Positions 1 through 53,581 of a stretch of DNA of 53,581 nucleotides are shown piece by piece (the stretch's first letter is position 1; each line of letters opens with the position of its first letter). The notes under the pieces were generated by a model. The model saw nothing but the letters and a program-made list of their open reading frames with translations, searched no databases and was not told the origin of the DNA. The stretch spans positions 1-53,581 of the forward strand of contig NZ_LR027863.1 in assembly GCF_900607235.1 (NCBI RefSeq). Direction: 5' to 3'. The DNA comes from Olivibacter jilunii (GTDB lineage Bacteria > Bacteroidota > Bacteroidia > Sphingobacteriales > Sphingobacteriaceae). Both the position numbers and the translations under genes were made by a program.

Positions 1-329
1 CCCCAACCCCATCCGCCATACATTGGCGCATAGATAGTTCTACTGGTGTTGTTTACGATCGCTTTATATCTAAAGAGCAAATCAGGATTGCTTTTATCAT
101 AAGTCAAACCCCTCGCTTTCAGCGCAGCATCCGCTGCTTCGTAAATATTCTCCTCAGCTATTGAGTTATTGTAGTACGATTTAGAAAGCGAATCTAATCC
201 CGGTAACCAAGCATAGGTTTTATACTGAGAAAAAGCCCCGTTTTTACTCTGTGTTGTATAGTATTTATATGGTGAGCAGGCAGCTATCATCACGACTGCC
301 ACAACCAACAGGAACCACTTTGTTTTCAT
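1..329 (-). CDS. DUF4136-type lipoprotein, C-terminus cut by window edge
   Basis: The reading frame opens at the ATG at 329 and stays open to the left edge, so only about 109 N-terminal residues are seen. It begins with a lysine, a hydrophobic stretch and a lipobox ending IAAC (Cys18), so it should be a lipoprotein. After the cysteine come SPYKYYT and FSQYKTYAWLPG, the start typical of DUF4136 proteins, whose function is unknown. A good Shine-Dalgarno-like GGGAGG (337-343 on the minus strand) sits seven bases before the ATG, unusual for this window and supporting the start. The gene is followed on the same strand by whatever lies left of the window. Confidence 0.75.
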   Translation of the reverse strand, partial: MKTKWFLLVVAVVMIAACSPYKYYTTQSKNGAFSQYKTYAWLPGLDSLSKSYYNNSIAEENIYEAADAALKARGLTYDKSNPDLLFRYKAIVNNTSRTIYAPMYGGWGW

Positions 330-424
330 TTTACTTACCTCCCAATTGTGTTATAAAAATAACGAATTTAATGCCAAGTTGCTACAGATTAGAAAAATTT
401 AATGCATTGTAACAATATTTTACA

Positions 425-2068
425 TTAAAAAGGATGTTTAGCTACCAAAGGCATCGCCCGACCTACGCCAAATGCTTTTCGTGTAACACGTAAAATGGGA
501 GGCGACTGAAATCGCTTAAATTCTGAACCTACTACTAACTTAATAACACGTTGTACCAAAACTTCATCGAAACCATCAGCTATAATTTCTTTACTGCTCA
601 TCTCAAGTTCTACATAACGATGCAGTATCGCGTCGAGCACGTTATACTCAGGCAACGAATCCGAATCCTTTTGATCGGGTCGTAATTCAGCCGACGGTGC
701 TTTAGTAATAGTATTTTCCGGAATAACAATGCCGTTACGGTTAATATAATGGGCAAGCTGATAGACTTTCGTTTTGAGTACATCGCCGATAACACCCAAG
801 GAACCGGCCATATCTCCATAGAGGGTTCCATAACCAACGGCTGCCTCGCTTTTATTAGAAGTGTTCAATAAAATATAGCCATGCTTATTAGACATAGCCA
901 TCAAAACGATTGCACGTACACGTGCTTGTATGTTTTCTTCGGTAATATCGTTTTCCTTTCCTTTGAAGGCCTTCGCCATCATATTATCGAAAGCTTCCGT
1001 CGCCTCTTTAATCGGAATCACTTCATGTAAACACCCTAGATTCCCTACTAAATCCATGGCATCGTCTACGGAATGCCCGGTTGAATAAATGGAAGGCATC
1101 AACACTCCCATAACATTCGTAGATCCCAATGCCTCACAGGCTAAAGCCGCAACCACTGCAGAATCGATGCCTCCAGACAATCCTAATATGGCTTTTTTAA
1201 AGCCCGATTTTGCAAAAAAATCTTTGATTCCGAGAACCAAAGCTTCATGAATATTAACAATTGACTCAGGTTCTTTATAAACAGTGGTCAACTGTCGTGC
1301 AACAAGCTCTTTCCCGTTGAGTTGGTAATAACGAAGATCCTCGGCGAAAGGATTCAGCACATCTATCAATTTAGCTTTCTCATCAAACACTAACGAACGT
1401 CCATCAAAGATAATGTCTGCATGAGCACCTATGGTATTGACATACAGCGCAGGCAATGCATGCCGCTTGCTATGGGCGGTTACAACGGCGCAGCGAGCTT
1501 CAAAATGGCTTTCAGAAAATGGAGAAGCGGCGACATTGATCATAATGTTCGGCTGTTGCTTTGCCAGTTCGATCATGGGATCTTGCGGATAGAGGGAAGG
1601 GAAATGCTCATTCCATAGATCTTCGCATATAGTAAGTGCAATGCGGTTCCCTTTATAATCGACACACTTAAAGGTATTATTTGGTTCAAAATACCGGTAT
1701 TCGTCAAATACATCATAATCCGGCAAAAGGGTTTTGTGAACCGTGTCCTTTACCGCTCCGTCTACGATAAAAAGCGCAGCATTATATAGCTGCTTTCCTT
1801 TGGTCAGTTTACTCCTTACAGGAGCACCAATAATACAGGCGATCCCAACACAAGATGCCGCAATCTGTTCAATACTTGTCTCGCAGGCATCCAGAAAAGA
1901 ACGATATCGAAATAAATCTTTAGCTAAATAGCCGCCTATTGTGATTTCCGGAAACACCACCAGATCAGCGCCTTTCCTTTTAGCCTCAGCTATTGTTGCT
2001 ATAATTTTTTCTGTGTTTCTCTCAAAATTACCAATATGGTAGTTTGTCTGCGCAATCGCTATAATCAT
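425..2068 (-). CDS. nadE: Glutamine-dependent NAD+ synthetase
   Basis: Makes NAD+ from nicotinic acid adenine dinucleotide, ATP and glutamine-derived ammonia in the cytoplasm. At 547 residues it has the two-domain form: an N-terminal nitrilase-like glutaminase with the Glu-Lys-Cys triad visible as Glu41 (PEITIGGY), Lys112 (HKTLLP) and Cys148 (LTICEDLW), then the synthetase domain with the ATP-pyrophosphatase loop SGGIDS at 298-303. Length and motifs fit the bacterial family. It lies 23 bases downstream of the PorT-like gene on the same strand, probably one transcript. NadE lying close to gldB, as here, is also seen in some other Bacteroidota. Confidence 0.96.
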   Translation of the reverse strand: MIIAIAQTNYHIGNFERNTEKIIATIAEAKRKGADLVVFPEITIGGYLAKDLFRYRSFLDACETSIEQIAASCVGIACIIGAPVRSKLTKGKQLYNAALFIVDGAVKDTVHKTLLPDYDVFDEYRYFEPNNTFKCVDYKGNRIALTICEDLWNEHFPSLYPQDPMIELAKQQPNIMINVAASPFSESHFEARCAVVTAHSKRHALPALYVNTIGAHADIIFDGRSLVFDEKAKLIDVLNPFAEDLRYYQLNGKELVARQLTTVYKEPESIVNIHEALVLGIKDFFAKSGFKKAILGLSGGIDSAVVAALACEALGSTNVMGVLMPSIYSTGHSVDDAMDLVGNLGCLHEVIPIKEATEAFDNMMAKAFKGKENDITEENIQARVRAIVLMAMSNKHGYILLNTSNKSEAAVGYGTLYGDMAGSLGVIGDVLKTKVYQLAHYINRNGIVIPENTITKAPSAELRPDQKDSDSLPEYNVLDAILHRYVELEMSSKEIIADGFDEVLVQRVIKLVVGSEFKRFQSPPILRVTRKAFGVGRAMPLVAKHPF

Positions 2069-2091
2069 ATGTTACTGAACCTATCCGTTTA

Positions 2092-2778
2092 TTAAAAAAG
2101 TATACCAAGATTAAAGGCAAAATAAGAATTATTAGCCCCTCCGTGTTTAATGACACGTGTAAATCCGTTATTAAAGCTTAGTCCCGTCATAAGCCGCAAA
2201 TTATGATCTAACAGCCATTCGACCCCTCCTCCTATTTGGAGACCTAATCTGAAAATATCGGCGCCACCTTTCATATTATTGGATTCTTGGACTACGACCC
2301 TGTTACTGTTTAATATTTCTTGCTTCGCACTTAATTTAACGCCTAAAGTAAAGCCGAACTGGCCATAATAACTTCTATAATATTTTTGGGTGCTTTTTAG
2401 TTTTACGCCTAAGGGAATTTGGGCATATTGTAATCGATAGTTATTGATCACAAAATCGTTCCCTTCAGGTCCATTCTGATAGGTTTCTGATTGAGCGCGC
2501 AAGTTATCAATCAACAAACCACTTGAAAAATAATAATTCTCTGAAAACGCAAAATCGGCGACTAAGCCGTAATTGTAACCTATTTTAGCTGTATTTGACT
2601 TCACATCAAAGTCGCCGTACCGCAACCAGTTAATGTTGGGCGACAACATAATTCCTAAACTGATACGCTTATTATCATACTTTGATGCATAGTAATCCTG
2701 GCTATTAGCACTTGATAACATGAAAAAAAATATGCTTGTAATAAGCGCCAATTTTTTAAATGGTATGTTTATTTTCAT
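2092..2778 (-). CDS. PorT-like outer-membrane beta-barrel protein
   Basis: A 228-residue protein with a signal peptide (about residues 1-26, ending SANSQ) followed by alternating aromatic/polar strands and a C-terminal Phe (NLGILF), the pattern of the small outer-membrane barrel family that contains PorT. PorT is needed for type IX secretion in Porphyromonas; whether this protein has that role cannot be read from sequence alone, because many family members have other or unknown roles. It is divergent from gldB and upstream of nadE in the same direction. The gldB neighbourhood favours a T9SS link, which is inference. Confidence 0.7.
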   Translation of the reverse strand: MKINIPFKKLALITSIFFFMLSSANSQDYYASKYDNKRISLGIMLSPNINWLRYGDFDVKSNTAKIGYNYGLVADFAFSENYYFSSGLLIDNLRAQSETYQNGPEGNDFVINNYRLQYAQIPLGVKLKSTQKYYRSYYGQFGFTLGVKLSAKQEILNSNRVVVQESNNMKGGADIFRLGLQIGGGVEWLLDHNLRLMTGLSFNNGFTRVIKHGGANNSYFAFNLGILF

Positions 2779-2813
2779 TGATCTTTTGTTATTCGTTGAA
2801 GTTATTAAAAAAC

Positions 2814-2878
2814 GTTAGTCGTTAAAATGTTGAATGGTCAAGACGTTAAGTGGTTGAGACGTTGAGTGTCGAGTGCTT
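2814..2878. repeat. Degenerate octamer array (GTTRARNN)
   Basis: Between the divergent PorT-like and gldB genes the plus strand reads as about seven consecutive 8-base words beginning GTT or GTC followed by A/G-rich bases (consensus GTTRARNN). No protein is supported. It resembles the word-like intergenic arrays found at other places in this window, but with period 8 rather than 7. Confidence 0.6.
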
Positions 2879-2904
2879 TGACGTATTACAGTTACTGTAC
2901 TAAG

Positions 2905-3077
2905 GCTCTAAGCCATAAGCAGTATGCTTTAAGCCCGCATAAGCCCATTATCACATTGGCTAACCGGCTAATTAACTACTCAACCATTTTATCAGCTCTA
3001 AGCCATAAACAATATGCTTTAAGCCTGCATAAGCCCATCATCACATTGGCTAATCGGCTCATTAACTACTCAACTAT
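2905..3077. repeat. Two 83-base direct repeats, 90-base period
   Basis: Bases 2905-2987 are repeated at 2995-3077 with a handful of substitutions, separated by a 7-base spacer. Each copy itself contains internal words such as AAGC and ATTAG. The short plus-strand reading frame through it only repeats the same peptide and is not a credible gene. Together with the octamer array it fills most of the 400-base gap between the PorT-like gene and gldB. Confidence 0.85.
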
Positions 3078-3179
3078 TCCTCTACTCAACCATTTCCCTA
3101 TTCCACGTACTTCGAAATAAACTTTCCTTTCCACTTTTTACTTTTTATATTATTAATTTAGCGGCCTATCATCACAAGC

Positions 3180-4223
3180 ATGAAGGCACTTAATTTGAAA
3201 GGCGCACAAATCTACCTCTTTTTTTTGACTATTACTTTGATGGCATGTAAGCATAGGCAAGAGCCTGATGTAAGCAACATCCAACTTGACATTAAAATCG
3301 AACGTTTCGACCAATCCTTGGATAGCCTTACCGCGTATAACCTATCTGAAAAGCATTCGCAATGGCAAAAAAAATACGATCAATTTTATAGCGACTTTAT
3401 AACGCATATGCTCCAAGCAGGAAATCTACAAGACACCTCGGAGCTTTTCAACAATTATAGAAAAATATTACAGAGTCGTGATTTTATAGCGCTGAAAAAA
3501 AGTATTTCACAAACTTATCCAACTTTAAACGCACAAGAAGAGCAGCTAACGATTGCCTTTAAACATCTAAAGTATTATTTTCCAAACATAGAGATTCCAA
3601 AATTCATCGCCTTTTTCTCAGGCTTCACCGTCCAATCCCCCATTAACGAGCATTATATTGGTATTGGACTAGACATGTTCCTAGGTGCCAACTCGCCGTT
3701 TTATCCAGCTTTAGTTAAAAGCATCCCACTCTATATATCGCGAAGATTTACGCAGGAGAATATCGTGCCTCGTACGGTTGAAACTTACCTGCGGGAAGAG
3801 CTATTTCCGGAACCGGATAAAGGAAATCCAAGTATGCTGGATCTAATGCTGTACAATGGAAAAATCATGTACCTCATGGACAGGTCGATGCCTCTCCTAG
3901 CTGATAGTTTAAAAATCGGCTATACCACCGCGCAGATAAATTGGGCTAACACTTACGAAAAAGATATATGGGCCTGGTTTTTAGAGGAAAATTTGCTGTA
4001 CGAAACTGACTACTATAAAATTCAGAAACACTTTGGCGAAGCTCCTTTTACACCCGAACTCGGCAGTCACAATGAGTCAGCGCCGAAGTTAGGTATTTAT
4101 TTAGGCTGGCAAATAGTAAAAAAATATATGGAAGCGCATCCTCAAACGTCTTTAATGGACTTACTCCGTATTGAAGATGCTCAACAACTACTGCGAGATG
4201 CTCGCTATAAAGGCATTAACTAA
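3180..4223 (+). CDS. gldB: Gliding motility / T9SS lipoprotein GldB
   Basis: A 347-residue protein with a lipoprotein signal (LMAC, Cys23), matching the GldB family in length and in the region from IERFDQSLDSL through the Asp/Glu-rich middle to a helical C-terminus. GldB is a membrane-anchored lipoprotein needed for gliding in Flavobacterium; it supports stability of GldJ/GldK and hence type IX secretion, though its biochemical activity is unknown. It is transcribed away from the PorT-like gene and nadE and converges with the secreted protein gene at 4241. The ATG at 3180 places the signal peptide at the very N-terminus, which supports the start. Confidence 0.88.
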   Translation: MKALNLKGAQIYLFFLTITLMACKHRQEPDVSNIQLDIKIERFDQSLDSLTAYNLSEKHSQWQKKYDQFYSDFITHMLQAGNLQDTSELFNNYRKILQSRDFIALKKSISQTYPTLNAQEEQLTIAFKHLKYYFPNIEIPKFIAFFSGFTVQSPINEHYIGIGLDMFLGANSPFYPALVKSIPLYISRRFTQENIVPRTVETYLREELFPEPDKGNPSMLDLMLYNGKIMYLMDRSMPLLADSLKIGYTTAQINWANTYEKDIWAWFLEENLLYETDYYKIQKHFGEAPFTPELGSHNESAPKLGIYLGWQIVKKYMEAHPQTSLMDLLRIEDAQQLLRDARYKGIN

Positions 4224-4240
4224 TCGCTATCCGATTTCAG

Positions 4241-4900
4241 TTAGAAGCTTTCTACAGTAACTTTACCATCCTTACCCGGGGATCCGGAATAGATTTGTCC
4301 TTGAGGCACACCGCCTAACCGGCCGCCGCCAGCCCGAATTCCCATTCCGATCTGTGTGTAAATATTGTATAGATCGGATTGGGGATTTACTCGATAACCA
4401 CCGGCCCGCGTATCTATTCGTAAGTAAGCAGTTTGCTCTTTATCTTCCTGCTGGGGGTTAATGCCCGACTTATCGTAGCGGAATGTAACATTTCCGCCGT
4501 TCCCGTTAGGGTAAGTACGTGTCCCATTGTTGGCATCACGTCCTCCTGCTAATACGTAAAGTGCTCCAAGTTTTGCAAAATGGATTTGAATATCCATATC
4601 CGACCCATCGTTCTTACTATCGGTACCAATAATATAAGCTTGCTTTGGAATTTCCGCATAGTGAATTTTTAGCTTCACCTTTTTCTTTCCGAAGAATTCA
4701 AGGGAAGATTTGTCTTGCATAATCAATGTATCGATAGTTAGCACCAAAGTAGAATCTTGACGTTTTGTAGTGAAGCTCCTTTTCTTCTTATGCCCAATCT
4801 CTAGTTTTTGAATATGTTGCACCGAATCCTGAGAACCGGCAAATCCCCATGTACTACCTACCAAAAGTAATAGGAGTGTCAAAATCATTTTACCCTTCAT
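4241..4900 (-). CDS. Secreted glycine-rich protein of unknown function
   Basis: Not recognised. The longest frame reaches a TTG at 4945, but the ATG at 4900 puts a classical signal peptide (MKGKM, a run of leucines, then TWGFAGS) at the N-terminus and is preferred; an ATG at 4906 is the other choice. The mature part (about 200 residues) starts Lys/Arg-rich, has no cysteine, and ends in a glycine-rich half (AGGRDANNGT, NGNGGNVTF, RAGGGRLGG, GSPGKDGK) that could form a repetitive beta structure. It converges with gldB, 17 bases apart. No T9SS C-terminal sorting domain is evident. Confidence 0.6.
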   Translation of the reverse strand: MKGKMILTLLLLLVGSTWGFAGSQDSVQHIQKLEIGHKKKRSFTTKRQDSTLVLTIDTLIMQDKSSLEFFGKKKVKLKIHYAEIPKQAYIIGTDSKNDGSDMDIQIHFAKLGALYVLAGGRDANNGTRTYPNGNGGNVTFRYDKSGINPQQEDKEQTAYLRIDTRAGGYRVNPQSDLYNIYTQIGMGIRAGGGRLGGVPQGQIYSGSPGKDGKVTVESF

Positions 4901-5043
4901 AACCATATCTAATTTGATATAGATGATAACCTCGTTTTTTGTCAATTGTTCGCCAAAAACGCATAGCTATTTCTATCACTTAACTTGTTCAGCTGCTAAT
5001 TAGACAGAAAATCCGGTAATAGGTTTAAGCAAAACAGCGACCT

Positions 5044-5811
5044 TTAATAGCCTTTTATTTTTTTCAATCGAATAGTTGCCTTCTCTGCTTCTGTTAAATT
5101 CCCTTTTGGATATAAAGATTGTTCCCAATCCCCATACATGGGGTTTGGAAGCATAATAAACGTGGTTCCGAACTTCCCCGCATGTTGATCCACCACTTTC
5201 TTTGTATCCTTATCTTCTTGATAGAAAATGGTAGAAAAATCACTTAAATTGTCACCGACCAACATGACTATATGATGCGTTTTAGCCACTTGGTTTCTTC
5301 TTGATTGTTTATTAGAGGTACTATCTCTAAACAATAGGTGGTCCGTATCGACATAAGGAAATCCAAATTGCTTCAAATTCTGCATGGTGGCGGGAATTTC
5401 GCTTTGATCCCGATTACTGATATAAAAAACTGCGACTTTTTTTGAAGCGGCATATTGGAGAAATGAGCACGCTCCAGGAACCGTGTCAGCAATGGCCATT
5501 CCGGTCCAACGCTTCCATTCAGCCAAATCAAAGGCTTTCTTCGATAGAATAGCCTGACCGCTTTGCGGAGAATTATCCAATAACGTTTCATCGATGTCTA
5601 CAATAACACATTTAGGTAACTTCGAGTACTTTTTTAAGGCCTTATCAAGGCTACTATGCGCGTAATTATAGGCCTGAAAACATAAAGCCCGATATTCTCC
5701 CGATTGTTGTTGCCATAAAACCGCATTGGTATAATCCCGATGGAACTCCTGCCCATGGGCGCTTGCTATAGCAAAGAGAACACTCACTGTAAATAGATAT
5801 TTGCTAACCAT
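5044..5811 (-). CDS. Secreted acid phosphatase, e(P4)/class B-like HAD family
   Basis: A HAD-superfamily (subfamily IIIB) phosphomonoesterase. Counting from the ATG at 5811, the nucleophile motif DIDET lies at residues 72-76, followed by NSPQSG, a motif-II region YISNRD and the C-terminal acidic motif VGDNLSDF. Related lipoprotein e(P4) enzymes dephosphorylate NMN or nucleotides at the cell surface, so nucleotide scavenging is a reasonable guess. A signal peptide (ending SAHGQ) is present but no lipobox cysteine, so it is probably periplasmic rather than lipid-anchored. The frame extends to a TTG at 5844, but that overlaps the terminator of the preceding gene, which favours 5811. Confidence 0.85.
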   Translation of the reverse strand: MVSKYLFTVSVLFAIASAHGQEFHRDYTNAVLWQQQSGEYRALCFQAYNYAHSSLDKALKKYSKLPKCVIVDIDETLLDNSPQSGQAILSKKAFDLAEWKRWTGMAIADTVPGACSFLQYAASKKVAVFYISNRDQSEIPATMQNLKQFGFPYVDTDHLLFRDSTSNKQSRRNQVAKTHHIVMLVGDNLSDFSTIFYQEDKDTKKVVDQHAGKFGTTFIMLPNPMYGDWEQSLYPKGNLTEAEKATIRLKKIKGY

Positions 5812-5846
5812 TTGTTTATAAGATTTTTTTGAAATTACCGGCAATA

Positions 5847-5875
5847 AAAAAGGCGCGAAAAACTTTCACGCCTTC
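5847..5875 (-). terminator. Terminator after the small membrane protein gene
   Basis: On the minus strand an AAGGCG...CGCCTT stem (AAGGCGTGAAA pairing with TTTTCGCGCCTT) is followed by a run of T. It lies between the membrane protein gene ending at 5899 and the acid phosphatase start at 5811. Confidence 0.8.
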
Positions 5876-5898
5876 TTATATTTTAAGATTCGGTTGCT

Positions 5899-6117
5899 TT
5901 ATTTCATTATTCTGAAAACCGTACGGAAAGCTATAAAACTACCGATAATCAATAGAATATTAGAAATGGAAGTGAACAAAAAAGAATCCTGTATGAAACG
6001 GAAAAAGGTACCGGCTAAGCCAAAGGCTATAGCCACAACTAAGGTTACGTAATAATGAGTCTGATTTGCATTATTATCGGTACTGACGTGAGGTCTCTGC
6101 TCTGCTGAATTTGCCAT
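5899..6117 (-). CDS. Small two-helix membrane protein, unknown
   Basis: 72 residues: a polar N-terminus (MANSAEQRPHVSTDNNANQ) and two hydrophobic helices (about residues 24-42 and 47-68) ending FRTVFRIMK. No family is recognised. It has its own downstream terminator and a gap of over 250 bases upstream, so it looks like a single-gene unit. The predicted topology and clean ATG make it a plausible real gene. Confidence 0.6.
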   Translation of the reverse strand: MANSAEQRPHVSTDNNANQTHYYVTLVVAIAFGLAGTFFRFIQDSFLFTSISNILLIIGSFIAFRTVFRIMK

Positions 6118-6326
6118 AATAATTTCTTTGTATGCAAAAATAAACTTTTTTTGATGGAATAAAAATATTTGGTGCTTTGTTACGTAGTTAAGTAGAAAAA
6201 TAGCAAGGACGCTTGTTAGCTAGTCAATACGGTGTTATTCATAAACGTTCTCTTTAATAGACTTTCATGGCTTCCTACGGTCGCATAACCATTGTTAACG
6301 GATAATAAGACTGGTCTGTCCTTCAA

Positions 6327-6368
6327 ATAAAAAAAGGCCTCCACAGTGTATTGCTGAGGCCTTTTTTA
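6327..6368 (-). terminator. Terminator of the ATP synthase operon
   Basis: AAAAAAGGCCTC ... GAGGCCTTTTTT forms a strong stem with T-runs on both strands, 16 bases beyond the atpG stop. It should end the minus-strand atp transcript and could work in both directions. Confidence 0.9.
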
Positions 6369-6383
6369 AATAGTCGTAGCTTA

Positions 6384-7271
6384 CTAGCCGTTGGACAAAG
6401 CCGCTGCGCCACTGACAATTTCAGTAAGCTCAGTAGTAATAGCCGCCTGACGTGCTTGGTTATAAGAAAGCTTAAGTGATTTAAGCAATTCCCCCGCATT
6501 GTCGGTAGCTTTATCCATTGCAGTCATCCGGGCCCCATGCTCAGAAGCATGCGAATCCAGAACCGCCTTATATAACTGTATTTTTATGGACTTTGGTATT
6601 AACTCCTGAATAATCTCTTCTTTCGACGGCTCCAAAATATAATCGACTACATTCTGAGAAGTCTTTGCTTCATCCTTTTCAGCAGGAAGCAAAGGTAAAA
6701 GTTGCTCGGTCTTTAAGAATTGGACAGCAGCATTTTTAAACTGATTATAGATAAGTTCAACTCGATCGAATTCACCGTTTATAAAACCATCCATGATTTC
6801 TTCGGTGATCTTTGAGGTATTCTCAAAATTCAGTTTCGAAAACAGCTCAGTATGGTTACCTAAAACCTCATATTTATTCTTTCGGTAATAATCCTGTCCC
6901 TTCTTTCCAATAGCAATAATCTTTACGTTTCCTTTGCGATGTTGCTCTTGATATTTCTCGGTAATCAACAGATTGGTTGCCTTTATCACATTTGCGTTAA
7001 AAGCGCCCGCTAAACCACGGTTAGAAGTTACTACAACCAGTAAAATCTTTTTTGGTTTCCGAACAGCCATAAACGGAGAAGAAGTACCTTCCACTGAAGC
7101 TGATAAATTAGCTAAAATGTCTTTCAACTTTTCAGCGTAAGGTCGTAATTGTACAATCGCATTGGTAGCGCGCTTTAACTTCGCAGCTGACACCATTTTC
7201 ATGGCTCTTGTAATCTGCTGTGTAGAGCTTACAGATGCAATTCGATTTCTAACTTCTTTTAAATTAGCCAT
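6384..7271 (-). CDS. atpG: ATP synthase gamma subunit
   Basis: The rotor shaft of the F1 sector, linking the c-ring to the catalytic head. At 295 residues it has the conserved N-terminal helix start (MANLKEVRNRIASVSSTQQI), the ITRAMKMVSAAKL segment, and the C-terminal conserved NQARQAAITTELTEIVSGA. It is last in the operon and followed by a terminator. The gap to atpA (103 bases) is larger than the other gaps in the operon and contains inverted 7-base word repeats. Confidence 0.97.
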   Translation of the reverse strand: MANLKEVRNRIASVSSTQQITRAMKMVSAAKLKRATNAIVQLRPYAEKLKDILANLSASVEGTSSPFMAVRKPKKILLVVVTSNRGLAGAFNANVIKATNLLITEKYQEQHRKGNVKIIAIGKKGQDYYRKNKYEVLGNHTELFSKLNFENTSKITEEIMDGFINGEFDRVELIYNQFKNAAVQFLKTEQLLPLLPAEKDEAKTSQNVVDYILEPSKEEIIQELIPKSIKIQLYKAVLDSHASEHGARMTAMDKATDNAGELLKSLKLSYNQARQAAITTELTEIVSGAAALSNG

Positions 7272-7275
7272 ATTT

Positions 7276-7371
7276 TATTAGTAGCGAGTATCAGGTAATA
7301 AGTATCAAGACTACACCTTCCATCTGCCTGCATTTAGTCTTATGTCCTGATATCTGCGTCTTGATACCAAA
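7276..7371. repeat. Inverted heptad-word arms between atpA and atpG
   Basis: On the transcribed (minus) strand the gap begins with heptamer-spaced words of the TATCAAG/TATCAGG/ACATAAG type and ends with their reverse complements (CTTGATA, CTTATTA, CCTGATA). The two arms could fold into an imperfect hairpin within the atpA-atpG message. There is no T-run, so it does not look like an ordinary terminator. Confidence 0.65.
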
Positions 7372-7374
7372 AAA

Positions 7375-8949
7375 TTAATAACTAGCAGCTATCTCTTTAG
7401 CTACCTTATCTAAAACAGCGGTAATATCATCCGTGAATTTACCAGCCTTCAAGTCCTTAAGCACTTCAGGATGACGTAACTCCAACTGTTGCAGATAGTT
7501 AGCCTCAAACTCCTTCACCTTATTTACAGGAACACTACGGAACAAGCCCTTGACACCTGCGTAGATAATAGCAACTTGTTTTTCCACAGGCACCGGTGCA
7601 AACTGACCTTGCTTCAAAATCTCAACGTTTCTCACACCTTTGTCAAGCACGCCCTTTGTTGCAGCATCCAGATCCGATCCGAACTTGGCAAAAGCTTCCA
7701 ATTCGCGATATTGTGCCTGATCTAATTTGAGAGTTCCGGCAACTTTCTTCATCGACTTTATTTGCGCATTACCTCCAACACGAGACACCGAAATACCAAC
7801 GTTAATAGCAGGTCTTACACCAGCATTGAACAAGTTAGACTCTAGGAATATCTGACCATCAGTAATTGAAATTACATTTGTTGGAATATAAGCAGATACA
7901 TCGCCTGCCTGTGTTTCTATAATAGGCAACGCTGTCAACGATCCTCCTCCCTTAACAATGCCTTTCAATGATTCCGGAAGGTCGTTCATGTTGCGTGCAA
8001 TTTCATCAGACGCATTGATCTTTGCAGCGCGCTCTAAAAGGCGGCTGTGAAGGTAAAATACATCCCCAGGATAAGCCTCACGTCCGGGAGGGCGACGAAG
8101 TAACAAAGATACTTCGCGATAAGCCACAGCCTGTTTAGACAAGTCATCATATACAATCAGGGCCGGGCGACCTGTATCGCGGAAAAATTCACCAATTGCA
8201 GCACCTGCCATGGGCGCATAGAATTGCATAGGTGCCGGTTCGGAAGCAGAAGCTGAAACTACGATCGTATAAGCCAATGCTCCCCTTTCTTCTAAAGTAC
8301 GAACGATATTGGCAACGGTTGAATTCTTTTGTCCCACAGCCACATAAATACAATATACGGGTTCACCTGCATCGTAAAATTCCTTTTGATTAAGAATGGT
8401 ATCGATACAAACTGCCGTTTTACCCACCTGACGATCGCCGATCACCAACTCCCGTTGTCCACGACCGATCGGAATCATTGCGTCGATAGCTTTAATTCCC
8501 GTTTGAAGCGGTTCATTTACTGGTTGACGATAGATAACGCCTGGAGCTTTTCGCTCAATAGGCATCTCATAAGTTTTACCGGTAATCGGACCTTTTCCGT
8601 CTATCGGCTGTCCCAACGTATTTACAACACGTCCAAGCATTCCTTCACCAACGTTGATGGAAGCAATTTTATTGGTCCGTTTAATGGTATCACCTTCCTT
8701 GATTTCATCTGAAGGTCCTAGCAACACCACCCCTACATTATCTTCTTCAAGATTAAGTACAATTCCTTGTAATCCGTTTTCAAATTCAACCAATTCACCT
8801 GATTGGACTTTGGTTAGGCCGTAAACCCGAGCAATACCATCTCCCACCTGGAGTACGGTACCAACTTCTTCTAGTTCGGCTTCTGATTTAAAGTTCGACA
8901 ATTGTTCTCTTAAGATTGCCGATACTTCATCTGGTCTTACCTCTACCAT
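7375..8949 (-). CDS. atpA: ATP synthase alpha subunit
   Basis: Non-catalytic nucleotide-binding subunit of the F1 hexamer. 524 residues, with the P-loop GDRQVGKT at 171-178, the [12 protein letters not shown]-terminal barrel motif and the family signature around [14 protein letters not shown] in the C-terminal part. It lies between atpH and atpG as usual. The matching catalytic beta subunit (atpD) is not in the window. Confidence 0.98.
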
Positions 8950-8993
8950 TTTATCTTTATTTTATATATTTCTCTTTTAAACCTTTACAATAA

Positions 8994-9530
8994 TTAGGCA
9001 TGAAAAGCCCTATCTAACTTATTCAGACGACCTGCTAAACTCGCATCAACTTGCCTGTCGCCTACAGTTACCACAAAACCGCCTATTAAATCGGCATCAA
9101 CCGAGTTCTCAAGGATTACTTCCTTGCCTGTTGAAGAGGCAATAAGCTGCTTCAATTGAGCCACATTCTCAGCTGATAATGGAGCAGCCGAGCTTACCTT
9201 GGCGGTAACAATGCCTTTGTATTCATTGTATTCGCGGACAAACTCCTGTGCAGTTGCATACAGAATATCTCCTCGTCCTTTGTTGATCATAATTTTAAAA
9301 AATCCGATCACAACCGAGCTAAACTTCGCTCCAAAAAGTGCAGTAAGTATGTTGATTTTCTTATCGTGTTTGATAATCGGATTCTTCAATACCGCCTGCA
9401 ATTCCACGTGGTCTTTAACTACGGCGATTAGCTGCCCTATTTCCGCTCGTACCTGATCAAGCGCACCTTGCTCGATGGATAAATCCAACAGTGCTTTAGC
9501 GTATCTAGATGAAACCTTAAATTCTGACAT
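8994..9530 (-). CDS. atpH: ATP synthase delta subunit
   Basis: Stator connection between the peripheral stalk and the top of F1. 178 residues, starting VSSRYAKALLDLSIEQG, the usual delta-subunit N-terminal helical domain, and ending in the conserved GGFVVTVGDRQVDASLAGRLNKL. It sits between atpF and atpA with short gaps, as part of the minus-strand operon. Confidence 0.95.
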   Translation of the reverse strand: MSEFKVSSRYAKALLDLSIEQGALDQVRAEIGQLIAVVKDHVELQAVLKNPIIKHDKKINILTALFGAKFSSVVIGFFKIMINKGRGDILYATAQEFVREYNEYKGIVTAKVSSAAPLSAENVAQLKQLIASSTGKEVILENSVDADLIGGFVVTVGDRQVDASLAGRLNKLDRAFHA

Positions 9531-9552
9531 ATCTTTAATAGGATTTAGCTGA

Positions 9553-10047
9553 TTAGTTTAATTTCACCTCTTTCAACAACTCACCGACTAAAGCTTCTTG
9601 CTTGTTCTTATCCGCTAACTCTTGTTGTAAAACTTTACGGGCAATTTCCAATGAAAGCTTAGACACTTGGTTTTTAACATCAGCCATTGCGATGGCCTTT
9701 TGATTGTTAATTTCAATACGTGCCTTTTCAATCATTCTGTTTCCTTCCAACTGCGCTTGTTCTTTTGCATCTTTCAATAGCTGCTCTTTTATTTCGCGAG
9801 CCTCTTTTAAAATAAGATCGCGCTCGGCTCTGGCGTCTTTTAACAATTGTTCATTTTCATTTGTTAAGCGTGCCATTTCCTGTTTCGCTTTTTCCGCTGC
9901 ATCTAACGCATTTTCAATTGAGCGTTCGCGATCTCCAATCGCTTTCATCACCGGCTTCCATGCAAATTTTGCCAGTAAAAACAACAATAGCAAAAACGAA
10001 AGGGTATGCCAAAAAATTAAGCCAATCTCAGGGATGAGTAAATCCAT
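9553..10047 (-). CDS. atpF: ATP synthase b subunit
   Basis: Peripheral stalk subunit. 164 residues with one N-terminal membrane helix ([25 protein letters not shown], roughly residues 8-30) and then a long charged, Ala/Glu/Lys/Arg-rich coiled coil to the C-terminus, which is the classic b-subunit layout. It follows atpE after a 111-base gap that holds a hairpin, and precedes atpH by 22 bases. Confidence 0.95.
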
Positions 10048-10099
10048 ATTGTGTATTAATTAAGTGCTTTTATATATAAACGGTGCTTTAATGTCTGTG

Positions 10100-10140
10100 A
10101 AAAGAGCCTATAAACGGCAATCCCGAGGATAGGCTCCCTT
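10100..10140 (-). promoter_or_regulatory. Hairpin after atpE, possible attenuator
   Basis: On the minus-strand message, GAGCCTAT and ATAGGCTC form an 8-base-pair stem around a 17-base loop (10104-10136), followed by only four T residues. It lies 20-60 bases past the atpE stop and before atpF. Such a weak terminator or RNA-stabilising hairpin would raise the amount of the c subunit relative to downstream subunits; that role is inference. Confidence 0.5.
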
Positions 10141-10158
10141 TTTTCATTCGGGGTTTCC

Positions 10159-10371
<213 letters not shown>

Positions 10372-10413
10372 TTAATTTATATATTTAGTTTAACAATAAT
10401 GTTTAATAATTTT

Positions 10414-11586
10414 CTAGTGGTCAGCATGCTCTTCTATAGCCATTCCAATAAAAAGCGCAGATAAAATGGTAAAGATAAAAGCTTGAATAAAGGCTACTAA
10501 CAATTCAATGGCACCGATAAATACAACAAAAAACACGGATACCGGTGCTACAGCTAGCGATTTAAAAATGAATACCAAACATAGTAGAGACAGCACAAGT
10601 ATGTGACCTGCGGTGATATTCGCAAACAAACGGATCATCAAAGCAAAAGGCTTTGTAAAGATTCCGAAAATTTCAACAGGGATCATCAACGGTTTCAACC
10701 ACCATGGAACGGGGGGGTTAAAAATATGGCCCCAATAATACTTATTACCACTGAACAAGATGATAATCAATGTAAATAAAGCCAATATCATAGTAATAGC
10801 AATATTCCCGGTAACATTGGCACCTCCCGGGAAGAAAGGTACCAAACCCAGCATATTATTCAACCAAATAAAAAAGAAAACCGTTAAAAGATACGGCATA
10901 TATCTCTCGTATTTATGTCCTAAATTAGGTTTTGCAATATCGTCCCTAACAAATATAATGATCGGTTCCAATACAGACTGTAACCCCTTCGGAGCCCTAC
11001 CTTCGCGTTTCCTGTAACCTTTCGCTACCGTTAGAAATACAATAAGCAAAATAGCAACCGATAAGAAAATCGTAAATACGTTCTTGGTGATCGATAAGTC
11101 AATCGGACGGGAATTCGTCACCACCTCTTGTCCATCAGTGTTCTGCTCATGATGTACATAACTTCCATGCACTGCCTCCTCTGCGGCGTAATAGATTTTT
11201 CCGTGCGAGCGAGCAAAACGCATACCCGCCTTTTCCACTACTACACTGCCATCATCATTCAAATGAAATTCTTTTGCACTAAAAGTAACCAACCCATTAT
11301 GTGTATAAAGAATAACCGGAAGATACAAACCTGTCCAACTTTCGCCATGTCCCCAAAAGTGAAATTCATGCGAATCACCTATATGATGAAAGATAAAACT
11401 CGTAATATCAAACTCTTTTTCTTCATGGTTTTCATGATGGCCTGCTTCCACCTGTTCTACTGCGGTCGAATCTGCATGTTGACCATGATCATGATTTTGG
11501 GCATTGGCGTTCAAAAAAGCGAAGAAAACGGCAAAAAACGCTAGTATTCCTGATTTTTTTGAAGTCAAAAAGTGGCTAAATTTCAT
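10414..11586 (-). CDS. atpB: ATP synthase a subunit with long His-rich N-terminus
   Basis: Membrane stator that forms the ion channel against the c-ring. The family core starts at about residue 170; the essential arginine is Arg319 (ALMIRLFANITAGH). In front of the core is an unusually long N-terminal part: a signal-peptide-like segment ending NANAQ (residues 1-30) and then about 135 residues rich in His, Asp and Glu (NHDHGQHADS, AGHHENHEE, HEFHFWGHGE) that should face the periplasm. The total of 390 residues is much longer than the roughly 240-270 of E. coli-type subunits. Extended a subunits occur in other Bacteroidota. Confidence 0.95.
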   Translation of the reverse strand: MKFSHFLTSKKSGILAFFAVFFAFLNANAQNHDHGQHADSTAVEQVEAGHHENHEEKEFDITSFIFHHIGDSHEFHFWGHGESWTGLYLPVILYTHNGLVTFSAKEFHLNDDGSVVVEKAGMRFARSHGKIYYAAEEAVHGSYVHHEQNTDGQEVVTNSRPIDLSITKNVFTIFLSVAILLIVFLTVAKGYRKREGRAPKGLQSVLEPIIIFVRDDIAKPNLGHKYERYMPYLLTVFFFIWLNNMLGLVPFFPGGANVTGNIAITMILALFTLIIILFSGNKYYWGHIFNPPVPWWLKPLMIPVEIFGIFTKPFALMIRLFANITAGHILVLSLLCLVFIFKSLAVAPVSVFFVVFIGAIELLVAFIQAFIFTILSALFIGMAIEEHADH

Positions 11587-11600
11587 TTATTCCGTGATTT

Positions 11601-11990
11601 TTACTTATTATTTTGGTGGCGCAAGTTACGCAACAAAGACATAACTTCAAAGAGTGTAAATAATAAATATAAAGAAAAATAATTCAACGCAAAAACTAGC
11701 TGGTTTTCAGCTGTTTTCATCAAGATCACCAAAGCAAAGGATAGGGCAAAGAGTAGCTTCAAAATTATCCCTCCCATTATGGCCAAAACCCCTGTTTGAG
11801 GTGTTTTTTGAATCCCGAAGTAAGAAACCAGATAGGCAATGTAGGTAAGAAAAAAAAGAAAAAGAAAAATGAGCCAATAATTGGACGCCAGCAACGCATG
11901 CCCTTGAAAAAGCACAGAAAGCAAATAAGATAATAAGGCTAATACCAACCCGAAAATTCCGTAAAAGAGGGTAAATCTTAGTAATGTCAT
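11601..11990 (-). CDS. AtpI-like membrane protein of the atp operon
   Basis: 129 residues with four hydrophobic helices separated by short polar turns, ending in a charged tail (LRNLRHQNNK). It lies between atpZ and atpB, the position of AtpI, which aids c-ring assembly in other bacteria. The sequence itself shows no strong motif, so AtpI-like is a positional inference. Gaps to both neighbours are under 20 bases, so it is cotranscribed with the synthase. Confidence 0.7.
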   Translation of the reverse strand: MTLLRFTLFYGIFGLVLALLSYLLSVLFQGHALLASNYWLIFLFLFFLTYIAYLVSYFGIQKTPQTGVLAIMGGIILKLLFALSFALVILMKTAENQLVFALNYFSLYLLFTLFEVMSLLRNLRHQNNK

Positions 11991-12008
11991 GCGCCTTCTT
12001 AATATATG

Positions 12009-12239
12009 CTATTTTTTATTCAAAACCGATCGAATGGTAGAATATAGGCTTACACAAACGCCTACTAGCGAAAACAGGCCCGTGTAAATACCCACATCCC
12101 CCTTTTTTGCCATATCGATCTTATAACCAATAAAAGCAAATACACCAATGGTCGCAATCATTTGAAATCCTAATCCCGTATAATAGACATATGCTTTTCC
12201 TTCCTTCTGAAAGTCTGATCGATCTCTTTTAGGTTTCAT
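12009..12239 (-). CDS. AtpZ/AtpI-family F0F1-ATPase accessory protein
   Basis: A 76-residue protein from the ATG at 12239 (an upstream ATG at 12260 would add seven residues and lie almost on the promoter). It has two membrane helices (GLGFQMIATIGVFAFIGYKID and IYTGLFSLVGVCVSLYSTI) and a polar start, fitting the AtpZ/AtpI family of small proteins encoded first in F0F1 operons, linked to c-ring assembly or magnesium supply. It is the first gene of the operon, 19 bases before the four-helix protein gene. Confidence 0.8.
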   Translation of the reverse strand: MKPKRDRSDFQKEGKAYVYYTGLGFQMIATIGVFAFIGYKIDMAKKGDVGIYTGLFSLVGVCVSLYSTIRSVLNKK

Positions 12240-12257
12240 GTTGTATCCTTGAAGATG

Positions 12258-12290
12258 CAAACTTAGCTAAAATGCTTATTATTCGAGCAA
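12258..12290 (-). promoter_or_regulatory. Promoter of the atp operon
   Basis: On the minus strand TAAGTTTG (12258-12265) matches the Bacteroidota -7 box TAnnTTTG, with a TTG 22 bases upstream (12288-12290). It lies just before atpZ and supports the ATG at 12239 as the start. Confidence 0.65.
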
Positions 12291-12501
12291 TCCAAAATAA
12301 AATAGGCGTCTTTTAACAGTGCTTGCGTCCGGATGATGACTGACAATTAGGCATTGAATATTTTTTAAAAAAGGTCATCTAAAACTACAACGTATCTGGA
12401 AGAATCCTTTGTTAGCAATAACAAAAACTGTATCTTTATAATTAGTGTTGAAAGCGGATCAGCGGAGTTATAATAAGATTTTCAGATTAGCAAAAGAGAT
12501 T

Positions 12502-12509
12502 TAACTTTG
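12502..12509 (+). promoter_or_regulatory. Possible -7 box before the sprE-like gene
   Basis: TAACTTTG fits TAnnTTTG and lies 15 bases before the first ATG of the sprE-like gene (12524). If used, the message would be nearly leaderless from 12524, or would have a leader of about 85 bases if the TTG at 12599 is the real start. No convincing -33 element was seen. Confidence 0.45.
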
Positions 12510-12523
12510 TATATATTTTTAAA

Positions 12524-15430
12524 TTGATGACTCATCGACGCAGAAGCATAAATCCGCATTATATCTTTCCAGAAACCATTTTATCCACCAATTATCCATT
12601 GAAAAAGCCTAAAATTACATTCCATATCCTGTTTATCAGCGTACTATTCTTATCGAGCTGCTTCCTTAATAAAAAAGAAAAGGGGGTAAAAACAGACTTG
12701 ATGCAAAACATTACCACCAAGTTCAATATTCTATATAATTCAAAAAAAATATTGCATGATGCGGAACAAAACCGGATTAGCTTGGCAAAGCCCAATTATC
12801 AACATCCATTGCCGGTTTTTATTGAACCGAATGAAGCGAGTATTCCCTCAAATGCCAAACTGATGGACTCTGTTATACAGAAAGCAGTTACTATTATCAA
12901 TGATAAGAGCGACAGCAAGTATATAGATGATGCTTATTTTATCATGGCAAGAGCTAACTACGAAAAGGGCAACTATTACAACGCCGCCGAATTTTTTTCC
13001 TATGTAATCAATACCGTAACTCCAGGTAAAACCGAGCTACTAGAAGCGTCTTTGGCCTGGAAATGTCGGGCACTTCTCCAAATTGGCTATGTAAAGCAAG
13101 CCGCAAAAGTACTGGATTCTACTTTTAGTGTCGCCGCCGGAAATAAACACACTTCGGCCTTGGCTTACGCAACAAGAGCTAAATATGACATTGAAACTGG
13201 CGACCTTGACCATGCGATACAGTCGCTTAATCTAGCTATTGACGAAAGTAAGGACGCGAAAGAGAAATTACGCTGGCATTACCTGCTAGGTCAATTATTG
13301 CAAAAGCAAAAAGACTACGTTGGAGCTTCGGCTCATTTTAAGCGGGTTATCAAAAGCAACGCTTCTTTTGAAATGGCTTTCAACGCACAATTGAATGAGG
13401 TCTTTATGCAAAAAAATGAGGGGGACTCCTCGTATGTTAATACCATATCCAAGCTTAAAAGGATGCTCAAAGACGATAAAAACAGGGGGTTCACTGACCA
13501 AATCCACTATATCATAGGCGAGACCTATCTGCAGGCAGAAAAGAAAGAAGAAGCCTTGAAAAGTTTCAATTCATCATTAAAAGAGCAGAGTACCAATAAT
13601 TTTCAGCGAGCCCTCACCTATTTGAAGATGGCCGATCTTTATTTTGAACAGGGTGCCTATGAAAAATCGAAACTTTATTATGACAGTACCTCAACGCTTA
13701 TAGACACCAATTTTCCGAACTATGAACTGATTCGATCAAAAGTCAGCCACTTAGATGAGCTAGTGCTTCATTTAAATACCATTTCCACACAAGACACCCT
13801 TCAAATGCTGGCAAAATTACCGGATGAGGCCAGAGTAAAAAAAATAGACAGTATCTTTGAGCACCGAAAACTTCAAGAAAAATCCGTTGCTCAGACAAAT
13901 GTATCAGCCAATCAAACGCAAAACCTAAACTTTAACGATGTACCCCTTCGTGATGCAGCGAATAAGGGGGCGACTTCAACAAGCTTCTATTTCAATAATC
14001 CGGCAGCCGTAAGCAGTGGGCTCAGTGCCTTTCGAAGACGGTGGGGCAATCGTTCATTGGAAGATAATTGGCGTTTTAAAAATAAGGGTACGGATGCGTC
14101 ATATGCCAACGAGACAGAGCTCTTGGAGATCAAGAAAGATTCGATGACGAACGAGTTGGCCGCATTAGCGGAAAAGGAAAACTTTATTCAGGCGATTCCC
14201 TTGACAGAAGAGTCTTTAAAAGAGTCTAACCGGAAAATAATTTACGCTTATGTTAAGCTGGGCGAAATTTACCGCGATAACCTACAAGATAAAGAAGCTG
14301 CCGCCAAAGTTTACACCACGTTATTAGCTCGCTTTCCACAGTTGACAGAAAAAGATCTGATTAACTATAATCTTTACAGGTTGTATAGCGAGCTAGGCGA
14401 GCTCGAGAAAAGCTCGCGCTATAAAAACCAGCTCCTGTCTTCTTCTCCACAGTCAATTTATGCCAAAGTTATTCAAGATCCTGATTACCTCAATAAGTTG
14501 AATCAGGAATCACAAACATTGAACAACCTTTATGGCGAAGTATATACACTTTATGGGGAAAAACAGTTCGACCAAGTGATTGCATTAACCGATAGCATTA
14601 ACACCCTTATAGACGGAGATGATAGACCCGCTATTGCAGCTCAATTGGCCTATCTAAAGGCATTGGCAATTGGCAGAACGAGCCCATTAGACACTTTTGA
14701 ACAAGAATTAAAACAAATTAAATCCGATTATCCTAATAATGAATTGATTACACCTCTAATAGAACAACATCTAAGCTATATTGATTCGAATAGACTATCT
14801 TTGCAGGAGAGGAAAGTCGCAATAATGGACATTGAAGCAGGCAGAGAGCAATTTGTAGATGAACCTATTCTCACTAAGTGGCCCGAATTGGCCTTTAATC
14901 GGGAAATGGCTGCGCCTACTCCTACTCCTCGTCGAAATTTGGCAGGAAATTTGTCTAAAAATCAACCAGGCATTCAGGTAACTCCTTTCAATAAAAAAGT
15001 GAATCTTCAAGGAAGCATTCAAGTGGCGGAATATAAGCCTGGTGAACATGTCAATAGTTATAGGGATTTGGCCCTTTTACCGGATTCGGCAGTGTACTAT
15101 TTCGTTATCAACGTACAACATCCAAACGTAAATCTAAGTCCCTCTCGATATGGAATTGGTCAATTTAACCGAGGGCAGTATCCTTCAAAAAACCTAATCC
15201 ATCAACTAAAAAAGATTGATGATGAATTACAGCTGTTGTATATTGGCAAATTTTTCACCTATGACGAGGCAAACGCTTATGCCGAGAAAATGGTAACACA
15301 ATTAAAAAATATTATGAAAATACCATCAGCGAGTTATAATACGTTCCTTATAACAGAGCAATTTCTGCAAGGACTCGATGATTTCGATAAAGTGAATGAT
15401 TATTTCATCAAATATCAGGAACAACGCTAA
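12524..15430 (+). CDS. SprE/PorW-like TPR lipoprotein of type IX secretion
   Basis: A 968-residue lipoprotein (lipobox LSSC near residue 46) followed by NITTKFNILYNSKKIL, a start typical of the SprE/PorW family, and then tetratricopeptide repeats (for example SKYIDDAYFIMARANYEKGNY) over most of its length. PorW/SprE is an outer-membrane-anchored protein that couples the PorK/PorN ring to the secretion pore. The first ATG leaves about 25 residues before the signal peptide; a TTG at 12599 would start MKKPKITFH directly at it, so the start is uncertain. It is followed 14 bases later by the class A PBP gene. Confidence 0.78.
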   Translation: MMTHRRRSINPHYIFPETILSTNYPLKKPKITFHILFISVLFLSSCFLNKKEKGVKTDLMQNITTKFNILYNSKKILHDAEQNRISLAKPNYQHPLPVFIEPNEASIPSNAKLMDSVIQKAVTIINDKSDSKYIDDAYFIMARANYEKGNYYNAAEFFSYVINTVTPGKTELLEASLAWKCRALLQIGYVKQAAKVLDSTFSVAAGNKHTSALAYATRAKYDIETGDLDHAIQSLNLAIDESKDAKEKLRWHYLLGQLLQKQKDYVGASAHFKRVIKSNASFEMAFNAQLNEVFMQKNEGDSSYVNTISKLKRMLKDDKNRGFTDQIHYIIGETYLQAEKKEEALKSFNSSLKEQSTNNFQRALTYLKMADLYFEQGAYEKSKLYYDSTSTLIDTNFPNYELIRSKVSHLDELVLHLNTISTQDTLQMLAKLPDEARVKKIDSIFEHRKLQEKSVAQTNVSANQTQNLNFNDVPLRDAANKGATSTSFYFNNPAAVSSGLSAFRRRWGNRSLEDNWRFKNKGTDASYANETELLEIKKDSMTNELAALAEKENFIQAIPLTEESLKESNRKIIYAYVKLGEIYRDNLQDKEAAAKVYTTLLARFPQLTEKDLINYNLYRLYSELGELEKSSRYKNQLLSSSPQSIYAKVIQDPDYLNKLNQESQTLNNLYGEVYTLYGEKQFDQVIALTDSINTLIDGDDRPAIAAQLAYLKALAIGRTSPLDTFEQELKQIKSDYPNNELITPLIEQHLSYIDSNRLSLQERKVAIMDIEAGREQFVDEPILTKWPELAFNREMAAPTPTPRRNLAGNLSKNQPGIQVTPFNKKVNLQGSIQVAEYKPGEHVNSYRDLALLPDSAVYYFVINVQHPNVNLSPSRYGIGQFNRGQYPSKNLIHQLKKIDDELQLLYIGKFFTYDEANAYAEKMVTQLKNIMKIPSASYNTFLITEQFLQGLDDFDKVNDYFIKYQEQR

Positions 15431-15444
15431 AGGCATATAGAAAA

Positions 15445-17685
15445 ATGCAAAGAAACACAAAAAAGCAAAACAATAAATTAACAAACAACGACATTAGACG
15501 CTACACCTTTTCTTTTTGGAAATTGGTTGTAGGACTCATTATATTAGGTTTCTTGTTTCTTACAAGTGTAGGCCTTGGCTTATTTGGTGAGTTACCTTCC
15601 TTTAGGGACCTCGAAAACCCTAAAAGCAACTTATCTTCCGAAATTATCTCAGCCGACGGCGTCGTTCTCGGCACTTATTATGTCCAAAATAGATCGAATG
15701 TTACTTATAAAGAATTATCACCGGCTCTCATTCAAGCACTGATTGCGACGGAAGATATTCGCTTTAATACTCACTCCGGTATTGATTTCAAGCGTACTTT
15801 CACGATACTCTTTTATAACCTTATTGGCAAGAAACAAGGCGCAAGCACCATTACGCAACAATTGGCCTTAAATCTGTTTCAAGAGGAAGGAAGAGCACGT
15901 TCCTTTTCCAAACGATTTATTCAAAAACTCCAGGAGTGGATCATAGCAGTACGTTTAGAACGTAATTACACCAAAGAGGAGATATTAACCATGTATTTGA
16001 ATACGGTCGACTTCGGAGCCTATAACACCTATGGCATTAAATCCGCAGCGCGTACGTATTTCAATACAACTCCTTCGAAGTTGACCGCACCACAAGCGGC
16101 CGTTTTAGTCGGAATGTTAAAAGGACCAGGTATTTATTCACCTATCCGCTATCCCAAAAATTCATTGAATAGACGAAATACTGTTTTGGAAAATATGCGA
16201 AAAGCAGGTTTTCTTACAGCCGAACAAACTGCAAACTATAAAGAACAACCGCTGGGACTCGCATTCCGACCAAATGTATATGGTGACGGTGTTGCGCCTT
16301 ATTTAAGGGCTGTATTAAAAAGCGACATAAAGAATATATTTAATAAGCTATCGATCACTAAAGCGGATGGTACCCCATACGACCTGGATCGTGATGGTTT
16401 GAAAATTTACACCACCATCGATTCGAGAATGCAAGTCTATGCCGAAGAGGCCCAAAAGGAAATGATGCGCGAGTTGCAAGTAACTTTCAACAACCAATAT
16501 AAGGGTCGAGACCCATTTAAAGGCCTGGAAACCCTGATCGATAGAGCGGTAAAACAATCGGATCGCTACAGATGGTTAAAACAAGGTGACCTTTCTGAAG
16601 ATGAAGTTAAGAAGAATTTCAATACACCGGTTAAAATGACCGTGTTCAGTTGGAAGGGCGATTTGGACACCACCATGACGCCGCTTGATTCTATCAAATA
16701 CAACAAACTGATTTTGCGGAATGCCATGATGTCGATGGAGCCGCAAACCGGGCATGTAAAAGCTTGGGTTGGAGGCATTAACTTCTCGCATTATAAATAC
16801 GACCAAGTCAAAATGGGAACACGTCAAGTTGGGTCTACGGCAAAACCTTTTACTTATGCAGTTGCTATTGACAATGGCTATTCACCTTGCTTTAAAGTGC
16901 CCAATACGCCCATTAATGTCGACGGCTGGGCACCGAAAAGTGAGGGTACAATTGCCGGTCCTATTACCCTTAAAACGGCATTAGCGCATTCGCAAAACTG
17001 GGCTACAGCCGATGTTATCCAACGTGTTGGTGCGCAGAATGTAGCTAACTTGATAAAAAATATGGGCATCACTTCGGAGGTACCAGCCTACCCCTCCATC
17101 GCCCTGGGAACTTTTGATGCCTCTGTTTATGATATGGTAGGCGCCTATTCTACCTTTGTAAATCACGGGGTTTGGACAGAACCTATCTATCTCTTACGCA
17201 TCGAGGACAAGAATGGTGCGCTGATTTACGAACACACGAAAAAAGTCAAAGTGGTCATGAACGATCAGTCAGCCTATGTTATGGTTGATATGCTGAAAGG
17301 TGTGGTGCAAAGTGGCTCCGGCGGCCGAATTCGATGGAAATACAAATTGCTTAATCCGATCGGCGGAAAAACCGGTACTTCCCAAGCTAACTCCGATGCC
17401 TGGTTTATTGGCGTAACACCGCAGTTGGTAAGTGGGGTATGGACAGGAGCCGACGAGCGAAGTATACACTTTAGCAGCACTAGGCTTGGCCAAGGTGCTA
17501 ATGCCGCATTACCGATGTTTGCCCTCTTCATGCAAAAAGTATACGCCGACAAGAATTTAAAATATAGTCAGGGTGATTTTGAACTGCCGCCAGGTGGCCT
17601 GCAACGGGAACTGGACTGTGGCAAATACCAATATGACTACCCTTCAGAAGAGGAAGGTAAGATTGACGATCGGCTGGATTTTTAG
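15445..17685 (+). CDS. Class A penicillin-binding protein (PBP1A type)
   Basis: Bifunctional peptidoglycan synthase anchored in the inner membrane by one N-terminal helix (about residues 25-48). The glycosyltransferase domain shows its catalytic Glu103 in ATEDIRF and the ASTITQQLALN motif; the transpeptidase domain has the acylated serine in GSTAK (Ser464, Lys467), and KTGTS at 642-646. At 746 residues the length is normal. It sits between the sprE-like gene and uvrC with gaps of 14 and 2 bases, so the three genes should share one transcript. Confidence 0.95.
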   Translation: MQRNTKKQNNKLTNNDIRRYTFSFWKLVVGLIILGFLFLTSVGLGLFGELPSFRDLENPKSNLSSEIISADGVVLGTYYVQNRSNVTYKELSPALIQALIATEDIRFNTHSGIDFKRTFTILFYNLIGKKQGASTITQQLALNLFQEEGRARSFSKRFIQKLQEWIIAVRLERNYTKEEILTMYLNTVDFGAYNTYGIKSAARTYFNTTPSKLTAPQAAVLVGMLKGPGIYSPIRYPKNSLNRRNTVLENMRKAGFLTAEQTANYKEQPLGLAFRPNVYGDGVAPYLRAVLKSDIKNIFNKLSITKADGTPYDLDRDGLKIYTTIDSRMQVYAEEAQKEMMRELQVTFNNQYKGRDPFKGLETLIDRAVKQSDRYRWLKQGDLSEDEVKKNFNTPVKMTVFSWKGDLDTTMTPLDSIKYNKLILRNAMMSMEPQTGHVKAWVGGINFSHYKYDQVKMGTRQVGSTAKPFTYAVAIDNGYSPCFKVPNTPINVDGWAPKSEGTIAGPITLKTALAHSQNWATADVIQRVGAQNVANLIKNMGITSEVPAYPSIALGTFDASVYDMVGAYSTFVNHGVWTEPIYLLRIEDKNGALIYEHTKKVKVVMNDQSAYVMVDMLKGVVQSGSGGRIRWKYKLLNPIGGKTGTSQANSDAWFIGVTPQLVSGVWTGADERSIHFSSTRLGQGANAALPMFALFMQKVYADKNLKYSQGDFELPPGGLQRELDCGKYQYDYPSEEEGKIDDRLDF

Positions 17686-17687
17686 TT

Positions 17688-19487
17688 ATGGGCACATTTG
17701 ACTACAGGGAAGAGTTAAAAAAAATACCCCATAAGCCCGGTGTTTATCAATATTACGATAAGCAAGGTACGCTCATTTACATTGGGAAGGCCAAAGACTT
17801 AAAAAATCGAGTAAGCTCTTACTTCGTTAAAGACGAATACCTGCACAATGCGAAAACACGTGTTCTCGTTAGAAAGATCAACAAGATTTCCTTTACTATT
17901 GTAGATACGGAGATCGATGCGTGGCTATTGGAAAACAGCCTTATCAAAAAGCATCAACCTCGGTATAATGTTCTCTTAAAAGATGATAAAACTTACCCGT
18001 GGATTGTCATTAAAAATGAGCGCTTCCCTCGAATTTTCTGGACACGTAAAATTATTAAAGACGGTTCAAAATACTTTGGGCCCTACGCTTCGGTAGGGAT
18101 GATGCACGCCATTTTAAGTGTAATCAAAGAAATTTTTCCACTGCGTACCTGTAACCTACCATTAACGGTTAACAATATTGAACAAGGGAAATTTCGGGTT
18201 TGTTTGGAATATCAAATCGGCAATTGTAAAGGTCCTTGCCAAGCGTACCAAACAGAAGAAGAATATAATCAGAATATCGAAAGTATAAAAGATATCCTCA
18301 ATGGGAAAACCGGTGTCGTATTCAAGCAATTAAAAGCCAATTTAGAACATGCCACCAATAATCTCCAGTTCGAGTTAGCACATGTTCTTAAGCAAAAGTT
18401 AGAGCTTCTGAGTAATTATCAAAGTAAATCTACGATCGTAAGCAACACCATCAACGATGTAGATGTGTTTAATATTGCCTCTGAAGAAGGATATGCTTTT
18501 GTTAATTTCTTAAAGGTAATGAACGGAACGGTTATACAAACGCAAACTCTTGAGCTGAAAAAGAGATTAGATGAAAGTGATCAGGAATTGCTCAGCTTAG
18601 CCGTTCAGGAACTTCGCACCCGCTTCAATAGTACATCCAAAGAAATTATCGTTCCTTTTAACCTCGACATTGAAAGCCCCAACTTCAAACAGACCGTTCC
18701 TCAGTTAGGCGATAAGAAAAAGTTATTGGACCTTTCTTATAAAAACGTAAGTTTTTTCAAACGGGAACGCTTGGACCAGTATGAAAAGTTAAATCCGGAG
18801 CTCAAAACAGAACGGCTGCTTAATAAGATGAAAGAGGATTTACGGCTCAATGTATTACCTAAACACATCGAATGTTTCGATAATTCGAACTTTCAGGGTA
18901 AATATCCTGTATCAGCAATTGTCGTATTTAAAGATGCCAAGCCGTCTAAAAAAGATTATAGGCATTTTAATGTTAAAACTGTTGAAGGCCCGAACGACTT
19001 TGCTACGATGGAAGAAGCTGTGTTCCGTCGGTATAAACGCATGTTAGATGAAGGTAGTTCATTACCGCAACTAATTATTATTGACGGAGGTAAAGGACAA
19101 TTATCGGCAGCCTTAAAAAGCCTTAAAACACTAGGTATCGAATCAAAAGTTACGGTTATCGGTATTGCTAAACGTTTAGAAGAGCTTTACTACCCCGGAG
19201 ATCAGTATCCCTTATATCTTGACAAAAGGTCGGAAACTTTAAAAATCATACAACATTTACGTGATGAAGCCCATCGATTTGGGATCACTTTCCACAGAAA
19301 CCAGCGCAGCAGAAAAACTTTCCAAACGGAATTAGAGCAAATTCCCGGTATTGGCAGAACGAGTGCAGAGAAGTTGTTAGTAAACTTTAAATCTGTAAAA
19401 AAAATCAAGGAAGCATCCAAAGACCAGCTTATGGAAGTGGTCAATACAAAACAAGCCGAAGCGGTACTAGCGTATTTTAACAGCTAA
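17688..19487 (+). CDS. uvrC: Excinuclease ABC subunit C
   Basis: Makes the two incisions around bulky DNA lesions after UvrA/UvrB recognition. 599 residues in the usual order: an N-terminal GIY-YIG nuclease (GVYQYYDKQGTLIYIGKAKD), a cysteine-containing middle part (CLEYQIGNCKGPC), the UVR helix region, the RNase H-like nuclease starting IECFDNSNFQG, and C-terminal helix-hairpin-helix motifs (IPGIGRTSAEKLL). It begins two bases after the PBP stop. uvrA lies elsewhere in this window, uvrB is not present. Confidence 0.97.
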   Translation: MGTFDYREELKKIPHKPGVYQYYDKQGTLIYIGKAKDLKNRVSSYFVKDEYLHNAKTRVLVRKINKISFTIVDTEIDAWLLENSLIKKHQPRYNVLLKDDKTYPWIVIKNERFPRIFWTRKIIKDGSKYFGPYASVGMMHAILSVIKEIFPLRTCNLPLTVNNIEQGKFRVCLEYQIGNCKGPCQAYQTEEEYNQNIESIKDILNGKTGVVFKQLKANLEHATNNLQFELAHVLKQKLELLSNYQSKSTIVSNTINDVDVFNIASEEGYAFVNFLKVMNGTVIQTQTLELKKRLDESDQELLSLAVQELRTRFNSTSKEIIVPFNLDIESPNFKQTVPQLGDKKKLLDLSYKNVSFFKRERLDQYEKLNPELKTERLLNKMKEDLRLNVLPKHIECFDNSNFQGKYPVSAIVVFKDAKPSKKDYRHFNVKTVEGPNDFATMEEAVFRRYKRMLDEGSSLPQLIIIDGGKGQLSAALKSLKTLGIESKVTVIGIAKRLEELYYPGDQYPLYLDKRSETLKIIQHLRDEAHRFGITFHRNQRSRKTFQTELEQIPGIGRTSAEKLLVNFKSVKKIKEASKDQLMEVVNTKQAEAVLAYFNS

Positions 19488-19494
19488 CGATTTC

Positions 19495-19552
19495 CGTTGT
19501 TAATACTTAAAAAGGACAACTAACACCTAATAGCTAATCCTAAAAAGTTATA
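19495..19552. repeat. Heptad-word stretch between uvrC and gldN
   Basis: In the gap between these converging genes, the strand continuing gldN reads as 7-base words of the TTAGGAT / TAGGTGT / TAGTTGT kind. It has the same style as the longer arrays at 7276 and 25500. No terminator hairpin is obvious. Confidence 0.45.
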
Positions 19553-20419
19553 TCAATAACTCCACAAATCGTGCTCGTAATCCATCAAGGCTTGCTTGAT
19601 GCGTTCCGATTCGTATAGCTTATCAATTCCTTCTTTGTAATCCTTAATTCGCAGGTCTTCAGGATTTGATTGTTTAACGATATAGCTAGCGAATATCCTT
19701 TTTGTAAACACATCATCATAGCTTAAACCGGTAGCATCGTTGTTTCTGTTTACTACCTCTTTATTTACCAATATGTGTCTAGCTTCTGGAAAGTATACCC
19801 AAAATGCTGGCTGTGGGTCTAAATAAACATCAGCAGCCTTCACGGAAACTAAAGGTGCAATCCCAATAATACGGGGTTCAAAAACCGATCGTTGCTTATC
19901 AAATATCCAATCTTCCTTGATTCTGAATTTTAACACGCTATCAGTATTGAATTCACCTGATTGAAAACTCCCGCCGATCTGGTTGCCCTCAGCATCAAAT
20001 TCAGGAACAAATACACTATCAGCCAAGTTGCTCATTAGCTTAGACGGATCTAAAGTTGTTTTAAAGCTGTCGCCGTTTGGATCGTCCTTAGAGGGTGTAG
20101 GATCATAGGCTGTCAGCTCACCGGCTTTAATTGCTTCCATCAAAATATCCATGAGCCGCGATTTAGGAGAAGCGAAACTAGCATTTAACCGGTCGCGCAG
20201 ATCAATTTCACGCCATACTCGTTTACTATACATTACGTCAACACTTCTTATGTGCGAATAAGGAATCACTTTCCTATTCTCGATGTCAGACTTAACATAG
20301 TAGCCGTCTACCGGCGGTCCATCCTGTATCGGTGTAACGCTGTTCGATAAATTTTCCTGTTGTCCATATGCCTGACATAGAACCAATAAACCGATGCAAG
20401 TAAAAAATAGTCGTTTCAT
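19553..20419 (-). CDS. gldN: T9SS ring protein GldN/PorN
   Basis: A 288-residue periplasmic protein (signal peptide ending QAYGQ) matching GldN: the N-terminal DGPPVDGYYVKSDI segment, the KVIPYSHIRSVDVMYSKRVWREIDLRDR block and the later W-rich core (RIKEDWIFDK, PAFWVYFPEARH). GldN/PorN forms with GldK/PorK the large periplasmic ring attached to the outer membrane in type IX secretion. It starts 10 bases after gldK. In most genomes gldL and gldM lie between the two; here they do not. Confidence 0.93.
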   Translation of the reverse strand: MKRLFFTCIGLLVLCQAYGQQENLSNSVTPIQDGPPVDGYYVKSDIENRKVIPYSHIRSVDVMYSKRVWREIDLRDRLNASFASPKSRLMDILMEAIKAGELTAYDPTPSKDDPNGDSFKTTLDPSKLMSNLADSVFVPEFDAEGNQIGGSFQSGEFNTDSVLKFRIKEDWIFDKQRSVFEPRIIGIAPLVSVKAADVYLDPQPAFWVYFPEARHILVNKEVVNRNNDATGLSYDDVFTKRIFASYIVKQSNPEDLRIKDYKEGIDKLYESERIKQALMDYEHDLWSY

Positions 20420-20429
20420 ATCTATCGTT

Positions 20430-21734
20430 CTATAAATCGCGTCCCGCGTATGAAGTTACACATCTAAACCCGATATAAGATTTGGCTGTATCCTGGTACT
20501 CATAAGTTCGGGTAGAGTTCTGTAAAAAGTAACCAATGTCCTTCCACGACCCACCTCTAACAACTTTCCGTTTAAGTATTTCAGGATCATTACTTTTCGC
20601 CTCATATGAATACGTTGGATTCATATCGTGGATAAACGATGATGACGATTCCTCGAATGAAGAGGCTGTCCATTCTGCCACATTTCCTGCCATATTGTAA
20701 AGTCCATAGTCGTTGGGAAAATAAGAGTGTACAGGCACCGTATAAGCACCTCCATCATCCGCATAATTCCCTCTGCCAGGTTTAAAATTTGCCATTAAAC
20801 ACCCTTTTGCATTTCGGATAGTTGGTCCGCCCCACGGATAAGGGGCTCCATTTAGTCCTCCCCTAGCTGCGTATTCCCATTGGTGTTCTGAAGGTAATTC
20901 GTACGATAAGCGAGCTAATCGAGAAAGGCCAACCCTTTGGGCGTAATTTTCATATAAACGAGTACGCCATACAGCAAACGCTCTCGCTTGTCGCCAATTG
21001 ACTCCCACCACAGGATAATCCTGAAAAGCCGGATGCGAAAAATATCCTTCTACCATAGGTTCGTTTTGAGCATAAGAGAAATCGGCTAGCCATACCAAGG
21101 TGTCCGGATAAATCCCGATCGTATCGCGAATAATAAAATCCGAGCGTCGCATGTTTTTGTTATTTTTATTAGCGGCGGCCATGCGATGATTATAAATTTC
21201 GTAATGATATTTGAGCAAACGTACATCTAACTCGTCTCGACCAAAAATGCGATCATCTCCCTGATAGTACATCTGATTTAAGGCATCTTTATTATCATTC
21301 TTCTTTCCCCATAAACCATTGCCGTCCCCTACCTTTTGCCAATCGATAAAACGTTGCCCCGCATTATCACCTTCCTTTCCCTGTATAAAATAAGAAGGAT
21401 CATTTAAATACTGGGTGATGGCGATGGAATCCCTTACCCAATTGACAAACTGCCTATATTGACTATTTGAAATCTCAGTCTCGTCCATAAAAAAAGCAGA
21501 TTGTGTAAACTGCCTGTTTTGTGCGATTTGTGCACTGGTGATATCTTCATCAGACTGACCGGCTATAAAGCTTCCAGCAGGAATAAAAACCATTCCTTTT
21601 GGGGCCTTACTCGATTTAAGTCCTTTCAGTCTAACACCTGTAAGTTCACCGCCTGCTTTACGATTACCACACGCACAAACAAAAAAGGACAACAACGCAA
21701 AACAACAATAGTAAATTTTCCTCATATTGATCAT
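20430..21734 (-). CDS. gldK: T9SS ring lipoprotein GldK/PorK
   Basis: Lipoprotein with an FGE-sulfatase-like fold that forms the outer-membrane side of the PorK/PorN ring. From the ATG at 21734 it reads MINMRKIYYCC, a signal with a lipobox FVCAC, then KAPKGMVFIPAGSF and ETEISNSQYRQFVNWVRDSI, which match GldK rather than the longer GldJ. The C-terminal FGE part has GNVAEWTASS and VVRGGSWKD. An AGGTGG lies six bases upstream of this ATG; the frame continues to a TTG at 21758 but the signal peptide and RBS favour 21734. Confidence 0.93.
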   Translation of the reverse strand: MINMRKIYYCCFALLSFFVCACGNRKAGGELTGVRLKGLKSSKAPKGMVFIPAGSFIAGQSDEDITSAQIAQNRQFTQSAFFMDETEISNSQYRQFVNWVRDSIAITQYLNDPSYFIQGKEGDNAGQRFIDWQKVGDGNGLWGKKNDNKDALNQMYYQGDDRIFGRDELDVRLLKYHYEIYNHRMAAANKNNKNMRRSDFIIRDTIGIYPDTLVWLADFSYAQNEPMVEGYFSHPAFQDYPVVGVNWRQARAFAVWRTRLYENYAQRVGLSRLARLSYELPSEHQWEYAARGGLNGAPYPWGGPTIRNAKGCLMANFKPGRGNYADDGGAYTVPVHSYFPNDYGLYNMAGNVAEWTASSFEESSSSFIHDMNPTYSYEAKSNDPEILKRKVVRGGSWKDIGYFLQNSTRTYEYQDTAKSYIGFRCVTSYAGRDL

Positions 21735-21762
21735 TATAACCACCTCATAATCACTCAATCAG

Positions 21763-21770
21763 CAAAAGTA
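21763..21770 (-). promoter_or_regulatory. -7 box of the gldK-gldN transcript
   Basis: On the minus strand TACTTTTG matches TAnnTTTG about 30 bases before the preferred gldK start. A TSS here would lie downstream of any TTG start at 21758, again favouring 21734. The -33 element is weak. Confidence 0.5.
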
Positions 21771-21959
21771 AAGCAGCTCTTAGAACGCATTACAGCCTTG
21801 TAACAAATATAATTTGACTTATCAGGCTAAACTTTGTTCATTTTGTTCATTATTTGAACCGACAGATTCTTCAGGGATGGACTAACTGAATTACAAATAG
21901 AAAAGTAATTCGATGCAAACGAATAAGGTTATCAAATTTCTACTTCAATTTAATAAGCC

Positions 21960-21990
21960 ATAAAAAAAGCAGAACCTAAAAGGTTCTGCT
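21960..21990 (-). terminator. Terminator after hemD
   Basis: GCAGAACC and GGTTCTGC form a stem with a short loop followed on the minus strand by seven T. It lies 33 bases past the hemD stop and separates it from gldK. Confidence 0.88.
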
Positions 21991-22022
21991 ACTATATATT
22001 ATTTCAGTTTTCTAAAACGATA

Positions 22023-22787
22023 CTACTTATTAACTTTCTTAATGTACTGTTCAACGGCCATGGTCATACTTGGAGCTTCAGGTGTAGGTGCGGCAATATC
22101 TAGTATCAAATTTCTATCGGCTATTGCTTGATGGGTGCTGGGTCCGAAAGCAGCAATACGCGTATCATTTTGTTTAAAGTCAGGAAAGTTCTCAAATAGT
22201 GATTGAATGCTTGATGGACTGAAAAACACAATAATATCGTAAAACACATTTGCAAGATCAGACAGATCACTTACAACAGTTCTGAATAATACTGCAGGAG
22301 TAAAATCATAACCGTTTTCCTGTAACCAATTTTGCGTTTCTTCATTGGCTACATCCGAACAAGGATACAAAAATTTCTCCTTTGCATGCTTTTTGAGTAC
22401 TTCTTCCAAATCTTGGGCAGTCTGCTTACCGAAGAAAATTTTCCGCTTTCTGTATTGGATGTACTTTTGTAGATAAAGTGCTATTGTTTCCGATAAACAG
22501 AAATACTTAAGGTCGGCCGGAACCTCATACCGCATCTCTTCGCAAATCCGGAAAAAATGATCCGCAGCATTTCTACTGGTAAAAATCACTGCCGTGAAAT
22601 CGGCCAGATTAATCCTTTCCTTCCTAAATTCTCTAGCCGGAACACCCTCAACATGAATAAACGCTCTGAAATCCAGCTTCAAATTATACTTGCTAGCTAA
22701 AGCAAAATAAGGCGATTTATCATTCTCAGGTCTCGGTAAGGTTACTAAGATGCTTTTTACTTTTTTTTCTCTATCTTCTGCTGCCAC
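22023..22787 (-). CDS. hemD: Uroporphyrinogen-III synthase, Bacteroidota type
   Basis: Closes hydroxymethylbilane to uroporphyrinogen III in haem synthesis. The family is poorly conserved, but the 254-residue protein shows the expected pattern: ILVTLPRPE at the start, AVIFTSRNAADHF in domain 1, FLYPCSDVANEE near the hinge and VFFSPSSIQSLFENF plus IAAFGPSTHQAI in domain 2. It is cotranscribed with the DUF4271 gene upstream, a pairing found in many Bacteroidota, and lies next to gldK. Confidence 0.85.
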   Translation of the reverse strand: MAAEDREKKVKSILVTLPRPENDKSPYFALASKYNLKLDFRAFIHVEGVPAREFRKERINLADFTAVIFTSRNAADHFFRICEEMRYEVPADLKYFCLSETIALYLQKYIQYRKRKIFFGKQTAQDLEEVLKKHAKEKFLYPCSDVANEETQNWLQENGYDFTPAVLFRTVVSDLSDLANVFYDIIVFFSPSSIQSLFENFPDFKQNDTRIAAFGPSTHQAIADRNLILDIAAPTPEAPSMTMAVEQYIKKVNK

Positions 22788-22808
22788 GTGTGTTTATTTT
22801 TGTTTCGG

Positions 22809-23816
22809 TTAAATGCCTAATAACTTGATCAAAATAAGTATTGGACCAACTTCGAGGGTGCAAAGATAAATAAATAAATAAAACTTTGAAAACTGATAGC
22901 TTTTTAAAACGGTATTTGAGGCGCGCAAAAACTGCATAGCAAAGACAAAAAGACCTACAGCACAAGAAACTAGTATCCAAACTTTTACATGATTTGTCGG
23001 CACTAAACTCAATACCAAAAGTAAAGGAAGAAAAATTATAGCAGCATTAAAATAACTTAAATATAATATAGAAATATAGTCTCTCACAAGTTTTTGAATA
23101 CCAAATACAAAACCGATTGCTCGGGTTATTAATATTTTAACGACAAATAGCATCAATACAAGCGCAGTAATAGTAAAAAAAAGACCTATTTCCGAATATC
23201 CCAGTTGAAGCTGGCCATACGAAACGTACAAATACAAAAAAAGTCCAATGGTGAATCCGAATAATAGATATAGAAACACGAAAGGCCAAGACGTGATTAG
23301 ATTATCTTCTTTACTAACCTGCAAAAGGACTCTATTACTATAAAAAGACGTAGCTATTGCTTCTAGGTCTTTCATAAAAAACATTCTAATGAGTGCAAAA
23401 AACAAGAACAGGGAAAATACAGTATATAAAACCCACCGAGGCCGATGTACCTTTCGTACCCCCAGTTGCTTACTTCCGCTGTAGTTAATATTTTTCCCCC
23501 ATACAAGTGTATTCCCATCCGTAATAATGTAAACCTTTCTCAAACTATCTAAAAATTGGTTCTTACTTCCGCGAGCAAGGGGTTTTATATAGTGCATACG
23601 CATCGAATCACGGACTAGCGCCAGTGAATCTGCAACTCGCTCTAGCGAGTCCTTAACACGCTGCTTTTCAATGGCCCGTGCAAAACGGGCTGAGTCTCTT
23701 ACTAGGTACTTCAAAGAGAGAGGCACTGGTTTACGTGACGACGTGTCCTGAACGGCAATGGCAGAAAAAAAAGCAAAACTAAACAGTAATAGAAAAACCA
23801 GCCGAATTTTTAGCAT
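22809..23816 (-). CDS. DUF4271 membrane protein
   Basis: 335 residues: an N-terminal signal-like helix, a long polar Arg/Asp/Ser-rich stretch that probably lies outside the membrane (residues about 25-125), and then six or seven membrane helices to the C-terminus. This is the DUF4271 layout. The function is unknown, but its steady place beside hemD hints at a role linked to haem or the envelope. It ends 21 bases before hemD begins. Confidence 0.8.
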   Translation of the reverse strand: MLKIRLVFLLLFSFAFFSAIAVQDTSSRKPVPLSLKYLVRDSARFARAIEKQRVKDSLERVADSLALVRDSMRMHYIKPLARGSKNQFLDSLRKVYIITDGNTLVWGKNINYSGSKQLGVRKVHRPRWVLYTVFSLFLFFALIRMFFMKDLEAIATSFYSNRVLLQVSKEDNLITSWPFVFLYLLFGFTIGLFLYLYVSYGQLQLGYSEIGLFFTITALVLMLFVVKILITRAIGFVFGIQKLVRDYISILYLSYFNAAIIFLPLLLVLSLVPTNHVKVWILVSCAVGLFVFAMQFLRASNTVLKSYQFSKFYLFIYLCTLEVGPILILIKLLGI

Positions 23817-23840
23817 CTATATTGAATCGGATTTAAGCTG

Positions 23841-23848
23841 CAAAGTTA
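23841..23848 (-). promoter_or_regulatory. -7 box of the DUF4271-hemD transcript
   Basis: TAACTTTG on the minus strand fits TAnnTTTG, 25 bases before the DUF4271 ATG. The expected -33 TTG is not clear. Confidence 0.5.
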
Positions 23849-24054
23849 GTTGTTTCCAGCTAAAAGAAATAGACAAAACGATACTTTAGCTAGCTTCATC
23901 AATGGAATCATTTAATAAACGTATTTAGAAGCCCTCGATCGCCATAATCGGTTCTATAGACAAAAACCAAGAAACGAAATTAGTGTTAACTTTATAACGA
24001 TTATATTGAGCCGCTGGCTATTTGAGGTGTTAAAACCGCTTTAAAGATTACGAA

Positions 24055-25491
24055 ATGAAAACAAGAAATAAATTGATTAATGGTGCCGCATTTATAAATG
24101 GCGAGCCAATAACCGGAAGAAAAACATTTGATGTTATCAATCCTGCAACAGGCGAAGCGATCATTTCCGTAACTGATCTTACAGCTAAAGACATTGAGCA
24201 AGCTATAGATTCTGCTGAGGAGGCTTGGATATCGTGGAAAGCGACTTCGATTGCCGAACGCAGTACTGTTTTAAAGAAATGGTATGATTTACTTATCAAG
24301 CACACCGAAGAAATAGCGGAAATTATAACGATGGAGTCAGGTAAGCCATTGGAAGAAAGCAGAATTGAGGTAAACTATGGTGCCTCATTCGTTAGTTGGT
24401 TTGCAGAAGAAACGTATCGTGCCTACGGTGATCACATCCCATCGCCTACGAATGATAAACAAATTGTGACATTACGACAGCCGGTGGGCGTTAGTGCCGC
24501 TATTACTCCCTGGAATTTTCCTTTAGCTATGGTAACTAGGAAGGTGGCACCGGCACTGGCCGCTGGCTGTACGGTTGTATTAAAACCAGCCTCTCAAACA
24601 CCACTTACAGCCATAGCCGTTGCTCGTCTCGCAGTAGAGGCCGGCTTGCCAAAAGGCGTACTTAATGTTGTAACGGGAAAGGATTCAGCTGGTATCGGTA
24701 AGCTTTTATGTACCAGTCCCGCCATAAGAAAAATATCTTTTACCGGCTCAACTGCGGTTGGTAAAACGCTTATGCAACAAGCTGCATCTACTATTAAAAA
24801 AATCTCATTAGAGCTTGGAGGAAATGCACCGTTTATTGTGTTTGATGATGCAAACATAGAGTTGGCAGTTCAAGGTGCTATTGCCTCAAAATTCAGAAAC
24901 TCGGGCCAAACTTGTGTCGCGGTAAACCGATTTTTGGTGCAGGATGCAATTTACGAAAAGTTTGCGCAGCGAATAAGTGAAGCCATTGCGGATTTAAAAG
25001 TCGGAAATGGCTTAGAAAAAGGAGTAAAAGTTGGCCCGTTAATCAATCAAAATGGACTAAAAAAGGTTGAAGACCATGTACAAGACGCTGTAAAAAAGGG
25101 TGCAATAGTGCTTACAGGTGGAAAACCCATCGCTAATTTATTCTTTGAACCGACTGTGCTAAGTGACGTGCCCTTAAATGCAAAGATTGCACATGAAGAA
25201 ACTTTTGGTCCGATCGTCTCCCTATTTCGATTTAAAACGGAACAAGAGGCTATAAATCTGGCGAACAATACTGAATTTGGGCTTGCTGCTTACTTTTACA
25301 GTGAAAACGTTAAACGTTGTTGGCGTGTAGCAGAAGCATTGGAGGCCGGTATGGTGGGTATAAACGAAGGAGCCATTTCAACAGCGGTTGCACCATTTGG
25401 TGGCATAAAGGAATCCGGGCTTGGCCGCGAAGGTTCCAAATACGGACTTGAAGAATATATGGAAATAAAATATTTGTGTTTTGGGGTTTAG
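24055..25491 (+). CDS. gabD: NAD(P)-dependent succinate-semialdehyde dehydrogenase
   Basis: Oxidises succinate semialdehyde to succinate. The 478-residue aldehyde dehydrogenase has the nucleotide-site GSTAVGK, the general base Glu253 in LELGG and the catalytic Cys287 in SGQTCVAVN with the usual 34-residue spacing. Length and the C-terminal GLGREGSKYGLEEYMEIKYL match the GabD subfamily. It stands alone, 238 bases after the divergent DUF4271 gene, and no GABA transaminase gene is nearby, so another semialdehyde substrate is possible. Confidence 0.85.
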   Translation: MKTRNKLINGAAFINGEPITGRKTFDVINPATGEAIISVTDLTAKDIEQAIDSAEEAWISWKATSIAERSTVLKKWYDLLIKHTEEIAEIITMESGKPLEESRIEVNYGASFVSWFAEETYRAYGDHIPSPTNDKQIVTLRQPVGVSAAITPWNFPLAMVTRKVAPALAAGCTVVLKPASQTPLTAIAVARLAVEAGLPKGVLNVVTGKDSAGIGKLLCTSPAIRKISFTGSTAVGKTLMQQAASTIKKISLELGGNAPFIVFDDANIELAVQGAIASKFRNSGQTCVAVNRFLVQDAIYEKFAQRISEAIADLKVGNGLEKGVKVGPLINQNGLKKVEDHVQDAVKKGAIVLTGGKPIANLFFEPTVLSDVPLNAKIAHEETFGPIVSLFRFKTEQEAINLANNTEFGLAAYFYSENVKRCWRVAEALEAGMVGINEGAISTAVAPFGGIKESGLGREGSKYGLEEYMEIKYLCFGV

Positions 25492-25499
25492 GGAGGATG

Positions 25500-25600
25500 G
25501 GAGTTAGGCGTTAGGCGTTAGGATTTGAGGGCTTTCTTAAGTTTTCACCTACCTAACACCTAATACCTCATATCTAAACCTTATACTTTACACCTTAAAC
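25500..25600. repeat. Inverted heptad-word array between converging genes
   Basis: Starting about 10 bases past the gabD stop, the plus strand has three GTTAGGC-type heptamers (25503-25525); further on, seven heptamers of the reverse type (CCTAACA, CCTAATA, CCTCATA and so on, to 25600) run up to the oxygenase stop. Each gene's 3' untranslated RNA would therefore carry GTTAGG-like words in the same sense. No coding potential. Confidence 0.7.
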
Positions 25601-26568
25601 TACATCTTCAGCCCAATCTCCCGGAGTCGTTCATCTAAATATTCACCAGCGGTACAATCCGGATAAATCTTAGGATGGCTTGCATCGACACAATTTTCTA
25701 AAGCAGCCAGACTCATTTCAGCTTTAGGATGTAAAAAAAATGGCACAGAATAACGTGAGGTTTTCATGAGCTCTTTAGGCGGGTTGACCACGCGATGCGT
25801 TGTAGATTTTAACTTATTGTTAGTAAGTCTTTGCAGCATATCCCCAACGTTAACGACAATATCCTCGCCATATGCTTTTACCGGATACCATGTACCGTTT
25901 CTTGTTAGTACCTCTAATCCATCTGCACTCGCACCTATCAGTAAGGTAATTAAATTAATATCTTCGTGCGCCCCGGCCCTAACGGCATCGGGCGCTATCT
26001 CATCCGGGTTTTCAATAGGAAAATAATGTATCGCGCGCAAGATGGAATTGCCGTTAATGACTTTGTCTTCAAAATAATCCTCTTCCAATTCCAAAAAACC
26101 GGCAATTGCTTTTAATAACGCACGTCCGGCAGTTTCCAGACGACGGTAAACTTCCTCTGTTACAGCATTAAAGCGCGGTAGCTCCCGTACTTCTACATTT
26201 TCAGGATACGATGCTCTCAACGTTTCATCGCCAATAATCGTTTGGCCGCGCTGCCAAAATTCTTTCAAGTCCGGGGTCTTCGCATCCTTTGCCTTTTCTT
26301 TGCCTTTTGCTGTGTAACCACGCTGTCCAGCTAAACCGGGTATCTCATAAGCACGCTTTGCCTCTTCCGGTAAAGCAAAAAACTGTTTAACAACTTCATA
26401 TAATTCATCGATGAGTTCTTTGTTCATTCCGTGATTGGCAACAGTGACAAACCCGGTATCTGTAAAAGCTTTCCCGATATCATCAGAAAATTGCTTCCGT
26501 TGTTCAGCGGTCCCTTCTGTAAAATCTAACAGGTTGAGACGAGGGATATTAATTGTAGTATTCAGCAT
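25600..26568 (-). CDS. 2-oxoglutarate/Fe(II) oxygenase, isopenicillin N synthase-like
   Basis: Member of the IPNS-like non-haem iron family. The iron triad is visible as His201 and Asp203 (AHEDIN) and His258 (TTHRV), with the RxS motif Arg272-Tyr-Ser274 that binds 2-oxoglutarate or substrate. The N-terminal half (GFVTVANHGMN) is the usual DIOX_N domain. 322 residues is typical. The substrate cannot be told; bacterial members include ethylene-forming and hydroxylating enzymes. It shares an orientation with the hydrolase gene upstream but a 149-base gap separates them. Confidence 0.85.
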   Translation of the reverse strand: MLNTTINIPRLNLLDFTEGTAEQRKQFSDDIGKAFTDTGFVTVANHGMNKELIDELYEVVKQFFALPEEAKRAYEIPGLAGQRGYTAKGKEKAKDAKTPDLKEFWQRGQTIIGDETLRASYPENVEVRELPRFNAVTEEVYRRLETAGRALLKAIAGFLELEEDYFEDKVINGNSILRAIHYFPIENPDEIAPDAVRAGAHEDINLITLLIGASADGLEVLTRNGTWYPVKAYGEDIVVNVGDMLQRLTNNKLKSTTHRVVNPPKELMKTSRYSVPFFLHPKAEMSLAALENCVDASHPKIYPDCTAGEYLDERLREIGLKM

Positions 26569-26717
26569 ATTGGTGGCTCTTAATCGAAATTAAAGATACG
26601 AAGCTTTTTTAAATATGTGAATGATGAAGAAAATATTCCAACTATCTGATTTATGATCAGCGATTTAATCTCCTATATACATCTATTGAGAAGACGTATC
26701 AATACACCTTAAACTTA

Positions 26718-27560
26718 TCACAGCGAATCACGAAAGAATAACAACAAATCGTTATTCAATCTTTCTTTGTGTGTCAAAAACAGACCATGTGGGGCACCTG
26801 GATAAAGAATAAATTGGCAATTTGCTATTAATGTACAAGCCACATTAGCACTTATATCTTCCGGAACAATTTTGTCGGCATCGCCATGAACGATGAGCGT
26901 GGGAACCGAAATATTAGCTAGGTCATCACGGAAATCGGTTTCCGAAAAAGCTTTTACGCATTGCTTGGTGGCTATGGGAGACGCTGTAAGTGCAATCGAC
27001 ATTTGATATTCCAACATCGCTTTACTTACCGGTTTATTAACCAAATTAACACCAAAAAAATCATTAAAGAAGCTTTCCAAAAAGGCAGGTCGATCGCTCA
27101 CGAGCCCGTCAATCATTTCATTAAATACCTTTGCCTCCAGACCATCCGGGTTATCAGCAGTTTTAAGCATATAAGGTGTAACAGAGCTAAGTAACACAAC
27201 CTTATGAATCCGACTGCTACCATAACGAGTAAAGTATCGAGCAACTTCACCTCCACCCATTGAAAATCCGACTAAGATCACCTGGTGTAAATCAAGCTGC
27301 ACCAATATATCATTCAAATCATCAGCCAGCGTATCATAATCATAACCATGTAATGGACGGGACGACATGCCAAAACCTCTTCTGTCATAGGCGATGGACC
27401 TAAAACCTTGCTGAACAAAAAAGTCCACCTGCGGCTCCCACATTAGATGACTGGACGGCCATCCGTGAATAAACACAAGAGGCTGACCCTCTCCTATGTC
27501 TTCGTAGCATAAAATAATGCGATCTTGACTTCCCTGATCAAACCTTTCTATGAAATTCAT
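26718..27560 (-). CDS. Alpha/beta hydrolase, haloperoxidase-like
   Basis: 280 residues with HGWPSSHLMW (oxyanion region), YDRRGFGMSS, the nucleophile Ser100 in GFSMGGGE, an acid in VHGDADKIVP and the histidine in GAPHGLFLTH. This pattern matches the non-haem chloroperoxidase/arylesterase group, cytoplasmic with no signal peptide. The physiological substrate is unknown; esterase activity is more likely than halogenation. Confidence 0.85.
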   Translation of the reverse strand: MNFIERFDQGSQDRIILCYEDIGEGQPLVFIHGWPSSHLMWEPQVDFFVQQGFRSIAYDRRGFGMSSRPLHGYDYDTLADDLNDILVQLDLHQVILVGFSMGGGEVARYFTRYGSSRIHKVVLLSSVTPYMLKTADNPDGLEAKVFNEMIDGLVSDRPAFLESFFNDFFGVNLVNKPVSKAMLEYQMSIALTASPIATKQCVKAFSETDFRDDLANISVPTLIVHGDADKIVPEDISANVACTLIANCQFILYPGAPHGLFLTHKERLNNDLLLFFRDSL

Positions 27561-27670
27561 ATTTTTTACCTTGAAGGTGAGTTTCTTCCAATAACGCAGA
27601 GAAAACTAAAATGTTTGTAAGTCACACCCATACGTGGGGTCCATTCTTTAATTACGATATAGAGAAAGAC

Positions 27671-27705
27671 CTTTAATGTTTCCCGAATGAAACATCCTAT
27701 TAAAG
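27671..27705. promoter_or_regulatory. Imperfect hairpin in divergent intergenic region
   Basis: CTTTAAT (27671) pairs with ATTAAAG (27699-27705) and GTTTC with GAAAC inside it, with a 5-base bulge and a 6-base loop. It lies between the divergent hydrolase and M42 genes, about 110 bases from either start. No T-run, so an operator is possible; the role is unknown. Confidence 0.35.
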
Positions 27706-27762
27706 ACCCAATCCGGTTGCCTACGTGACGGTGATCGACGAACGTAATTAATTAAAACTTTG

Positions 27763-27770
27763 TACTTTTG
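27763..27770 (+). promoter_or_regulatory. -7 box before the M42 peptidase gene
   Basis: TACTTTTG fits TAnnTTTG, 46 bases before the ATG at 27817. A clear -33 partner was not seen. Confidence 0.45.
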
Positions 27771-27816
27771 CTAACTTTACAGTATTAAGCCTTTTTTAAG
27801 GAACATTATCACATAT

Positions 27817-28935
27817 ATGGCAAAATCAAAAAAGAATACCGATCAGCATCCGGTTGCAATTGTCAATGAAAAAGCTCTGCGCTTTTTCGAGAAGTACATA
27901 AACAATCCTTCACCTACAGGCTACGAATGGGAAGGGCAACGTATTTGGTTAGATTATATAAAACCTTATGTAGACGAAACATTTACAGACAGCTATGGCA
28001 CGGCGGTAGCAGTAATTAATCCAAAGGCTACTTATAAGGTGGTGATAGAGGCTCATTCAGATGAAATTTCGTGGTTTGTTAACTATATTACAAATGACGG
28101 TCTCATTTATGTTATCAGGAATGGCGGCTCTGACCATCAAATTGCACCGTCTAAACGCGTGAATATACATGGCGACAAGGGCGTTGTCAAGGCTGTATTT
28201 GGTTGGCCTGCCATTCATACCAGAGGCGGGGAAAAAGAAGAAGCGCCTTCTTTAAAAAACATTTTTCTCGATTGTGGCTGTACAAGCAAAGAAGAAGTTG
28301 AAGCGCTGGGTATTCATGTGGGATCAGTTATTACCTATGAGGATGAGTTCATGTTATTGAACGACCGTTACTATGTCGGCCGTGCGCTCGACAATCGGGC
28401 CGGAGGTCTTATGATTGCAGAAGTTGCCAGATTGCTGAAAGAAAACAAAAAGAAATTACCTTTCTCTTTATATATTGTAAATGCGGTACAAGAAGAGGTT
28501 GGTTTACGCGGTGCCGAAATGATCACCCAAACCATTAAACCTAATCTCGCTATTATAACGGATGTGACGCATGACACGCAGACGCCGATGATCAACAAAA
28601 TCACACAAGGTGATTTGGCATGCGGAAAAGGTCCCGTCATCTCTTATGCGCCGTCAATTCAAATTAACTTAAACAAGCTCCTGATCGATACAGCCATTGA
28701 AAAGAAAATTCCTTTCCAACGACAGGCTTCTTCACGAGTAACCGGTACCGACACAGACGCTTTCGCCTATTCTAATGGGGGGGTGCCATCGGCGCTCATA
28801 TCTCTCCCACTCCGATATATGCATACCACGGTCGAAATGATTCATAAAGAAGATGTTGATAATGTAATTCGATTAATATACGAAGTACTTTTAAATATCA
28901 AAGCTGATCAGGACTTCAGAACTTTTGCCAAATAA
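27817..28935 (+). CDS. M42 family metallo-aminopeptidase
   Basis: Cytoplasmic dinuclear-metal peptidase that trims short peptides. 372 residues with the metal-ligand stretches of the family: EAHSDEISWFV (His, Asp), GRALDNRAGG (bridging Asp), VQEEVGLRGA (catalytic Glu pair) and ITDVTHDT, plus the late MHTTVEM. The family was first annotated as endoglucanase M, which is incorrect. It is followed closely by a palindrome and an exporter gene, but those may be a separate unit. Confidence 0.92.
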   Translation: MAKSKKNTDQHPVAIVNEKALRFFEKYINNPSPTGYEWEGQRIWLDYIKPYVDETFTDSYGTAVAVINPKATYKVVIEAHSDEISWFVNYITNDGLIYVIRNGGSDHQIAPSKRVNIHGDKGVVKAVFGWPAIHTRGGEKEEAPSLKNIFLDCGCTSKEEVEALGIHVGSVITYEDEFMLLNDRYYVGRALDNRAGGLMIAEVARLLKENKKKLPFSLYIVNAVQEEVGLRGAEMITQTIKPNLAIITDVTHDTQTPMINKITQGDLACGKGPVISYAPSIQINLNKLLIDTAIEKKIPFQRQASSRVTGTDTDAFAYSNGGVPSALISLPLRYMHTTVEMIHKEDVDNVIRLIYEVLLNIKADQDFRTFAK

Positions 28936-28945
28936 TTTAATTGCA

Positions 28946-28976
28946 CTCGTATGCCTATATCACTTAGGCGTACGAG
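28946..28976 (+). promoter_or_regulatory. 12-bp stem palindrome at the MFS gene start
   Basis: CTCGTATGCCTA and TAGGCGTACGAG pair over 12 positions with one mismatch around a 7-base loop. It begins 10 bases after the M42 stop and ends exactly before the first ATG of the MFS gene. There is no T-run, so it may be an operator or an RNA structure rather than a terminator. Confidence 0.5.
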
Positions 28977-28994
28977 ATGCTTAGCTATATCTTA

Positions 28995-30140
28995 ATGAAG
29001 TACCTCACGTTGTTTATGGCCATTTGCTGCGGCTTGGTCGTTGCTAACCTGTATTATTGCCAACCTCTGCTACCTCTTATAGCAGACGATTTTGGTATAC
29101 GGGAGGCAGAAGCCGGAAGCATTACTTATATTACCCAATTAGGTTATGCAGCAGGTCTGTTACTCTTTGTTCCGCTAGGTGACCTATTGGAAAAGAAACA
29201 ACAGATTATCGTTACAACCACTTTTTCCGTTATTGTCCTCCTCGGTGCGGCCTTTACAAAATCATTCCTTCTTCTACAGGTACTATGCTTTCTCATCGGA
29301 TTGTTTTCGATTGTCCCGCAACTGATTATTCCGCTAGCGGCCAGCCTTGCTCCCGAGGAAAAACGAGGCAGTGTGATCGGCCTGGTAATGGGAGGGCTGT
29401 TGATAGGCATTGTCTCTTCCAGATCATTAAGTGGCTATATTGGGTACACTTTCGGTTGGCGACAAATGTATTATACAGCCGCCACTATCTGCTTTCTCCT
29501 AGTATTAATCATGCAAAGGGTATTTGTGAAAAGCAAGCCTACCTACCACGGTACTTATCAATCGCTTATGTTATCGATTATCTACTATGTAAAAACATTT
29601 TCGCAACTACGAATCGCATCGATCAGCAATGCCATATCATTTGCCAGCATGAGTGCCTTTTGGGTTACTATGGTTTTATTTTTATCGGCTAAGCCCTTTG
29701 AATACAATACAGTTCAGATCGGTTTATTTGGCATTATTGGGGCCTCCGGTGCATTGGCAGCCCCTTTGGTTGGTAAGCGAAGTAGCGGAAGTATAGCGGT
29801 TGTTAAAAAGATATCTTTATTAGGTTTATTAGCACAACTACTTGGATATGTTGCTTTTTATTTTACGGGTAGTAAAATAATCCTGCTCATCATAGGCATC
29901 GTTTTAATAGATATAGGTCATCAAGCTTTACAGATTAGCAATCAAACGCTCATCTATTCGTTAAAACCGGACGCTAGAAATCGATTCAACACTGTATTTA
30001 TGACCTCCACCTTTATAGGAGGTGCCGCGGGATCAGCTATTGGGATTTTTCTGTTTCATATGGGCGGTTGGAATATATTCTGTATAGGCATTAGCATACT
30101 AATCTTATGCAATATTCTTATTAATACGAAACGGCAGTAG
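28995..30140 (+). CDS. MFS transporter, YnfM/AraJ-like exporter
   Basis: A major facilitator protein of about 381 residues with 12 predicted membrane helices; the first helix starts at once (KYLTLFMAICCG) and is followed by VANLYYCQPLL and the loop motif region GDLLEKK, typical of DHA1-type proton-driven exporters. No substrate can be named. The ATG at 28977 would add six residues and directly abut the palindrome; 28995 gives the cleaner N-terminus. Confidence 0.88.
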   Translation: MKYLTLFMAICCGLVVANLYYCQPLLPLIADDFGIREAEAGSITYITQLGYAAGLLLFVPLGDLLEKKQQIIVTTTFSVIVLLGAAFTKSFLLLQVLCFLIGLFSIVPQLIIPLAASLAPEEKRGSVIGLVMGGLLIGIVSSRSLSGYIGYTFGWRQMYYTAATICFLLVLIMQRVFVKSKPTYHGTYQSLMLSIIYYVKTFSQLRIASISNAISFASMSAFWVTMVLFLSAKPFEYNTVQIGLFGIIGASGALAAPLVGKRSSGSIAVVKKISLLGLLAQLLGYVAFYFTGSKIILLIIGIVLIDIGHQALQISNQTLIYSLKPDARNRFNTVFMTSTFIGGAAGSAIGIFLFHMGGWNIFCIGISILILCNILINTKRQ

Positions 30141-30236
30141 GTATTAATTTTATACAGAAATAATTACCTGTTAGTTGATAGTTAATGGAAATAGAGATTC
30201 AAAATGATCATTCCCGACTCTTCCATCGTTCAAAAA

Positions 30237-31262
30237 CTATTTATTTGGTTCCACTAACCGATAAATACTTCCTTTATCGCCTGCTAACAGAACAAAACGG
30301 CCGCTTTCGGAAGATCGGACCACATTATAACCTTTTTCATCCATTAATTTCCATGATTGTCCGCTATCCATGGAAAGATCGGTGCCTGATGTGCCTGTTG
30401 CAATAACTAACGTATCATTAATAAATTCAACACAGGATTTAAAGCCAGACAACCTGGTTTTGGGTGCATTCCATGTTATGCCATTGCCTGATAATTGGAT
30501 TACATTGTTGTTGTTTTTAAAATTCTTATAATCACCTCCAATAGCAACGAGCTGTTTTTGTCCGTTTATCGCTAACGAAAATATACCTTGCGAAGCTTCG
30601 CCCTGTTCAATAGGTACTTTATAACTCGTCCAAGATTGTCCGAAGTTATAAGAAAACAACAAACGTGCTTGCGTTCCACCGGTTCCAATCCACACTAAAC
30701 CATTTCCTACTGTTCGAATGCTGGTACCACTTGCCGCAAAGCCCGCTTCTCCTGCTTTCATTTGGACGTTAGCTTCGTCACTAATATTTAGCCAAGTACG
30801 TCCACCATCCTCTGTCGCGACAAGCTGAAGTTTCCCCTCTATAGGGTCGCCAAATACGATTCCCCTTTTCTCATCCCAAAACCCCATGCCGTCGTAAAAT
30901 ATCTCCTTGATATCGTAACTATGCACTTTTTCCCACGACTCTCCTCCATCTTCAGTTAATAGAATGACAGCAGGGCTTCCCGCATTTACCATAACCGCTT
31001 TTTTATCTGAAAAAGCCACTACTGACCGAAAATCGAAATCTTCGTAACCCTTGGCAATTAGCCAAGTCCAGTTTTTGCCTCCATCTGTTGTTTTCGCGAT
31101 GGTTCCTTTCGTTCCGGTAATCCAAGCCACACTGTCATTTGGAATAGACATTCCTCTGAAGCTGACTTCGTTTCCTTCTTGCAGTTTCTCTAGCTTGTAT
31201 TGCTGACCTTTTGCGGCATCTATAACAATAAAAAAAATAAAAGATAGTATAAATTTATTCAT
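30237..31262 (-). CDS. Secreted YCF48-like BNR/beta-propeller protein
   Basis: From the ATG at 31262: a signal peptide (MNKFILSFIFFIVIDAAKGQ) followed by about seven repeats of a beta-propeller blade with the BNR-type SxDGGxxW pattern (KTTDGGKNW, TEDGGESWEKV, ATEDGGRTWLN, SMDSGQSWKL). Proteins of the YCF48 family include photosystem II assembly factors in phototrophs, but in Bacteroidota the role is unknown. The start overlaps the folP stop by eight bases, so it is translationally coupled to folP. Confidence is high in the fold, low in the function. Confidence 0.82.
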   Translation of the reverse strand: MNKFILSFIFFIVIDAAKGQQYKLEKLQEGNEVSFRGMSIPNDSVAWITGTKGTIAKTTDGGKNWTWLIAKGYEDFDFRSVVAFSDKKAVMVNAGSPAVILLTEDGGESWEKVHSYDIKEIFYDGMGFWDEKRGIVFGDPIEGKLQLVATEDGGRTWLNISDEANVQMKAGEAGFAASGTSIRTVGNGLVWIGTGGTQARLLFSYNFGQSWTSYKVPIEQGEASQGIFSLAINGQKQLVAIGGDYKNFKNNNNVIQLSGNGITWNAPKTRLSGFKSCVEFINDTLVIATGTSGTDLSMDSGQSWKLMDEKGYNVVRSSESGRFVLLAGDKGSIYRLVEPNK

Positions 31263-32112
31263 AGTATGAACTCCTTTTAGCTTCACCGGCACGGGTTTTC
31301 ATGACGAGTTTTCTGACTTCAACCGCTTCTTTAACATCATGTACCCTGATCATTTCAACGCCTTTAAACAGTAAGATTGTATTTAATACACTGGTTCCGT
31401 TTAATGCTTCTTGAGGACTGCTATTTAACAGCTTATATATCATTGATTTTCTCGACACGGCACCCAATATGGGAAGCCCCAAGACTCTCAACTCTTCAAT
31501 CCTACTCAGTAACAGATAGTTCTGTTCTAATGTTTTGGCAAAACCGAAGCCGGGATCAACTATAATATCCTTGACCCCTGCTGAACGCAACGCCTCTATC
31601 TTCTTTGTTAGATCACTGGTAATATCGTTTATCAGATCTTGATAAGCGGTTTCATTTTGCATGGTTTCGGGCGTCCCTTTACTGTGCATAAGTACATAGG
31701 GAACACCCAGTCTGGCGATAGTAGTAAACATTTTTTCGTCAAGATTTCCTCCTCCAATGTCGTTAATTATATGAGCACCGTATTTAACTGCCTCGATAGC
31801 AACATCCGCACGAAAGGTATCAATGGATAAAACAGCGTTTGGGTAAGTTTTTCGAATAGCATCAACTATTGGTAGTAATCGGTCCAACTCCTCTTGGAAA
31901 TCCACCACGCGTGCACCAGGTCGCGACGAGTAAGCACCAACATCTATTATATCCGCCCCTTCTTCTAACATCGTTCCCACTCTATCCAATGCATTATTAA
32001 GGTTGTTATGCTTTCCACCATCAAAAAAAGAATCGGGTGTCATATTGAGTATCCCCATTATCTTGGGTATGTGGAAATCCAACAATTTACCGCCTACATT
32101 GCAAAATTTCAT
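31255..32112 (-). CDS. folP: Dihydropteroate synthase
   Basis: Joins p-aminobenzoate to dihydropterin pyrophosphate, the sulfonamide-sensitive step of folate synthesis. 285 residues with the two signatures of the family: IMGILNMTPDSFFDGG near the N-terminus and ADIIDVGAYSSRPGA, with IVDPGFGFAKT and GAVSRKSMI further on. The promoter lies 57 bases upstream; the YCF48-like gene overlaps its 3' end. Confidence 0.96.
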   Translation of the reverse strand: MKFCNVGGKLLDFHIPKIMGILNMTPDSFFDGGKHNNLNNALDRVGTMLEEGADIIDVGAYSSRPGARVVDFQEELDRLLPIVDAIRKTYPNAVLSIDTFRADVAIEAVKYGAHIINDIGGGNLDEKMFTTIARLGVPYVLMHSKGTPETMQNETAYQDLINDITSDLTKKIEALRSAGVKDIIVDPGFGFAKTLEQNYLLLSRIEELRVLGLPILGAVSRKSMIYKLLNSSPQEALNGTSVLNTILLFKGVEMIRVHDVKEAVEVRKLVMKTRAGEAKRSSYYE

Positions 32113-32169
32113 ATATCTAATTGAGCAGGTATTGAACCCGAGTTAATGCTTAGGATCGACTATCTTTTG

Positions 32170-32200
32170 CAAACTTAGAGAAAAAGCGATTATCATGCAA
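32170..32200 (-). promoter_or_regulatory. folP promoter
   Basis: TAAGTTTG (32170-32177) with a TTG exactly 20 bases upstream (32198-32200) on the minus strand, a good fit to the Bacteroidota housekeeping promoter (TTG, 19-22 bases, TAnnTTTG). Confidence 0.7.
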
Positions 32201-32324
32201 TAAATTGATTTCTGACAAGGGGCTTTTACATTCCGATGTGTTTTTTTAAATTTCAATTCGATATATTCGAAATAGATTTTTTTTTGTGTTAGGTTTGCAA
32301 GACTTAAGAGAATGATAAATACAC

Positions 32325-32900
32325 GTGAACAGGATTTTTTTCAAGCAGAAGACGGCATACGAGATAATAATTAGCAAGTGTAGAGATCTGTTTGTGAAAA
32401 AAGCGGCGGACTATGGGACGGCTTGGCGCATTATGCGGCTGCCCTCTGTTACCGATCAGATTTTCATTAAGGCCCAACGGATCCGGACAATTGAAGAAAA
32501 CAAATTCGCCAAAATTCCCGATGATATTCCGTCTGAGTACATTGGTATTATCAATTACTGTATAATTGCCATGATTCAACTCGAGCTGCCGGCCGATACA
32601 GAGGAGAATTTGCCTATTGAAAAAGTGAAAGAATTGTATGACCGATATATTAACGAAACAAAAGAGCTAATGCTTTCAAAAAATCACGATTATGGTGAGG
32701 CTTGGAGAGACCTCCGTATCGGCTCACTCACTGACTTGATTTTGATGAAAATATTCAGGGTAAAACAAATTGAGGATAACAGCGGATTAACTCTTGCCTC
32801 TGAGGGCGTAAAAGCTAATTATCAGGATATGCTTAACTACTCCGTTTTCGCACTTATAAAATTAAGGCACCTGGAGGAAGAACAAGTTCCAAACATATAA
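32325..32900 (+). CDS. DUF1599 protein, 5' end broken by an adapter insert
   Basis: As read, a frame from 32325 gives MNRIFFKQKTAYEI before the genuine DUF1599 sequence (IISKCRDLFVKKAADYGTAWR). That N-terminus is encoded by sequencing-adapter DNA. The natural start is the ATG at 32312; removing bases 32333-32357 gives MINTREQYEIIISKCRDLF, the expected family start, in one frame. The protein consists of two similar halves of about 75 residues, each with a KxxDYGxAWRxxR and a LTDxI motif. The function is unknown. It belongs to the conserved run folP - DUF1599 - DoxX seen in Bacteroidota. Confidence 0.85.
   Translation: MNRIFFKQKTAYEIIISKCRDLFVKKAADYGTAWRIMRLPSVTDQIFIKAQRIRTIEENKFAKIPDDIPSEYIGIINYCIIAMIQLELPADTEENLPIEKVKELYDRYINETKELMLSKNHDYGEAWRDLRIGSLTDLILMKIFRVKQIEDNSGLTLASEGVKANYQDMLNYSVFALIKLRHLEEEQVPNI
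32333..32365 (+). other. Illumina P7 flow-cell oligonucleotide sequence (artefact)
   Basis: Bases 32342-32365 match all 24 bases of the Illumina P7 oligonucleotide (starting CAAGCAGAAG, ending TACGAGAT), preceded by a run of seven T, as in the flow-cell-bound form. The last eight bases (32358-32365) also fit the gene, so the extra DNA is 32333-32357, 25 bases, which shifts the frame. This is a technical, not a biological, feature. Confidence 0.95.
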
Positions 32901-32906
32901 AATGCT

Positions 32907-34091
32907 ATGAACGCTACAACCGTAAAGCAACATAAAAGTTCCTTTCTATTGATATTTTCCCGTTTGTTCGTTGGCTTTTTATTTGTTTTCTCCGGATTAA
33001 TCAAAGCGAATGATCCGATAGGATTTTCATACAAACTTCAAGAATATTTTGAGGTCTTTCATGTAGCATTCCTTAACAACTATGCCGTTGCTTTTGCCAT
33101 TGTTTTATGCAGTTTGGAAATAGTGCTCGGAATTTTATTGCTTTTCGGCTTATATAGCAAAAAGGTGGCTCTCGGCCTACTGCTACTTATAGTGTTTTTC
33201 ACCTTTCTTACTTTTTATTCGGCATTTTTCAATGTAGTAACTTCTTGTGGCTGCTTCGGCGATGCTATAAAACTGACACCGTGGCAGTCTTTTAGCAAGG
33301 ATTTGATTCTGTCATTTTTCATTCTCATTATTTTTTTGAACAGAAAAAAAATACAGCCTCTGTTTTCCAATGAGATCAGCCAAGCACTTACCCTTTCGGC
33401 TGCCATTGTTCTAAGCATAGGAATTGGAGTTTACACTTACAGTTTTTTACCCTTCATCGATTTCCTCCCTTATAAAGAAGGAAATAATCTACCTGCCTTG
33501 ATGCACGTTCCCAAAGGAGCACCGTTGGATGAATATGAAATCACCTATACACTTCAAAATAAAACGACTCAGGAGACCAAATCGGTGACAGATAAGGTTT
33601 ATCTTCAGCAGGAGCTTTGGAAAGATGAAAATTGGGAAGTTATAGGCGAACCCACAAGCCGTTTAATAAAAGAGGGATATCAAGCCCCCATTAAAGATTT
33701 GAGTATAACCGATGCTCAGGGTGTTGATTATACAAAGGAAATCATTGAAAACCCTTATTACAACCTGATATTTGTTGCCTATAATCTTGATCAGACAAAT
33801 CCAAAGGCATTGAATAAAGTGAATGATCTTGCGAAACGGGCTTCGGAAGAGTATAATGTTCGAGCGGTGCTACTCACGGCTAGTACAGCACAAGACGTGA
33901 GCGAACTTGACCATCAGACTAAACTTTATGCAGAAACCTTTTTTGCCGATGCGGTTCCTCTAAAAAGCATGGTACGGGCGAATCCCGGTATCATTTTACT
34001 TAAAGATGGCGTCGTTGTCAAAAAGTGGCACTATCGCACGCTTCCTACTTTTGAAACCTTAGCCAAACGATATTTTGAACATTTAGAATAA
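32907..34091 (+). CDS. DoxX-family membrane protein, BT_3928 type
   Basis: 394 residues in two parts. The first (to about residue 165) is a DoxX-like four-to-five-helix membrane domain (RLFVGFLFVFSGLIKANDPIGFSYKL) with the Cys-Gly-Cys pair of TSCGCFGDAI; the second is a soluble part ending in a thioredoxin-like region (NLIFVAYNLDQTN ... GIILLKDGVVVKKWHY). Members of this conserved Bacteroidota family (BT_3928) are thought to act in redox or quinone-linked chemistry, but this is untested. It is seven bases after the DUF1599 gene, and 13 bases before aroK. Confidence 0.82.
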   Translation: MNATTVKQHKSSFLLIFSRLFVGFLFVFSGLIKANDPIGFSYKLQEYFEVFHVAFLNNYAVAFAIVLCSLEIVLGILLLFGLYSKKVALGLLLLIVFFTFLTFYSAFFNVVTSCGCFGDAIKLTPWQSFSKDLILSFFILIIFLNRKKIQPLFSNEISQALTLSAAIVLSIGIGVYTYSFLPFIDFLPYKEGNNLPALMHVPKGAPLDEYEITYTLQNKTTQETKSVTDKVYLQQELWKDENWEVIGEPTSRLIKEGYQAPIKDLSITDAQGVDYTKEIIENPYYNLIFVAYNLDQTNPKALNKVNDLAKRASEEYNVRAVLLTASTAQDVSELDHQTKLYAETFFADAVPLKSMVRANPGIILLKDGVVVKKWHYRTLPTFETLAKRYFEHLE

Positions 34092-34104
34092 GCAGTTATA
34101 TTTC

Positions 34105-34617
34105 ATGTTAAAAAAACATATCTTCCTAGTGGGCTTTATGGGTGTTGGAAAAACTACGAATGGTAAAAAGCTGGCCCAAGCGTTAAATAGAAAATTCATA
34201 GACTTAGATGAAACTTTCGTAGAGCAGGCAGGTATGTCCATTACTGACTATTTTAAGAAGCATGGAGAGGAAGCTTTTCGTGTCAAAGAAAGAGATATCC
34301 TACAAAATCTTTCGGCTCCCGAAGCTGCAGTGATAGCGACTGGAGGTGGAGCGCCTTGCTTCTTCGACAATATGGAATGGATGAATAAAAATGGCATCAC
34401 GATCTATCTGCAAATCCCCACAGCCGCTTTGGCGAAACGATTAGCCGCAAGCAAAAGACATAAACGACCATTGATACAGGATTTGAGTGAAGAACAAATT
34501 TTTGAATTCATCAATGAGCGAATGCTCGTTCGGCATCCATATTATGCTCAAGCACATCATCATATCAATGTCATCGATCTCAATATTGATGAGCTTATAA
34601 AAAACTTGAACTTATAG
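34105..34617 (+). CDS. aroK: Shikimate kinase
   Basis: Phosphorylates shikimate in aromatic amino acid synthesis. 170 residues with the P-loop GFMGVGKT (residues 10-17), the substrate-binding Asp/Arg region (FIDLDETF, FRVKERDIL), the second glycine motif IATGGGA and the adenine-side RxxRP (HKRPLIQ). The 3' end overlaps the convergent DUF721 gene by six bases. Confidence 0.95.
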   Translation: MLKKHIFLVGFMGVGKTTNGKKLAQALNRKFIDLDETFVEQAGMSITDYFKKHGEEAFRVKERDILQNLSAPEAAVIATGGGAPCFFDNMEWMNKNGITIYLQIPTAALAKRLAASKRHKRPLIQDLSEEQIFEFINERMLVRHPYYAQAHHHINVIDLNIDELIKNLNL

Positions 34618-34902
34618 AATAACTACATCTTCGATTACTACTCGGCCTACATATTCATTAAGTTTGCCTATAATCTGAGAACGCATCAGGATCAGCTCAT
34701 TTTTTATAACAGCCGATTCTACTCTTACGAACAGCTTCTTGTCCCGTATAAATAATTGTCTCGTGCGATTGGCGATCGCAGTTCCCATTAAGTCGGGCCA
34801 TGCAGCCAATATAGAAGTTTCATCAAATTTCCGCCGCAGTTTCAATGCGTCTAGGTATTGACTAATCGCTTCTTTCAATGTCTTATCATTTGTACGGCCC
34901 AT
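34612..34902 (-). CDS. DUF721 (DciA-like) protein
   Basis: From the ATG at 34902, a 96-residue DUF721 protein (MGRTNDKTLKEAISQYLDAL ... LNEYVGRVVIEDVVIL). The family contains DciA, which helps load the replicative helicase in bacteria lacking DnaC. The frame extends to 34941 but the shorter start matches the family. It lies downstream of recF on the same strand after a 245-base gap; the recF-DUF721 pair is common in Bacteroidota, which fits a DNA replication role. Confidence 0.8.
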   Translation of the reverse strand: MGRTNDKTLKEAISQYLDALKLRRKFDETSILAAWPDLMGTAIANRTRQLFIRDKKLFVRVESAVIKNELILMRSQIIGKLNEYVGRVVIEDVVIL

Positions 34903-35051
34903 TTGTAATTTGGATAAAATATTGATGTCAAAATATAGCAAAGCCTGCTCAACGATGGCTTTTTATTTGACCAAAAGATTAAGCCAACCTATTCTTTTTA
35001 TTTCCGCTTGTCATTCGTATCAAAAACTATTATTGGCTCACGTATTGACGT

Positions 35052-35059
35052 CAAAGTTA
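35052..35059 (-). promoter_or_regulatory. Possible -7 box between recF and the DUF721 gene
   Basis: TAACTTTG on the minus strand fits TAnnTTTG. If used, the DUF721 gene would have its own promoter with a leader of about 145 bases. The -33 partner is weak. Confidence 0.35.
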
Positions 35060-35147
35060 CAAATAGACTAGTCATTTTAAGCAAAAGTTTTCAACATTAA
35101 CCGAAACGCTAACTGACATATTAGCTAGTTTGCATTATTGGCCTCCG

Positions 35148-36245
35148 TTATCGTATTTTTCCGTTGGAAACCTCAAAAATACGAACGTCAACATCAATTC
35201 CATGAAAGGTATTTCGAACACGTTCAGCACTGGTATCAGTAATAAAAATCTGCCCAAAATCATCGTGGGAAACCATTTCCATTAACTTTCTGGTACGCTT
35301 GTCATCTAATTTATCAAAAATATCGTCTAACAGTAACAAAGGCTTAAATCCTTTTCTTTCGCGCAAAAAGCTATATTGTGCCAGCTTCAATGCAATTAAA
35401 AACGACTTTTGCTGCCCCTGTGAACCGAACTTCTTCAATGGCATCCCATGAATAGTAAATAACAAATCATCCTTATGGATACCTGTCGTAGTTCGTTCCA
35501 AGGCACGGTCCTTTGATAACGTGTTGTTCAGCAAATCGACAAACCTGTTCTCAAACAACTGCGATTCGTAAACCAGCTCAACTGGTTCGGTATCATTGGT
35601 AAGGTATTGATAGTGTTTGTTAAAAATTTCTATGAAGGGATTAATAAAAAGTTTACGTTTCTCAAAAATCTGCTCACCTACCAAAACTAGTTGTTCATTA
35701 TATACTGCTAATAAATCATCATCGTAGTTTTTGCTCAACGCTTGTTGCTTCAATAAGCTATTTCTACTTTGAAGATACTTATTATATAAGATCAAATCGT
35801 CCAGATATCGATTATCCGTTTGTGAGATGACATTATCTATAAACTTACGCCTCTCCTCGCTTCCTTCTGAAATAATAAAAGAATCATTAGGAGAAATCAT
35901 TACCAAGGGATATACGCCTATATGATCGGCTAAGCGCTGGTAATCCTTTTTATTTTTCTTAAATTGTTTTTTTTGGTTTCGTTTTAAGCTACAAGCTAAA
36001 ACGTCTTCCTGATCGCCCTTTTCAAACACACCCTGTACCATAAAAAAGTCAGCTTGTTGTTTGATTTGCTGCGAATCTATTGGGTTAAAGTAACTCTTAC
36101 ACAAGGAAAGGTAATGCAATGCATCTAAAATATTCGTTTTCCCTGCACCATTATCACCGGTGAAAGCATTTACGCCAGGTGCAAATGTCAACGACGCCTC
36201 TTCATAATTTTTAAAATTGATTACCGTTAATTCTTTAACCCACAT
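35148..36245 (-). CDS. recF: DNA replication and repair protein RecF
   Basis: SMC-like ATPase that directs RecA loading at single-strand gaps. From the ATG at 36245 it is 365 residues: MWVKELTVINFKNYEE at the start, Walker A GDNGAGKT at 30-37, the ABC signature-like KFGSQGQQKSFLIALKLAQ and Walker B LLLLDDIFDKLD near the C-terminus. The frame extends twelve codons further to 36281 but the family start is MWVKEL. No dnaA or dnaN is near. Confidence 0.95.
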   Translation of the reverse strand: MWVKELTVINFKNYEEASLTFAPGVNAFTGDNGAGKTNILDALHYLSLCKSYFNPIDSQQIKQQADFFMVQGVFEKGDQEDVLACSLKRNQKKQFKKNKKDYQRLADHIGVYPLVMISPNDSFIISEGSEERRKFIDNVISQTDNRYLDDLILYNKYLQSRNSLLKQQALSKNYDDDLLAVYNEQLVLVGEQIFEKRKLFINPFIEIFNKHYQYLTNDTEPVELVYESQLFENRFVDLLNNTLSKDRALERTTTGIHKDDLLFTIHGMPLKKFGSQGQQKSFLIALKLAQYSFLRERKGFKPLLLLDDIFDKLDDKRTRKLMEMVSHDDFGQIFITDTSAERVRNTFHGIDVDVRIFEVSNGKIR

Positions 36246-36296
36246 AGGTACAAACATAGATAAATAAGCAGCAAGACACAAATTAGGTTGGAAGGC

Positions 36297-36333
36297 GAGG
36301 TTATAAGCTGGATGGGATACGGGCTTATACCTC
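36297..36333. promoter_or_regulatory. Hairpin between recF and the TPR gene
   Basis: GAGG-TTATAAGC pairs with GCTTATA-CCTC with one bulged base around a 14-base loop, 50 bases upstream of recF and 27 bases before the TPR promoter. No T-run. It could be an operator or structural element; the role is unknown. Confidence 0.4.
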
Positions 36334-36359
36334 TGCTAAAAATCTTTTACCTTAGGTTC

Positions 36360-36389
36360 TTGTATCTAAGGTTTAAAAATGTATTTTTG
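36360..36389 (+). promoter_or_regulatory. Promoter of the TPR gene and ribH
   Basis: TTG (36360-36362), a 19-base spacer and TATTTTTG (36382-36389), fitting TTG-N19-TAnnTTTG. The predicted leader of about 35 bases ends at the GTG start at 36430. Confidence 0.65.
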
Positions 36390-36429
36390 CAATCTTAAAA
36401 AACTGAACTCAAATTAACCAAAAAATAAC

Positions 36430-37083
36430 GTGAGCGTTAATAATACAAAAAACGGCGGAACAGGAAGTTTTATCCGCGATAATCAAAAGAGTCTAGCATT
36501 TATTGCCATTGGAATTGTTGTTTTAATTTTACTTTATATCGGTTATCAACGTTTCTATCTGGCACCAAGGGCAGAAAGAGCTACCAATGAAATGTTTAAG
36601 GCAGAAGAGTACGCTATGGTAGATTCTTTACAGAATAGAGCGATTGACGGAGATGGTTCTTACCCTGGCTTTAAAGAAATTGCAGAAGAATATTCGAACA
36701 CAAAATCGGCTAATGTGGCGAATGCGTACTTAGGTGGTTTGTATTTGCGTCAAGGTAAATACCAGGAAGCTGTCAATGCCTTATCAAAATATTCAGATAC
36801 CGGAAGCCCAATTATAGACCCGCTGGTAACAGGTCTATTGGGTGACGCCTACACTGAATTAAAAGACTATAAAAAGGCGGCCGATCAATACAAAAAAGCG
36901 GCAAGTAAGAGCGACAACTCTTTTACGGCTCCTTTATTTCTAAAAAAATTGGGCTTGGTGTACGAAGCACAAAACGATTATAAATCGGCATTAGAGAATT
37001 ACCAAAAAATTAAAAAAGACTACCCACAGAGCTATGAAGCTTCTATCATTGATGGTTATATTGCTCGATGTGAAGCCCGTTAA
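36430..37083 (+). CDS. Membrane-anchored TPR protein, YfgM-like
   Basis: 217 residues starting with GTG: a short polar N-terminus, one membrane helix (FIAIGIVVLILLYIGY, around residues 22-37) and a periplasmic part with three to four tetratricopeptide repeats (ANAYLGGLYLRQGKYQEAV, LGDAYTELKDYKKAADQ, LGLVYEAQNDYKSALENY). This resembles YfgM/BamD-like ancillary proteins that contact secretion or folding factors. It is followed 32 bases later by ribH. Confidence 0.8.
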   Translation: MSVNNTKNGGTGSFIRDNQKSLAFIAIGIVVLILLYIGYQRFYLAPRAERATNEMFKAEEYAMVDSLQNRAIDGDGSYPGFKEIAEEYSNTKSANVANAYLGGLYLRQGKYQEAVNALSKYSDTGSPIIDPLVTGLLGDAYTELKDYKKAADQYKKAASKSDNSFTAPLFLKKLGLVYEAQNDYKSALENYQKIKKDYPQSYEASIIDGYIARCEAR

Positions 37084-37115
37084 TCTTGTGCGATTATACG
37101 ACTGAGACTATTTAA

Positions 37116-37610
37116 ATGGCAACGAACTTAAAAAATTTGTCTGACTTCTCCCATATTGAAGTGGGCTCTGCATCCGATTTGGAGATTGCTATTGTTGTTG
37201 CACAATGGAATGCACAAGTGACCTCTCCCCTTTTAGAAGGCGCATACAATCTGCTTTTGAAACAAGGCGCCGCTGATCATAAAATTCACATCTTGAACGT
37301 ACCTGGGAGCTATGAATTAAGCGCCGGCGCCGATATTATTCTGCGTAAAAAGCAAATTGATGCAGTAATATGCATAGGCTGTGTTATCCAGGGTGATACT
37401 CCGCATTTTACTTTCATATGCGATGCCGTAGCAAATGGTATTACAAATGTATCCCTGAAACACAATAAACCGGTCATCTTCGGCGTACTCACTACCAACA
37501 CATTGGAACAAGCGTTGGAACGAGCGGGAGGTAAACATGGCAATAAGGGCGAAGAGGCAGCGGTTACTGCCATTCAAATGGCCAACTTGAGCAAATCAAT
37601 ACAAGCTTAG
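37116..37610 (+). CDS. ribH: 6,7-dimethyl-8-ribityllumazine synthase
   Basis: Condenses the pyrimidine and the four-carbon precursors in the second last step of riboflavin synthesis. 164 residues with AIVVAQWNAQVTSPLL, VPGSYELSAGADIIL, the CIGCVIQGDTPHFTFI core carrying the catalytic His in PHF, and FGVLTTNTLEQAL near the C-terminus. It is downstream of the TPR gene. Confidence 0.96.
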   Translation: MATNLKNLSDFSHIEVGSASDLEIAIVVAQWNAQVTSPLLEGAYNLLLKQGAADHKIHILNVPGSYELSAGADIILRKKQIDAVICIGCVIQGDTPHFTFICDAVANGITNVSLKHNKPVIFGVLTTNTLEQALERAGGKHGNKGEEAAVTAIQMANLSKSIQA

Positions 37611-37676
37611 CTATAAAATATTTGTAAATTACCTATATTTAGGCTATGTTTACGTGTTTTATATAATAAATGGATC

Positions 37677-37796
37677 ATGAGAAATTTACTGATTTATATG
37701 TTAGTGCTCGCTTTAGGTATGCTTTTATCCCAGGGCTGCGCTCGTAAAACATGTCCGGCTTACAACTCCTATCCGAAGGCAAAAAGGCTACGATAA
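37677..37796 (+). CDS. Very small lipoprotein (39 residues)
   Basis: The ATG at 37677 opens a 39-codon frame: MRNLLIYMLVLALGMLLSQG then Cys21, a good lipoprotein signal, followed by only 18 residues (ARKTCPAYNSYPKAKRLR). The CPAY motif is similar to short lipoproteins in other Bacteroidota as far as I recall, but I cannot check it here. It lies 67 bases after ribH, probably on the same transcript. Function unknown. Confidence 0.6.
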   Translation: MRNLLIYMLVLALGMLLSQGCARKTCPAYNSYPKAKRLR

Positions 37797-37944
37797 GCGG
37801 TAGTTTTTAATCTTAAATACCCTCGCTTGAAACAATTTAACGCATAACTTGTTCCCGAATAATGTGCCAAGTTTTTTCAGTTAGTTCACCTATGATTTAT
37901 AGCGAACCTGGAAATTTAGCATATAAATTAACAAACAAAGGAAA

Positions 37945-38700
37945 ATGTGTATTCTAAAGATTAAACATGCTTTTTTTTTAATGCTGTTTTTACTTTCCTT
38001 CTTTTCCGAAAAACAAACTTCTGCCCAAACCAAGGATCAAATAGTTGATCTAATATGGCAGGGGCTGGGTGGCAAACAAGGTTGGAATGAAGCTCGTTAC
38101 TTTATGTTTAGCTGTAAATCGAACCTAAACAAAACACTCTCCCGGGAACATGCATATATATGGGATCGAAACACCGGCAACTGTCGTTTTGAGGGAACAA
38201 ATGAGCAAGAGCAGAAAATTATTGCATTATTTAATACGGAAAATAATAAAGGCAGAGCCTTTGTAGATAATAAAACAATAAACAATAGTGATTCGGCGGC
38301 TCTTCTAATTTCTTCCATAATCAATGCCTTTAATACAGAAACATTTTGGTTATTTCCGCCCAGGAATCTGACAGAATCGTCCCTACTCACCGTAAAAGAA
38401 GCCGAGCTAATAGGAAGCGTTCGATACAACGTAATTGAAATTCGACAGTCACCTACAGATAGCGCAGAATTCCGTACAAAAATATACATCGATACCAATA
38501 CGGGTCGGATCTTTCAATGGCAAACACTGGACGAGGGTGGCTATATTAAATACAATTTTGTGACATCTGATTTCAAAGATGTAGGAGGCGGACTCACCCT
38601 TGCTACTACCTTTACAGATACAAACGATGGCTTTTTTATAAAATTCCCCATTGTTTCCGCCCTTATTAACGTAGAATCTGATAAATTTTCAAAACCATAG
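37945..38700 (+). CDS. Secreted LolA-like protein of unknown function
   Basis: 251 residues with a signal peptide (MCILKIKHAFFLMLFLLSFF, ending TSAQ) and a mature part with alternating strands and a repeated aromatic pattern (ARYFMFSCKSN, YIWDRNTGNCRF, KIYIDTNTGRIFQWQTLDEGGY, KYNFVTSDFKDVGGG). The DTNTGRIFQWQTxDExG and FxDVGGGLTLATTF patterns suggest a LolA/LolB-like half-barrel, but I do not recognise a named family. ytxJ starts nine bases after it. Confidence 0.6.
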   Translation: MCILKIKHAFFLMLFLLSFFSEKQTSAQTKDQIVDLIWQGLGGKQGWNEARYFMFSCKSNLNKTLSREHAYIWDRNTGNCRFEGTNEQEQKIIALFNTENNKGRAFVDNKTINNSDSAALLISSIINAFNTETFWLFPPRNLTESSLLTVKEAELIGSVRYNVIEIRQSPTDSAEFRTKIYIDTNTGRIFQWQTLDEGGYIKYNFVTSDFKDVGGGLTLATTFTDTNDGFFIKFPIVSALINVESDKFSKP

Positions 38701-38709
38701 CTGATACAT

Positions 38710-39042
38710 ATGAAGTGGATTGAACTGAACACACAAGATACGCTTGAAACGATAGCGGCATCAAACTCGTATGCCATTATTTTCAAACATAGTACGCGCT
38801 GTCCTGTGAGCAGTATGGCAAAAAGAACGTTCGAATTTGAGTCGTCCCTGATACCAGAAGAAACCCCAGTGTACTTGGTCGATTTGATTAAATATCGTGA
38901 GATATCTAATCAAATCGCTGATAAATGGAAAGTACGGCACGAATCTCCCCAGGTACTGTTAATTAAGGGCGATGATTGTGTATATAACGAATCGCACAAT
39001 GAAATAGAAGTCGCCAAGATTGTTGTTAAGATGGCCAATTAA
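38710..39042 (+). CDS. ytxJ: Bacillithiol-system redox protein YtxJ
   Basis: A 110-residue thioredoxin-fold protein whose redox centre is a single cysteine at Cys31 (KHSTRCPVSSMA), the hallmark of YtxJ (monothiol bacilliredoxin-like). It would remove bacillithiol from protein thiols in the cytoplasm. It follows the LolA-like gene, and its 3' end overlaps the convergent osmC gene by 17 bases. Confidence 0.88.
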   Translation: MKWIELNTQDTLETIAASNSYAIIFKHSTRCPVSSMAKRTFEFESSLIPEETPVYLVDLIKYREISNQIADKWKVRHESPQVLLIKGDDCVYNESHNEIEVAKIVVKMAN

Positions 39043-39439
39043 AAGTTAGGGTTTTCTTAATATCAGGATGTAAGCTTAAGTAAACCGGACAGGTTTCCGC
39101 TGCCTTTTGCAAAATGCTTTGGTCATGATCCGAATAGTTTACATTATCAGCGAAATTCAGTACAACTTGTATTTCTGCAATTTTTCGTGGGTTTGACTGC
39201 ATAATCTTCGTGGTGGCTGCTTCTATTTTTCCAAGTGAGATCTCGTGAGCTTGCGCAGCAATGCCCATGATAGTTAGCATGCAGCTGGTAAGCGAAGCAG
39301 CCAAGAGATCGGTCGGCGAAAAAGCCTCTCCTTTACCTTGATTGTCAACCGGCGCATCGGTTATTATTTTCGATTGCGATTGCAGGTGTATTGCTTCGGT
39401 ACGCAAATCGCCTAAATAGGTTGTTCGAACAGTAGTCAT
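39026..39439 (-). CDS. OsmC/Ohr-family peroxidase-like protein
   Basis: From the ATG at 39439, 137 residues with the two catalytic cysteines of the OsmC/Ohr fold: Cys53 (SLTSCMLTI) and Cys117 (AETCPVYLS), plus the conserved FSPTDLLAASL. These enzymes reduce organic hydroperoxides; this member belongs to the OsmC/YhfA-like group, so its true substrate is open. The frame runs to 39502 but the longer start adds residues without family support. Convergent overlap with ytxJ at the 3' ends links two thiol-redox genes. Confidence 0.85.
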   Translation of the reverse strand: MTTVRTTYLGDLRTEAIHLQSQSKIITDAPVDNQGKGEAFSPTDLLAASLTSCMLTIMGIAAQAHEISLGKIEAATTKIMQSNPRKIAEIQVVLNFADNVNYSDHDQSILQKAAETCPVYLSLHPDIKKTLTFNWPS

Positions 39440-39532
39440 TGTAAATATAATTAGAATGTAATAAGCTATTGTCTGTGTGTGCAACTGTCCAAGTTGACAC
39501 AAAATACGCCGCTAATTTAGAAAATTATTAAT

Positions 39533-39540
39533 TACTTTTG
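39533..39540 (+). promoter_or_regulatory. -7 box of lipA
   Basis: TACTTTTG fits TAnnTTTG and ends four bases before the lipA ATG (39545). If this is the promoter, transcription would start about at the ATG, giving a leaderless message. No good -33 partner was found at 19-22 bases. Confidence 0.4.
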
Positions 39541-39544
39541 TGTT

Positions 39545-40426
39545 ATGATTGAACTACCCGTTATCCCTGCCAATCAATTGCAGCGCAAGCCAGATTGGTT
39601 ACGTGTTAAGCTTCCTGTAGGTAAAGAATATAAACATGTAAGAGGTTTAGTAGACGAACATAAACTCCATACCATCTGCGAAAGTGGTAATTGTCCTAAT
39701 ATGGGTGAGTGTTGGGGTGCAGGTACAGCGACATTTATGATTCTCGGGAATATCTGTACCCGGTCGTGCTCGTTTTGTGCAGTAGCGACTGGCCGGCCAA
39801 AAGCGGTTGAATTAGATGAACCCATGCGTGTAGCCACCTCTGTTAAGCTCATGCAGGTAAAGCATTGCGTAATTACTTCGGTAGATCGAGATGATTTGAA
39901 AGATGGTGGATCGACTATTTGGGCCGAAACAGTAAATGCCATTCGAAGGGAAAGTCCCGGAACAACTCTAGAGACACTCATACCGGATTTTAAAGGCATT
40001 TGGGAGAATTTAGATCGGGTATTAGCGGTACGTCCTGAAGTCGTATCTCATAATTTAGAGACTGTTCGACGTCTCACAAGAGAAGTACGTATACAAGCCA
40101 AATATGACAGAAGCCTTGAATGTTTAAGAAGAATATCTGCTGCAGGCTTACGCACGAAGTCTGGTATAATGCTTGGTTTCGGTGAGACGGAAGCTGATGT
40201 GATTGAGGCGATGCAGGATTTATATGATGCCGGTGTGCATATTCTCACGTTGGGACAATATTTACAACCGACGAAAGCTCATCACCCCGTAATTGAATGG
40301 ATTACGCCCGAGCAATTTAAACATTATCAGGATATTGGCTTAAAGATGGGCTTTAAATATGTAGAAAGTGGACCTTTGGTACGTTCTTCTTACCATGCAG
40401 AAAAGCATTTATTCGATATGCAATAA
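39545..40426 (+). CDS. lipA: Lipoyl synthase
   Basis: Radical SAM enzyme that inserts two sulfurs into protein-bound octanoate. 293 residues with both iron-sulfur sites: Cys45, Cys50 and Cys56 ([12 protein letters not shown]) for the sacrificed cluster and Cys71, Cys75 and Cys78 (CTRSCSFC) for SAM. The [12 protein letters not shown] tail near the C-terminus is conserved. The start [12 protein letters not shown] matches family members, so the short or missing leader is real unless another promoter exists. Confidence 0.97.
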
Positions 40427-40437
40427 TTGATTTATGT

Positions 40438-41937
40438 CTATATCGACGACGAAAAATCCTCAATAACATTGGGGATTTTTTTTATCAAACAGCTTGCGGG
40501 TATTACACCCATGCCCTCTGCAGCTAATAGGTCTCCTGCTTTTCCATGTATAAAAACACCTAATATTGCAGCATCTGCTGCTTTATAACCCTGCGCCAAT
40601 AAGGCTACTAAAATGCCCGTCAATACATCGCCCATACCGCCACTCGCCATAGCGGGATTTCCCGTAAAGTTAACCCATATCTTGCCATCAGGCAGAGCCA
40701 CAAAGGTATATCGATTTTTTAGTACAATGATTAGTTTCCTCCTTGAAGCTTCTGTTCTTGCTTTTATGACACGATCCCACCAGTGATCACTATGTCCAAA
40801 AAGGCGGTCAAATTCTTTCATATGAGGTGTAAGGATTGTTTCCGCTTTTAATAGCGTCAGCAAGTTTTTATTTGCTGCCACTACATTTAACGCATCTGCA
40901 TCCAACACGAGGGGGGGGAGATCATCTGCTAACAATTCGCTTAAACATCCCCTTATTTCCTCTCCCGTTCCTAAACCCGGGCCTATGCCTAATGACTTAT
41001 ACTTCCCTGTTCCTAATTCTGATAGTTTTGATCGGTCAAGTGCCATTACCTCGGGCAATCGAGTATTCAGGGCGCTTAATCCGCTTGACGGGATACAAAC
41101 AGTAGTCAGCCCCGCTCCTGTATATAAACAAGCTTCAGCAGACAGCAATGCAGCTCCCATTGTATGCTCATTGCCAGCCAATATGCAGGCATGTCCATAG
41201 GTACCCTTATGACTAAAATTCTCTCGCACCTTTAAGCGAGAACGGATATCGTCATTCATAATCGAACAAAATTCAGTATCCAAGGAGGCCATAAAACCTT
41301 GGTGCAAACCGATATCCACCACATGGAAGCGTTTCAAAAACTTTCCGCTTTCGGGAAATAAGAAACTTATCTTAGGTGCTTGAAAAGTAATCACATCCTG
41401 CGCGATAATAACATTTTCGAAAGTCTCCATATTGCCTTCTGCAGGCATTCCGGTTGGAATATCGACCGAAACTACCACCTTTGCCTCTTTATTAATGTAT
41501 CTAACAAGGGAACGCCAAGGATCAATTAGTGGCTTATTCAATCCTGAACCGAAAAGTGCATCAATCACAACGTCAGCTGTTATCGAAGGGAGCTGCTCAG
41601 CGGGAAATAATTCTTGAACTTGAATAGAATAGGTCAATAATCGTTTATAGTTGACCTCAAAGTCATCAGTTTTTTTATTATTATACCTAACTATCCATAC
41701 CACAATATTGGTATAACCTCTTTCGAAAAGTAAACGAGCTATGGCTAGACCGTCTCCACCATTATTTCCCGTGCCACAGCAAATTATTACAGATGGGCGG
41801 TCTGTATATAAACTAACAAACTTATTCACAAAAGCCTCGGCTGCTCGTTCCATTAAATCAATGGACGAAACTGGTTCATTTATTATCGTATAAGCATCCA
41901 CCTCCCGAATTTGAGAAGCTGTCAATAAATTTTGCAT
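40438..41937 (-). CDS. nnr: Bifunctional NAD(P)HX epimerase / ADP-dependent dehydratase
   Basis: Repairs hydrated NADH and NADPH. 499 residues in two domains: an N-terminal epimerase (YjeF_N) with CCGTGNNGGDGLAIARLL and a C-terminal ribokinase-fold dehydratase with GPGLGTGEE and the NPAMASGGMGDVLTGIL nucleotide/catalytic motif. The order and length are typical of the fused enzyme. The last part contains the lipA terminator on the opposite strand. Confidence 0.95.
   Translation of the reverse strand: MQNLLTASQIREVDAYTIINEPVSSIDLMERAAEAFVNKFVSLYTDRPSVIICCGTGNNGGDGLAIARLLFERGYTNIVVWIVRYNNKKTDDFEVNYKRLLTYSIQVQELFPAEQLPSITADVVIDALFGSGLNKPLIDPWRSLVRYINKEAKVVVSVDIPTGMPAEGNMETFENVIIAQDVITFQAPKISFLFPESGKFLKRFHVVDIGLHQGFMASLDTEFCSIMNDDIRSRLKVRENFSHKGTYGHACILAGNEHTMGAALLSAEACLYTGAGLTTVCIPSSGLSALNTRLPEVMALDRSKLSELGTGKYKSLGIGPGLGTGEEIRGCLSELLADDLPPLVLDADALNVVAANKNLLTLLKAETILTPHMKEFDRLFGHSDHWWDRVIKARTEASRRKLIIVLKNRYTFVALPDGKIWVNFTGNPAMASGGMGDVLTGILVALLAQGYKAADAAILGVFIHGKAGDLLAAEGMGVIPASCLIKKIPNVIEDFSSSI
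40451..40484 (+). terminator. lipA terminator inside the 3' end of nnr
   Basis: AAAAATCC-T-CAAT and ATTG-G-GGATTTTT form a stem with loop AAC and an eight-T tail (40476-40483). It starts 25 bases after the lipA stop and lies within the last codons of the convergent nnr gene, on the strand opposite to it. Confidence 0.5.
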
Positions 41938-42106
41938 AGCGTAAGTTAACCAAAAAAAGTGGCATATTAAACATAGATAAATCCCTTATTATAGGAAACG
42001 TAATACGTTATCTATTAATAAGGGACTCATCAATATCCGTCGCTATTGAGGCTTATTTAGAAGAAAACAAGCTGCACAGCTCAAACTGAAAAAAGCCTAT
42101 TCATTA

Positions 42107-44428
42107 TTAAACGACTTCTATGACACCTCTGAGTGTTTTTGCAGCGTCCACCATTGCTTCCAGCGCTGCTTTTGTTTCCGGCCAAGCTCTTGTTTTTAGT
42201 CCACAGTCCGGATTTACCCATAATTGTTTAGGATTTATTACAGCCGATGCTTTGTCCATTAGCGAGATCATCTCCTCCTTACTTGGAATTCTCGGGGAAT
42301 GGATGTCATAAACTCCCGGACCGATGTCATTTGGATAGTTAAAGTTAGCAAAAGCGTCCAGTAATTCCATTTGTGAACGAGACGTTTCGATAGTAATAAC
42401 ATCAGCATCCATAGCAGCGATGTCTGAAATAATGTCATTAAATTCAGAGTAGCACATATGAGTATGGATCTGGGTATCATCCTCGACACCAGCAGCAGTT
42501 AATCTAAAAGCTTTTACTGCCCAGTTTAAATAATCTCGTTGGTCTTTTTGACGCAAGGGCAGTCCTTCCCGAATAGCTGGCTCATCTATCTGTATTATCT
42601 TAATACCTGCGTGCTCCAATGCCAGTACTTCATCTCTTATGGCTAGTGCGATTTGAAAAGCAGTTTGCCAGCGAGGTTGATCATCTCTTACAAATGACCA
42701 TTGTAGAATGGTGACCGGCCCCGTTAACATCCCTTTTACAGGCAGTCGAGTAATTGACTGGGCATAAGACGTCCAATATACCGTCATGTCTTTTGGTCGG
42801 CTAACATCACCAAATAAAACGGGCGGTTTTACGCAACGTGATCCGTAACTTTGCACCCATCCGTTCTTTGTGAAGGCATAGCCCTGTAATTGCTCGCCAA
42901 AATATTCAACCATATCATTCCTTTCGAACTCCCCATGTACCAAGACATCCAAACCGACCTGCTCTTGCCAGGCAATCGCCTCTTTTGTTTCTGCTCTAAT
43001 TAGATTTTCGTATTCATCAATGGTGATTTCTCCTTTTTTAAATTTCGCCCGCCAGCCCCTCACTTCTTTTGTCTGCGGAAATGAACCGATGGTAGTGGTT
43101 GGATATAAGGGCAGGTTTAACGTTTCGAGCTGCTTTGCTTTTCGCTCCGCAAAAACGCTACGCCTGTTTGTATCTTTATCTGAAATTGCATTAACACGGT
43201 CTTTTACCTCTTGATGATGAATTAAGGCAGAAGTCTTACGCCGATTTTGCGAAACTTTGTTATCCTTAAATCGCTGAAGAACAGCTGTATCTTCATACTC
43301 GCTTCGTAACAAGGCCAGATCTTTTACTTCTTCCAATTTTTGTTTAGCAAAAGCAAGCCAGTCCTTCACTTCCAGTGGTAATGTCTCTTCATTATCCTCA
43401 TAAGCCAAGTCACATGGAACATGTAACAGCGAACATGAAGGGGCAATCCATATCCGCTCCTTACCGATTTTCCGGATTGCTTTGTCAATCAGTGTGAGAG
43501 AGCGTTCATAATCATTTTTCCAAATATTTCGACCATCCACGACTCCTAAAGACAAAATAAGCTCGTTCGGTATGTTATCCAGCACTGCTTCGAGTTGATT
43601 TGCTGCCCTGACAAGATCTAAATGTAACGCATTAATAGGAAGTGACAAAGCGACCTCTAAATTATCATTTACTCCCTCGAAATAGGTTGCAATTAAAAGT
43701 TTAGTATCCCCGGCACTTTTAGCTAAACGCTTATAGACCTGCTGATATAACTTGCGAGCTTTATCAGGTAAATCCAATGCCAAAAAAGGTTCATCGAATT
43801 GAATCCATTTCACCCCATACTTTCGCAATCTCCCAATCACCTCTTCATAAACAGGCAGTAATGCCTCGATTAAATCTAAGCGATCGAAACCCGCTTCCTT
43901 TTCTTTACCCAATAGAAGATAAGTTATTGGCCCGATCAATACCGGTTTGGTATCGACACCCAATTGTTTCGCCTCGTAATATTCGTTGATAATTTTTTCC
44001 GAAAAAAGACTGAACTGCTGATTCTTTGTAAATTCCGGCACTAGGTAATGGTAATTGGTGTCAAACCATTTAGTCATTTCCATTGCAGTGACATCGATAC
44101 CCTCATGTTGGAAACCTCTTGCCATAGCAAAATAGAGATCTAGTTCATGTTCCGAACTCTTATTTGCTGCAAGTCCGTGATACCGCGCAGGGATAGCCCC
44201 TACCATCAGTGTTGTGTCCAATACTTGATCATAGAAAGAGAAATCATTCGAAGGGATAAGATCTATTCCTATTTCCTTTTGAATTTTCCAATTAGTAGCG
44301 CGGATTTTAAGTCCTGCATCCAATAGCTCTTTTCTCGTAATCTTACCGCTCCAAAAGGCCTCACTTGCCTTTTTTAATTCCCGTTGGGCACCAATGCGCG
44401 GGTACCCTAAATTGTTTGTAAACAACAT
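42107..44428 (-). CDS. metE: Cobalamin-independent methionine synthase
   Basis: Transfers a methyl group from methyl-tetrahydrofolate triglutamate to homocysteine without B12. From the ATG at 44428 it has 773 residues; LGYPRIGAQRELKKA is the N-terminal motif, TIGSFPQTKEVR starts the second barrel, and the zinc ligands appear in HTHMCYSEF (His, Cys) and NPDCGLKTR (Cys). The frame runs 13 codons further to 44467 but the family start is MLFTNN. Upstream lies a cobalamin riboswitch, as expected for the B12-independent enzyme: B12 should switch it off. Confidence 0.97.
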   Translation of the reverse strand: MLFTNNLGYPRIGAQRELKKASEAFWSGKITRKELLDAGLKIRATNWKIQKEIGIDLIPSNDFSFYDQVLDTTLMVGAIPARYHGLAANKSSEHELDLYFAMARGFQHEGIDVTAMEMTKWFDTNYHYLVPEFTKNQQFSLFSEKIINEYYEAKQLGVDTKPVLIGPITYLLLGKEKEAGFDRLDLIEALLPVYEEVIGRLRKYGVKWIQFDEPFLALDLPDKARKLYQQVYKRLAKSAGDTKLLIATYFEGVNDNLEVALSLPINALHLDLVRAANQLEAVLDNIPNELILSLGVVDGRNIWKNDYERSLTLIDKAIRKIGKERIWIAPSCSLLHVPCDLAYEDNEETLPLEVKDWLAFAKQKLEEVKDLALLRSEYEDTAVLQRFKDNKVSQNRRKTSALIHHQEVKDRVNAISDKDTNRRSVFAERKAKQLETLNLPLYPTTTIGSFPQTKEVRGWRAKFKKGEITIDEYENLIRAETKEAIAWQEQVGLDVLVHGEFERNDMVEYFGEQLQGYAFTKNGWVQSYGSRCVKPPVLFGDVSRPKDMTVYWTSYAQSITRLPVKGMLTGPVTILQWSFVRDDQPRWQTAFQIALAIRDEVLALEHAGIKIIQIDEPAIREGLPLRQKDQRDYLNWAVKAFRLTAAGVEDDTQIHTHMCYSEFNDIISDIAAMDADVITIETSRSQMELLDAFANFNYPNDIGPGVYDIHSPRIPSKEEMISLMDKASAVINPKQLWVNPDCGLKTRAWPETKAALEAMVDAAKTLRGVIEVV

Positions 44429-44587
44429 AGTTAAATAATTTAATGAATAACACTTGTTCTTTTTCAAAAACCCGCGGCTTGTAAAGAAGGAAGTTTAAGG
44501 CATAGTACGACAGGCTCCGATAAAGGAGTAGTATACTAAATGGGCCTCAACACAGCTTCTTCTCGCGAAAGCCTGTTGAAAATTCAA

Positions 44588-44757
44588 TGGCAAGTCTCCT
44601 GGCTTGCATTCGTCCGTTTTACGTCTTCCCATTCTGGATTTTCCTGAACAGTGACTGTGGTATGTAAAACCTATCCCAAGAGGGAGAATGCTTACAGTTG
44701 CGCGACAGCCCATGATTTGCACATGGTTCCTTATTAATTCCCGTTAAGGGAAACCAT
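44588..44757 (-). promoter_or_regulatory. Cobalamin (B12) riboswitch before metE
   Basis: On the minus strand the region has the marks of a cobalamin aptamer: GGGAA near its 5' end (about 44740), the core CTGTCGCGCAACTGTAA (44695-44711), the CCACAGTCACTG segment, GGGAAGACG, and the B12 box GCCAGGAGACTTGCC near 44589-44603. The gene it precedes, metE, is a classical B12-repressed target. About 160 bases separate the aptamer from the metE start, room for an expression platform; I see a stem around GCTT/AAGC but no certain terminator. Confidence 0.92.
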
Positions 44758-44816
44758 TAAACGCTCAATCTGAGTATTACTTGATTAACAAGTCTCCAAA
44801 CCTAAGATATTTTTAG

Positions 44817-44824
44817 TAACTTTG
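44817..44824 (+). promoter_or_regulatory. Possible -7 box before khtT
   Basis: TAACTTTG fits TAnnTTTG, about 130 bases before the khtT ATG at 44952. No clear -33 partner. Confidence 0.4.
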
Positions 44825-44951
44825 CAATTTGTTTACAAAGTATTCGACATAATAGGTAGACTACTACAATAATAAAATTTCCGCCAAACAGATAGTACAG
44901 GGTTGGCAATGGCGCCCAACTCATATATTGTTAACTAAATTAAGGATCAAA

Positions 44952-45446
44952 ATGTCTATAGTTAGGGAAAGTGACTTACCTGGTATAGGTAAGAAATACC
45001 AAATTGAAACCGGAGCCGGTGATAACATGGTAGTGGTTATCCACGATGATGGTAATCGCGAGTTGTATCGTTTAGATGAGGAAGAGAATGAATCTAAATG
45101 TGTAATGACACTAAATGATGAGGAGTCTCGTCAAGTAGCAGGTATTATAGGTGGTTTATCTTACAAACCCAAGGCTCTTGAGACGATGGAGTTAGCAGTT
45201 AATGATCTTGTTATTGAATGGTATAAAATCGAAGAAAAGGCAGTCATTAATCAACAAACTATCGGACAATTAGGCGTTAGGCAAAAAACCGGGGCTTCTA
45301 TTATTGCAGCGATTAAAAATGAAGACAGCGTAATAAACCCAGGTCCTGACTATTTAATAACACCCGGTACTACGTTAGTGGTTGCTGGAAAGCGGAGTAA
45401 TATAAAAGCGTTAAAAGAATTATTAAAAAGCTATCAAGTTGTATAG
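44952..45446 (+). CDS. khtT: KhtT-like regulatory subunit of K+/H+ antiporter
   Basis: From the ATG at 44952, 164 residues: an N-terminal domain opening VRESDLPGIGKKYQIET, and a C-terminal TrkA-C (RCK_C) domain (VINQQTIGQLGVRQKTGASIIAAIKN ... TTLVVAGKRSNIKAL). This is the layout of KhtT, which senses cyclic di-AMP and gates the antiporter KhtU in Bacillus. The antiporter gene follows after 30 bases. An ATG at 44928 would add eight residues but the family starts at MSIVRES. Confidence 0.85.
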   Translation: MSIVRESDLPGIGKKYQIETGAGDNMVVVIHDDGNRELYRLDEEENESKCVMTLNDEESRQVAGIIGGLSYKPKALETMELAVNDLVIEWYKIEEKAVINQQTIGQLGVRQKTGASIIAAIKNEDSVINPGPDYLITPGTTLVVAGKRSNIKALKELLKSYQVV

Positions 45447-45476
45447 TTAACCTTATAGGAAAACCCATGTGAAAGT

Positions 45477-46745
45477 ATGCATACAGAAACCCTGATCTTA
45501 GAAATTGGAATAGCCGTTGGACTTGTTGCTTTAGTAGGTCTATTAGCCAATAAACTGCGTTTTTCAGTTATACCTTTCTTTATTTTGATTGGCATGGCCT
45601 TGGGAGAACACGCACCAACAATCGGTTTAATCGATTTGCAATTCACTGAAAGCAAACCCTTTATCGATTTCATGGGCAGATTAGGTGTTTTGTTTTTACT
45701 TTTCTATCTAGGTCTTGAGTTTTCAGTTGGACGGCTCATAAAATCGGGAAAAGCAATTGTATCCGGCGGATCAATCTATGTGTTTCTAAATTTTGTTTCC
45801 GGTTTATTAGTGGGGTGGATGATGAATTTACCTTTTGCGGAAATGATGATTCTATGCGGCATCATGACCAGCTCGTCCACAGCAATTGTTGCAAAAGTGT
45901 TGACAGACTTAAAGCGAACCGCAAACCCGGAAACGGAGGTTATTATGGGTATGATCATGTTTGACGACTTGTTTATAGCCATGCATATCTCTTTTCTTTC
46001 CGGTTTGGTTCTAACCGGTGGTGGCTCATTTTGGACCGTAGCCAGCACCTCCTTACTAGCACTTGCCTTCATTCTGCTTTTTTTGGTTCTCGGAAGGAAG
46101 GTGATCCCTTATATCGATAAGGTACTAAATGTTAAATCGGGCGAACTATTTATACTGATAATTTTCTCACTTCTATTCTTAGTTGCTGGCTTTTCGGAAA
46201 CAATTCACGTTGCTGAAGCGATTGGGGCGCTGATGGCAGGCCTCGTTCTTGCTGATTCTCAATATATTAAACGAATAGAACAAATCGTATTGCCATATAA
46301 AGACTATTTTGGTGCGATGTTCTTCTTTAGCTTCGGTTTATCCATTGATCCTTTTTCCCTTGGAGGCGCCGTCATGTGGGGAGCTATAGCTGCATTGATA
46401 ACTATCTTCGGAAATCTCGCCTCTGGTTATTTTGCTTCACATTTTGCTGGGTTGAAAAAGAAAACTTCTTTTGATATTGGCTTTACCTTATCTGCTAGAG
46501 GAGAGTTTTCCATTATCATGGCTAACATAGGCAAAGCGGGAGGGCTTAATCCGATTATCCAGTCTTTTGTGGTCGTATACGTGCTAATTCTAGCTATCGT
46601 TGCTCCAATATTAACCAAAGAATCCAGAAATATCTGGCATGGAATATTTGGAGGAGGATTATATGCGAAGGATAAGCAACCAGCGAAAACGCTTGAGGCA
46701 TTAGAAGCGAAGAGTGCGGAGCAAGTACAGGTAGAAGATAAATAA
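45477..46745 (+). CDS. khtU: KhtU-like CPA2 cation:proton antiporter
   Basis: 422 residues with 11-12 membrane helices, in the CPA2 family (Kef/KhtU). The core motif GIMTSSSTAIVAKVLTDLKR (transmembrane 4 region) and MGMIMFDDLF (ion-site aspartates) are visible, and GFTLSARGEFSIIMANIG is a family signature. Together with khtT it should export potassium in exchange for protons. A regulatory NAD-binding domain like that of KefB is missing, as in KhtU. It converges with the broken mgtC gene, 16 bases apart. Confidence 0.85.
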   Translation: MHTETLILEIGIAVGLVALVGLLANKLRFSVIPFFILIGMALGEHAPTIGLIDLQFTESKPFIDFMGRLGVLFLLFYLGLEFSVGRLIKSGKAIVSGGSIYVFLNFVSGLLVGWMMNLPFAEMMILCGIMTSSSTAIVAKVLTDLKRTANPETEVIMGMIMFDDLFIAMHISFLSGLVLTGGGSFWTVASTSLLALAFILLFLVLGRKVIPYIDKVLNVKSGELFILIIFSLLFLVAGFSETIHVAEAIGALMAGLVLADSQYIKRIEQIVLPYKDYFGAMFFFSFGLSIDPFSLGGAVMWGAIAALITIFGNLASGYFASHFAGLKKKTSFDIGFTLSARGEFSIIMANIGKAGGLNPIIQSFVVVYVLILAIVAPILTKESRNIWHGIFGGGLYAKDKQPAKTLEALEAKSAEQVQVEDK

Positions 46746-46761
46746 CCTACAAATATTATTA

Positions 46762-47433
46762 TTATTTTCTCCAAGCAATCTCTTTGATGGAACTATGATG
46801 TTGAATTTTGTCTATGGCAGCCAAGATCTCTTTGTCTTTCTGCCCCTGAAACCCAATTTCAATAGTGATCTCATTATTAGCCTTATCAAAAAACAAATTG
46901 GCCAGCTTTAATTGCTCCGTATCTAACCATTCGTCAACGAATCTCATCGGATTGGTATCGTTGGTAAGCGTTAAACGTAGGATACGAGGTGCATAACGTT
47001 GTACAAGTCGCTTTTCTAGCGGTTGCAAAACCCACAATATAATAAGAACAAAGATTGTTGCAATTAGCGCGGCAAAATACATGCCACCACCGCAGGCCAA
47101 ACCAATTCCGGCAACGGTCTATAATCCTGAGGCTGTCGTAAGCCCCTTCACAATGCCCTGTTTTAGAAACATAATGGTGCCTGCACCTAAGAAACCTATA
47201 CCGCTCACTACCTGAGCCGCGACACGAGAAGGATCTAAAGTTACATGCCCTGTTTTGAGAATATCCGAAAAACCGAAAGACGACACCATCATCATCAAAG
47301 AAGCGCCAAGACAGACCATCATATGGGTGCGCATACCCGCAGCCCAATTCTTACGCTCGCGCTCTAATCCCACAGCAGCGCCAAATGCAGCTGCCAGCAC
47401 AAGACGTATAACGGTTTCCTGATAGGATAACAT
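46762..47433 (-). pseudogene. MgtC/SapB-family gene interrupted by in-frame TAG
   Basis: The gene starts at the ATG at 47433 and reads GAAVGLERERKNWAAGMRTHMM, an MgtC-type motif, up to GLTTASGL, then a TAG (47121-47119) and, in the same frame, TVAGIGLACGGGMYFAA and a soluble C-terminus (ends EIAWRK). The usual residue here is a tryptophan (LTTAASLW); one base change (TGG to TAG) explains the stop. Ignoring it, 223 residues would be a full-length MgtC/SapB protein, linked to magnesium and stress. It may be a true pseudogene, a sequencing error or a strain-specific null allele. Confidence 0.85.
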
Positions 47434-47442
47434 AAAACATTT

Positions 47443-47763
47443 TTACATAAATCCCAACTCCAATCGAGCTTCCTCACTCATCATACTTTTATCCCATTTA
47501 GGCTCGAACGTAAGCTCCACAAGAGCATTCTTTACTCCCTCCACCTTCGCTACCTTTCGTTGCACTTCATCCAACAACTCACCTGCAACCGGACAGGCTG
47601 GTGCTGTAAGCGTCATAACTATTTTAGCCGTCCCATCCTCTTTGGTAATAATCTCGTAGACAAGTCCTAGCTCACATATATTAACAGGAATCTCAGGATC
47701 GAAAACTGTTTCTAACTCTGACTTGATTTTATCCGCTATTCCAAGTTTATCTAAAACTATCAT
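47443..47763 (-). CDS. DUF59/SufT-like Fe-S cluster assembly factor
   Basis: 106 residues of the MIP18/DUF59 family: VFDPEIPVNICELGLVYEI and TLTAPACPVAGELLDEV with the conserved Cys, then VELTFEPKWDKSMMSEEARLELG. These proteins help deliver Fe-S clusters (SufT or PaaD-like). It lies between uvrA (11 bases upstream) and the mgtC-type gene, all on one strand. Confidence 0.88.
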   Translation of the reverse strand: MIVLDKLGIADKIKSELETVFDPEIPVNICELGLVYEIITKEDGTAKIVMTLTAPACPVAGELLDEVQRKVAKVEGVKNALVELTFEPKWDKSMMSEEARLELGFM

Positions 47764-47774
47764 GTTATATCGAA

Positions 47775-50633
47775 TTATTTAGCAATACTCTCTTTGACGC
47801 TTTCCAGAAGCTCTGTTTTAAGAAAACGAGCCGTCTCACTCTTCTTATTTTTCACCATCTCCTCAGGCGTTCCGCTAAAAAGAATTTTTCCCCCACCCGC
47901 TCCACCTTCAGGGCCTAAATCTATAATCCAGTCCGAAACCTTAATAACGTCTAAATTATGCTCTATAACCAGAACGGTATTACCCCGATCTACTAATCGA
48001 TTTAAAACACCCAACAGAACGTTAACGTCTTCGAAGTGTAGTCCTGTTGTGGGTTCATCAAGTATATAGAATGTATTCCCGGTATCTTTCTTTGATAATT
48101 CAGTTGCTAATTTTACCCGTTGTGCCTCACCTCCGGATAAAGTTACGGAAGATTGTCCTAAAGTGAGATATCCCAGGCCAACATCTTGCAATGTTTTGAT
48201 TTTCCGATAAATTGCAGGAATTGACTCAAAAAACGGAACAGCTTCGTCAATACTCATATCTAGCACATCGCTGATAGATTTTCCTTTATATCTTACTTCG
48301 AGCGTTTCCCTATTATAACGTTTTCCATTACATCCTTCACATGGTACTTGTACATCCGGCAAAAAATTCATTTCAATCACCTTCATTCCGGCTCCCTGAC
48401 AAACTTCGCAACGTCCACCTTTAACATTGAATGAAAATCTACCTGGCTTATATCCACGAATTTTAGCTTCAGGAAGCTGAACAAATAGACTTCGAATGTC
48501 TGAAAATACGCCAGTATACGTTGATGGATTTGACCGAGGTGTCCGGCCTATTGGAGTCTGATCTATTTCGATTACTTTATCAATATGCTCTAAGCCCTCA
48601 ATCTTCGCATAAGGCATCGGAGTCTTTTTTGCCCTAAAAAAATGGTGGTTAAGAATTGGATAAAGAGTTTCCGTAATTAAAGTTGATTTACCACTTCCTG
48701 ACACACCAGTAACCGAAATCAACGTTCCCAATGGAAAATCTACTGAAACATTTTTTAAATTGTTGCCCGTAGCCCCTCTTAAGCGTAAATGAAAGCCATT
48801 GCCTGTTCTTCTATTTTTCGGTACACGGATTTGCTTTGTGCCATTTAAATATGCGGCGGTTAACGTATCAGCTTCTTTAATCTGCGTAGGCTTCCCTTGT
48901 GCAACGACCACCCCGCCATTGAGGCCGGCCGCGGGGCCCATATCGATAACATAATCAGCTTCTAATATCATATCCTTATCGTGCTCCACAACAAGCACTG
49001 AATTACCGATGTCGCGAAGATCTTTTAATGCATTAATTAGACGCGCATTATCTCGTTGGTGCAAACCAATGCTCGGCTCGTCCAGAATATATAGTACATT
49101 AACTAACTGTGATCCTATTTGAGTAGCCAAACGTATCCTCTGTGCCTCCCCACCAGATAGCGTTTTTGCAGTACGATCCAACGTAAGATAACCTAAACCA
49201 ACGTTTAACAGAAAATTCAAACGATTAATGATTTCTTTTAAAATTTCCTCGGCTATCACGATCTGACGTTCATTTAGTTTCTCTTTTAAAGAAGAAAACC
49301 AAGAGCTAAGCGCTACAACATCCATATTTGCCAGTTCGGATATGTTCTTATTAGCAAGCTTGAAATGAAGAGATTCTTTTTTTAGTCGTGCACCACTGCA
49401 AGCTGGACATTTCTTCATCACCCTGAAAAGTTCAATGTCTTCCGTTTTCCGTTCAGATTGTTCTTCCAGTAGTTTAAATATTCCGTCAAAGGTTATCTTG
49501 TATTCTTTAACATTCCACTTGTTATAGGCAACGGGCACTGTTATTAAATCAGGCGAACCATTTAACAATATGTCCAACTGTTCTTCTGTAAGCTTATTTA
49601 GAGGCTCAGACAATGAAAACTCATATTTCTTGGCAACAGCCTTTAACTGCTGAAAGGTCCAATTGTCTTTATACTCTCCCAGCGGAGCTATTCCTCCTTT
49701 AAGAATGCTTAATTTTGGGTTAGGTATAACGGACTCCTTGTCGATTTCAAACACATAACCTAGACCGTCGCATTGGTCACAGGCACCATACGGCGAATTA
49801 AAAGAAAAAGTGTTGGGCTGTGGCTCATCATAAGAAATGCCACTTTCCGGATCCATTAAGTAACGACTAAAGAAATATTCATTATTATCTTGGTCACTCA
49901 GCTTTATGATTCCTTTGGCTGCTTTCATAGCCTGTTGAATAGATGCTTGAAGCCGCTTTCTCTCTTGCTCACTAATCGTCAACCGATCGATAACCATTTC
50001 GATATCATGAATCTTGTATCGATCAACCTGCATTTTAGGTACTAAATCCATCATCTCACCGTCAACTCTCACTTTAACAAAGCCTTGTTTGCGAATCTGC
50101 TCAAACAGTTCTCTATAATGCCCTTTTCGGCCTTTTACTAAAGGGGCCAAAATATTCACGGCTTGCCCATCAAATTGTGTTAATATTCTTGTAATAATCT
50201 GATCTTCGGACATCCGTTCCATTTTACGGCCCGTAACATATGAATATGCTTCGCCAATACGGGCATACAGTAATCGCATAAAATCATATATTTCAGTAAT
50301 AGTGCCAACTGTAGACCGCGGATTTTTACTGGTTGTTTTCTGCTCGATTGCAATTACAGGACTTAGACCAGCAATTTTGTCTACATCAGGGCGTTCCATG
50401 CCCCCCATAAATTGCCTACTGTAAGCACTAAAAGTCTCCATATAACGCCGCTGTCCCTCGGCGTAAATTGTATCAAATGCAAGTGACGATTTACCACTTC
50501 CGCTTAAACCTGTTATTACTACCAGCTCGTTCCGTGGTATCACAACGTCTATATTCTTTAGATTGTGAACACGCGCGCCAAAAACTTCAAGTTCACTTTG
50601 CTCTCCTAAATCAGGTGTATTCCGATTACTCAT
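47775..50633 (-). CDS. uvrA: Excinuclease ABC subunit A
   Basis: DNA damage sensor of nucleotide excision repair. 952 residues with two ABC ATPase modules: Walker [11 protein letters not shown] near residue 45 and [10 protein letters not shown] in the second half, LSGGEAQR signatures in both, and zinc-binding cysteines [18 protein letters not shown] and [15 protein letters not shown]. It is the first gene of the uvrA-DUF59-mgtC minus-strand run, starting 97 bases after a good promoter. Confidence 0.98.
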
Positions 50634-50730
50634 GTATAAAAAAGGATATAAATTGTGAATCTGTCAAGGGATAATCGCTGATGCTTTTATTTAGTATTTT
50701 TAACCTCTCCTCAACAGCCAAAGCATAGTA

Positions 50731-50760
50731 CAAACTTAGGTAAATTACTTCGATATACAA
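50731..50760 (-). promoter_or_regulatory. uvrA promoter
   Basis: TTG (50758-50760), 19-base spacer and TAAGTTTG (50731-50738) on the minus strand, a close match to the Bacteroidota promoter. The leader to uvrA would be about 90 bases. Confidence 0.6.
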
Positions 50761-50804
50761 TCAAAGCTACGTCAATACTAATCATTTTTGCTAAAAAAAT
50801 TAAC

Positions 50805-50838
50805 AAAAAAAGTCACAGCATAAGCTGCGACTTTTTTT
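50805..50838 (-). terminator. Terminator after the lytic transglycosylase gene
   Basis: AAAAAGTC-CAGC pairs with GCTG-GACTTTTTT across a short loop, with a long T-run on both strands, 17 bases past the transglycosylase stop. It may also act for plus-strand transcripts. Confidence 0.85.
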
Positions 50839-50854
50839 ATATCAGCGTAATAAG

Positions 50855-51649
50855 CTACAGCCGATCGGAATGTCCCTCGCTTTCATGGTTGGCATCAAGC
50901 GCAAGTTTTGAGTTTGGGCTGCTGACACCCTTATATCCGTAGCTTGTTGGGTTTTCAATAACCTCTTTCGTAGAAATTAGTTTATAAACGTAATTAGCTG
51001 TCTCTTTATTCAGCTTCAGTTTATAGTAATCTTCCTCGTTCTGTCGACGGATAGTCTTTCTAAGGCTCCCTCCTCCTACATTATAAGCCGCAGCTACGAG
51101 TGTCCAGTTTCCAAAATCTTTATATAAGACTTTCAAATACTTGCATGCTGCCTCAGTAGACTTTTCTACGTCAAGGCGCTCATCGAAGGACGGTCCAACT
51201 TTTAATCCGAAAGCCTTCGCGGTAGCTGGCATAAATTGCCATAGACCTGCCGCTCCTTTGTGTGAGGTGCCTTCGATCAACCCACTTTCGACAAGTGGCA
51301 AATACTTGAAGTCTTCTGGGATTCCGTATGCGCGAAGAATAGGTTCAATTTTTGGGAACCATGCTTTCGCATTCTTGTGAAGTTTGTGAGTCTTAAGTCG
51401 CTCAAAGGAGTGTGCTTTTAAAGAACGCTTAATCTTTCGTTCAACATTTTCATCTCCTACTGGAAGATATTCATCTGCAAAATTTAAGCTCGCAAATAAA
51501 GATCTCTTACTTTTTGACCCACTTTTTGTACTTGCTGGTATGGCGTTATAAGTTCGATGCTCAACTACAGGCCGGCTGTAAATAAACATTTTTGAAAGAA
51601 CTAAAACAACTAAAACCACCACGCTTGTACATAGGTGTTTTTTTATCAT
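50855..51649 (-). CDS. SLT-domain lytic transglycosylase
   Basis: A 264-residue membrane-anchored or secreted murein hydrolase (N-terminal hydrophobic helix, residues 8-24). The SLT domain starts near residue 105 with the catalytic Glu121 in LPLVESGLIEG, followed by GAAGLWQFMPATA and VAAAYNVGGGSL. It lacks LysM repeats, so it is a short MltD-like form. It has its own promoter and terminator, so it is a single-gene unit. Confidence 0.92.
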   Translation of the reverse strand: MIKKHLCTSVVVLVVLVLSKMFIYSRPVVEHRTYNAIPASTKSGSKSKRSLFASLNFADEYLPVGDENVERKIKRSLKAHSFERLKTHKLHKNAKAWFPKIEPILRAYGIPEDFKYLPLVESGLIEGTSHKGAAGLWQFMPATAKAFGLKVGPSFDERLDVEKSTEAACKYLKVLYKDFGNWTLVAAAYNVGGGSLRKTIRRQNEEDYYKLKLNKETANYVYKLISTKEVIENPTSYGYKGVSSPNSKLALDANHESEGHSDRL

Positions 51650-51687
51650 TTTTTACCTTTCTGTTTTGGTTATGCAAAAAAGCGCAG

Positions 51688-51719
51688 CAAATATAAAAAT
51701 TATTTCCTTACAATACAAA
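51688..51719 (-). promoter_or_regulatory. Promoter of the transglycosylase gene
   Basis: TTTG (51716-51719), 20-base spacer and TATATTTG (51688-51695) on the minus strand, one of the best TTTG-N20-TAnnTTTG matches in the window, about 40 bases before the ATG. Confidence 0.7.
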
Positions 51720-51825
51720 CACTTACAAAACACACCTTGATTATGTGAAATTTTATACGTATAATATAAGTCTAATATTTTGGTAAAATTCACATTCAAA
51801 GTACTTTAATACTCATTATTTTGAG

Positions 51826-51833
51826 TACCTTTG
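51826..51833 (+). promoter_or_regulatory. -7 box of the rluB-type gene
   Basis: TACCTTTG fits TAnnTTTG and lies 27 bases before the ATG at 51861. It overlaps the TTG at 51831, which argues against that codon as the start. Confidence 0.5.
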
Positions 51834-51860
51834 CGAGATAATTTTACGGATAAAATAATT

Positions 51861-53126
51861 ATGCCATTCAGCAACAAAAGGAACAGTCGAGATGACAAAT
51901 CCGCTTATTCAAGACGTTCTTCTTCAAGGAACGACACCAGGAACAGTCGAGATGACAAGTCCCCCTATGTAAAACGTTCTTCTTCGAGGGATGAAGACAG
52001 GAATCAACGAAGCGATAAACCTTATTCTACGCGTTCGTTCTCACAAAGCGATAACAACAAAGAATTTAGAGACAAAGAGGAAAAATCGGCCTTTTCAAAA
52101 AAATCGAATTACGGAAGTCAAAAACACAAAAGGGACGACCGATCTTCCAGTACAAATCAAACGAACAAAACAGATAGATATAATAAACAAGAAAGGTCCT
52201 ATTCGGGAACTAGAAGAAACACAAGAGACGAACGGCCTTACTCGTCGGACAGGAAAAATCAAAATACGAGGTTTAAGTCTGACAACAATTTTGCTGAGGG
52301 ATCAAGGTATCGTTCCGATGAAAAAATGGGTAACCGATCTTATGGCAACACAAAGCGTGATAAATTTAAATCCAACGAACAGCGCTTTTCAAAAGAAAGA
52401 GAAGAAAATGGTTTAATCAGGCTTAACCGCTATATTGCGAATTCAGGTGTTTGTTCACGCCGAAAGGCGGACGAACTCATACAGGCAGGAGTTGTGACAG
52501 TGAACGGTGTGGTTGTTACGGAATTAGGCACAAAGGTCGATGCTGCGAAAGATGAAATAAGATATAATGGTGAGAAGTTGAAAAGGGAAAAAATGGTGTA
52601 TGTGCTTCTGAACAAGCCTAAAGACTATATTACCACAACTGATGATCCACAAGAAAGAAAAACGGTGATGCATTTGGTTGAAAAGGCCTCAAGAGAGCGG
52701 ATTTATCCTGTAGGTCGATTAGACAGAAATACGACAGGCCTTCTGCTTTTGACAAACGATGGTAATCTGGCAGAGAAGCTCTCTCATCCGAGAAACAACA
52801 TCATGAAAATATATCATGTGGAGCTAAATAAGAGCTTAACCCAGGGAGATTTCAACAAAATAGGCTATGGGGTTGAACTAGAAGATGGCTTCATTAAACC
52901 CGATGAAGTAAGTTATATTCAAGGAGCAAGTAAACGGGAAATTGGGATACAGATTCATAGTGGTAGAAATAGAATCGTGCGGCGCATATTTGAATCTTTA
53001 GGCTATGATGTTATAAAACTAGATCGTGTAATATATGCGAACCTAACTAAAAAAGATTTACCAAGAGGCCGTTGGAGGTATCTAGAAGAAAAAGAAATTA
53101 TCCAGCTAAAGCATTTTATTAAATAA
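51861..53126 (+). CDS. RluB-type 23S rRNA pseudouridine synthase with charged N-terminal tail
   Basis: The C-terminal 238 residues are a normal RluB/RsuA-family enzyme: an S4 RNA-binding domain from residue 184 (GLIRLNRYIANSGVCSRRKADELI) and the catalytic Asp288 in GRLDRNTTGLLLLT. The N-terminal 183 residues are low-complexity, rich in Arg, Ser, Asp and Lys, with a 20-residue unit (NSRDDKS.Y..RSSSR) encoded twice by a 60-base tandem repeat. Such tails likely bind RNA. A TTG at 51831 would add ten residues but lies on the promoter. Many Bacteroidota carry similar extended RluB proteins. Confidence 0.9.
   Translation: MPFSNKRNSRDDKSAYSRRSSSRNDTRNSRDDKSPYVKRSSSRDEDRNQRSDKPYSTRSFSQSDNNKEFRDKEEKSAFSKKSNYGSQKHKRDDRSSSTNQTNKTDRYNKQERSYSGTRRNTRDERPYSSDRKNQNTRFKSDNNFAEGSRYRSDEKMGNRSYGNTKRDKFKSNEQRFSKEREENGLIRLNRYIANSGVCSRRKADELIQAGVVTVNGVVVTELGTKVDAAKDEIRYNGEKLKREKMVYVLLNKPKDYITTTDDPQERKTVMHLVEKASRERIYPVGRLDRNTTGLLLLTNDGNLAEKLSHPRNNIMKIYHVELNKSLTQGDFNKIGYGVELEDGFIKPDEVSYIQGASKREIGIQIHSGRNRIVRRIFESLGYDVIKLDRVIYANLTKKDLPRGRWRYLEEKEIIQLKHFIK
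51879..51998 (+). repeat. 60-base tandem duplication in the rluB-type gene
   Basis: Bases 51879-51938 are repeated at 51939-51998 with several substitutions, each starting AGGAACAGTCGAGATGACAA. The unit is in frame and encodes 20 residues of the charged tail. Confidence 0.85.
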
Positions 53127-53149
53127 TTCAATTTTGCGCATAAAAAGAA

Positions 53150-53183
53150 AGGGCGCTTATCATACTAATAAGCGCCTTTTTAT
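53150..53183 (+). terminator. Terminator of the rluB-type gene
   Basis: GGCGCTTAT and ATAAGCGCC form a strong stem around a 7-base loop, followed by a T-run (53177-53181), 26 bases past the stop. Confidence 0.88.
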
Positions 53184-53457
53184 ATTTAAAAAAATCTCAT
53201 TCCTTCCCGTTACGATTTCTTTAGTTAACACTGATTCCTTTTTTACAAGGAAATTCCTTAGAAAAGCAATTATTACAGCATTGGCATCAATTCCGTGCCG
53301 ATCCTTTTTTCCTTTATAATCAACTGGGAAAGGATTTTCAGGTTAATAAATTCAAGTCCTGCCACATGGGAAGTTTCTCCGCAGCCGACGGTAACTTTGA
53401 CGGCTTACGATAAGCTGCTCCGACATGATTACAAACCGATGGACATCAAAACAGGAA
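53184..53457. other. Intergenic gap, nothing supported
   Basis: Between the rluB terminator and the rRNA terminator I see no gene, promoter or repeat I can support. A 61-codon plus-strand frame (53134-53319) starts before the terminator and has no family features. Confidence 0.5.
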
Positions 53458-53486
53458 AGGCCGCCGTGCAATGCACGGCGGCCTTC
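53458..53486 (-). terminator. rRNA operon terminator
   Basis: GGCCGCCGTGCA and TGCACGGCGGCC form a near-perfect GC-rich stem with almost no loop, immediately beyond the 5S gene on the minus strand, followed by TTTCC. Confidence 0.8.
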
Positions 53487-53492
53487 TGTAAA

Positions 53493-53581
53493 GATCGGCA
53501 CCGACCTACTCTCCCACATGTTACTGCAGTACCATCGGCTCTGGCGGGCTTAACTTCTCTGTTCGGGATGGGAAGAGGTGG
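53493..53581 (-). rRNA. rrf: 5S ribosomal RNA, 5' end beyond window
   Basis: The minus strand reads CCACCTCTTCCCATCCCGAA, then AGAAGTTAAGCCCGCCAGAG and GGGAGAGTAGGTCGGTGCCG, the conserved middle and 3' part of bacterial 5S rRNA. About 25-30 bases at the 5' end are outside the window, and the 3' end is placed to within a few bases. Since 5S is last in rRNA operons, 23S and 16S should lie to the right on the minus strand. Confidence 0.93.

Follow-up and report, generated by a model that had tools for sequence, protein, structure and literature searches.

The start recorded for the DUF1599 gene in our window, a 53,581-nt stretch of contig NZ_LR027863.1 of Olivibacter jilunii (GCF_900607235.1), is false, because the assembly has taken up an Illumina P7 oligonucleotide, along with a portion of its T linker, at the beginning of the gene. 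This is a laboratory artefact and not biology, and we put at roughly 95% the probability that it arose through sequencing and assembly, with a P7-ended oligonucleotide annealing, being extended, and being misassembled into the gene.

P7 sequence at the start of a DUF1599 gene

Positions 32342-32365 of the forward strand are identical to the P7 oligonucleotide at all 24 of its bases, and directly 5' of them stand seven T (32335-32341), as the initial annotation had described, and a GA dinucleotide (32333-32334). On the 3' side, DUF1599 gene sequence follows immediately, with no index and no read-2 adapter between. Within the 6.70-Mb, 21-contig genome this is the single copy of P7 at up to three mismatches; at that tolerance the window itself holds no second site, and none of 100 dinucleotide shuffles of the window produced a match. 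A named 24-mer would be expected by chance about 4.8e-8 times in a genome of this size, counting both strands and assuming equal base frequencies. P7 was present in one of 395 genomes sampled from the class and in one of 400 from the order, the sole carrier in each case being the genome of the window. The synthetic origin first attributed to the sequence is thus borne out by its exact identity and its single copy within three mismatches. Searches of the genome for the P5 24-mer (three mismatches allowed), the TruSeq 20-mer (two), and the Nextera 19-mer (one) returned no match.

Judged by the sequence and by the T-run lengths of sampled P7 copies, the seven T represent a partial flow-cell linker, short of the full ten. 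The GA at 32333-32334 lies outside the flow-cell oligonucleotide, is not called for by the spacing seen in relatives, and is left unassigned between gene and T-run. A natural GATTTTTTTTT tract occurs at 32275-32285, upstream of the gene and some 60 bases ahead of the T-run, and GATTTTTTT is common to this tract and to the left edge of the insert; we found no means of demonstrating that the GATTTTTTT at 32275 was the source of the GA.

As assembled, the gene is an open frame on the forward strand (32325-32900, 191 aa) that opens with GTG at 32325, reads MNRIFFKQKTAYEIIISKC, and stops at 32900, with a false N-terminus, MNRIFFKQKTAYEI, ahead of the DUF1599 domain. The frame matches PF07659 (E-value 2e-58; 195 bits, where 25 is the cut-off), with the best Pfam stretch beginning at residue 26, past the residues that P7 encodes, and it has no match among the NCBIfam models. 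Read from the ATG at 32312, the assembled sequence gives MINTREQDFFQAEDGIRDNN* and ends after 20 codons, which, taken with the strength of the domain match, upholds the earlier description of a disrupted DUF1599 gene. With 32333-32357 removed, the same ATG reads MINTREQYEIIISKCRDLFVKKAADYG and the gene becomes MINTREQYEIIISKC, in agreement with relatives; the proposal that dropping exactly these 25 bases restores the frame therefore survived recomputation. Based on the start of a same-genus relative (L004) and on a conserved threonine spacing, we take the true start to be ATG ATA AAT ACA CGT GAA CAG (MINTREQ) at 32312-32332 of the forward strand. The neighboring genes encode dihydropteroate synthase (on the reverse strand), a BT_3928-family protein, and a shikimate-kinase-like protein whose score against its best model falls short of the curated cut-off.

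A homologue search found DUF1599 in 38 of 41 genomes, the genome of the window included, and 29 relatives were fetched, 26 of which could be parsed by motif, with L023, L028, and L030 left unparsed. The column aligned with TAC at 32358 holds Tyr or Phe in all 26 parsed relatives, a Thr stands four residues ahead of it in all 26, and Asp or Glu follows it in 20 of 26. The assembled N-terminus, being P7-encoded, does not match the relatives and agrees with them only when the 25 bases are omitted, at which point MINTREQ-Y places Thr at -4, so that the comparison of gene starts proposed in the initial annotation fits a 25-base excess. The same-genus relative begins MINTAEEYD and is identical to the start in the window at 16 of 21 bases. 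We also considered a 22-base excess that keeps the GA in the gene (REQ-D-Y) and rejected it, because Arg would then occupy the position of the Thr shared by 26 of 26 relatives. The net excess of 25 bases (32333-32357, forward strand) is given here in one placement, its right border being ambiguous within P7.

This ambiguity bears on the earlier suggestion that the last eight bases of P7, TACGAGAT, coincide with the gene. TACGA lies under the 3' end of P7 in 13 of 26 relatives, and it is plausible from these alignments that TACGAGAT belongs to the gene; however, the Ile encoded by the codon built with the last two bases of P7 occurs in 0 of 26 relatives, so the gene may instead have been overwritten at these bases, and the borders of the 25-base excess are uncertain by a few bases. 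The closest relative, L003, carries ACGGCATACGA, 11 bases of P7, at its DUF1599 site, where a comparison with the last 12 bases of P7 found 2 of 7076 positions of the locus equally good.

P7 copies with and without an index

Two collection scans gave 246 P7 copies in 240 stretches among the matches listed. An index and a TruSeq or Nextera adapter follow P7 in 236 of these 246 listed copies, including three (L047, L197, L248) placed by eye on the strength of an index with a damaged adapter, while nine are index-less and one is too short for classing. The first automatic classing of the listed matches had given 235 copies with adapter, 10 index-less, and one too short; a stricter recount gave 233 with adapter, one loose, 11 without a match at the fixed offset, and one too short. 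The listed copies lie mostly close to contig ends, and among the 116 whose contig begins in the T-run or P7, a run of exactly ten T is the commonest (35 of 116). The T linker of the flow cell is itself ten T long.

The P7 of the window belongs to the index-less kind, which is rare among the sampled copies: behind it we looked for an index plus a TruSeq or Nextera adapter and found neither. The 24-mer and the T-run are common to the window and to untrimmed Illumina adapter in assemblies, where P7 is followed by an index and a TruSeq or Nextera adapter, whereas in the window the gene follows directly and true sequence stands on both sides. Adapter artefacts in reads are discussed in general in the accessible part of PMC3163567. 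In the viral_contigs collection, a stricter pattern retrieved 12 contigs, two of them already sampled and one (L296) a repeat of the Proteus phage Saba sequence considered below; 12 of the 13 P7 copies among the matches listed in that collection looked index-less by eye.

Native alleles at other index-less sites

Nine of 5426 E. coli genomes searched matched P7, and all nine were examined: two are clearly index-less (L272, L279), six have an index and adapter, and the ninth (L280) matches weakly and is probably native sequence. Of the 64 phage records matched, we examined nine of the 40 listed, three being index-less and six having an index and adapter. Five index-less sites outside the window (L272, L279, L282, L288, L289) could be set against an uninterrupted relative. 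At four of the five, the native site is the single best match of its locus to the last eight bases of P7: the E. coli prophage tail sheath gene (6/8), Vibrio phage D173 compared with 219E44-1 (7/8), Klebsiella phage Marfa compared with two relatives (8/8), and Proteus phage Saba compared with a 63% relative (7/8), each ranking first among the 1654 to 2454 positions of its own locus. By analogy, this favors the claim, made at the outset, that the oligonucleotide annealed by its 3' end. Over longer ungapped stretches the Vibrio site keeps first rank and the Marfa site is first, or third equal over 24 bases against one relative. The sheath and Saba sites are not the best of their loci at these lengths, which counts against mispriming: equally good positions number 29 of 1646 (last 12 bases), 10 of 1638 (last 16), and 220 of 1622 (last 24) for the sheath, and 8 of 2344 (last 16) and 22 of 2328 (last 24) for Saba.

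These four sites (that of the sheath lying in CP157243) resemble the window in that a T-run and P7 are joined to native sequence with both flanks kept, and in each the relatives resemble the 3' end of P7 at that point. They differ from it in that the T-run and P7 replace native bases in register, leaving the length unchanged, whereas the window carries a net 25 bases extra. The fifth site, kdpA of E. coli LR882052 (L279), is like the window in being a net insertion (+13 bases relative to K-12) that shifts the reading frame and has a short run of T (T6), but its P7 is truncated, ending at CGAG, and its native site is unremarkable, matching 2 of the last 8 bases of P7, with 1516 of 2416 positions equally good. 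This site, with no 3' match and a truncated P7, likewise counts against mispriming at P7-like sites.

How such sequences sit in current records varies. In the complete RefSeq E. coli genome NZ_CP157243.1, T10 and P7 (L272, 601-634) lie in an open frame within an annotated phage tail sheath protein, and in NZ_LR882052.1 the kdpA gene containing T6 and the truncated P7 is annotated as frameshifted. In Marfa (L288, identical to L200), the T-run and P7 occupy the position at which a portal protein gene is annotated in two intact relatives, whereas the Marfa stretch has no such gene annotated. The Vibrio phage record L282 and ten sister records (H57-H66) carry the T-run and P7 at the same position in an annotated hypothetical protein, and these eleven are counted once because they come from one record series; 219E44-1 (L292), the one related record of equal length that was compared, lacks them. 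Searches among phages for native alleles of L157, L165, and L225 listed six matches each, all to the P7 stretch only, with no record covering 80% of the query among the matches listed.

Origin and implications

We propose that, during Illumina cluster generation, the 3' end of a P7-ended oligonucleotide, most likely one grafted to the flow cell, hybridized to a stretch resembling P7 where the DUF1599 gene begins. Extension of the oligonucleotide would yield strands ending in P7 and the T linker with no index or read-2 adapter, and reads running leftward off the gene would end in the complement of P7 and an A-run, would escape adapter trimming, and could then be linked to the true left flank during assembly, leaving 25 foreign bases that shift the frame and create a false start. 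Annealing and extension are most likely by analogy, because four of five comparable native sites best match the 3' end of P7, and such an event would explain why there is a T-run but no index, and why P7 lies at this site and in this orientation. The left junction of the window probably arose differently from those at the four length-preserving sites, given its net gain of 25 bases, and we ascribe it to the assembler; at the other sites, rejoining in register could reflect a mixed cluster, in which native sequence is read again after the short strand has run out, or a pileup consensus with the same effect. The GA at 32333-32334 is not accounted for by annealing and extension.

The flow cell as the place of priming is something we infer, and the same mispriming during library PCR with a bare P7 primer is an unlikely though credible alternative, as it would give an identical junction without an index. 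The seven T do not decide the matter. The T linker appears on every strand that is sequenced through to its point of surface attachment, so the run alone is no proof of priming by a grafted oligonucleotide. What speaks against the PCR variant is that molecules misprimed there, having no index and no read-2 site, should drop out at demultiplexing, whereas strands misprimed on the flow cell can occur in the same cluster as an indexed parent. Among sources of P7, ordinary read-through of a short insert into untrimmed adapter outnumbers all others by a wide margin, with 236 of 246 listed copies, but unless a protocol attached P7 straight to inserts it is very improbable here, because the gene adjoins P7 with neither index nor read-2 adapter between them, and because P5, TruSeq, and Nextera sequences are absent from the genome at the tolerances given above.

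An overwrite in register, in which native bases were replaced one for one and a real start lies beneath, the ATG at 32312 not being the start, has the four length-preserving sites as its precedent, and the start codon of L003 would indeed lie beneath the T-run and P7. We consider it improbable, since the MINTREQ start at 32312 matches the MINTAEE start of the same-genus relative and the threonine spacing conserved in 26 of 26 relatives comes out right only with an excess of 25 bases. A genuine insertion in the genome, whether natural or engineered, would leave the gene expressible in principle, because the frame opened by GTG 32325 continues into the domain; however, it would require the genome to have acquired a synthetic oligonucleotide with part of its surface linker, one that the other genomes sampled from the class and order all lack and that cuts off the start placed at 32312 after 20 codons, and we regard it as barely conceivable.

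Assembly errors are known to produce spurious pseudogenes (PMC11017572), and the window is similar in that a technical error mimics a frameshifted gene, while the accessible part of that source deals with frameshifts and internal stops in general rather than with the P7 oligonucleotide. PMC3163567 and PMC11017572, in the parts available, treat adapter artefacts and assembly-made pseudogenes, respectively, in general terms. Among the papers listed, we found none on this exact artefact, which may still have been published, and no relevant one on P7-encoded peptides.

For this organism, the consequence is that one DUF1599 protein is recorded with a wrong start and roughly a dozen spurious residues. 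More broadly, P7 fused to genomic sequence lacks the index-side adapter that is the usual mark of such contamination, and replacement at constant length can hide in annotated proteins, as in the tail sheath protein of E. coli that overlaps L272, because native bases are sometimes replaced without a frameshift. Assemblies and protein sets could be screened cheaply for the P7 24-mer or for its three forward translations, FFKQKTAYEI, FFQAEDGIRD, and FFSSRRRHTR. We tentatively suggest, at somewhat less than even odds, that P7-ended oligonucleotides prime natural P7-like sites often enough to cause, in some assemblies, predictable, sequence-directed errors that escape index-based screening, mostly in-register overwrites of about 34 bases that leave the length unchanged and more rarely insertions as in the window. 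If this is true, such errors would be predictable beforehand from the P7-like sites of a genome.
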